NCBI GenBank assembly: GCA_028284885.1
Contig: JANQQW010000252.1
Span: 1 to 38,142 of the forward strand
DNA from: Planctomycetaceae bacterium
GTDB lineage: Bacteria > Planctomycetota > Planctomycetia > Planctomycetales > Planctomycetaceae
Direction of reading: 5' to 3'
Length of the DNA stretch: 38,142 bases
The notes beneath the pieces are model-generated. The model was not told where the DNA came from and made no database searches. It saw only the letters and a program-made list of their open reading frames with translations. The position numbers and the translations under genes are program-made. Shown one piece after another: positions 1-38,142 of the stretch (its first letter is position 1; each line of letters opens with the position of its first letter).

Positions 1-1
1 C

Positions 2-127
2 GCGAACCGCAGCCCGTCGTCGCCGACGAAGCGGACGGCCGTCGTGACACTCGGCCTGTACGCGGTGGGGGCCGTCTTCGTGTTGGTCGTCTGGGTTCCC
101 ACGCTGGTGCTCTCCACCGGGAACTGA
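2..127 (+). CDS. C-terminal end of a membrane protein (5' truncated)
   Basis: Frame 2 is open from the window edge to a TGA at 125-127 and encodes about 41 residues. After a short Ser/Pro/Thr/Lys/Arg-rich stretch comes one hydrophobic segment (roughly residues 19-36 of the visible part, starting VVTLGLYAVGAVFVLVVW) and a short polar tail ending STGN. This looks like the last transmembrane helix of a protein whose body lies upstream of the window. The positively charged residues before the helix suggest that side is cytoplasmic. The family cannot be recognised from this remnant. Confidence 0.5.
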   Translation, partial: ANRSPSSPTKRTAVVTLGLYAVGAVFVLVVWVPTLVLSTGN

Positions 128-214
128 CCGGTTCCGCGAGCGGGTGGTTGCCTCGGGGACGAACTCGCGGTATGCCAGAGTGGTTCGAGAGACACACACG
201 AGGGGGAACGAGAG

Positions 215-514
215 ATGAAACGCGCCCTGCTGATCGCCGCCCTGCTGTTCGCCGGTTGGACCTCCACGGCGAACGCGACGTGGTTCCACTACCACCGCAG
301 CTACTACTACGCGGCCCCGTCGTACTACGCCGCCCCGGCCTACTACGCACCCGGTCCCGCGTTCTACCCGCGAACGGTGCGGTACTACGCCCCTCCGGCG
401 GTCACCTACTACAGCGCCCCGGTCGTCGCGTACCGGCCGGTCGTGACCTACCGTCCGGCCGTCACGACCTACTACTACTCGGGCCCGCGGGTCGCCTACT
501 ACTACGGCTGGTGA
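215..514 (+). CDS. small secreted tyrosine-rich protein
   Basis: A 99-residue protein begins with a clear signal peptide (MKRALLIAALLFAGW, likely cleaved after the TANA region near residue 21). The mature part is almost entirely Tyr, Ala, Pro, Val, Arg and Ser, with repeated YY, YYAAP and YRPVVTYRPAV-type units and no cysteine. A purine-rich stretch (GAGGGGGAACGAGAG) directly precedes the ATG and supports the start. The composition suggests an exported, low-complexity structural or surface peptide. Similar Tyr/Pro-rich short exported proteins occur in planctomycetes, but no function is known to me. It is transcribed in the same direction as thiC, 243 bp further on, with no sign of coupling. 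Confidence 0.75.
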   Translation: MKRALLIAALLFAGWTSTANATWFHYHRSYYYAAPSYYAAPAYYAPGPAFYPRTVRYYAPPAVTYYSAPVVAYRPVVTYRPAVTTYYYSGPRVAYYYGW

Positions 515-757
515 GCCGCGACCGCTTCACGGCAGTCCCCGGGAGCCGGCTGGTGTAGGTCGTCCTGCTCCCCCGTGATCGGTCTGGTCTTCCGGGGAAC
601 GAAACGGACTCCTCCCGAGCTCGGCACTCGAGCCGTCGGTTGTGAACGGGCGACCCGCCGGGCTCGTTGCATTCCCCCACCCCAGCACTACGATGGGTGG
701 GCGTTCCCGCGGCTCATCGCGACGGTGTCGCCGCGCGCGGACGGCTGGGAGCCCAAC

Positions 758-2563
758 ATGACCAACGCTGCAGACGGCATCGCATACACCTACCCCGAAC
801 TCGGCCTGAACCCCTCGACCGCCGAGCAGGGAACCAACCCCGGCAGCTTCGCCAAGAAGCCCGAGATCGCCCCCGGCGTCGCCGGCAGGTACACATTCGC
901 CTCGCCCGACACCCCCGGCATGCCGGCCCCGTCCGAGAAGACGGCGTGGGACTTCATGCCCGAGGACTGGACGCTCCGCGAGGGCTTCGAGAGCGACTAC
1001 GCCCGCGCCGACGCGTGGCAACCGCCCGAGGGGTTCGAGCCGGTCACGCAACTCGAGTCGGCCCGGCTCGGCATCGTCACGCCGGAGATGCAGCGCGTCG
1101 CCGAGCGGGAGACGCACCTCACCGCCGAGCAGATTCGCGACGAGGTGGCCGCCGGGCGGATGATCATCCCGGCCAACAAGGTCCACCTCGGCTACAACCT
1201 CGACCCGATGGCGATCGGCCGGGCGTCGAAGACGAAGATCAACGCCAACATGGGCGCCTCGCCCGTCTCCTCCGGCACCAGCGACGAACTCGACAAGCTG
1301 GAGTGGGCCGAGCGGTGGGGGGCCGACACCGTCATGGACCTCTCCACCGGCGGCGACCTCGACGCCTGCCGCCAGGCGATCCTCGAGCACTCGACCGTCC
1401 CCATCGGCACGGTGCCGATCTACTCGATGATCATCGGCCGCAAGATCGAGGACCTCGACGAGGAGACGATCCTCGAGACGCTCCGCCACCAGGCCGCCCA
1501 AGGGGTCGACTACTTCACCATCCACGCCGGCGTGAAGCGGGACCACCTGCCGTACGTGAAGAAGCGGCTGATCGGCATCGTCAGCCGCGGCGGCAGCCTG
1601 CTCGCCAAGTGGATGATCACGCACTCCGCCGAAAACCCCATGTACACGATGTGGGAGCGGATCTGCGACGTGATGCGGGAGTACGACGTCAGCTTCTCCA
1701 TCGGCGACGGCCTCCGACCCGGCGGCCTCGCCGACGCGACCGACCGCGCCCAGCTCGCCGAACTCGTCACCCTCGGCGAGCTGACCGAACGGGCGTGGCG
1801 GAAGGGCGTGCAGGTGATGGTCGAGGGTCCCGGCCACGTGCCGTTCGACCAGATCGAGTACAACATGAAGCTCCAGCGGCAGCTCTGCCACGGGGCGCCG
1901 TTCTACGTGCTCGGCCCGCTCGTCACCGACGTCTTCCCCGGCTACGACCACATCACGAGCGGCATCGGCGCCACGGCCGCCGGGTACCACGGCGCGAGCA
2001 TGCTCTGCTACGTCACGCCGAAGGAGCACCTGGGCCTGCCGAAGAAGGACGACGTGAAGCAGGGCTGCATCGCCTACAAGATCGCCGCCCACGCCGCCGA
2101 CGTCGCCCTCGGCATCCCCGGCACCCGCGACCGGGACGACGAACTGACGAAGGCCCGGGCCGCCCTCAACTGGGAGAAGCACTTCGAGCTGAGCTTCGAC
2201 CCCGACTTCGCCCGCGCCCTGCACGACGAGGATCTGGACGTCGACACCGACTTCTGCGCCATGTGCGGCCACGACTGGTGCAGCGTCCGCATCTCCAAGG
2301 AGATCGTCGAGTTCACGAGCGGCAAGGACGAGAGTTACTCGTGGGACAAAGCGAAGAAGACGGCCGCCCTCACCGCGGAGCAACAAGCCATCCTCGAACA
2401 ACGCGGCGTCCTCTCGCCCGACCAAATCCACCGCCTCGCGTCCAAGACGAAGGACGCGATGCAGTCCGACGCCGACGACAAAGCCAGCTGCCACAGCGAC
2501 TACGTCGATCCGGAGTCCGCACGGAAGATGCAGGAACAGGCGCTGCCGGTGGTGACGGAGTGA
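758..2563 (+). CDS. thiC: phosphomethylpyrimidine synthase ThiC
   Basis: ThiC is a radical-SAM [4Fe-4S] enzyme that converts 5-aminoimidazole ribotide to HMP phosphate, the pyrimidine precursor of thiamine, in the cytoplasm. The ATG at 758 gives 601 residues, the usual family length. The frame stays open upstream to 575, but that extension is arginine- and proline-rich and unlike ThiC. The C-terminal cluster motif CAMCGHDWC supplies three cysteines at residues 500, 503 and 508 in the CX2CX4C spacing diagnostic of ThiC. Other conserved blocks include [22 protein letters not shown] and DHITSGIGA. The gene stands alone: no other thiamine gene is next to it. The 243-bp leader has no recognisable TPP riboswitch core. 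Confidence 0.97.
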
Positions 2564-2654
2564 CGAGTAGGTTGAGCCGGGTCCCCGACACTCTCTCGGA
2601 GGGCGTGCGAGATGCCCCGGAGCCGCTCGCCGAGCCCGAGGCCCCGGAGACGGC

Positions 2655-2775
2655 GGGTGGCTGGGGTCCGACAACGGAGGCCCCCAGTTCGTGATCCGTG
2701 GTGCGACTCACGCTTCGTTGTGGCTCACTCGTCAGCGACGGCCTGGGGGCGTCCTTCGGCCGACCCCAGCCACCC
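2655..2775. repeat. palindromic intergenic element, copy 1
   Basis: This 121-bp element has perfect 14-bp terminal inverted repeats, GGGTGGCTGGGGTC at 2655-2668 and GACCCCAGCCACCC at 2762-2775. Inside them is a second pair, GCCCCCAG (2680-2687) and CTGGGGGC (2743-2750). A related copy lies at 3723-3824 and shares the inner blocks CCGACAACGG-GGCCCCCAGT, GTGGTGCGACTCAC and CTGGGGGCGTCC. It encodes no protein. It resembles a miniature inverted-repeat element or a large REP-like sequence. It sits between thiC and the TPR gene. Confidence 0.75.
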
Positions 2776-2792
2776 ACCGAACAGGCCAAGTT

Positions 2793-3563
2793 GTGAGCGA
2801 CGTCGAGCACTTCATCGCGCTGGGACACCAGGCGATTGCGGACTCCGCATTCGACGAAGCGGTTCGGCACTACGATTCGGCGATTCGAGTCGAGTCTCGC
2901 AATCCCGGTTTGCACGCGCTCCGCGGCAGGACCTTGGTCTACCTCCGGCGGTGGAAGCAGGCTCGGAGAGCGTTGAACCGGTCCCTGAAGCTCGATCCGA
3001 CCGGGGCCTGGATCGAGGGCGGCCGGCCTGGAATCGTACGCGATCGAGGGACCGCGGAGTTCCACCTTAGACGGTACGAGAGAGCGTGTCGGGATCTCTC
3101 GGAGGCCAAGGTGGACCAGCGGCAGGACGACTGGTCGCTGCGCTACGTGCTCGGCAACGCCCTCTTGCTGGTGGGCCGAGACGCGGAGGCGTTGGCCGAG
3201 TTCGAGGCCGCACGAGCTCACGATCCTTCCATGTACCAAGCTCCGATCCAGATGGCCTACTTGCTGTCGTGCTCTCCAGATCCACGGGTTCGTGACGGCC
3301 AACGCGCCCGCGAACTGGCGTTGGACGTGACGGGTTCACAAGACGGCGAGGACTGGGCAACGCTCACGATCCTGGCTGCGGCACACGCAGAGTGTGGGGA
3401 CTTCGAGGAGGCGACTCGTGTTGCCGAGCGGGTCGTTGAGTTGGCCCCGGAACGGCGACGAAAGGACCGGATACACCGGCTTCAGCAGTATCAACGAGGG
3501 GAAGCCTCCCGGATTGACGCCCGCGCCCGTCGCAAGAGCTACGATCCGAACGCCCAGGGCTGA
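2793..3563 (+). CDS. tetratricopeptide-repeat protein
   Basis: The 256-residue product begins VSDVEHFIALGHQAIADSAF and consists mainly of helical TPR units: an N-terminal pair (about residues 5-70), a central pair (about 85-150) with the typical LGNALLLVGRDAEALAEFEAA pattern, and a C-terminal unit (about 185-225). The tail is basic. There is no signal peptide or membrane segment, so it is probably a cytoplasmic protein-interaction scaffold. I chose the GTG at 2793 because the open frame upstream runs through the palindromic element at 2655-2775; an earlier GTG at 2691 lies inside that element. No partner is evident from the neighbours. TPR proteins have many roles, so no specific function is proposed. 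Confidence 0.7.
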   Translation: MSDVEHFIALGHQAIADSAFDEAVRHYDSAIRVESRNPGLHALRGRTLVYLRRWKQARRALNRSLKLDPTGAWIEGGRPGIVRDRGTAEFHLRRYERACRDLSEAKVDQRQDDWSLRYVLGNALLLVGRDAEALAEFEAARAHDPSMYQAPIQMAYLLSCSPDPRVRDGQRARELALDVTGSQDGEDWATLTILAAAHAECGDFEEATRVAERVVELAPERRRKDRIHRLQQYQRGEASRIDARARRKSYDPNAQG

Positions 3564-3572
3564 GTCCCGCAC

Positions 3573-3616
3573 GCGGTGGTTCGATTCGTCGAGACTCGTC
3601 GGCACGTCGAGGACCA
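3573..3616 (+). pseudogene. dodecin-like fragment 1
   Basis: This stretch aligns with the central part of the intact dodecin gene at 4717-4760. It shares GCGGTGGTTCGA, then GTCGAGAC and GGCAC, but has one base fewer in the middle, which breaks the frame. It corresponds to the dodecin segment [13 protein letters not shown]. Neither the start nor the end of a dodecin gene is present nearby. It directly follows the TPR gene and ends just before the large palindrome at 3623. It shares derived bases (ACTCGT, CACGTCGA) with fragment 2 at 3827 that the intact gene lacks, so the two fragments appear to come from one duplicated copy. Confidence 0.5.
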
Positions 3617-3622
3617 CGCCGG

Positions 3623-3713
3623 GTGCCATGCTTTGACCGCGAAGCGGGACAAGCATGCGAGCGCGGGTTCCCGTGCGTCATGCCTGTCCGCCTACGGCGT
3701 CAAGGCATGGCAC
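3623..3713. repeat. large imperfect palindrome (91 bp)
   Basis: The two halves are inverted copies of each other with a few mismatches. The outer arms are GTGCCATGCTTTGAC and GTCAAGGCATGGCAC, followed by matching GCGGGACAAGCATG and CATGCCTGTCCGC blocks. The centre is near GGGTTCCC. The transcript of either strand would fold into one long hairpin. It contains no coding sequence. It lies between dodecin-like fragment 1 and the second copy of the palindromic element. Confidence 0.75.
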
Positions 3714-3722
3714 ACGACCGAT

Positions 3723-3824
3723 GGCTGTGGCCCGACAACGGGGGCCCCCAGTGGGTGATCCCGTGGTGCGACTCACTCTCCGTTGCAGTGCAGACCACCC
3801 GCCCGCGGCGGTCTGGGGGCGTCC
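3723..3824. repeat. palindromic intergenic element, copy 2
   Basis: This copy matches the element at 2655-2775: GGCTGTGGCCCGACAACGG on the left, then GGCCCCCAGT, GTGGTGCGACTCAC and CTGGGGGCGTCC on the right. The inner inverted repeat is kept, but the right outer arm is replaced by dodecin-like sequence beginning at 3827. It begins only about 10 bp after the 3623-3713 palindrome, so the two repeats form a composite block. Confidence 0.7.
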
Positions 3825-3826
3825 CA

Positions 3827-3869
3827 CCGCAACATGCAGTGATTCGAGGTCGTCGAGACTCGTGGGCAC
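3827..3869 (+). pseudogene. dodecin-like fragment 2 with in-frame stop
   Basis: These 43 bp match 39 of 43 bases of the intact dodecin gene at 4711-4753. The four differences are all transitions: G to A twice and C to T twice. One of them turns the Trp codon TGG into TGA, and this is the conserved dodecin tryptophan (residue 39 in the intact protein) that stacks on the flavin. Read in frame it gives RNMQ, stop, FEVVETRGH. No initiation region is present, so this is a decayed remnant. Together with fragment 1 it forms an approximate direct repeat around the two palindromic elements. Confidence 0.65.
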
Positions 3870-4010
3870 GTCGACGACCGCGCTGCCGGGTTGGGTGCGG
3901 GCCGGCGCTTCGCGAGTCCTGTCCGGATTCGTGGAACTCCACGGACGTCGCTGGCGTCGAATCGCGTCCCAGCGTGTTCGCCCCGTTGCCCCTTCCGTGG
4001 AGTTGCCACC

Positions 4011-4394
4011 GTGTTTCGTTCGATTGCGATCGTCCTCCTCGCCCTTGCCGCCAGTCCCGCCCTCGCGGGCATCGAGTTCCGAGTGACCAGCAAGGACGGG
4101 GACAGGACAGTCAAGTACGGGGTGAAGTTCGGCGGCGGTCGCCTCTTCGAGCAGCGCACCGCGTTCGACCCGGTCTCGGGGAGGTTCGTCTATCTCAAGT
4201 GGAATCGTGGGGAGGCGGCTCCGAAGTCGGCTGGCAAGATCTGGGACCACCAGACGGGCCGAACGATCAACCTCTACAAGTTCCCGAAGGTCGACCACCC
4301 GCTACCCGTGATTCCGTCGATCGACGCGATGAAGGTCTGCCCGAAGACCGGTGACCCCAACTTCGAGGCGAAGGCCCTTCTCTCCTTCGACTGA
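4011..4394 (+). CDS. small secreted protein of unknown function
   Basis: Starting at GTG 4011, the 127-residue product has a textbook signal peptide (MFRSIAIVLLALAASPALA, cleavage expected after residue 19). A GGAG at 3999-4002, eight bases upstream, supports this start over the longer open frame. The mature part, about 108 residues, is mixed polar with several Lys, Gly and Phe/Tyr residues and probably forms a small beta-rich periplasmic or exported domain. A single cysteine lies in a VCPKTGDP segment near the end. I do not recognise the family. A strong hairpin at 4502-4521 lies between it and dodecin. Confidence 0.7.
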   Translation: MFRSIAIVLLALAASPALAGIEFRVTSKDGDRTVKYGVKFGGGRLFEQRTAFDPVSGRFVYLKWNRGEAAPKSAGKIWDHQTGRTINLYKFPKVDHPLPVIPSIDAMKVCPKTGDPNFEAKALLSFD

Positions 4395-4501
4395 CTCGCG
4401 CTGTCACCCGGCCGAGCCCCCGCTGTCGCGATCGACCCGGCCCGCAACGACGGGGACACGTGGGTCCTCGGTGACGACGTTCACGAGGGGGTCGGGCATG
4501 G

Positions 4502-4521
4502 GAGCACGCGTTCGCGTGCTC
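4502..4521. terminator. hairpin between secreted protein and dodecin genes
   Basis: GAGCACGC and GCGTGCTC form a perfect 8-bp stem around a GTTC loop. It lies 107 bp downstream of the 4394 stop and 88 bp before the dodecin start. No run of T follows, so it is a candidate terminator or RNA-stability hairpin rather than a classical intrinsic terminator. Confidence 0.4.
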
Positions 4522-4609
4522 ACCCGCTTCGAGTGAGAGCATGGTGCCTTCGCACGTCACGGGGTACGTTCGCGGAGGAAGTCCATCCTCAACCCGGAAC
4601 GAGACCACC

Positions 4610-4816
4610 ATGTCCGACCACGTCTACAAGAAGATCGAGATCGTCGGCTCCTCGACGGAGTCGACCGACGCCGCAATCAAGAACGCCATCGCCAAGGCGA
4701 AGGAGACGATCCGCAACATGCGGTGGTTCGAGGTCGTCGAGACCCGCGGGCACCTGGAGAACGGCGAGGTCGCCCACTTCCAGGTGACCCTCAAGATCGG
4801 CTTCACGCTCGACTGA
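4610..4816 (+). CDS. dodecin (flavin-storage protein)
   Basis: Dodecins are about 70-residue proteins that assemble into hollow dodecamers and bind riboflavin, FMN or related flavins, buffering the cell against free flavin. The ATG at 4610 gives 68 residues, the normal size: [15 protein letters not shown], then the helix [12 protein letters not shown], then [14 protein letters not shown] with the flavin-stacking Trp at residue 39, and the final strand [10 protein letters not shown]. An open frame to 4541 exists upstream but is not dodecin-like. It points toward the giant minus-strand gene ending at 4859 (convergent). Two decayed copies of its central segment lie upstream at 3573-3616 and 3827-3869. 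Confidence 0.93.
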
Positions 4817-4858
4817 GCCGGTTCCGTTGCCGGTGGTCGCCGGGTGTGTCGTTCTCGC

Positions 4859-7800
4859 TCAGACGACGATCTCGGACTGGTCGTCGCGGGACCGGCGGCG
4901 TTCGGCGATCAGCAGCCAGGTGCTGAGGGCGAGCAGGACCAGTCCGAAGCCGCCCATCCGCAGGCACGTCCACCACAGGATACCCGCGACGGCACAGCTC
5001 ACGGCGAGCGAGTCCGGTGTGAAGAACGACCACTCCCGCCGCGACGTCCACCGCCACAGCAGCAGCCCGACCGGCACGGCGACGAACCCGAGGAGCAGCC
5101 GTGTCGTCCAGGCGGGAACGGTTCCCACCGCCACCCGGTCGGCCTCCGGGTCGATCCGGACCGACGCCAGCACGCGGCCCGGGTCGTCCTCTTCGACGCG
5201 TGGCACGGCAGGGCCGACGTCGATCACACGACCGGCCGCGAGCCGCTCCCGCGCGCGCTCCAGCCGTTCCTCGCGGAGGGTCGTCACCTCGTCGCGAGAC
5301 TCCTCGTTCGCGAGCGACTCGTCGACTCTCGCCATCCGGTTCCGCAGCCGGCCGGGCAGCCAGCTCGGCAGCACGAGCCTGTTCGGAGTCGGTTGGAGGG
5401 CACCGTCGATCCACTCGAGTTCGTAGTCGACCGGTTCGAGAAGTTGGACGTCGTCGCCCAGCCGGACGCGTGAGCCGGCCGGACCGGTCACGGCGACCAG
5501 CGACCGCGCGACCTCGACGCCGAGAACCCGCGGCAGCGGGGTGTCTCGCCGGACGAACGGCCAGTTCCACGAACGCTCGACGTGCCAGTCGACGCGGACC
5601 ACGGACGCCGCGCGGCCGGGGCTCATCGGAATCGTCGTCACGTAGCCTCCGCGTTCGTCGGTGGCCCGTTTTGCCGCGGCAACCGCGACGCCGTCCACGG
5701 CGAGCGTCTCGATCGTCTGGTCGGCCGACCACGCGACGTCGAGCGTCTCCGGACCGCCGCGGACGAACACGAGCGTGCGTCCGCGGAGCCTGCTGCCGGC
5801 GGGCGACAGCCGGGTCTCGAGGAGGACGACCCGAGTCGGTGGCCCGCTGCCGCTGCCGGCCCGTTCGAGCCGCCAGGCGTCGGAACCGCTCAGGACCGCC
5901 GGGCTCTCCGGTCCCGAGACGTGTTCCTTCGCAGGCAACCAACGCTCGGTCTCGACCGTGAGTCTCCGTTCGACGGTCGCGGCCTCGATCCCCGGGGCCT
6001 CGAGCGTCCACTCGGCCCCGCCCGGCTCCTCGACGATCCCCGTCAGAACCACCTCGAACCGGTCTCGCCCCGGACCGACCGGCACGAGCGTCAGGCCGCC
6101 GAGTGCGTTCGCTCCGGAGGGGAAGGCACGGACGCGGGTCTCGTCCACGGCGGCTCGCAACAGCGTGAAGGCCTCGGGGACCCGCACCTCGATGCGCTCC
6201 GCGGACCGGCTGGCGGCTCGGACCTCGAGTCGGGTCTCGAGCAGCCATCGTGACTCGCCGTCGAGACGGAGACGGCTCTCCGAGACGACCTGCAACGGAC
6301 TCGGGCCGAGTTCGGCGACGAGCAGCAGCGGCTCGGCGCTGGCGAGCAGATCGAACCGCCCGAGGATCTCCGAACCGGTGACGTTCGACTCGGCAACCGG
6401 TCCGACCAGGCGTCGAGGAACGACCGGTTCGTCGGCCAGTTCGAGTTCGACCGCGGCGTCGTGGGCGACGACGACCTCGGACGCCTCGACCTGGGCGTCT
6501 CGCAGCTCGATCCTCGGCAGCTCGAAGGGGGCTCCCAGTTCGACCGGCATCCAGCCCGAGACTCGCAGCCCCTGCGGGCCGACCGAACGCTCCTCGAGCT
6601 CGACGAGCAGTTCCTCCCCGTCGCGACTCCAACGGGCCACGCGTTCGACGTCGTTGGCGACGAGCGAGACGGTCTCGACCTCCAGCGGACGGGGGACGCG
6701 AATCCGGTGCTCGAAGACGGGGGCGGCGTCGACCACGATCTCGGCCTGGTAGACCCAGCTCGACTCGCGACGGCCAACGTGGTGGCGTTGCACGTCGCGG
6801 ACGACTCGGGTCGAGGTCCGCGGCGCGAGCCGGACGTGGACGGTCGCCTCCGGCGGAGAGGAGAACGCCAACCGGGGCGTCGGCACGGCCCACGGTTCGG
6901 CCGAGGTCGAGAACGCCTCGGGGCTCGCGGTCCGAACCTCTGGCGTGTCTCCGTCGATCTGCAGGTCGAGGTCCCACTCGGATCGTGCCGTCACGCCGAC
7001 GCGTCGCTCCTCGACGACGAACGCCGTCCGGCCGGTCGTGTCGACGGGGACCAGGAACTCGCAACCGGGCAGTTCGACGTCCCCCGCCTCGTCGAAACGA
7101 GGAGACGAGAGCAGGTCGAAGGTGACCGCCGGGGTCGATCCCCCCTTGACTGGCCGCTCGTCGACCAGACGGGCGAAGATCCGTGTCCCGTCGGCCTCGA
7201 CGAAGACCTCGGTCCGGACTCCGGCGGAGCCTTCGACGTCTCGAACGGCGAATCGTCCGGGGACGTTCCAGACGACCGCGCCGTCCATCGCGGCCGACTC
7301 GTCGAACACCAGTCGCGCGCGGGTCCGCAACCGCTTCGGTGAGACGTCGTGGAGCACGTGCAGCTCGAGCGTCCGTTGGTCGGGTCGTCGCGGGGGACTC
7401 GAAGCGCTTCCCCAACGGACTCCGAATGCCGAGACCGGTCCCAAGCTGGCCGTCAACTCGCCCAGCGCGGTCGTGGTCTCCCCGAACGAGCCGGTCACCT
7501 CCGCCTCGGGGAACTCCGCGGGGGGAACTCGCAGGTGGCTCGCCGGGACACGAGGCGTCGGGAGCGAGACGGACGACCTCTCTCCCACCACCAGGACGGA
7601 CGGACGGAGCTGTAGCACGACGTCGATCCGGTCCTCCGTCATCGTCCGTTCGTCCAACTCGACCACGATCGTGTTCGGAGTCGATCCGGGCTGAACCGTG
7701 GCAGGGCGGCCGTTCACGGTGCAGGGCTCCGGACCGGAGACGTTCGCCGACCGCATCGGCAGTTCGACCCGGATCGGGCGTCGTTCCGACAGCAGCCGCA

Positions 7801-10800
7801 GGCGGAGGCGGGCGACGACGGCGAGCGACCGTGCGTCGGGACGTTCGAGTTCGTAGTCGGCCGACTCCACGACGTACTCGTCCGTGTCCCGTTCCGACTC
7901 TTCGAGCCGCTCGATCTCCTCGAGCAACCGCGGTGAGACGTAGACGACGCCCGCCGCCCCCGTGTTCGTCGTCGGCACGAGCACGTCGCCCGGCAGCGGT
8001 CCCGCCGGTCGAACGGCCGAGTCCGAGTCGTCCGCGTGCAGCGAGCCTCCGACGGTCGCGGCGACCACGAGGAGTACGCGCGGTGCGTGACGAAAACTGA
8101 GCGTGCTGCCGTCGGTCACGAGCTTGCTCTCGTCGCGCGGGTGGGCAACCAGCCGCAGGAGCGATGACGGAACGGTCAGGATCACCAGTCCGCCTGCCAG
8201 CACGGACCCGGCGACGAAGGCGAGGTCGGCCGGCAGGAACCAGGTCGTGACGGCAACGAGGACCGCCGCGGGGAGAAGACGGCGTCGGACGGTCTCGCCA
8301 AGAGTCAGCCGTGCCGCGAAGCCGAAGAGGACCACGCCCGTCAGCAGGACCCAGCCGACGGACGCGAGCCGTACTCGGTCGACGACGACGACCCCGGTTC
8401 CGTCTCCCGGGACGACGGTCGCGGACGTCTCGACCGCGCCGGCGAGACCGGATCCGTCACTCGAGACCGACCCGAGGCGTGGCGGTCCACTCCACGTCGA
8501 GGGCACGAGGGGGTTGAACAACGGTGTGCCGGAGGGCCGCCCGAGCGGACCGAACAACCGCTGCGTCCAGTGGAGCATCGAGCCGAGCTCTCCACCCGGC
8601 ACCTCGACGAGCAGCCAGTCGGCCGCGGTCGACAGTCGCCACCGGCAGGTCCTCACTCGAGTCTCGGTCCGGGGAACGAGCGGCTCGACCCGCGAACGCC
8701 ACGCGGGTCGGTCGCCCGGTCCGAGGCAGACCAGTTCGACCAAGTGGCTCCGCTCGCCGGTCGGCAGTGCGACGAACGACTCGCCGTCGTCCTCTCGAAC
8801 GACGACCGGGCGACCGTCCACCAGGCACTCGGCCAAGGCCACGTCCTCGGGGAGCTGGAACGAGAGCCGTCGCGAGCGGCCGTCCGGCAGCGTCCGCATC
8901 CGAACCCGGTGCGTCTCGCCCGAGGCGCCGAGCGTCGTACGCACCTCGACGTCCACGGCGGTCACCGGAGGGTCGTCGGGGCCCGCGGGCGACTCCCAGC
9001 GGACCGTGACCGGACCGTCGTACGCCCAGGTGGACCGCGACTCGTCACCCGTGGTTCGTCTCGCCTCACCGTCGAGTCGAGGATCGACCCGCTCGAGGGC
9101 GGCCTTCGTGAACACCACCTGCCCCTCGAAGTCGAGCGCGTCCGGCGAGTGCGGAAAGGTCGTCGCCGCCGAGTCCACGGCGAACACGACTCCGTCGTCA
9201 CGCAGGACGACTCGACCCGTCGGAGCGGGGACGAACTCCGGCCGCCAGAGTGGTCCGTCCTCCCGGTTCGCGTCGGCGACGCGGTTCCAGGAGACGTCGA
9301 CCGGCACCGTCTCGCCGTCCTCCCCCTCGAGGAACCACGAGCGGTCGCGCGGATCGGTGTCGAACGCCACGCCGGGGAACCGCCGACCGCCGGGGAACTC
9401 GAAGCTCGTCCGTGCCCGGACGCGTCCGTCGGGGTCGAGGTTGAACGACGTGGTCGCGACGAGTCGGTCGGTGTCCCCGCTGCCGTCGAGCAGGGCGTTG
9501 GCACGCCGCTTCCGGGAGTGGAACGCGTAGACCGTCTCTGTCTCGGGAACGTCGAGACGGGCCAGCAGTTCGGCGTGCTCCGGGTCGAGGTTCACCAGCG
9601 ACACGGGCTCGAAGTCCGAACCGGCGAGCAGCCCGGGCGTCCACCCCGGCGGCCCGACGACCAGCAGCACGGAGTCGACCCCCTTGCAGCCGAGTGGACG
9701 CACGACCGGACGGACGACCCGTCGGCCGGCACGAACGGTGTCGAAGCTCGCTTCCAACAGCACCGTCCACGGGCGACCGGGGCTCAGCGCGTCCTGGGCG
9801 TTCACGGTCACGGTCTGCACGCCGGCGAACCCTCGGCGTACCTGCCAGCGGCGCGTCGTGACGTCCTCCGCGTCGCCGGTGACGTTCGCCACCCGCCAAC
9901 CGCGGGGCACCTCGGCACGCAGATCCCAGCCGCGGCCCGAACGCGCCTGCCAGCGGACCGCCGACTGCAGGGTCCACTCCGGGCCTCGGGTGTCCACGAA
10001 CGTCACAGTGCGGGCCCGTGCGTCGAGCGGCGGGTACGAGACTCGCGCCACGACCGCGGCGTCCGACGTCGTCTCCTCGAACGCCACCGTCGCGTTGTCC
10101 GCGGCACCGGCCGTCGCGGCGACTCGGCGGACCCCGGTCGTCTTCGTGGTCTCCAGTTGCAGCGGTGCGGCGACGGAGAACGAGAGCGTGCCCCGCTCGT
10201 CGAGGAACCGCCCGCCGTCCCTCGGCCCGCGTGAACGGACTCGGAAGCTCGGGACGTTCCACGCGGTGTCGAGTTCGAGCGGGACGCGACCGACGACGAC
10301 CACGCGTCGGCCGGGACCGGTCAGCGGGTCCGGCAGCCGCACGTCCAAGCTGACCTCGCCGCGTCCGCCGACGAGCGTCCACTCGACCGGGGTGACACTC
10401 CCCAGCTCGACTCGTTCCACGCGCGAACGTGGTGGGAGCGGAACGCGGAACGACTCGAGCGGCGCCTGCAACGGGTCGAAGTCGTACTCGACGCGGTAAC
10501 CCACCGAGTCGGGGCGAACCGAGAACTCGACGCGACGACGAACGAGCGTGATCGGACGACGCGGGGGCTCCGCACTCGTCGGACGAATCCGGAGACGGCA
10601 TCGCGAGCTCGACCCCATCGTGACGATCCACGTCGTCTGGGCGTCGGTCGTGGACTCCCGTCGGACGACGGCGTCGTCGCTCTCGGGCGACAGCCCCTCC
10701 GGCACACGGAGACGCAGTGTCGAGACGACGGCCGACGGAACGGACACGTCGAACTCGACCGACTGCAGGACCTTCTGGCCGCGAAGCGACCAGCCGCCGC

Positions 10801-11287
10801 GGACGGTCGTCGCCGCGGACGACGTGAACGCCACGAGGCGGTCCCGGTTCGTGAGGCCGAACGCGACCGACCCGTCGTCCGAGACGACGTCGCGGACCGC
10901 GATCGTCGGCTCGCCGAGATCGACGAGCCACGGCTGCGGCGAGTCGTCGGGCACGCGGAGGTCCGCCGCGAAGGTCCCACCGGCGAGCACGCCGTCCGCG
11001 TAGGTCGCCTCGTAGACGGCTCGTTCGATCCGGGGTTCCGTTCGCCGTCGGATCGCCGCCGCCGCACGACGTTCGAGGAACGCCCGGTACCGGCTCTCGC
11101 GAACCGGCGTCCAGCCCGCTCTCAGCCAGCCCGAGAGCTCCTCCGCTCCCAACGGGAGTTCCACCTCGCGAACCGGCAGGTCGCCCGTCGGCTCCTCGGC
11201 CGAGCCTGCGGCCGTCGGCAGGAGAACGGCAGTCGCCACGAGCCACGCCGTCGCGCCGCGAACCGTGCGGGCCGTGACGGACCTCAC
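4859..11287 (-). CDS. giant two-module secreted/membrane protein, unknown function
   Basis: The 2142-residue product starts at a GTG at 11287 whose GTGA overlaps the stop of the upstream gene, so the two are translationally coupled. It has a signal peptide (about residues 1-30, WLVATAVLLPTAAGSA), a long beta-rich Val/Arg/Glu/Thr/Pro region, transmembrane segments at about 972-1043, and then a second signal-peptide-like stretch at about 1063-1085 (RVLLVVAATVGGSLHADD). A second beta-rich region follows, ending with transmembrane segments at about 2060-2137. Each half repeats the plan of the neighbouring 1112-residue protein, with similar segments such as SRRLSFQLPEDVALAECLVDGRP. It therefore looks like two fused paralogues. 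No catalytic motif or known domain was recognised. Its location is likely the envelope. Confidence 0.75.
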   Translation of the reverse strand: MRSVTARTVRGATAWLVATAVLLPTAAGSAEEPTGDLPVREVELPLGAEELSGWLRAGWTPVRESRYRAFLERRAAAAIRRRTEPRIERAVYEATYADGVLAGGTFAADLRVPDDSPQPWLVDLGEPTIAVRDVVSDDGSVAFGLTNRDRLVAFTSSAATTVRGGWSLRGQKVLQSVEFDVSVPSAVVSTLRLRVPEGLSPESDDAVVRRESTTDAQTTWIVTMGSSSRCRLRIRPTSAEPPRRPITLVRRRVEFSVRPDSVGYRVEYDFDPLQAPLESFRVPLPPRSRVERVELGSVTPVEWTLVGGRGEVSLDVRLPDPLTGPGRRVVVVGRVPLELDTAWNVPSFRVRSRGPRDGGRFLDERGTLSFSVAAPLQLETTKTTGVRRVAATAGAADNATVAFEETTSDAAVVARVSYPPLDARARTVTFVDTRGPEWTLQSAVRWQARSGRGWDLRAEVPRGWRVANVTGDAEDVTTRRWQVRRGFAGVQTVTVNAQDALSPGRPWTVLLEASFDTVRAGRRVVRPVVRPLGCKGVDSVLLVVGPPGWTPGLLAGSDFEPVSLVNLDPEHAELLARLDVPETETVYAFHSRKRRANALLDGSGDTDRLVATTSFNLDPDGRVRARTSFEFPGGRRFPGVAFDTDPRDRSWFLEGEDGETVPVDVSWNRVADANREDGPLWRPEFVPAPTGRVVLRDDGVVFAVDSAATTFPHSPDALDFEGQVVFTKAALERVDPRLDGEARRTTGDESRSTWAYDGPVTVRWESPAGPDDPPVTAVDVEVRTTLGASGETHRVRMRTLPDGRSRRLSFQLPEDVALAECLVDGRPVVVREDDGESFVALPTGERSHLVELVCLGPGDRPAWRSRVEPLVPRTETRVRTCRWRLSTAADWLLVEVPGGELGSMLHWTQRLFGPLGRPSGTPLFNPLVPSTWSGPPRLGSVSSDGSGLAGAVETSATVVPGDGTGVVVVDRVRLASVGWVLLTGVVLFGFAARLTLGETVRRRLLPAAVLVAVTTWFLPADLAFVAGSVLAGGLVILTVPSSLLRLVAHPRDESKLVTDGSTLSFRHAPRVLLVVAATVGGSLHADDSDSAVRPAGPLPGDVLVPTTNTGAAGVVYVSPRLLEEIERLEESERDTDEYVVESADYELERPDARSLAVVARLRLRLLSERRPIRVELPMRSANVSGPEPCTVNGRPATVQPGSTPNTIVVELDERTMTEDRIDVVLQLRPSVLVVGERSSVSLPTPRVPASHLRVPPAEFPEAEVTGSFGETTTALGELTASLGPVSAFGVRWGSASSPPRRPDQRTLELHVLHDVSPKRLRTRARLVFDESAAMDGAVVWNVPGRFAVRDVEGSAGVRTEVFVEADGTRIFARLVDERPVKGGSTPAVTFDLLSSPRFDEAGDVELPGCEFLVPVDTTGRTAFVVEERRVGVTARSEWDLDLQIDGDTPEVRTASPEAFSTSAEPWAVPTPRLAFSSPPEATVHVRLAPRTSTRVVRDVQRHHVGRRESSWVYQAEIVVDAAPVFEHRIRVPRPLEVETVSLVANDVERVARWSRDGEELLVELEERSVGPQGLRVSGWMPVELGAPFELPRIELRDAQVEASEVVVAHDAAVELELADEPVVPRRLVGPVAESNVTGSEILGRFDLLASAEPLLLVAELGPSPLQVVSESRLRLDGESRWLLETRLEVRAASRSAERIEVRVPEAFTLLRAAVDETRVRAFPSGANALGGLTLVPVGPGRDRFEVVLTGIVEEPGGAEWTLEAPGIEAATVERRLTVETERWLPAKEHVSGPESPAVLSGSDAWRLERAGSGSGPPTRVVLLETRLSPAGSRLRGRTLVFVRGGPETLDVAWSADQTIETLAVDGVAVAAAKRATDERGGYVTTIPMSPGRAASVVRVDWHVERSWNWPFVRRDTPLPRVLGVEVARSLVAVTGPAGSRVRLGDDVQLLEPVDYELEWIDGALQPTPNRLVLPSWLPGRLRNRMARVDESLANEESRDEVTTLREERLERARERLAAGRVIDVGPAVPRVEEDDPGRVLASVRIDPEADRVAVGTVPAWTTRLLLGFVAVPVGLLLWRWTSRREWSFFTPDSLAVSCAVAGILWWTCLRMGGFGLVLLALSTWLLIAERRRSRDDQSEIVV

Positions 11288-14200
11288 GACGGAGCTCCGC
11301 GCTGCGAGGAGATCGGCTGCACGTACAGCCCCGTCTCGTCGTGCACGTCCGAGAGGTCCCCGACGACGACGGACGAACCCCGGCCACTGCCCGACGCGGA
11401 GGCGTCGAGCGGCGACGGGAACGAGAGTACCGGGGAGGACTGACGGCGGACGAACAGACCGTCGATGAAGGCCGCGGCCAAGGCGAGGAGCAATCCCAGC
11501 AACGCGGGTTGCAGCAGCAACATCACCGGCTCCGGGAACCACAACGACAGCACCGCCAGCACAAATCCGACCGCCAACACGACGAGCACGCTGCGAAGGG
11601 CCGGGATCTTCAACAGCACGAACCCCATCGCGAGGGACAGCCCCGCGCCGAACAGGACGACGTAGGCGCGACCGGCCACGCGAACCTCCAACTCGGCGAC
11701 CGGTCCGACGCGGCTGAAGACGTAGCTGTTCCGCCCTTCGAACGCGGCACGTTCCTCCTCGTCCTCCTGGTCGTCGATCCACGAGACCGGGTCGGCGAAC
11801 GTCGTCTCCGGAACCCGCTTCCAGAACAACGGCGCGCGTTGCCAACGGTAGCCGGGCGTCATGTCGGCGGGCGGCACGAGCAGGTAGCGGTCGGCGGGGA
11901 ACGCCAACTCCCAGACGGTTTCCTCGGCCGACCGCGCGCCGACCAGCTCGGGGGCCCCGGCCAGGACACCTGAGAGAACCCGCGTCGGCGACGGCAGCGT
12001 GTGACTCCGCACGAGCAGCAGGCCCTCGTCCGACGAGCCGACCGTCAGCGTGTACCGCGGCGAACCGTTCCGAGGAGCCACGACCTCGTCACGACGAAGC
12101 TCCCGTCCGTTCCAGGAGAAGCGGTCGGCCACCGTCCCCTCCGGCAGCTGGACGACGAGTCGCCGGCTCACGCGTTCGACCTCGAAGCGGGCCCAGGTGC
12201 GGGAGCCGCCCGCCGCGTCGAACACCGTTCGAGCCAGCGCCTTTCGGACCAGCACGCCCGGCGACTCGTCGCTGCGGCGGACCCGCAAGGTCGTCCGACG
12301 GGTCGGACTCGCGGAGGTCCAGCGACGCACGGCCGAGGTGTTCGCTACGGCCTCCCACTCGCCTCCGACCGGCTCCACGTCGACGCCGTCGGCCGGATCG
12401 GAGAGCAGGCGGGTGCTCCAGCCGTCCACGTTCGCCGGCGTGACCACGTCGAACTGCAACGACAACGACGACTCGTCCTCGACGACCTCGCCCGCGTCGA
12501 GCGGCTTGCGGACCACCGTCAGCGAGAACCGCCCGGACCGCGGCTCGCCCAGGGCGACCCGTGCCACCCGAGGCCCGTCGGGCTCCCCACCCTCGGTCCA
12601 CTCCGGCGTGATCGTGCGGGCACCGTCGAGGACGACGACCGGGAGGTCTCCCGAGGTCTCGAGCTCGACGAACTCGACGCGTCCGTAGCGGACGTCGTAC
12701 TCGAGCCGCTCCCGCACGTGCAGCACGTCCCCCTCCAACTCGGGCCGCAGTTCTCCCTCGACCACGATCGTCCGTTCGCGGGGCTCGACCGAGAGCTCGA
12801 ACGCGTGCGGCCCCGGTTCGACCCGCAGCGTCTCGACGAACACGGTTCCCGCCGCCGTGGGACCGGCCGGCACCGACTCACGGCGGACCGAGGTCTTCGC
12901 CAACGCGGCGAGACTGGGTTCCACGTCGATTGCCCGCGTCAACTGCAACGAGGTCGGCAGGCGGTACGGGGCCGGCATCGTCGGAAGCGTGAAGGGCGTC
13001 GTCTCGGCGTCGCCCAGCGTGCGACGAGCACGGATCGGCAGAGTCAGCTCGCCGGTCGCCGCGTCGAGCAGGGCGAACCGCACCCGGGACTCCGGACCGG
13101 TCCCCGTCACCTCGAACTGCTCCACGAGGCCGGGCACGTTCGGCGGACTGAGGACCCAGCCCTCGGCGTCGAAGTCGGGCCACTCGACCACGAGCTCCCG
13201 CAACGCCCCCCGGTAGACCCGCACGACCATCTCGCCGTCGAGCTGCACGCCGTCCCGGTCGACCGCGAGCTCGAAACGGGGCTGCACCGTGTAGTGCGGT
13301 TCGATCTCCGAGACGTCGAGCCGAATCTCGAACGGCTGCCGCAGGAAACGGAACGCACTGATGGACGGCGTCGGACGCCCGAGCTCCGACACGTCGATCC
13401 GGTGGACGTTCTGCGTGCTGCGGACGACGACGTCGTGCCCCGTGAGGCCGTCGACGGCGACCTCGCCGGACTGGCTGGCGGCCGACTCCACGCCGAACCC
13501 GTCGACCACGACCGTCCCGTCCGTCCAGGGAACGGCCGACTCCAGCGTCCACTCCAGCTCCACGCGGCCACGCTCGCCGAGCGTGCTCGGCAGGGCGATC
13601 TCCGAGATCCCGTCCTTCGCCGTCGGCAGTTCCAGACGGACCGACTCGCTGCCTGGCTCGTCGAGCAGCCGGGCGGTCAGGTCGCGGACCTCGAACTCGC
13701 TCGGCAGCCGGAGCCGCAACGACGCCACCGAGCCGCGGACCACCTGGATCTGCTGGGTCGCCTCGAGGACCACGGTCCGGTCGTTGGGGCGGACGTCGAC
13801 GAGCGTGATCGCCTGCAGCGACGTCTCGGACTTCTTCGTCCGCGGTCGCGGTTCCCACGACAGGTCGAGCCGCCGGCCCAGTCCGAACATCGTGACGAGC
13901 GACTTCGTGCCGCCCCGCGTGGAGACGTTCCACTGGGCGTCCCGCGGCGGGGTCACCGCGATCGGCTGCTCGGCGACCTCGAGCTCCAGACTGCTGACCG
14001 CCGTCTCCGGCAGGTCCAGCTGCAGCCGCCGCGTGGGGGACTGCAGACGAACGGGGACCAGCATCTTCAACGACAACTCGTGCACGCCGCGGCCGCGCAA
14101 CCGCCAGACGTACCCCTCGTCGTCGTCTCGGCCGTCGAAGTTCGCGTCGCCGACGGGCGGCTCGGTCTCCCCGGCCGACTCGGAGTCCTCGGACCCGTTC

Positions 14201-14622
14201 GGACGGACGGCCGCCGGGGCCTCGAAGCGGTGCCCGAAGTCGCGGAGCACGGCGTCGTTCAGACTCAGTGGAACGCGGACCCATCCGTCGCCGTTCACCT
14301 GAACCCGAATCGTCGCGTCGAACTCGGCCAGCTTGTCGTCGGTCGTTCCCTTCAGGTCGATCCGCACGACCGAGTGCTCGCTCTCGGCGACCGCCTTCCG
14401 CTGACGGAGGTACTCCAGGTACTCCTCGAGCGTCGCCCCCTTCGGCACGGGGACGAGTCGCCCCTCGGCGTCCGGCAGGAACACGACGTCGCCCGCGATC
14501 CGACCGGCCGTTCCCGCGGCCGGCTTCTCGGTCGGCGGCTGCGGTGCGGTGGGAACGTCGTCACCGCGCAGCGGCAGGACCGATGCCAACAGGACGACCG
14601 CCACGACCCTCGCCAGCCTCAC
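11284..14622 (-). CDS. large secreted/membrane protein, one-module paralogue of the next gene
   Basis: I chose the GTG at 14622, giving 1112 residues with a compact signal peptide (MRLARVVAVVLLASVLPLRG). A GTG at 14694 is an alternative. After the signal comes GDVVFLPDAEGRLVPVPKG and a short helix (TLEEYLEYLRQRK), then about 850 residues of beta-rich sequence with repeated strands of the form LxLxLP..VSxLxLxV. Near residue 850-880 there is an SRRLVVQLPEGTVADRFSWN segment that matches equivalent segments in the downstream giant protein. Two or three transmembrane helices occur at about 981-1057, followed by a short polar tail. It overlaps the next gene by 4 bp. The family is unknown to me. It is presumably an exported, membrane-anchored structural or binding protein; this is inference. 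Confidence 0.72.
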   Translation of the reverse strand: MRLARVVAVVLLASVLPLRGDDVPTAPQPPTEKPAAGTAGRIAGDVVFLPDAEGRLVPVPKGATLEEYLEYLRQRKAVAESEHSVVRIDLKGTTDDKLAEFDATIRVQVNGDGWVRVPLSLNDAVLRDFGHRFEAPAAVRPNGSEDSESAGETEPPVGDANFDGRDDDEGYVWRLRGRGVHELSLKMLVPVRLQSPTRRLQLDLPETAVSSLELEVAEQPIAVTPPRDAQWNVSTRGGTKSLVTMFGLGRRLDLSWEPRPRTKKSETSLQAITLVDVRPNDRTVVLEATQQIQVVRGSVASLRLRLPSEFEVRDLTARLLDEPGSESVRLELPTAKDGISEIALPSTLGERGRVELEWTLESAVPWTDGTVVVDGFGVESAASQSGEVAVDGLTGHDVVVRSTQNVHRIDVSELGRPTPSISAFRFLRQPFEIRLDVSEIEPHYTVQPRFELAVDRDGVQLDGEMVVRVYRGALRELVVEWPDFDAEGWVLSPPNVPGLVEQFEVTGTGPESRVRFALLDAATGELTLPIRARRTLGDAETTPFTLPTMPAPYRLPTSLQLTRAIDVEPSLAALAKTSVRRESVPAGPTAAGTVFVETLRVEPGPHAFELSVEPRERTIVVEGELRPELEGDVLHVRERLEYDVRYGRVEFVELETSGDLPVVVLDGARTITPEWTEGGEPDGPRVARVALGEPRSGRFSLTVVRKPLDAGEVVEDESSLSLQFDVVTPANVDGWSTRLLSDPADGVDVEPVGGEWEAVANTSAVRRWTSASPTRRTTLRVRRSDESPGVLVRKALARTVFDAAGGSRTWARFEVERVSRRLVVQLPEGTVADRFSWNGRELRRDEVVAPRNGSPRYTLTVGSSDEGLLLVRSHTLPSPTRVLSGVLAGAPELVGARSAEETVWELAFPADRYLLVPPADMTPGYRWQRAPLFWKRVPETTFADPVSWIDDQEDEEERAAFEGRNSYVFSRVGPVAELEVRVAGRAYVVLFGAGLSLAMGFVLLKIPALRSVLVVLAVGFVLAVLSLWFPEPVMLLLQPALLGLLLALAAAFIDGLFVRRQSSPVLSFPSPLDASASGSGRGSSVVVGDLSDVHDETGLYVQPISSQRGAPS

Positions 14623-14817
14623 GACCGAGACGAACCGCCCCCGCGGGCGAGCGACGACGTTCGGGACTGGGGAGAAGGGACGTTGCACGTTCACGAGTCG
14701 CCCGAGGGGCCTGCAACCGGGACGGAGCCGCGCGCACCCCGTGCGTCGCGTCGTCCACACCGAATGGTAGCCCCGCGACCGGGGGCGATGAAGGATGTTT
14801 CCCGAACCCGACACGGT

Positions 14818-15609
14818 TCAGTCGAGACACGCGGCCAGTTCTGCGTGGAGTGCGGTTCCGTTCGTCGCCAGCATGTCCGCTACGTCCACGTTGACCGGAT
14901 CCCGGCCGTTGCAGGTCGTCACCCGACCCCCGGCCCGCTGCACCAGCAGGATGCCGGCCGCCATGTCCCACGGCTTCAGGCTCGTCGACCAGAACCCGTC
15001 GATGCGACCGCTCGCCACGTAGCACAGGTTGAGGGCCGCCGACCCCGTCCGCTGCAGCGACTGTGCCTTCGGCAGCACGTTCAGGAACCGCAGAACGGGC
15101 CGGTCGTGTGGGGTCGTCGCCACCGGCAGGCTGGCGACCGCCATCGCCTCGGAAAGCCGTTCCGATTCGGACGGTTGCACCGGTCGGCCGTTCAACGTCG
15201 TCGCCGTGCTCGCACTCGCGGAGAACATCTCGTCCCGCGTCGGGTCGAAGACGACTCCCACGACCATCTCTCCGAGACCGCCCGGCACCTGCTTCTCGAG
15301 CGCGATCGAGACCCCGTAGTACGGAAAGCCGTGCACGTAGTTCGACGTCCCGTCGAGGGGGTCGATCACCCACCGGTACGGGCAGGACTCGTCGTAGGTC
15401 TTCGACAGTCCCTCCTCGCCGAGGAAGCCGTGCTCGGGGAAGCGGTCGTGCAGGTACCCGGCGATCGCCTCCTGCGAGGCGAAGTCCGCCTCGGTCACGA
15501 GGTTCGACCGGCTCTTCTCGCTGACGGTGAACCGCCCCGCCCAGTCCTGCAGGATCTCGCCCCCCAGCCGGGCCGCATGCTCCGCCGCCTCCTGCCACTC
15601 GCTCTCCAC
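14818..15609 (-). CDS. inositol monophosphatase family protein
   Basis: The protein belongs to the Mg2+-dependent, Li+-sensitive phosphatase superfamily (IMPase, CysQ, HisN-type). These enzymes hydrolyse sugar or inositol phosphates, histidinol phosphate or PAP, so the substrate cannot be set from sequence. The three metal-site motifs are visible: GEE (about residues 64-66), DPLDGTSNYVHG (from 83), and KPWDMAAGILL near the C-terminus. I prefer the GTG at 15609 (263 residues): GGAGGGG lies about 5 bases upstream and the protein then begins at the typical helix ESEWQEAAEHAARLGGEIL. An ATG at 15651 would add 14 residues but has no ribosome-binding site. The gene lies between nadE and the large secreted proteins on the same strand. 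Confidence 0.9.
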   Translation of the reverse strand: MESEWQEAAEHAARLGGEILQDWAGRFTVSEKSRSNLVTEADFASQEAIAGYLHDRFPEHGFLGEEGLSKTYDESCPYRWVIDPLDGTSNYVHGFPYYGVSIALEKQVPGGLGEMVVGVVFDPTRDEMFSASASTATTLNGRPVQPSESERLSEAMAVASLPVATTPHDRPVLRFLNVLPKAQSLQRTGSAALNLCYVASGRIDGFWSTSLKPWDMAAGILLVQRAGGRVTTCNGRDPVNVDVADMLATNGTALHAELAACLD

Positions 15610-15718
15610 GACGCCCCTCCGTTGGCTCGACGAACTCCGAACGGACGACATCCTAGGGAACGAGACCGGCCGGTGTCAGTCGCTCGACCGGGTGCCCGTG
15701 CGATCGGGGCCATTCGAC

Positions 15719-15802
15719 CGTAGGACGGGCACACTTGCCCGTCCATACAGGCCGTTTCGCGGACGACGCGTAGGGGCGACGGGCAGGAGTGCCCGTCGTA
15801 CG
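15719..15802. repeat. inverted pair of GACGGGCA hairpins
   Basis: Two small hairpins share one stem sequence: GACGGGCA-CAC-TTGCCCGTC at 15724-15743 and GACGGGCA-GGAG-TGCCCGTC at 15778-15797. The outer ends are also inverted copies (CGTAGGACGGGCA and TGCCCGTCGTACG), so the whole 84 bp can fold as one cruciform. It fills most of the gap between nadE and the IMPase gene. It may act as a terminator for nadE or be a small mobile repeat. Confidence 0.65.
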
Positions 15803-15819
15803 AACTCTCGGGCAGACTC

Positions 15820-17856
15820 TCACTCCGCGGCCAACGCGGCCAACTCCGCCAACCACGTCGCGGCGGACGCGTCGCTCGGCATCCGCCAGTCGCCGCGCGG
15901 CGAGAGCGCGACCGTACCGACCTTCGGGCCGTCCGGCATGGCCGACCGCTTGAACTGCTGCGAGAAGAACCGCGCGTAGAACACCCGTAGCCAGCGGAGC
16001 ACGGTCGCCGGCTCGTACGTCTCGGCGAACGCCCGCTCGGCCAGCCACAGCACCTTCCGCGGCGAACAGCCGTGCCGGACGACGTGGAACAGGAAGAAGT
16101 CGTGCAGCTCGTACGGGCCGATCGTCTCCTCCGTCCGCTGCGTGATCTCCCCCTCCGCGTGCGGCAGCAGCTCCGGCGAGATCGGCGTCTCGCACACGTC
16201 GAGCAGCACCCGGGAGACCTCCCCCTCGAACATCTCCGCCGCACACCACTGCACGAGGTGCCGCACGAGCGTCTTCGGCACGCCGGCGTTCACGTGGTAC
16301 ATCGACATGTGGTCCGCGTTGAACGTGCACCAGCCGAGGGCCAACTCGCTGAGGTCGCCCGTCCCCACGACGAGCCCGCCCTCCTTGTTCGCGAGGTCCA
16401 TCAGGATCTGCGTCCGCTCGCGGGCCTGGGCGTTCTCGAAGGTCACGTCGTGCTGCGCGGGGTCGTGCCCGATGTCCTCGAAGTGCTGCCGGACCGACGC
16501 CTCGATCGAGATCGTCCGCAGCTCGACGCCGAGATGCTCCGCCAACGCGACCGCACTCGTCTTCGTCCGCTCGGTCGTCCCGAAGCCCGGCATCGTCACC
16601 GCCAGAATCTCCGACCGAGGCCGCTGCAGCAGGTCGAAGGCGTGCACCACCACCAGCAACGCGAGCGTCGAGTCGAGCCCGCCCGAGACACCGATCACGG
16701 CCCGCGGCGACCCGACGTGCCGCAGCCGCTTCGCCAACGCCGTCGACTGAATCCGGAAGATCTCCCGGCAGTGCTCCGCGTTCGTCTCCGGCCGCGAGGG
16801 AACGAACGGCAGCGCCGGATTCGGCCGTCGCAGACCGTACGAACCCGACATCGAGTCTTCATGGTCCTCGTCGATCTCGACTTCGACCGATTCCGCTCGC
16901 TCCCCGTGCAGCGAGAACTCGACGAAGCGGTATTCCTCCCGCGGTCGCGCCCGTGAGAACGTCGAACTCTCCAGTCGCTGGTGCACCAGCCGGTCGACGT
17001 CGATCGTCGCGACGACCATCTCGGTCTCGAACCGGAACCGCTCGCTCTCCGCGAGATGGTGTCCGTCCTCGTAGACCATGCAGTGCCCGGAGAAGACGAC
17101 GTCGGTCGTCGACTCGCCCGGGCCGCTGGCCGCGTAGGCGTAGGCCGCGTTGCAGCGGGCCGACTGCTGGGCGACGAGCGCCCGCCGGTAGTCCGCCTTG
17201 CCGAGCAGTTCGACGCTGGCCGACGGGTTGCAGATCAACGTCGCCCCGGCGAGCGACGCCTCGCCACTCTGCGGCTGCGGCGACCACAGGTCCTCGCAGA
17301 TCTCGACCGCGAGCACGAGGCCCGACTGGTCCGTCGCGCGGAACAGCAGGTCCCGCCCGAACGGGGCCGACACACCGTGCCAGTCGATCGAAGTCGTCCC
17401 GACCGGGTGCTGAGCCGACGCGAACCAACGCTCCTCGTAGTACTCGCCGGTCGTCGGCAGGAAGACCTTCGGCACCATGCCCAGCAACCGGCCGCCGTGG
17501 AGCACGGCCGCGCAGTTGAACAGCCGCCCGTTCACCCGCCACGGCGTGCCGACCACCACGCAGACGTTCGACTCCGCCGTCGCTGCCGCCAACTCGGCCA
17601 GCGAACCCTCGACCTCGTCGAGCAGCTGCGACTGGTAGAACAGGTCGGCCGCCGTGTACCCGGTGACCGCCAGCTCCGGCAGCACGAGAACGGCCGCCCG
17701 CTCGGCCGCCGTCGCCCCGACCGCCTCGACCAACTTCGACGTGTTGAACTCGACGTCCGCGACACGCAACTCCGGGGCGCACACCGCGACGTCGACGAAA
17801 CCAAATTCCCCAGGGTCCACATGCACGGCAGTTGGCCTTCGTGAAGGAGCCGACAT
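15820..17856 (-). CDS. nadE: glutamine-dependent NAD+ synthetase
   Basis: The 678-residue cytoplasmic enzyme amidates nicotinic acid adenine dinucleotide to NAD+ using ATP, with ammonia drawn from glutamine. The N-terminal half is a nitrilase-fold glutaminase with the catalytic triad visible: Glu61 in LPELAVTGY, Lys130 in VPKVFLP and Cys187 in VEICEDLW. The C-terminal half is the adenylating synthetase with the PP-loop SGGLDS at residues 391-396 and GTGDLSELALGW further on. The length agrees with the two-domain bacterial form. It starts at an ATG at 17856, divergent from the LEPR-type gene, with 293 bp between them. It may head the minus-strand run that continues into the IMPase gene. Confidence 0.97.
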   Translation of the reverse strand: MSAPSRRPTAVHVDPGEFGFVDVAVCAPELRVADVEFNTSKLVEAVGATAAERAAVLVLPELAVTGYTAADLFYQSQLLDEVEGSLAELAAATAESNVCVVVGTPWRVNGRLFNCAAVLHGGRLLGMVPKVFLPTTGEYYEERWFASAQHPVGTTSIDWHGVSAPFGRDLLFRATDQSGLVLAVEICEDLWSPQPQSGEASLAGATLICNPSASVELLGKADYRRALVAQQSARCNAAYAYAASGPGESTTDVVFSGHCMVYEDGHHLAESERFRFETEMVVATIDVDRLVHQRLESSTFSRARPREEYRFVEFSLHGERAESVEVEIDEDHEDSMSGSYGLRRPNPALPFVPSRPETNAEHCREIFRIQSTALAKRLRHVGSPRAVIGVSGGLDSTLALLVVVHAFDLLQRPRSEILAVTMPGFGTTERTKTSAVALAEHLGVELRTISIEASVRQHFEDIGHDPAQHDVTFENAQARERTQILMDLANKEGGLVVGTGDLSELALGWCTFNADHMSMYHVNAGVPKTLVRHLVQWCAAEMFEGEVSRVLLDVCETPISPELLPHAEGEITQRTEETIGPYELHDFFLFHVVRHGCSPRKVLWLAERAFAETYEPATVLRWLRVFYARFFSQQFKRSAMPDGPKVGTVALSPRGDWRMPSDASAATWLAELAALAAE

Positions 17857-18149
17857 GCTATCAGCCCACCAAGTGTCGCGTCGATTTCATCGGCTTTGAG
17901 CCCGGTTGGACCGCCCACAAGTGCCGGAAGATGATAGGCAACTTCTCACAATCTCGTCGGCAGGCACCGGTGTATTGAACACGGCTTATGTGAACTTTTC
18001 GTCAGAGATGCTTGACGACCTCGTCTTGCGTTTTCATCGTTGCGTCCACAGTCGCCCTGCGAGCGCGAAGCCGTGGCGTCTGCCCGCCGAGTTTCCCTCC
18101 CCACTGGGCCTTCACGGCGAAGGCCTCCCACCCACCTGAAGGATTTCTG

Positions 18150-19958
18150 ATGCGCCTCACACCATGGTTGAAGGCTCTCCGTGCGCGCCTGCGCTCCCCA
18201 CGTGGCCGGGTCCGACGCAACGCGGACGCGCCGGTCGCGGCGGTCGTCCAAACGCTCGAGTCCCGCGTCCTGCTCTCTGGAGCCGGATTCTCGATCGACG
18301 GGTTCGTCTTCGGCGGCGTCGTCGAGGAGAGTTCGGTCACCGTCGACTACAAGAAGACCTCCGATGGCGGCGAGCTGAACCTCGACGTGAACGGCAACGT
18401 CGTCGACATCGAGACCCCACTGGCCGACGGGGCCTCCACCGGGCTCGAGCCGCTCAGCAACGACGGACAAGTCGAACTCGTCGACGCCGACACCGGCCTG
18501 AAGGTGGACGTGACCGCGACCGGTGACGACGGCAACGTCGTCCCGGTTCGTCCGAAGGACCGAGGGCTGGGCATCCAGGACGACGACGAGGCCGGCAGGA
18601 ACTCTCGCACTCGCATCAACGGCGACGAGGCCCTCCTCGTCGAGGTCGCAGACGGCGGGACGGCCACCGGCGGAACGCTCGAGATCGTCGGCGGTGGGAC
18701 GGCCCGCGCCACCTTCCTGCTCGACGGAGCCGAGGTCGCAACCCTCGAGGCCACCGGCCCCACCATCTCCCTGGACGGCCAAGCCGACTTCTTCGACGCC
18801 GTCAGCATCTCCGCCGCCAGCGGCGAGATCGGATTCGACAGCGTCGGTTTCGACGTCTCTCCCGTCGTGACCCGCACGGTCGAGCTCGACTACAACAAGG
18901 CCTCCACCGGCGAACTCCTCCTCAGCGTCGACGGCGAAGTGGTAGACGAGGCGACGCCGCTGGCAACCGGAGCCTCCACCGGACACGAGCAACTGCTCAA
19001 CGACGGGGAGTTCACGCTCGTCGACGTCACGTCCGGGATCGAGATCTCCGTGAGCGCGACCGGCGACGACGGCCTGACCGAGCCGGTTCGACCGAAGGAC
19101 CGCGGGCTCGGCATCCAGGACGACGACGAGGCGGGCAAGAACACCCGCACGACGATCAACGGCGACGAGGCCCTCCTCGTCCAGATCGGCCCGGCCGGTT
19201 CGACGACCAAGGCGACCGGCGGCCAGCTCGAGATCCGCGGCTCCGGGACGGCCGAAGTCGTCTTCCTGCTGGACGGTGTCGAGGTCGGCAGCCTCCTCGC
19301 GACCGGCCCGTCCATCTCGCTCGACGGTCAGGTGGCGTTGTTCGACGCCGTTCGCATCTCGGCCGCGAGCGGGAGCATCGCCTTCGACGGCGTCTCCCTC
19401 GACACGATCACCGCCGACTTCGGAACGATCGCCTTCGGACAGGTCGGGAACAAGAACCGTTGGGGCCTGGAGAACTCGCTCGACTCCTCCGACGACGGAC
19501 AGGTCGGCGTTCGCCAGAACCGGGCCATCGAGGACTTCATCCCAGCCGACTCCCCCGTCCTGATCCGGGCACTCGACAGCGAGGACACCGGCCGCAGGTC
19601 CGAGTTCGAGGATCGCACCTGGTGGGACCGAGGCGAGGGCCTCGGGATTCGCGACGGCAACGACTCCGGATCCAGCAACAAGTTCATCGACGGCGACGAG
19701 ATCCTCGAGATCAGCCTGAACGGCTACCTCGCCAGTTCGATCGACCTCGACATCGCCAAGGTCCAAGGCGGCCGCACCGCCACGACGACCGTCTACGTCA
19801 CCTTCGTCCGAGACGGCCAGATCGTCGACAGCGTCTCCGTCGACGAGGTGAGCCGGATGACCGATCCGAAACTGCACAGTGCGGCGCTGTTCGACGCCGT
19901 TCTGATCTCCGCCAACCCCGTCACCGGCGGAAACGGCGAGTTCGTGACGGCGACCTAG
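18150..19958 (+). CDS. LEPR-xLL-type secreted repeat protein
   Basis: The ATG at 18150, preceded by GAAGGA, gives 602 residues. The N-terminus is basic (MRLTPWLKALRARLRSPRG) and leads to LESRVLLSG at residues 36-44, a variant of the LEPR-xLL motif found near the start of many large secreted planctomycete proteins and presumed to be an export or anchoring signal. The rest is Asp/Gly/Thr/Val-rich and beta-stranded. Two repeats of about 180 residues each contain RPKDRGLGIQDDDEAG and INGDEALLV. A third, divergent repeat has GEGLGIRDGNDSG and IDGDEILEI. The acidic loops suggest calcium binding (inference). There is no cysteine and no enzymatic motif. A perfect 16-bp hairpin follows the stop. Confidence 0.85.
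   Translation: MRLTPWLKALRARLRSPRGRVRRNADAPVAAVVQTLESRVLLSGAGFSIDGFVFGGVVEESSVTVDYKKTSDGGELNLDVNGNVVDIETPLADGASTGLEPLSNDGQVELVDADTGLKVDVTATGDDGNVVPVRPKDRGLGIQDDDEAGRNSRTRINGDEALLVEVADGGTATGGTLEIVGGGTARATFLLDGAEVATLEATGPTISLDGQADFFDAVSISAASGEIGFDSVGFDVSPVVTRTVELDYNKASTGELLLSVDGEVVDEATPLATGASTGHEQLLNDGEFTLVDVTSGIEISVSATGDDGLTEPVRPKDRGLGIQDDDEAGKNTRTTINGDEALLVQIGPAGSTTKATGGQLEIRGSGTAEVVFLLDGVEVGSLLATGPSISLDGQVALFDAVRISAASGSIAFDGVSLDTITADFGTIAFGQVGNKNRWGLENSLDSSDDGQVGVRQNRAIEDFIPADSPVLIRALDSEDTGRRSEFEDRTWWDRGEGLGIRDGNDSGSSNKFIDGDEILEISLNGYLASSIDLDIAKVQGGRTATTTVYVTFVRDGQIVDSVSVDEVSRMTDPKLHSAALFDAVLISANPVTGGNGEFVTAT
18345..19424 (+). repeat. tandem duplication of about 540 bp within the LEPR-type gene
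   Basis: Two consecutive units (about 18345-18884 and 18888-19424) are similar at the nucleotide level. For example, the block starting CCGGTTCG at 18543 recurs at 19083, 540 bp later, with few mismatches, and GGCATCCAGGACGACGACGA is identical in both. This indicates a fairly recent intragenic duplication or ongoing homogenisation. Confidence 0.75.
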
Positions 19959-19986
19959 TCACTCGAACGCGTCTTCCAAACCTGAC

Positions 19987-20022
19987 GAACACCGCTGCGA
20001 GCCACCGCTCGCAGCGGTGTTC
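19987..20022 (+). terminator. strong hairpin after the LEPR-type gene
   Basis: GAACACCGCTGCGAGC and its exact reverse complement form a perfect 16-bp stem around a CACC loop, 28 bp after the TAG at 19958 and 70 bp before the cytochrome gene. No T-run follows. The position and strength support a terminator or 3'-end-protecting structure. Confidence 0.7.
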
Positions 20023-20091
20023 CGTTGCGCCGTCGGTCGATCTCGGAGGTTCCGGACACTACCGTGGAACCTCAACAGGAGAGGATGCAAC

Positions 20092-22179
20092 GTGAAACCC
20101 ACGATCTCGGCGATCGTCGCACTCGCAGCGGGCCTCGCTCCGACGTTCGGTGTCTCCGACGACCGCCCGGGCTACCTGCCTCGCGACGTGCGAGCGGCCC
20201 TGTTGCCCGGACTGCGGGTCCAGTTCCAACCGGTCGGCCAACGCTTGTTCGACGTCCGCCGCGACCGCCTCGCCGCGACCTTCGTGAAGGCCGGGACGTC
20301 CCCCACGCCCTTCCTTCCTCCTGGGCGGTTCCTCGTCCAGTACGACGGATACCTCCGCCTGCGGCTCCGCGGCGACTTCGACTTCGAGGTCGTCGGCGAC
20401 GGCACGACCGTCCTCAAGCTCAACGGCGAGACCGTGATCGACACGTCCGCCGGCAAGTCGAAGGCGACCGGCGTCGCCCTGCTGAAGGGGTACAACACGA
20501 TCGACCTGCTGTACGAGTCACCCGAGGACCCGTCGCGAAACTCGTTCTTCCGCGTCTACTGGAGCAGCGAGGAGTTCCCCCGCGAGCCGCTGCCGGTCGA
20601 CCGGCTCTGGTGCGACGGCCGCGACGAAACGCTGCAACGCGGCCTCCGGCTCCGCGAGGGCCGCGAGCTGTTCGCGAACAAGCTCTGCGTCCGCTGCCAC
20701 CAGCCCGAAGTCGATCCCGCCGCTCCCGGTTTCGTCGGCCTGCCCGAACTTGCCCACGACGCCCCGTCACTCGCCACGGCCGCCCACCGACTCGAGCCAG
20801 CCTGGGTCGCCCGCTGGATCGCCGATCCACCGTCGCTGCGAAACGACGTCTCGATGCCGTCCGTCCTGCACGGGCTCTCCGACGAGGACTCGACGACGGC
20901 CGCCGCCGATCTCGCCGCATACGTCGCCACGTTGAAGCTAGGCCAACCGGCCACGCCCGTGGAGGCGTCCGAGGAACGGCTCGAACAGGGAACGTTGCTC
21001 TACGAGAGCCGGGGCTGCATCGCCTGCCACCGGGTGAACCCGCCGACGGAAGAGGACGAAGCCGAGGCGGACCGCGTGTCGCTGCACTTCGTCGCCGCCA
21101 AGTTCCGACCCGGAGCACTCGCGGAGTTCCTGCAGGACTCGCGGGCCCACTACCGGTGGAGCCGGATGCCGAAGTTCGAGTTCGACGCCGAGGAGGCCGC
21201 GTCGCTCGAGGTCTTCCTCCGCGACCGCGCGAAGGGCGAACTCGACGCCGTCGCGGCCGGCGACCCGGACCTCGGCGGCGAGCGGTTCAAGAAGCTCGGC
21301 TGCATCCAGTGCCACGCCGAGAACAAGCTGCCGCCGGCCGCACCGCACCGGGCCGCCATCGACTTCGACAGGCTCGACGCCGGCTGTCTCGCCGAGGAGC
21401 CGACGAAGCTCGCCCCGGACTTCCGCCTCACCGAGGAACAACGCTCCGCCGTCGTCGCCTTCCTGAGCCACGCGAGCCGCGAGACGTCGCTCGCGAAGCG
21501 CGACCCGGCCGAGTTCGCCGAGAGGACGATCCGGGCCGTCAACTGCACGGCCTGCCACAGCCGCGACGACGAGGACGGCGCGCTGCCGCTGCTCGCGGCC
21601 GACGAGGGAGAACTCGGCCTGCTGCCCGACCCGATCCCCGGCATCACCTGGGTCGGCGAGAAGCTGTACCCGGCGTGGTCCCGCGAGCTGTTCGCCGGCA
21701 AGCTCGACTACCGACTCCGCGACCACTTCCGCGCCCGCATGCCGGCCTTCCCCGCACGCGGAGACGGCCTCGCGACCGGACTCTCGATGCAGCACGGCTT
21801 CAACCCGGTGACGAAGCCGACCTTCGACTACGACGCCGACCTCGCCGGGGCGGGCAGCGCGGTCGCCGCCCCGCAGATCGGCCTCTCCTGCATCCGCTGC
21901 CACCCGATCGGCGAGCAGCCTCCCACCGCTCCGGAGCAGGCCCGCAGCACCAACCTCGCCTTCACCCGCCGCCGCATGCGCCACGAGTTCTACACCCGCT
22001 GGATGCTGTTCCCGCAACGGGTCGAGCCGAACACCCGCATGATCCGCTTCGCCCCCGACGGCCGCCGCACCGGACTCTCCGACGTCTACGACGGCGACGC
22101 CCGACGGCAGTTCGAGGCCGTCTGGAACTGGCTGGGGGAGCTGCACGCCGAGGAGCGCGAACGAGTTGATGACGACTGA
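20092..22179 (+). CDS. five-haem cytochrome c with PA14-like N-terminus
   Basis: The GTG at 20092, preceded by AGGAGAGG at 20077-20084, gives 695 residues. A signal peptide (about residues 1-22) directs it to the periplasm. Residues about 70-150 (PPGRFLVQYDGYLRLRLRG, then FEVVGDGTTVLKLNG) resemble a PA14-type beta-barrel, often associated with carbohydrate binding. Five CXXCH haem sites follow: CVRCH (199), CIACH (309), CIQCH (404), CTACH (485) and CIRCH (600). Planctomycetes often fuse PA14, cytochrome and dehydrogenase domains in predicted secreted redox enzymes; here no dehydrogenase domain is visible. It is probably an electron carrier or redox partner; the substrate is unknown. The gene overlaps the S1-domain gene by 11 bp. 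Confidence 0.88.
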   Translation: MKPTISAIVALAAGLAPTFGVSDDRPGYLPRDVRAALLPGLRVQFQPVGQRLFDVRRDRLAATFVKAGTSPTPFLPPGRFLVQYDGYLRLRLRGDFDFEVVGDGTTVLKLNGETVIDTSAGKSKATGVALLKGYNTIDLLYESPEDPSRNSFFRVYWSSEEFPREPLPVDRLWCDGRDETLQRGLRLREGRELFANKLCVRCHQPEVDPAAPGFVGLPELAHDAPSLATAAHRLEPAWVARWIADPPSLRNDVSMPSVLHGLSDEDSTTAAADLAAYVATLKLGQPATPVEASEERLEQGTLLYESRGCIACHRVNPPTEEDEAEADRVSLHFVAAKFRPGALAEFLQDSRAHYRWSRMPKFEFDAEEAASLEVFLRDRAKGELDAVAAGDPDLGGERFKKLGCIQCHAENKLPPAAPHRAAIDFDRLDAGCLAEEPTKLAPDFRLTEEQRSAVVAFLSHASRETSLAKRDPAEFAERTIRAVNCTACHSRDDEDGALPLLAADEGELGLLPDPIPGITWVGEKLYPAWSRELFAGKLDYRLRDHFRARMPAFPARGDGLATGLSMQHGFNPVTKPTFDYDADLAGAGSAVAAPQIGLSCIRCHPIGEQPPTAPEQARSTNLAFTRRRMRHEFYTRWMLFPQRVEPNTRMIRFAPDGRRTGLSDVYDGDARRQFEAVWNWLGELHAEERERVDDD

Positions 22180-22669
22180 TCACGGGTCGTTTCGAGTTGG
22201 CGACGTGGTGGAGGCGACCGTCCTCGAGGCGAAGCCGTTCGGCGTGTTCGTCGAGACCCACGGAGTGCAAGGGTTCGTTCCCGTCCCGGAACTGTCTTGG
22301 GGTCGCGTCGGGAATCCGGAGTTACTCTTCAAGAAGGGCCAAGCGCTACGCTGCAAGGTTCTCAAGCTGCCCGATGCCTCTCGCCCGAACGAGTTCGTCG
22401 GCTCGGTACGCGCAGTCCATCCCGAACAGAATCCGTGGCGGGACCCGGAGATCTACAAGGAGGGAACTGTCTACCGCGGACGAGTTGTGCTGCAGATGCC
22501 GTACGGGTGCTTCGTCGAGCACCCCCGGGGAGCATGCGGCCTGCTACACGTGGACGACCTCGATCGGAGCATCGCCTTGGGCGACGAACTCGAGGTTGTC
22601 GTGGTCGAGCTCGAAGTCGACAAAGAGAAGTTCCGAGTTCACGTGGTGGACGACATCGCCACGGACTGA
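22169..22669 (+). CDS. S1 RNA-binding domain protein
   Basis: The ATG at 22169 lies within the last 11 bases of the cytochrome gene and gives 166 residues; a TTG at 22166 is a possible alternative. Residues about 8-75 form an S1 (OB-fold) domain: GDVVEATVLEAKPFGVFVET, then GFVPVPELSW and the KGQALRCKVL strand. A second, shorter S1-like unit at about 98-160 includes GTVYRGRVVLQMPYGCFVEH and LGDELEVVVVELE. S1 domains bind RNA in translation and RNA decay proteins. The overlap implies translational coupling with the cytochrome, although the roles seem unrelated. The product is cytoplasmic. The downstream neighbour is convergent. Confidence 0.8.
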   Translation: MTTDHGSFRVGDVVEATVLEAKPFGVFVETHGVQGFVPVPELSWGRVGNPELLFKKGQALRCKVLKLPDASRPNEFVGSVRAVHPEQNPWRDPEIYKEGTVYRGRVVLQMPYGCFVEHPRGACGLLHVDDLDRSIALGDELEVVVVELEVDKEKFRVHVVDDIATD

Positions 22670-22722
22670 GCGGACGGACTTGTTCTCCGTGAGCGTTCTC
22701 GCTCCCTGTTGTTGCCCGTCAT

Positions 22723-24219
22723 CTACTCGTCCAGCACGCGGGCGATGACGATCGTCAGGTCGTCCTTGAACGTGTTCGGTCCGATGAACTCCGTCGCCGA
22801 CTCCTGGAGTCGCTGGATGATCGTCTCCGCCGGAAGATGACGGTGCGACTGGACACACCGGAGAGCCCGGTCGAGTCCGAACAGTTCGTTCTCTTCCGAC
22901 ATCGCCTCGAACACGCCGTCGGTCAGCAGCACGAGTACGTCCCCGGGTTCGAGCGGCGTCTGCCGGGGTTCGCCGATCGGGGCGTCGGACATCAGGCCGA
23001 GCAGCATGCCGGTGCTCGGCAGTCGCTCGATGCTGCCGTCCCGACGGATCAGGCGGGCGTCGTGGCCGGCCCCCATGTACGTCAACACGCGCTCGACCGG
23101 ATCGACGTACGCCAGGAACAGCGAGATGAAGCTCCCGGAGGGCGTGTCGCTGACCAGTTCCGTGTTCAACCGCCGGAGCACCCGCTCGAGATCGTCCTCC
23201 ATCTCGACCAGCACCCGCAGCAGGGCTCGCGTCTCCACCATCTGCAACGCGGCCGCCAGGCCGTGTCCCGTCACGTCGCCGACGGCGAGGACCTGGCCGT
23301 CGCGAAACGGGATGAAGTCGAAGTAGTCGCCGCAGGCGTGCGTCGCCGGGTAGACGGCCCCGCCGAGGTCGATTCCCGCCAGCACGGGCGGCCGCTCCGG
23401 GTAGAGCTGTTCCTGGAGAATCCGCGCCGTCTTCAGTTCCTCGTCCTGCTGCCGCCGCAGCCGCGCGTCCGAGAGGTCGTGCATGGTGACGACGGCCCCC
23501 TCGACGCTCCCCCCGTCGACGAGCGGAGAAGCGGTGTACTCGACCGGAATCCGCGTCTTGTCCGGTCGGACCAGAAGCGCTCCCGGCACGTGCCGACTGC
23601 TCCCCTGCTCGATCGCCGCGGCGATCGGTTCGCGGACGGCCGACGGGTCGCCCCCGCCGATCGGCTCGAAGCAGGCGACCTCGTCGTGAGCGAGACCCGC
23701 GAGTTCCTCCGAGGTCCGCCCGAGAAGTCGCTCGGCCGCGTCGTTGGCGAACGTGACCCGTCCGTCGGCGTCGATCCCGAAGATCCCGTCGGTCGAGGAG
23801 TTCAGGATCGACTCGAGACGACGAGTCACCGACTGCAACGCCCGCTGGGCCTCCACGCTCTCGGTGATGTCGGTCGAGATCCCGGCGAGGCGGGAGTCGC
23901 TGATCGGGAACTTCAACGAGACGTAGGTGTGCAGGCCGTCGTCGTGCGGCGCCTGCTCCTCGACCTGGAGCGGCTTCCCCTCACTCAGCACGAAGTCGTC
24001 GTGCTCCCGGAAGACGGCGGCCAAATCGGCGGAGAACAACTCGAAGTCGGTCCGCCCCTTCGTCTCCTCCAGCGACAGGCCGAACAGCTCGGTCCAGCGG
24101 CGGTTGACGAACTGGTAGCGGAACTCGTGGTCCTTGACGTAGACCACGGCTTCGGTGTTGTCGAGTAGCTCGTGGAGCAGTCGCTCCGAACTCGACAGAT
24201 CCGTTGTCGGATTCTTCAT
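22723..24219 (-). CDS. PAS-PAS-PP2C (RsbU/SpoIIE-type) serine phosphatase
   Basis: The 498-residue soluble protein has a PAS domain (about residues 12-125, with NTEAVVYVKDHEFRYQFVN), a second PAS domain (about 130-250, with NSSTDGIFGIDADGRVTFAN), and a PPM/SpoIIE phosphatase domain (about 260-498). The phosphatase motifs are present: CGDYFDF, VGDVTGHGLAAAL, LTDGVFEA and KDDLTIVI, supplying the metal-binding aspartates. Such enzymes dephosphorylate anti-sigma-factor antagonists in partner-switching cascades in response to the signal sensed by PAS. No anti-sigma kinase or STAS antagonist is adjacent, so the target lies elsewhere. It is divergent from the membrane protein gene at 24397. Confidence 0.93.
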   Translation of the reverse strand: MKNPTTDLSSSERLLHELLDNTEAVVYVKDHEFRYQFVNRRWTELFGLSLEETKGRTDFELFSADLAAVFREHDDFVLSEGKPLQVEEQAPHDDGLHTYVSLKFPISDSRLAGISTDITESVEAQRALQSVTRRLESILNSSTDGIFGIDADGRVTFANDAAERLLGRTSEELAGLAHDEVACFEPIGGGDPSAVREPIAAAIEQGSSRHVPGALLVRPDKTRIPVEYTASPLVDGGSVEGAVVTMHDLSDARLRRQQDEELKTARILQEQLYPERPPVLAGIDLGGAVYPATHACGDYFDFIPFRDGQVLAVGDVTGHGLAAALQMVETRALLRVLVEMEDDLERVLRRLNTELVSDTPSGSFISLFLAYVDPVERVLTYMGAGHDARLIRRDGSIERLPSTGMLLGLMSDAPIGEPRQTPLEPGDVLVLLTDGVFEAMSEENELFGLDRALRCVQSHRHLPAETIIQRLQESATEFIGPNTFKDDLTIVIARVLDE

Positions 24220-24396
24220 CGTTCGTTGGCCCGCTCTACACGAATCACACTACCGGCGTTCTCGCAGAGGAACAAACCGCTCATTGGTTCATTGGTAGTG
24301 GATCCCCGGAGACGTCGCTCGGGGCGGATCGCACTGGACCCGACGGCGGTCGTGCGAAGAATGGACTCGGCCGTCTCCTCTGCGTTGGAGTTCGTG

Positions 24397-25197
24397 ATGA
24401 CCGACCGCTCGAAGGTTCGTGTTGCCGTTGCCACTCGGAAGTCGCGGTACTGGTGGTTCGAGGAGAAGCCGCCCGGGACGCTCGAGGGCTACGCACTCAC
24501 CGTCGTCACGATGCTGTTCGCCGTTTGGGCGATCGTCGTCGTCGGTCTCGGGTTCGGCGACCGCCTGGTGATCGCCACCGTCTACGCGATGCCGTTCGTG
24601 ATGACGTTCGCGCTGTGGTTGTCGGTGCGTGTCGCCCGACTCGGCACGTCGAACCTGCCGCTCGTGCCGACGTCGCTTGGCCTCGGGTTCCTCATCGGCG
24701 GCCCCGTCCTCGACTTGGCGGCGACCGTCACGCACTCGCCGGACCTGGCGATGGAGGGGAACCCGGTCGCACGGGCTCTGCTCGACTCCGACCACTCGCT
24801 GTTCTGGGTCTACCGGTACGCCTTCGCCACGCAGGCCATGCTGATCGCGACCGCATGTGCCCTGTGGATCGGACTGCTGCGGCACCGCGACCAGATCGTC
24901 CAGGCCGTCGGCCGGCACGCGGGGTTCTGGGAGTTCTTCAAGGCGGCCACCGGCGGCGGGCCGCTCACCTGGCGGCAGTGGCTGTTCCCGGTGAAGGCCT
25001 CGGAGATCCCACACCCGTACCACTACTTCTGGATCTTCGTGGTCGCCTTCGTCAGCGGCGCGATCGACCGCTGGGCCGTTGCCCTCAACTGGTACGGCCT
25101 CGTACCGCTCGAAGCCCGCTGGGCGATTCTCGGAACGAGCATGACGCTCGGCGTGACCGCCTACTTCGCCTGGCTGCGCCGCGCGACCCGCGTCTAG
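24397..25197 (+). CDS. six-transmembrane protein of unknown function
   Basis: The ATG at 24397 is preceded by GGAG at 24387-24390, with six bases between, and gives 266 residues; an ATG at 24361 is in frame but less well supported. After a basic N-terminus there are six hydrophobic segments: about residues 31-52, 58-78, 88-110, 135-160, 205-225 and 240-260. Between segments 3 and 4 is DLAATVTHS followed by EGNPVARALLDSDHS. The arrangement Asp...Thr...E-x-N-P recalls small uncharacterised membrane families such as DUF5658, but this is only a loose resemblance. Location is the cytoplasmic membrane. The next gene begins 9 bp after its stop. Confidence 0.7.
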   Translation: MTDRSKVRVAVATRKSRYWWFEEKPPGTLEGYALTVVTMLFAVWAIVVVGLGFGDRLVIATVYAMPFVMTFALWLSVRVARLGTSNLPLVPTSLGLGFLIGGPVLDLAATVTHSPDLAMEGNPVARALLDSDHSLFWVYRYAFATQAMLIATACALWIGLLRHRDQIVQAVGRHAGFWEFFKAATGGGPLTWRQWLFPVKASEIPHPYHYFWIFVVAFVSGAIDRWAVALNWYGLVPLEARWAILGTSMTLGVTAYFAWLRRATRV

Positions 25198-25206
25198 CAT
25201 TCGTCA

Positions 25207-25701
25207 ATGGACAGGCACACCCACAGCTCAACCTATCGCGAGAAGTTGCTCGAGCATCTCTTCGTCGGGGAGTTGCTGAGACACGCTTGGCTTCAACGTG
25301 ACGAGTTGCTCGAGGTTGCGCAGCCGGAAGTCGACAACAGCGGCTACGACGTGATCGCCGAGGCTGGCGGGGTCGTCCGCCATGTTCAGCTCAAGTCCGC
25401 GAAACAGGGAGCGAAGACCGCTGTCCAGAAGGTGCACACGGCACTCGGGTCGAAACCCTCGGGCTGTGTCGTCTGGATCTACTTCGACGACCGAACACTC
25501 GACATGGGTCCGTTCCTGTTCTTCGGCGGCCATCCCGGCGCACCTCTGCCAGACCTGTCGTCGTTCCGTGTCGCCAAACACACGAAGGGCGATTCCGCCG
25601 GCATCAAGAAGGAACGCCCCGCACACCGTCAAGTGCCGAAGGGTCGGTTCGCTCGCCTCGAGACGATCACCGACGTGTACGAGGCGCTCTTCGGAAAGTG
25701 A
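25207..25701 (+). CDS. PD-(D/E)XK nuclease-like protein
   Basis: The 164-residue product starts 9 bp after the upstream membrane protein, so the two may be co-transcribed. Residues about 10-70 follow the PD-(D/E)XK layout: an N-terminal helix (STYREKLLEHLFVGELLRHA), then EVDNSGYDVIAE with Asp48, then a strand ending HVQLKS, where Gln61-x-Lys63 would complete a D...QxK active site. This is the arrangement of small restriction-endonuclease-like proteins, including DUF4365-type. No methyltransferase or other restriction partner is present. It may act in DNA repair or defence, or be non-catalytic. Fold assignment is inferred from motif spacing only. Confidence 0.6.
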   Translation: MDRHTHSSTYREKLLEHLFVGELLRHAWLQRDELLEVAQPEVDNSGYDVIAEAGGVVRHVQLKSAKQGAKTAVQKVHTALGSKPSGCVVWIYFDDRTLDMGPFLFFGGHPGAPLPDLSSFRVAKHTKGDSAGIKKERPAHRQVPKGRFARLETITDVYEALFGK

Positions 25702-25707
25702 ACGGAT

Positions 25708-25902
25708 TCACTCGTCGTCGTCGGACGCCGCACCCAGCACGCAGAGGGCGATGCCGCCGACGATCATGCCGACGCGGATCACGTTCCCGACGGTCGGGCC
25801 CCAGTTGTCGACCCACATCAGCAGGATGAACTCCCGGTCGAGCATGTTCAGCACGAACGAGCCCGCCCCCATCAGGATCAGAAAGCCGCCGAATCCACCC
25901 AT
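25708..25902 (-). CDS. small membrane protein (64 aa)
   Basis: The frame encodes MGGFGGFLILMGAGSFVLNM, a linker with DNWGPTVGN, a second hydrophobic segment (about residues 42-58) and an acidic tail DDDE. Two transmembrane helices in 64 residues suggest a small inner-membrane protein. It lies 96 bp downstream of gyrB on the same strand and converges with the PD-(D/E)XK-like gene, with 6 bp between stops. No function is known. Clean hydrophobic periodicity argues that it is a real gene. Confidence 0.6.
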   Translation of the reverse strand: MGGFGGFLILMGAGSFVLNMLDREFILLMWVDNWGPTVGNVIRVGMIVGGIALCVLGAASDDDE

Positions 25903-25998
25903 CGTCCAAGTCCCCCGGTTCGTCGATCGAGCACCGTCGCCGAAGCGAGGCCCAGTCTTCGCGATCCGGTGGACGAATGCAACGACGAAACGGCGCGG

Positions 25999-28509
25999 TC
26001 ACACGTCGAGGTCCTTCACCTCCAACGCGTGCTTCTCGATGAACTCCTTCCGCGGGCCGACCTGGTCGCCCATGAGCACGCGGAAGATCTCGTCGGCCGC
26101 GGCGGCGTCCTCCATCGTCACCTGGATCAGCGTCCGGCTCTCGGGGTCCATGCTGGTCGCCCAGAGTTCGTCGCTGTCCATCTCGCCCAGCCCCTTGAAG
26201 CGGGTGAGCCGCAGACCCTTCTCGCCTTCCTTCCGCAGGTCGGCGAGCAGGTCCCGCAGGCTGGGGATGTGGAGTGTGCGGTCCTCCTCGGTCGTCGCCG
26301 TGAACGGGAAGACCGGTTCGCCCTCGCGGGGGTCCGGCTGGTAGAGGGCGTGGCGGTCGAGTCCGAACTGCTCTTCGAGCTCCGCGAGGACCTGGTTGAT
26401 CGTGCGAACCTCGTGGAGATCGACGACCTGCAGCGTGTTGGCCGTGTCCGGTTCCTCGTCGGCGTCCGCCGTCGGAGCGGTCGTCTGGTCGGCCACGCGG
26501 AGTTCCTCGCCCCGCTCCCGCTCCTGTTGTTCCAGGAACGTGTCGAGGGCTGCCTTGTTCTCCAGCCAGTACTCCTCCCGGCCGACGAACACCCGGAACC
26601 GCGGCAACCGGCCGGCCTCGGTCGCGAACTGCGTGCACAGCCGCTTCAGGTCGATCCCGCGGCGTTCCAGCAACTCCAGCGGCGAGTCGCGTCCGTCGAG
26701 CGGCGCGAGCGTCTTCGCCAGGTCCCGCAGCCGCGGCTCGTCGAACTCGACCGGCGTCGCCGACTTGTCGCCGTTCGGCAGGTACACGAGGTGCGTGCCG
26801 GAGAGACCGAGTTCGAGGAGTTCGGTGTTCATCTCCTCCTCGGTCTGCACGTACCGGGGCTCGGCCTTCTTCTTGCCGGACTTCGGCAGCACGCGGAACA
26901 GCGGCGGCTGGGCGATGTAGACGCAGCCCTCCTTCACGAGCTGCCGCATGTGGCGGAACAGGAAGGTGAGCAGCAACGTGCGGATGTGCGAGCCGTCGAC
27001 GTCGGCGTCCGTCATCACGACGAGCTTGCCGTACCGCCGCTTGGCGATGTCGGTCTCCTCGGCCTGGGGCGGGATGCCGATCGCCTTGAAGATGTTGGCG
27101 ACCTCGGCGTTCCCCAGGATCTTGACGAGCTGGGCCTTCTCGACGTTCAGGATCTTGCCGCGGAGCGGAAGGATTGCCTGGATCTCGGCGTCACGACCGG
27201 TGTCCGCCGAGCCGCCGGCCGAGTCCCCTTCGACCAGGTAGACCTCGGTGCGATTCAGGTCGCGGGACCGGCAGTCGCGGAGCTTCTCGGGCAGCCCGCC
27301 GGTGGTGGTGGTCTTCTGGTTGCGGACGAGTTCGCGGGCCTTCTTGGCGGCCTCGCGGGCCTCGGCAGCCGTCTGGGCCTGGGAGAGGATCGTCTTGGCG
27401 ACCGACGGATGTTCCTCGAGGTACCGGCCGAGCTGCTCGTTCACGACCGACTCGACGATGCCGGCCACCTCGGAGTTGACCAGCTTGACCTTCGTCTGCG
27501 CCTCGAACTTCGGGTCCGGGTGGCGAATCGTGACGACCGACGCGAGCCCCTCGCGGAAGTCCTCCCCCTGGGGCGTGGCCGTCTTGAAGAGATTCTGCTT
27601 CGTGCCGTAGGCGTTCAGCGTTCGCGTGAGGGCGGAGCGGAAGCCGGAGAGGTGGGTGCCGCCGTCCGAGTTGTAGATGCCGTTGGCGTAGCAGCGGGTG
27701 TTCTCGGTGTTCCCGTTGTTGTACTGCAGCGCGATGTCGACTCCGACGCCGTCGCTCTCACCGGAGAGCCGGATGACGTCGGGGTGGAGCGGGACCTCGG
27801 TGCGGTTGAGGTGCTGGACGAAGGCGACGAGGCCGTCCTCGTAGTGGAACGTGTCGGACTGGCCGGTTCGCTCGTCGCGAATCTCGACCCGCATGCCGGC
27901 GTTCAGGAAGGCGGCGTCCTGCAGCGTCTTGTGCAGCGTGTCGTAGGAGAGGTTGGTGTCCGGGAAGACCTCGCCGTCCGGCTTGAAGGTGACCTTGGTC
28001 CCGGTCTGGTCGGTCTTGCCGAGCTTGGTGAGCTGGGCGGTGACCTCGCCCTTGGCGAACTCCATGGTCCAGACGTGCCCTTCGCGGCGGACCTCGGCCT
28101 CGAGCCACTCGGAGCAGGCGTTGACGGCCGTGATGCCGACGCCGTGCAGGCCACCCGTTCCGACGGCGTAGCCTCCCTCGCGGTCGAACTTGCCGCCGGC
28201 GTGGATCTCGGTGAAGACGACCTCGAGCGCGGACCGGCCGCTGTCGCCCATCTTGCCGACCGGGATGCCGCGGCCGTCGTCGGTGACGGTGCAGCTGCCG
28301 TCGGCGTTGACCACGACGGAGCAGAAGGTCGCGTTCTGCTGGACGAACTCGTCGACGGAGTTCGAGAAGAGCTCGTAGACGAGGTGGTGCAGGCCGTGCG
28401 AGTCGACGCCGCCGATGTACATCGAGGGGCGAAGGCGAATGCCCTCGATCCCCTCGAGCTGGCGGATGTTGTCCTCGGTGTAGTTGCTCTTCGGCTTGTC
28501 TTCGCTCAC
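25999..28509 (-). CDS. gyrB: DNA gyrase subunit B
   Basis: GyrB supplies the ATPase of the gyrase tetramer that introduces negative supercoils. The GTG at 28509, with GGAG six bases upstream, gives 836 residues, the long form with an insert. The GHKL ATPase shows VYELFSNSVDE (Glu46, Asn50), DDGRGIP (from 77) and GTGGLHGVG. The TOPRIM domain shows EGDSAGGSA (near 426) and DADVDGSHIRTLLL (near 500). A lineage-specific, poorly conserved insertion occupies about 560-760, between the TOPRIM core and the C-terminal RFKGLGEM segment. It is the last gene of the origin-linked cluster dnaA, dnaN, dciA, gyrB. The matching gyrA is not in the window. Confidence 0.97.
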   Translation of the reverse strand: MSEDKPKSNYTEDNIRQLEGIEGIRLRPSMYIGGVDSHGLHHLVYELFSNSVDEFVQQNATFCSVVVNADGSCTVTDDGRGIPVGKMGDSGRSALEVVFTEIHAGGKFDREGGYAVGTGGLHGVGITAVNACSEWLEAEVRREGHVWTMEFAKGEVTAQLTKLGKTDQTGTKVTFKPDGEVFPDTNLSYDTLHKTLQDAAFLNAGMRVEIRDERTGQSDTFHYEDGLVAFVQHLNRTEVPLHPDVIRLSGESDGVGVDIALQYNNGNTENTRCYANGIYNSDGGTHLSGFRSALTRTLNAYGTKQNLFKTATPQGEDFREGLASVVTIRHPDPKFEAQTKVKLVNSEVAGIVESVVNEQLGRYLEEHPSVAKTILSQAQTAAEAREAAKKARELVRNQKTTTTGGLPEKLRDCRSRDLNRTEVYLVEGDSAGGSADTGRDAEIQAILPLRGKILNVEKAQLVKILGNAEVANIFKAIGIPPQAEETDIAKRRYGKLVVMTDADVDGSHIRTLLLTFLFRHMRQLVKEGCVYIAQPPLFRVLPKSGKKKAEPRYVQTEEEMNTELLELGLSGTHLVYLPNGDKSATPVEFDEPRLRDLAKTLAPLDGRDSPLELLERRGIDLKRLCTQFATEAGRLPRFRVFVGREEYWLENKAALDTFLEQQERERGEELRVADQTTAPTADADEEPDTANTLQVVDLHEVRTINQVLAELEEQFGLDRHALYQPDPREGEPVFPFTATTEEDRTLHIPSLRDLLADLRKEGEKGLRLTRFKGLGEMDSDELWATSMDPESRTLIQVTMEDAAAADEIFRVLMGDQVGPRKEFIEKHALEVKDLDV

Positions 28510-28533
28510 GGGCGTCTCCGTGAAGTCGCGTCA

Positions 28534-28685
28534 GCTGCGTTGCCACGCAACGCAGTCGAACGCGGGGAACGTGTTGTCTTGTCTCGGCGTCCGGTCTCGC
28601 GGGTGTCGTGCATCGAAGGCGAGATCGAACGTCGAGTGATGTGTGTCGTCGACTCCGCGCTCACTGCGTTGCGTGGCAACGCAGC
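28534..28685. repeat. perfect 22-bp inverted repeats, each a hairpin, in the gyrB-dciA gap
   Basis: A 22-bp sequence at 28534-28555 recurs as an exact reverse complement at 28664-28685. Each copy is itself palindromic, CTGCGTTGC and GCAACGCAG around a three-base loop. The two copies bracket 108 bp of sequence with no gene. They lie 24 bp upstream of gyrB and 6 bp after the dciA stop. This may be a miniature repeat element, a terminator/attenuator pair for gyrB, or a protein-binding site. Confidence 0.8.
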
Positions 28686-28691
28686 TCCTGG

Positions 28692-28994
28692 TCACGACCG
28701 CAGGCGGAACTTGAGGTCCTTGAGGCGGAGTTCGGGTTGTCGTTCGTTGAGTTCGGCGAGCAGGTCGTGCTTCAGGAACCCGGCGAGTTCGCCGAGGAGG
28801 GCCGAGTTGTCCACGCTGATCTGCAACACGCCCCGTTGAATGCGGCCGACCTTCGTCCGCTTGGCGACCGCCTCGCCGGCGACCGCGGCCCACGCCTCGG
28901 CCAACTGGTCGTCCGCCGTTGAACGAGCCCAGCCCCGGAGGGCGAACAGCTCGCTGATGGCGATGCCGATCGGCTGCGGGCCTCCCTGCTTCAT
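28692..28994 (-). CDS. dciA: DUF721 / DciA-family protein
   Basis: The 100-residue protein matches the compact DciA (DUF721) plan: helix GIAISELFALRGWARSTADD, then LAEAWAAVAGEAVAKRTKVGRIQRGVLQI (shown in part: AWAAVAGEAVA), then VDNSALLGELAGFLKHDLLAEL and the final LKDLKFRLR strand, a truncated KH-like domain. DciA is the ancestral bacterial factor that helps load the replicative helicase DnaB. The ATG at 28994 has GGAAGG six bases upstream. Its position between dnaN and gyrB, where recF usually lies, supports a replication role. A small hairpin (ACCTTC...GAAGGT, 29000-29016) overlaps its ribosome-binding region. Confidence 0.88.
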   Translation of the reverse strand: MKQGGPQPIGIAISELFALRGWARSTADDQLAEAWAAVAGEAVAKRTKVGRIQRGVLQISVDNSALLGELAGFLKHDLLAELNERQPELRLKDLKFRLRS

Positions 28995-29034
28995 CTTCGA
29001 CCTTCCAGGCGAAGGTTGGGTTGAACCATCGCTT

Positions 29035-29054
29035 GGACGGAAAGGTTTCCGTCC
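29035..29054 (-). terminator. hairpin between dnaN and dciA
   Basis: GGACGGAAA and TTTCCGTCC are exact reverse complements separated by GG. The hairpin begins 13 bases past the dnaN stop in the direction of transcription. There is no clear T-run. It may partially terminate or process the dnaN transcript before dciA and gyrB. Confidence 0.5.
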
Positions 29055-29066
29055 TACGCGTTCGCG

Positions 29067-30179
29067 TCACCGTTCCCGCGACAGCGGCATGGCGACGTAG
29101 GTGTAGCCGTCGTCGGTGCGGAAGACGGCGGGGCTCTCGGAGTCGATCAGGTGCAGCTTGATCGGCCGTTCCGGTTCGAGGACGCGGAGGAACTCGGCGA
29201 TGAACCGCGGGTCGAACGTGATGCCGATCTGCTCGCCCGGGTAGTCGATGGGGAGTTCGATGGTCGACGAACCGACGTCGGCCGCGACGCTCTTGAGGAC
29301 CAGGTTCCCCTCGCCGAACTCGAAGTCGACGCCGCGGCTCTCCTCGTTTGTGACGATCTGCGACTGCCGCACCACCGAGTAGAACGGGCCGACGGTCAGT
29401 TCGATCTCCGCCTTCGACTGGGCCGGGATGACGTCCCGGTACCGCGGGAAACGGCCCTCGACGAGCCGGCTGTAGATGGTGGACGAGCCGACGCGGAACA
29501 GCACGTCGTTCGCGTGGACGGCGACGTGGACCTCCTGGTCGTCCCCGCCGATGCTCCGCTCGACCAGCTGCATGGCCTTCGAGGGGACGACCGGGTCGGA
29601 GTTCCCCAGTTCCGGCGAGCCCTCGGGGCGGCCCTTCGTCTCGACGACGGCGAGACGACGGCTGTCGGTCGCGGCGAGCGTGACGTCGCCGTCGCCCAGC
29701 TCCAGCTTGATGCCACCGAGGGCGTAGCGGGTGCTCTCCTCGTCGGTGGCGAACAGCGTGCGTTTGATCGCCTCGCGAAGCGTGCCTCCTTCGATGACGA
29801 AGTAGGCCGCGTCGGCGAACTCGGCGACGGGCGGGAACTCCGACGGGTCCTCGGCTCCCAGGCGGAACGAAGCCTGACCGGAGCTGATGTGGACGGCGTC
29901 CCCGTCGAGTTCGACGTCGACCGTCTCGCCGGTCGCCTCGTTGAGGATCTGGATGACGCGGGCCGTCGGGAGCAGCGTCTCGCCGGCGACCTCGATCTCG
30001 ACCTCGGGAACCTCGAAGCGGATGCCGACCTCCTGGTCCGTGCCGACGAGCATGACCTTCGAGTCGGCGGCCGAGAGCTTGACGTTCCGGAGGACGTCCT
30101 TGGGCGTGCGTGACGGCACGACGCCGTTGACGATCTTCAGGGCGTTGGCGAGAGCAGCGCGTTGGAAGTGGAGCTTCAT
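29067..30179 (-). CDS. dnaN: DNA polymerase III beta subunit (sliding clamp)
   Basis: DnaN forms the ring-shaped dimer that tethers DNA polymerase III to DNA and recruits repair factors. The 370-residue length and three-domain layout fit the family. It starts MKLHFQRAALANALKIVNGV and contains TLFATDEESTRYALGGI, ATDSRRLAVVE and VEGRFPRYRDVIP. It ends with the conserved hydrophobic-pocket and C-terminal strand YTYVAMPLSRER. It starts at an ATG at 30179 next to the putative origin gap and is transcribed away from it. A hairpin at 30270-30300 lies in its upstream region. Confidence 0.97.
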   Translation of the reverse strand: MKLHFQRAALANALKIVNGVVPSRTPKDVLRNVKLSAADSKVMLVGTDQEVGIRFEVPEVEIEVAGETLLPTARVIQILNEATGETVDVELDGDAVHISSGQASFRLGAEDPSEFPPVAEFADAAYFVIEGGTLREAIKRTLFATDEESTRYALGGIKLELGDGDVTLAATDSRRLAVVETKGRPEGSPELGNSDPVVPSKAMQLVERSIGGDDQEVHVAVHANDVLFRVGSSTIYSRLVEGRFPRYRDVIPAQSKAEIELTVGPFYSVVRQSQIVTNEESRGVDFEFGEGNLVLKSVAADVGSSTIELPIDYPGEQIGITFDPRFIAEFLRVLEPERPIKLHLIDSESPAVFRTDDGYTYVAMPLSRER

Positions 30180-30269
30180 GGGGAGCCTGACGCCTTTCCG
30201 GGCTCGGGGCTGGCGAAAGCGTCGTGAAGCGAGGTGCGTCGGACGGGTCCGGGCCTCGCACTCGACGGG

Positions 30270-30300
30270 CGTACGAGACTTCGTTCCGTGAAGTCGTACG
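30270..30300. promoter_or_regulatory. imperfect hairpin upstream of dnaN
   Basis: CGTACGA and TCGTACG form the outer stem, and CTTC and GAAG an inner stem, with a 2-base bulge and a 7-base loop. It lies about 90 bp upstream of the dnaN start. It may be a regulatory site or part of the origin. Confidence 0.35.
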
Positions 30301-30519
30301 CGGGGATCGGTCGCCTTTCCTGGCCGGACGCGATGAACGGTTTGACGTCCGCCGATGCTCTCTGCTCTATGAGAAAGATCTTAGGAGTCGTAGTCGTAAG
30401 AGGGGCCTGCATTTGCGTTCGAAGGCCACTCCGTGTTCGACGAAAACCTATTGTAGCAAACGACTTGTCCGCCCTCAAGCGGCTCGTTAGGCTGTCGACG
30501 GAACGTTCGGTCTTCGTGT

Positions 30520-30611
30520 GGAAGTCGTGAGTGTCGTTGCAGAAACGGGGGGATTCGAACGGCGGCCTCGCGAGCGTTGAGAAACACACGACTTCCTGCA
30601 CGCCGTTCGAA
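30520..30611. repeat. two interleaved inverted repeats at the dnaA end of the gap
   Basis: GGAAGTCGTG (30520-30529) pairs with CACGACTTCC (30587-30596), and TTCGAACGGCG (30554-30564) pairs with CGCCGTTCGAA (30601-30611). Because the arms alternate, both stems together would form a pseudoknot-like fold, or two mutually exclusive cruciforms. It lies just past the dnaA stop on the transcribed strand and may serve as its terminator or as an origin-binding site. Confidence 0.65.
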
Positions 30612-30647
30612 CGTCTCGTCGACGGTCGGGACCGGTGCGAGACGGTC

Positions 30648-31682
30648 TCAATCGACCCCGAGATCCCGTCGGAGCGCATGGAGCCGTTGGCCGAGCGCCG
30701 GGTCGCTTTGTTCGAGTTTCCGAATCTTCGTGCAGGCGTGCAGGACCGTGCTGTGGTTCTTTCGTCCGAAGAACGCGGCGATCGACTGCAGCGACTCCTC
30801 GGTCAACTCGCGGGCGAGGAACATCGCACACTGACGCGGCACGGCGTGCTCGCGGGAGCGGTCACCGTTGCGGACCTGTGCGAGCGGAATCTCGAAGGAG
30901 CGAGCGACCGACTTGGCGATCGTGGCAAGCTCGACCTTCGGTCGTGGAACCTCGCGTGAGAGGTATCGCGCGACCATGGCACGGTCGATGGGCGACCGCG
31001 TGTCGCGGGAGGTCATCTCGAGCTGCAGGATCGCCGAGAGCAGGAGTCGGGGACACTTCGGGCCCTCGCGAGCCAGCTGCTTCAGCACGTCGAGGGAGAC
31101 GGCGATCTGCCGAGCCGAGGCGAAGTGGCCCAGCAAGCTCGTGCGGCTCGCCTTGCCCAGCGGCTCGACGGCGGCGTTCACGCCCGCTCGACAACGGTCG
31201 ACGAGTCGCGGAACCGTGCCGCGGAGTTCTCCCGGCGCGCGGGTCGAGGTGAGCAGGACGCGACCGCCGAGGGTGAGGACGTCGTCGATCAGGTGGACGA
31301 GGCGTTCTTGGGGATTCGTCATCCCCTCCAGGCCCTGCAGGTCCTCGACGACGAGCAGGTCCAGCTCTGTGTAGGCGGCGCGGAACTCGTCGACGGCGTC
31401 CCCGTCGATCGCCTTGCCGAGATCCGCGGCGAATTCGGCCGCCGTCGTCACGACGTGAGGCGACCCGTCCGCGAGATACGGGTCCTCCGCGAGGAACCGT
31501 CGCAGCAGGTGCGTCTTGCCGATGCCCGACGGACCGTGCAGGTAGACGAGGGACGGGCCGCGGCCCCCTTCACGGCGGGACAACTGCCGCACGGCCGTGT
31601 GCGCGAACCGGTTCTCCTTCAACAGCAGGAAGGACTGCGCGAACGGGTCCGCGATCCCGGAGGCAACGAGGCTCGAGGTCAC
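30648..31682 (-). CDS. dnaA: replication initiator DnaA, short form
   Basis: DnaA binds origin boxes and melts DNA to start replication. The 344-residue product begins almost at the AAA+ domain (ENRFAHTAVRQL at 23-34). Walker A is GPSGIGKTHLL (50-60) and Walker B LDLLVVEDLQ (107-116). The C-terminal DNA-binding domain contains AVPRQCAMFLARELT and the signature GRKNHSTVLHAC. Domains I and II, which bind DnaB and other regulators and make other DnaAs about 450 residues long, are missing. The GTG start at 31682 is well supported: AAGGAG at 31691-31696 lies eight bases upstream, and GTGA overlaps the stop of the cysteine desulfurase gene, implying translational coupling. Confidence 0.93.
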   Translation of the reverse strand: MTSSLVASGIADPFAQSFLLLKENRFAHTAVRQLSRREGGRGPSLVYLHGPSGIGKTHLLRRFLAEDPYLADGSPHVVTTAAEFAADLGKAIDGDAVDEFRAAYTELDLLVVEDLQGLEGMTNPQERLVHLIDDVLTLGGRVLLTSTRAPGELRGTVPRLVDRCRAGVNAAVEPLGKASRTSLLGHFASARQIAVSLDVLKQLAREGPKCPRLLLSAILQLEMTSRDTRSPIDRAMVARYLSREVPRPKVELATIAKSVARSFEIPLAQVRNGDRSREHAVPRQCAMFLARELTEESLQSIAAFFGRKNHSTVLHACTKIRKLEQSDPALGQRLHALRRDLGVD

Positions 31683-32848
31683 GGGGTGAACTCCTTTTCC
31701 CGAACGGATTCCCGGTCCCGCGGACGAAGACGGTCGAGCACCTCGGCGATGCGGCGTACGGCCTCGTCCACGTGTGACTCCGTATTCTCCATTCCCAGCG
31801 AGAAACGCAAGGACGAAGCCGCGATTTCCGCGGGAACGCCCATGGCCGCCAGCACGGGTGACGATCGTGCGGCCCCGCTGGAGCAGGTGCTCCCCAACGA
31901 GCAGCAGACGCCGGCGAGGTCGAGCGCGACGAGGACCGCTTCGGCATCCGCCCCGGGGAACGCGACATGGGCCGTGTTCGGCAACCGGAACTCCCGCGAT
32001 CCGTTGAAGACGACCGGACCACACCGTTCGGCGAGGCCGGTCTCGAACCGGTCTCGCAACGAGCGAACGAGTCGTGTGCGTCGTTCCCGGTCGTCGCTCC
32101 ACGCCTTCAGCGCGACGGCCATGCCGACGGCGAGAGCGACGCACTCGGTTCCCGGTCGCCGTCCGGCTTCCTGGTGCCCGCCAAAGCCGACGGGGGACAG
32201 CCGGACTCCGTCGCGGACGAGCAACGCCCCGATGCCCCGCGGACCGTGGAACTTGTGAGCGCCGACGGAAGCCGTGCTCGCCCCGAGGGCGTGGAAGTCG
32301 ACGGGGATCTTGCCGACGGCCTGCACGGCGTCCAGGTGCAGCGGCACGCGGTGCTCTCGGCACGCGGCGGCCAACGGGCTCGTGTCCTGGACGACCCCGG
32401 TCTCGTTGTTCGCCAGAATCAAGGTGGCCAGTCGGACGTCCGTCCACGCGACCTGTTGCAGTGCGGCCCAGTCCACGCGGCCGTCGCGGTCGACCGGCAG
32501 AACTCGGGTCGTCCAACCGGCGTTCGCGAGATGCTCGACGGCCTCCGCGGTGGCCGGGTGCTCTCCGGCGGTCGTCAGAATGGTGCCCGGACTTCCGCGG
32601 GTGGCACCGAGGAGGGCCATGTTCGAGGCCTCGGTTCCGCCGCTCGTGAAGACGACCTCCTCCGGCCGCGCACCGAGGATGTCGGCGACCGACTCGCGGG
32701 CCTGCTCGAGTTCCCGCCTGGCGCGGCGACCGGGCGCGTGTCGGCTGCCCGGGTTGGCCGGGGCGTCGCGCATCACGCGGGCGACCGCCTCGATCACCTC
32801 GGGGAGCGGCCGCGTGGTCGCGTTGTGGTCGAGATCGACGACGTCCAT
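31679..32848 (-). CDS. cysteine desulfurase (NifS/IscS family)
   Basis: This PLP enzyme removes sulfur from cysteine to form a persulfide for Fe-S cluster assembly or tRNA thiolation. The ATG at 32848 gives 389 residues starting MDVVDLDHNATTRPLPEV, as in the family; a start at 32884 would add a non-conserved tail. Visible elements are SGGTEASNMA, NNETG (from 148), HLDAVQAVGK, the PLP-binding lysine in GAHKFHGPRG (Lys199) and the active-site cysteine in LGSTCSSGA (Cys322). The upstream gene ends 4 bp before its ATG, and its own stop overlaps the dnaA start, so all three minus-strand genes are probably one transcript. No IscU or SufB scaffold is adjacent. Confidence 0.95.
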   Translation of the reverse strand: MDVVDLDHNATTRPLPEVIEAVARVMRDAPANPGSRHAPGRRARRELEQARESVADILGARPEEVVFTSGGTEASNMALLGATRGSPGTILTTAGEHPATAEAVEHLANAGWTTRVLPVDRDGRVDWAALQQVAWTDVRLATLILANNETGVVQDTSPLAAACREHRVPLHLDAVQAVGKIPVDFHALGASTASVGAHKFHGPRGIGALLVRDGVRLSPVGFGGHQEAGRRPGTECVALAVGMAVALKAWSDDRERRTRLVRSLRDRFETGLAERCGPVVFNGSREFRLPNTAHVAFPGADAEAVLVALDLAGVCCSLGSTCSSGAARSSPVLAAMGVPAEIAASSLRFSLGMENTESHVDEAVRRIAEVLDRLRPRDRESVREKEFTP

Positions 32849-32852
32849 GCCG

Positions 32853-33545
32853 TCAATTGTGGTCGGGCAGCGCGGACTTCGCATCCGTCCCGAAGTCGTT
32901 CACCACGAGTTCCAGCCGAAACTCGCTGTTCGAGCCCTGCGGACGGATCACCACGAGAAGGCCGGCCACACCGCTCGGGACGTCGTCGGTCAGCCATCGG
33001 CTGGAGGTCAGCGTCCCCCCCAGCGGCTTCTCGAGAGACCGCGTTCCCTTCCGACCCGTCGCCTCGATCGTCCCCCTCTGCCACGGGAACTTCCGCTTCT
33101 CGAGTGTCTCGTCCGCCTTCACGGGTTGGTGCAGCATCGCCCCCGCGAAGGAGAGGTCCATCTTCTTCGGCTCGACCTGCTGGACCGCCCCGTCCCCTTC
33201 CCGGAACCAGATGCGAACCGCGTGGTCGACCGGGTCCGACCCGTCGCCCAGGTGCTTCACCGGCACGAGCAGCTTGTACAACTGCGTGGCCCGCTCGCCG
33301 TCGTTCATCTCGAGTTCGATCCAACGGCAGGGTTCGTCGCCGAAGGACTCGGCCCCGAGGGACCGCAGCCTCGCCGTGCCGTTCGACTCCGTGGTGTCGA
33401 ACTTGAGGGTCGCGTGGTACTCGACCCACTCGCCGGACTTGGGGAGCGTTCGGAGGATTCCGTCGGCGAAGCAGGCCGGCGTCCACGCGAGCAGCAGGGC
33501 GGCGAAGAAGACGTTTCGAACGGGTCGCAGACAGGTTCTCGACAT
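32853..33545 (-). CDS. secreted protein of unknown function
   Basis: The 230-residue product has a signal peptide (about residues 1-27, RNVFFAALLLAWTPACFA). The mature part reads as a beta-rich domain with alternating strands: LPKSGEWVEYHATLKFD, ESFGDEPCRWIELEMND, VDHAVRIWFREGDG and FRLELVVNDFG. It contains one conserved-looking cysteine-tryptophan pair (PCRWIE) and no known catalytic motif. The cysteine at residue 25 is not in a clear lipobox. The stop lies 4 bp before the cysteine desulfurase start, so it heads the operon leading to dnaA. It is divergent from the FHA-EAL gene. Confidence 0.72.
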   Translation of the reverse strand: MSRTCLRPVRNVFFAALLLAWTPACFADGILRTLPKSGEWVEYHATLKFDTTESNGTARLRSLGAESFGDEPCRWIELEMNDGERATQLYKLLVPVKHLGDGSDPVDHAVRIWFREGDGAVQQVEPKKMDLSFAGAMLHQPVKADETLEKRKFPWQRGTIEATGRKGTRSLEKPLGGTLTSSRWLTDDVPSGVAGLLVVIRPQGSNSEFRLELVVNDFGTDAKSALPDHN

Positions 33546-33666
33546 CGGCGTCGATCCGTATCGGTTTCTCGTGAGCGGCGAGTCTCGAAGCTAGCCGGTC
33601 GGCGTCGGTCTCGCCACGACAATCCGCACGAACGTCACCACCGCATCCGCAGCGGCCGCGTTCTGC

Positions 33667-33686
33667 CGACAACCTCCTCGTTGTCG
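33667..33686. promoter_or_regulatory. small hairpin in the divergent promoter region
   Basis: CGACAAC and GTTGTCG form a perfect 7-bp stem with a CTCCTC loop, in the 248-bp region that must hold the promoters for the operon leading to dnaA (leftward) and for the FHA-EAL operon (rightward). It could be an operator. No clear promoter boxes were identified in this G+C-rich stretch. Confidence 0.3.
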
Positions 33687-33793
33687 TCTCGCGTCGGCCG
33701 ACACGGCCTACGTTTCCCACGAGCAACACCGCGCCAACCTCGCGCCAGACGGTCCGAGGTGCGGTCGCGGGACGAGGGCCTGGAGCATCGCGG

Positions 33794-34942
33794 ATGGTTC
33801 CGAACGGAGACAACCTGAGAGTGGCCGACGCCGCCTCGGCGTCGGAGCGACCGCGGGTCTCGGTCTGGGCCCTGCAGGGTGAGGCGGCGTCCAACGCCAC
33901 GCCCAGCCGGACCGCCGTCACCGCGAACCCGTTCAGCATCGGCCGCAGCTCGAAGAACGACCTCTGCCTCTCCGACCCGACCGTCTCCGGTCGACACGCG
34001 GAACTGGTCGAACTCGCCGACTCCTTCCTGGTTCGCGACCTCGACAGCACGAACGGGACGTTCCTGAACGGTCGCCGCGTCGAACGGCACGAGATCGTCG
34101 GCCCGAACGACGTGCTCCAGTTCGGCGCCGTCGCGTACCGACTCGTGCGAACGGACGGGGGGCTGAACGCGACCCCGTCGCACGCGTCGTCCTGCACCGT
34201 CGCCTCGGACGTGGCGACCGACGCCGTCGCGTTCGTGCAGTTCGAGAAGATGCTCGCCGAGCGCGCGGTCGTCCCGCACTTCCAGCCGATCGTCACCCCG
34301 GACGGCAGCCGCGTCGCGTACGAGATCCTCGGTCGCAGCCGGCTGTTCGGACTCGAGTCGCCGGCGGCGATGTTCCGGACGGCGACCCGGCTGCAGTCGG
34401 AGGTCGCGCTCAGCCGGATGCTGCGGCAGGAGGGGGTGCGTGCCGCCAGCGAGCTCGCCCCGCCGACCAGGCTCTTCGTGAACACGCACCCGACGGAGCT
34501 GATCGAGCCGGGCCTCGCCGAGTCGATCTGGGCCCTCCGCGCCGCGTTCCCCGGACCCGAGCTCGTCCTCGAGGTCCACGAGGCGGCGGCGACCGACCTC
34601 ACCACGCTGCGGTCCCTGACCGAGTCCCTCCGCGAGATCGGCGTCGGCATCGCCTACGACGACTTCGGCGCCGGGCAGTCTCGGCTGATGGAGCTGACCG
34701 ACGTGCTGCCGGACTACGTGAAGTTCGACATCGGGCTGATTCGCGACATCGACACGGCCAACGCGCAGCGTCAGGGCGTGGTGCGGTCGCTGGTGAAGAT
34801 GGTCCGCGACCTGGGCGTCACGACGCTCGCCGAGGGCGTGGAGACCGAGGCCGAGGCCGAGACCTGCTGGGAGATGGGCTTCGAACTCGCCCAGGGCTAC
34901 CTCTACGGCCGCCCGGCCCCCGCAAACGACTGGAACGACTGA
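33794..34942 (+). CDS. FHA-EAL protein (predicted c-di-GMP phosphodiesterase)
   Basis: The 382-residue cytoplasmic protein joins two signalling domains. Residues about 40-118 form an FHA phosphothreonine-binding domain with GRSSKNDLCLSD (50-61), SGRH (65-68) and STNGT (85-89). Residues about 145-375 form an EAL domain that would hydrolyse c-di-GMP. Expected active-site residues are present: Glu177 (YEILGR in place of EAL), Asn230, Glu260, Asp289-Asp290 (DDFGAG), Lys310, Glu348 (AEGVE) and Gln367 (QGYLYG). The ATG at 33794 has GGAG eight bases upstream. It is followed 67 bp later by the AAA+ gene and then the kinase-tubulin gene, so the FHA domain may bind a product of that kinase. Confidence 0.92.
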   Translation: MVPNGDNLRVADAASASERPRVSVWALQGEAASNATPSRTAVTANPFSIGRSSKNDLCLSDPTVSGRHAELVELADSFLVRDLDSTNGTFLNGRRVERHEIVGPNDVLQFGAVAYRLVRTDGGLNATPSHASSCTVASDVATDAVAFVQFEKMLAERAVVPHFQPIVTPDGSRVAYEILGRSRLFGLESPAAMFRTATRLQSEVALSRMLRQEGVRAASELAPPTRLFVNTHPTELIEPGLAESIWALRAAFPGPELVLEVHEAAATDLTTLRSLTESLREIGVGIAYDDFGAGQSRLMELTDVLPDYVKFDIGLIRDIDTANAQRQGVVRSLVKMVRDLGVTTLAEGVETEAEAETCWEMGFELAQGYLYGRPAPANDWND

Positions 34943-35009
34943 AGACCGAAGCCGACCGCCGCTCGCCCCCTCGAGCAGGCGTTGAACACGACAGACCGGG
35001 AGGGACCCA

Positions 35010-36341
35010 GTGACCGTCACGTTCCACGAGTCGCACGACTCGATCCTCGCCACGCTCGCCTCGGGCGAGACGTTCTGGCCGTCCGAGCCTCGCACCCTCG
35101 AGGAGACGGGCCTGTCGCAGCCGTTCGTCGAGGCGCTGCTGTGCAAGACGCTGTTCGTCGCCGGCAACGCGACCGGCCGCAACCTCGCCAAGGACGTCGG
35201 CCTCCCGTTCGGCGTCGTCGACGACCTGCTCAGCAGGCTCCGCAACCGGCAGTGGGTCGTCCACGTCGACTCCGGCGCCTTCAACGACTACGTCTACGGA
35301 CTCACGGACAACGGCCGCCAGCAGGCCCAGGCCTTCAAGAACGCGAACGCCTACGTCGGCCCGGCCCCGGTCCCGCTGATGGACTACGTCATCTCCGTCG
35401 AGGCCCAGGCCATCGGCGGCGAGCCGATCCGACGCGCCGACCTCGAGGACGCCTTCCACGACATCTCCGTCGATCCCGGCCTGTTCGAGATGCTCGGCCC
35501 GGCGGTCAACTCGGCGTCCGGCCTGTTCCTGTACGGTGCCCCGGGCAACGGGAAGTCGACCCTCGCCCAGCGGATCACCGCCTGCTTCGGGCAGGAGGTC
35601 TGGATCCCCAACGCCGTCCTCGACGACGACGACCTGCTCAAGGTCTACGACCCCGCCTACCACGACGACGTCCGGACCAGTTCCAGCGAGCACGTCGAGA
35701 CGACCGGCTTCGACCGCCGTTGGCGACGCATCCGCCGGCCGACCGTGGTCGTCGGTGGCGAGCTGACGATGGACAACCTCGAGATCCGCCAGGACGCCCG
35801 GTCCGGCATCTGCGAGGCGCCGCTGCAGATGAAGAGCAACTGCGGCTGTCTGCTCATCGACGACTTCGGTCGCCAGCGAATCCTCCCCGAGGAACTGCTG
35901 AACCGCTGGATCGTCCCGCTCGAGAACAAGCACGACTTCCTGACCTTCCCGAACGGCAAGAAGATCCAGGTCCCGTTCGAGCAGCTGATCATCTTCTCGA
36001 CGAACCTCGACCCCGAGCAGCTCGTCGACGAGGCCTTCCTGCGGCGGATTCCGTACAAGATCGAGGTCGAGGACCCGACCGAGCAGGAGTTCCAGCAGCT
36101 GTTCCAGCTCGCCGCGGACGCGATCGACTGTCCGTTCGACCCGGAGGCCGTGGAGTACCTGCTGGAGACACAGTACCGCGGCCGCAACCGGCCGCTGCGG
36201 CGGTGCCATCCGCGAGACGTCCTCAAGCAGGTCCGCAATCTCTGCGCGTACGACGAGCGTCCGCTGGAGATGAAGAAGGAGTACTTCGACCAGGTGGCGA
36301 AGGGCTTCTTCACGCAGGTGCTGCCGACGGTGGAGGTCTGA
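35010..36341 (+). CDS. AAA+ ATPase with winged-helix-like N-terminal domain
   Basis: The GTG at 35010, with GGGAGGG just upstream, gives 443 residues. Residues about 25-115 resemble a winged-helix domain (TGRNLAKDVGLPFGVVDDLL, then LTDNGRQQAQ). A linker with PAPVPLMDYV leads to an AAA+ core: Walker A GAPGNGKST (about 176-184), Walker B CLLIDDFG (about 280-287), a sensor-like IIFSTNLDPEQL and an arginine-rich AFLRRIPYKIEV. A C-terminal helical lid region follows. It probably remodels a protein or DNA partner in an ATP-dependent manner; the target is unknown. Its stop is 4 bp before the kinase-tubulin gene, so the two are surely co-transcribed. Confidence 0.88.
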   Translation: MTVTFHESHDSILATLASGETFWPSEPRTLEETGLSQPFVEALLCKTLFVAGNATGRNLAKDVGLPFGVVDDLLSRLRNRQWVVHVDSGAFNDYVYGLTDNGRQQAQAFKNANAYVGPAPVPLMDYVISVEAQAIGGEPIRRADLEDAFHDISVDPGLFEMLGPAVNSASGLFLYGAPGNGKSTLAQRITACFGQEVWIPNAVLDDDDLLKVYDPAYHDDVRTSSSEHVETTGFDRRWRRIRRPTVVVGGELTMDNLEIRQDARSGICEAPLQMKSNCGCLLIDDFGRQRILPEELLNRWIVPLENKHDFLTFPNGKKIQVPFEQLIIFSTNLDPEQLVDEAFLRRIPYKIEVEDPTEQEFQQLFQLAADAIDCPFDPEAVEYLLETQYRGRNRPLRRCHPRDVLKQVRNLCAYDERPLEMKKEYFDQVAKGFFTQVLPTVEV

Positions 36342-36345
36342 GCCG

Positions 36346-38142
36346 ATGACCGACCCTCGCGAGACGACCTCCGACCCGTCCGAGGAGCCGATCGACCGGA
36401 CGATCGCCCGCACCATGAACGTGGGCGGTGGCCCGTTGCCCGAGGCCCCGCCTCCCACGTCCGAGCGGACCACGATTCCCGGCTACCAGCTGCTCGAACG
36501 AATCGGTGCCGGCGGCTACGGCGAGGTCTGGCGGGCCCTCGCGCCCGGAGGTCTCGAGAAGGCCGTGAAGATCGTCTACGGGACGATCGACGGCACCCGG
36601 GCGACGACCGAACTCAAGTCGCTCGAACGGGTCAAGCACGCCCGGCACCCGTTCCTGCTCGTGCTCGAACGGTTCGAGATCCTCGACGGCAAGCTGATCG
36701 CCGTCACCGAACTCGCGGACGGCAGTCTGAAGGACAAGTTCGACGAGTACCGGGCCGCCGGGAAGCCGGGGGTGCCCCGGGCCGACCTGCTGAAGTTCGT
36801 CCGCGACGCCGCCGACGCGCTCGACTTCATGTACGACAAGCACGGCCTCGTCCACCTGGACGTGAAGCCGGAGAACATCCTGCTCGTGGGGGACCACGCG
36901 AAGGTGGCCGACTTCGGCCTCACGCAGTGCCTGCACGACGAGAACCTGTCGGGCCTCGGCGGGCTCACGCCGCAGTTCGCCGCGCCCGAGGTCTTCGAGG
37001 GTCGCCCCTCCCGGCACAGCGACCAGTACAGCCTCGCGATCCTGTACCAGCTGCTGCTGACCGGCCAGTCGCCGTTCAACGGCCGCACGGCCGCACAGCT
37101 CACCGCGCAGCACATGCACAGCGCGCCGGTGCTCTCGCCCCTTCCGCCGTCGGACCGGCCCGCCGTCGCGCGGGCCCTCTCCAAGAACCCGAGCCAGCGG
37201 TTCGGCTCGTGCGTGGAGATGGTCGAGAGCCTGCTCGAACGACCGTCCGCACGGGTGTCGAAGTCGGCCCGACCGAGTCGTCGCTCGGCCAACCGGCTCA
37301 CGGTTCCGACCGACGACGTGGAGGCCCAGATCGCCTTGCGGTTCGGGACGCCACCGCCGCCCGCCGTCCAGGACCACCAGCTGCCGCCCGCAGTGGTCCC
37401 GACGACTCCCTCGACCGGCTCGTCGCTCGTCATCGGCCTCGGTGGCCTGGGGGGCCGTGTCGTCCGTGAACTGAACGCAATCAACCGTCGCGACCGCCGC
37501 GACGGGCTCGTCTCGTACCTCTACTTCGACACGGACGCCACGTCCGTCAACGCGGTCGGGGACTCCTGTTCGAACAGCTCGGTCTCGGCAGTCTCGGTCC
37601 CGCTGCGGACCGCGTCCCACTACCGCCGCGACGCTGGTCGCTGGCTGGAGTGGATCGACCGTCGCTGGTTGTACAACATTCCGCGGTCGCTACGGACCGA
37701 GGGGATTCGTGCCCTCGGCCGACTCGCGTTCGTCGACCACGAGTCGCTCGTCGCCGATCGCGTCCGACGCGCCCTCGAGGCCCTGCCGGCGAACGAGGAG
37801 GGCGAGGCTCACGTCGTGTACGTCGCCTGTTCGAGCTCCGGTGGAACCGGCAGCGGGTCGCTGCTGGAGATCGCACGCGTGCTCTGGGCGACGGCCGAGC
37901 AGCTCGACCTGAAGATCGACGTGCGGGCTGTGGTCGCCCACGTCGGCAAGCGAACCGAGTCGCACACGGGCGTCGGCGTGGCGAACACCGTCTCGCTGTT
38001 GTCCGAGCTCCGCCGCGTGCAGGACGAACGACAGTCGCAGACCGCCGCCGACCTCGACGACCCGCCGATCGGCTTCTCCGAGGTGCTGTTCACCGCGGCG
38101 GGCGACGGGCTCACCGGCGGGGGTCGCGGCGACACGGCCCGG
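36346..38142 (+). CDS. Ser/Thr kinase fused to a tubulin/FtsZ-like domain (3' truncated)
   Basis: The frame is open from an ATG at 36346 to the window end (599 codons, no stop). GGAGGT at 36332-36337 supports the start. Residues about 46-300 are a Hanks-type kinase: glycine loop IGAGGYGEVW (53-62), Lys75 in AVKIV, catalytic Asp172 in HLDVKPEN, DFG (189-191) and APE (213-215). HLD replaces HRD, so it is a non-RD kinase. A Pro/Ser/Arg-rich linker (about 300-357) leads to a tubulin-like GTPase domain beginning LVIGLGGLGGRVVREL (361-376). It carries the tubulin signature loop SSSGGTGSGS (496-505), with the expected helices after it. There is no membrane segment in the visible part. This may be the Tubulin_2/FtsZ-like family. 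The rest lies beyond the window. Confidence 0.9.
   Translation, partial: MTDPRETTSDPSEEPIDRTIARTMNVGGGPLPEAPPPTSERTTIPGYQLLERIGAGGYGEVWRALAPGGLEKAVKIVYGTIDGTRATTELKSLERVKHARHPFLLVLERFEILDGKLIAVTELADGSLKDKFDEYRAAGKPGVPRADLLKFVRDAADALDFMYDKHGLVHLDVKPENILLVGDHAKVADFGLTQCLHDENLSGLGGLTPQFAAPEVFEGRPSRHSDQYSLAILYQLLLTGQSPFNGRTAAQLTAQHMHSAPVLSPLPPSDRPAVARALSKNPSQRFGSCVEMVESLLERPSARVSKSARPSRRSANRLTVPTDDVEAQIALRFGTPPPPAVQDHQLPPAVVPTTPSTGSSLVIGLGGLGGRVVRELNAINRRDRRDGLVSYLYFDTDATSVNAVGDSCSNSSVSAVSVPLRTASHYRRDAGRWLEWIDRRWLYNIPRSLRTEGIRALGRLAFVDHESLVADRVRRALEALPANEEGEAHVVYVACSSSGGTGSGSLLEIARVLWATAEQLDLKIDVRAVVAHVGKRTESHTGVGVANTVSLLSELRRVQDERQSQTAADLDDPPIGFSEVLFTAAGDGLTGGGRGDTAR

Follow-up and report, generated by a model that had tools for sequence, protein, structure and literature searches.

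A planctomycete kinase–Tubulin_2 fusion gene in a recurrent neighbourhood with a specific AAA+ ATPase and an FHA-EAL protein

The fusion of a protein kinase to a tubulin-like GTPase domain in planctomycetes was published in 2010 (Makarova and Koonin, PMC2875224), and it was reported again for Tubulin_2 proteins (Santana-Molina et al. 2023, PMC9871819) and once more in 2024 (PMC11032199). In the planctomycete branch of this FtsZ-like-1 family (FtsZl1; Tubulin_2, PF13809), an N-terminal kinase and an FtsZ-like GTPase domain, both present in the protein considered here, are followed by a coiled-coil and helical C-terminal region, and no T6-H7/T7 can be recognised. On the function of the family, the literature searched offers only a membrane-remodelling proposal and the alternatives from its review (PMC2875224). 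The partners listed in 2010 were vWA, P-loop GTPase and OmpA-type proteins. A reviewer of that paper pointed out that Pirellula staleyi has an EAL gene close to FtsZl1, and the authors set such cases aside since only a few close organisms were concerned (PMC2875224). A further system to compare is that of the GAP1-N2 GTPases, where the available portion of the source (Kaur et al. 2020, PMC7159879) describes tubulin plus coiled-coil proteins, with the tubulin domain fused to a coiled-coil or helical C-terminal domain and with an NTPase partner, as in the present family; in contrast, that portion describes no fused kinase.

The window studied here is the whole of a 38,142-nucleotide contig (G000:C45) of a Planctomycetaceae bacterium. 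From the ATG at 36346 a frame of 599 codons stays open on the plus strand up to the final base, and because the window is the complete contig, the gene must be cut at the contig end. Full-length relatives measure 1071–1215 aa, and about 490 C-terminal residues are absent from the assembly; the initial annotation had called for the remainder of the gene, and no continuation was found in the other contigs of the genome. The closing ten or so residues (38116–38142, GGGRGDTAR) disagree with the family alignment, possibly because sequence quality is low at the contig end. The features of the gene are as follows.

36346–38142, plus strand: 5' part of the kinase–Tubulin_2 (FtsZ-like-1) fusion gene, 599 aa of about 1080–1100
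36484–37203, plus strand: Hanks-type Ser/Thr kinase domain, aa 47–286 (Pfam PF00069, Pkinase, E 1.5e-27)
36853–36861, plus strand: HLD in place of HRD, a non-RD catalytic loop, from the sequence
37246–37425, plus strand: S/T/P-rich linker from the kinase to the GTPase domain, from sequence composition
37426–38040, plus strand: Tubulin_2 GTPase domain, aa 361–565, covering positions 1–242 of the 356 of the profile (PF13809, E 4.1e-19)
37426–37461, plus strand: T1 glycine loop LVIGLGGLGGRV, aligned to the FtsZ T1 by hhalign
37528–37536, plus strand: T2-like DTD (FtsZ NTDAQAL), aligned to FtsZ by hhalign, Asp invariant in 23 fusions
37660–37689, plus strand: RRWLYNIPRS, a motif specific to AAA+-partnered fusions, located after strand S3 and ahead of the T3 loop
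37837–37857, plus strand: T4 loop SGGTGSG, from the sequence

The initial annotation read this frame as one polypeptide with a complete non-RD Hanks kinase, a low-complexity linker and a tubulin-superfamily GTPase domain. That reading stands, as Pkinase and Tubulin_2 are both matched within the single frame, and the identities of the parts are near certain. The further suggestion of a new type of protein does not, since the architecture has been in print since 2010, and the two partner genes directly upstream had been overlooked. In the kinase, the GxGxxG glycine loop, the VAIK-type Lys, HLD (in HLDVKPEN) and DFG are all intact; the catalytic motifs are kept in relatives, and H-L-D is invariant among 23 aligned fusions. 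The kinase is also the most conserved region of the fusion, with a mean column conservation of 0.65–0.76 as against 0.3–0.6 elsewhere. The equivalent of the linker is disordered in the predicted structure of a relative (pLDDT under 50).

For the GTPase domain, the profile search that the initial annotation had proposed gives 69.5 bits with Tubulin_2 against a cut-off of 27, and a sub-threshold match only with the tubulin/FtsZ profile PF00091 (16.8 bits against 33). Its own genome, rated 100% complete, contains no second PF13809 match. As the initial annotation had expected from classical planctomycetes, this genome has no recognisable FtsZ: PF00091 has no match in it, versus 13 of 14 control genomes that were positive. 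Both glycine loops are present as first described, T1 with the segment LVIGLGGLGG and T4 in the canonical form. In a profile–profile comparison by hhalign, the GTPase part aligns with FtsZ at P 1.1e-4 (decoys 0.088 or worse), with T1, T2, T3 and T4 collinear. This likeness extends to the wider group of FtsZ, TubZ and CetZ, from which the fusion differs by its score below the PF00091 cut-off, its N-terminal kinase, a helical region of about 330 residues after strand S7 in the family, and the missing T7. No FtsZ-type T7 (NxDxxD) is apparent in the family alignment of 23 fusions, in agreement with the finding of Makarova and Koonin (PMC2875224). The T4 loop is relaxed as well: its first two glycines are invariant in the aligned fusions, exact GGTGSG occurs in 6 of 23 and GGTG in 10 of 23, and the variants among relatives include GGTASG, GGTCSG, GGITSG and GGLGSG. 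With no apparent T7 and a relaxed T4, polymerisation-coupled GTP hydrolysis is doubtful for the family, the canonical T4 of the window copy notwithstanding, and the relaxation of T4 in over half of the relatives is evidence against obligatory GTP control.

Structure prediction, also proposed at the outset, was done on a full-length relative (L117, 1090 aa; 23 sequences, mean pLDDT 78, pTM 0.50). In the model, the kinase (about 30–285) is joined by a disordered linker (288–326) to a Rossmann core (348–622) whose strands and helices succeed one another as in tubulin, so that the topology of the GTPase core fits the tubulin type. The core is followed by a strand (646–656), the helices and, at the terminus, a beta-alpha-beta-beta unit (1012–1081). 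Its elements follow the same order as in the FtsZ C-domain, but the hhalign alignment is not significant (P 0.62). The long helices of the model would correspond to the coiled-coil/helical C-terminal trait of the family, a region before which the window gene ends. Foldseek matches of the whole model were swamped by kinases. Taken together, the profile, profile–profile and predicted-structure checks favour membership of the tubulin superfamily over a different fold or another Rossmann-type family.

Directly upstream of the fusion, on the same strand, are the genes of the two partners.

33794–34942, plus strand: FHA-EAL protein (Pfam FHA E 6.1e-19, EAL E 1.7e-43)
33935–34126, plus strand: FHA domain, aa 48–111, with the phosphothreonine-binding residues G50, R51, S65, H68 and N87
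34196–34198, plus strand: Thr135 codon in the FHA-EAL linker, candidate phosphoacceptor; a Thr lies within 3 columns in 34 of 34 module proteins
34241–34915, plus strand: EAL domain, aa 150–374, nine catalytic positions kept (ENEDDDKEQ)
35010–36341, plus strand: AAA+ ATPase with N-terminal winged-helix region, ending 4 bases before the fusion ATG
35535–35561, plus strand: Walker A of the AAA+ protein, GAPGNGKST, G176–K182 largely invariant
35859–35864, plus strand: Walker B Asp-Asp in LLIDDFGRQR, D284 and D285 invariant

A promoter and terminator scan of 33500–36500 yielded nothing above chance. An origin-like cluster of minus-strand genes, gyrB (25999–28509), dnaN (29067–30179) and a gene for a short DnaA-like protein (30648–31680), lies a few kb from the module; since the other neighbours of the module are not conserved elsewhere, this closeness may be a coincidence.

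The AAA+ protein was modelled (pLDDT 82) as a winged-helix-like N-terminal region plus an AAA+ domain. The best fold matches are an uncharacterised Pyrococcus furiosus AAA+ protein (8p49), BchI, Lon and MCM, all with low TM-scores. A spastin-like AAA protein was considered and rejected, as matches to the spastin, VCP, Msp1 and Vps4 profiles are confined to short, mostly P-loop stretches; an analogy to tubulin severing was dropped because the fold comparison points to BchI/MCM/NtrC-type AAA+ proteins. The winged helix could indicate a DNA-directed AAA+ ATPase. The corresponding subtype in relatives is 53–67% identical to the AAA+ protein of the window. Most relatives also have winged-helix AAA+ paralogs at about 38–52% identity (L098 to L114 and L145 to L196), in many cases several to a genome and mostly without conserved neighbours.

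The FHA-EAL protein combines a phosphothreonine reader with a c-di-GMP phosphodiesterase-type domain and is encoded upstream of the AAA+ gene. The phosphothreonine-binding residues are invariant in 34 of 34 orthologs, and 29 of 34 aligned proteins have the whole catalytic and metal-binding set of EAL. Of the others, L041, L043, L045 and apparently L127 no longer have the catalytic residues, and the L042 protein is truncated at a contig end. Three of these proteins (L041:7063–8268, L043:11703–12800, L045:10987–12084) keep the FHA domain and the linker Thr, so that the part that reads phosphorylation persists where the enzyme is gone, and c-di-GMP hydrolysis cannot be a universal output. The arrangement resembles that of the OdhI/GarA phospho-switches, in which a kinase targets a Thr of an FHA protein that lies beyond its FHA domain. 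In both cases a conserved Thr lies in a flexible segment adjacent to FHA, whereas the candidate Thr of the FHA-EAL protein follows the FHA domain and links it to EAL. As a module-specific phospho-site this Thr had to be rejected: it is equally present, within 3 columns, in 23 of 23 non-module FHA-EAL proteins and thus cannot be assigned to the fusion kinase, and it is at best a candidate for a family-wide phospho-switch. The idea of an obligate FHA-EAL partner was likewise rejected, given that the family occurs in 27 of 59 relatives, many without the fusion; the protein is a frequent, non-exclusive neighbour. A GGDEF gene with intact motif precedes the FHA-EAL gene in five loci (L039:5720–6709, L040:14345–15376, L097:5977–7137, L117:5626–6678, L118:5701–6717), pairing a cyclase-type with a phosphodiesterase-type enzyme; these GGDEF proteins have a CBS-like N-terminal region. 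The window has no GGDEF gene next to FHA-EAL.

Fusion, AAA+ and FHA-EAL genes recur together in about 35 planctomycete loci. Among 59 relatives, 20 fusion neighbourhoods were compared, and the fusion, AAA+ and FHA-EAL clusters are the only ones that recur in more than 4 loci; the AAA+ subtype is present in 11 of the 20, as well as in L097. When neighbourhoods are selected by the AAA+ subtype instead, the window and each of the further cases (12 of 12) contain all three genes, mostly adjacent. The vWA, P-loop GTPase and OmpA-type partners of 2010 are not among the recurrent neighbours, as far as clusters were compared (not all of them are annotated), and in this respect the setting differs from that described for FtsZl1. 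A scan of the named genomes with AAA+ alone gave 80 loci, and the fusion lies within the locus in 23 of the 28 closest (L117–L144) versus none of the 52 paralogous AAA+ loci. In these 23 the AAA+ gene usually adjoins the fusion, with FHA-EAL on the other side, and the genes are co-directional or divergent. Four exceptions (L121, L124, L125 and L127) have no fusion at the AAA+ locus and an RRW-type kinase fusion elsewhere in the genome, so the association of fusion and AAA+ survives the loss of linkage. The fifth (L143) is apparently an AAA+ paralog by sequence, and its genome has no Tubulin_2; neither does that of the paralog control L155.

The motif RRW[x][x][N/G/H]xP (RRWxYNxP) distinguishes the fusions of this module. 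All 40 module-type fusion loci that were examined have it, the four unlinked ones included, and it is found in 0 of 22 non-module fusion rows, which come from two other planctomycete families and count some genes twice. At a threshold of 770 bits or more (the next best match scores 622), the AAA+ subtype and RRW-type fusions coincide among the 59 relatives: the same 12 genomes have both, neither occurs outside them, and the 7 genomes whose fusions are all non-RRW have no AAA+ of this subtype. On the evidence of these sequences, the fusion is tightly co-inherited with the AAA+ subtype and the motif. The profile scores of the AAA+ proteins favour fusion neighbours because the profile was built from them, the locus counts are not independent events because the sampled genomes are related, and some named loci may duplicate others (L132 and L048 look identical). 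In the literature searched, no description of the AAA+ pairing and the matching RRW motif was found, and this conserved setting appears to be undescribed.

In a tree of kinase domains that includes 10 plain kinases, 53 of 53 fused kinases group in one clade apart from these (support 100), which agrees with the fusion having arisen once; this is a quick tree in which the plain kinases are long branches. Non-module fusions are nested beside module fusions, as would be expected if the RRW motif and the partner were lost together. Genomes of family f3 (L051 to L055, related loci) have two or three non-RRW kinase–tubulin paralogs each, without the AAA+ partner, and in L056:7995–15253 a pair of them, of about 1190 aa each, lies head-to-tail.

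A functional partnership of the fusion and the AAA+ protein is, in our view, very probable. How the parts act is more tentative. The fusion, a member of the FtsZ-like-1 family, would act in the cytoplasm as a signalling kinase. Its tubulin-type domain would most likely be a platform for self-association that depends on nucleotide and sets the activity of the kinase, and multimer contacts would be made by the long helical part at the C-terminus. The dedicated AAA+ ATPase would probably remodel or disassemble the kinase–tubulin complex. The FHA domain of FHA-EAL could read the phospho-signal, possibly after phosphorylation of the conserved linker Thr, to which FHA would then bind, and thereby adjust c-di-GMP turnover; in some loci GGDEF likely joins the output. 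We favour such a nucleotide-regulated kinase complex, remodelled by AAA+ and read out by FHA-EAL through c-di-GMP, over a new division cytoskeleton, as a possible reading that falls somewhat short of probable, and the sequence of steps and the part played by GTP are equally tentative. The stricter version, a signalling machine in which the RRWxYNxP-marked fusion is an obligate AAA+ client and an FHA-read phosphothreonine acts on a c-di-GMP phosphodiesterase, seems rather doubtful.

The initial annotation had raised a regulated cytoskeleton. In this rival reading, which also takes up the membrane-remodelling idea of Makarova and Koonin, polymers of the tubulin-like domain would be controlled by the kinase through phosphorylation of linker or filament, and would shape membranes or help division in a cell that has no FtsZ. 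The superfamily membership, the S/T-rich linker and the absence of FtsZ (PF00091) from the genome fit this, as does the argument that every characterised superfamily member forms filaments (PMC2875224). Yet T7 is not visible, T4 is relaxed in most relatives, and no conserved membrane or envelope gene accompanies the fusion in the neighbourhoods compared. The distribution is patchy, and with any match to the tubulin part in only 19 of 59 relatives, this domain cannot generally replace FtsZ in division. A division cytoskeleton substituting for FtsZ is thus unlikely, and so is a regulated cytoskeleton in general. The missing T7 and the T4 variants could also mean that the tubulin-type domain has become a degenerate, non-hydrolysing scaffold of a multimeric kinase in which nucleotide has no regulatory role; the kinase as the best conserved region agrees with this. 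Retention of T1, T2, T3 and two T4 glycines, and the canonical SGGTGSG of the window copy, speak against it, and we regard this explanation as quite unlikely.

The same patchiness would suit a conflict or stress response, with kinase–tubulin and AAA+ forming a chaperone-like guard complex analogous to the systems of Kaur et al. 2020, given the tubulin plus coiled-coil proteins in the portion of that source available (PMC7159879). PADLOC gives a weak match of the AAA+ protein to IetA, but this spans short stretches only and the kinase matches are generic; a defence system was rejected on these grounds. Moreover, no variable effector, conserved vWA, HSP70 or TRAFAC GTPase is found among the recurrent neighbour clusters, the last three being a point of difference from the GAP1-N2 systems as that portion presents them, and the FHA-EAL partner is a signalling enzyme. 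A conflict system is therefore very improbable.

If the kinase is indeed controlled by the tubulin-type domain, the preferred signalling complex would convert a state of a tubulin-superfamily protein into Ser/Thr phosphorylation within one polypeptide. The association with EAL, put to one side in 2010 as local to a few organisms, has turned out to recur in about 35 loci, and the co-inheritance of AAA+ and RRW gives the FtsZl1/Tubulin_2 family a concrete partner and a set of residues to mutate.
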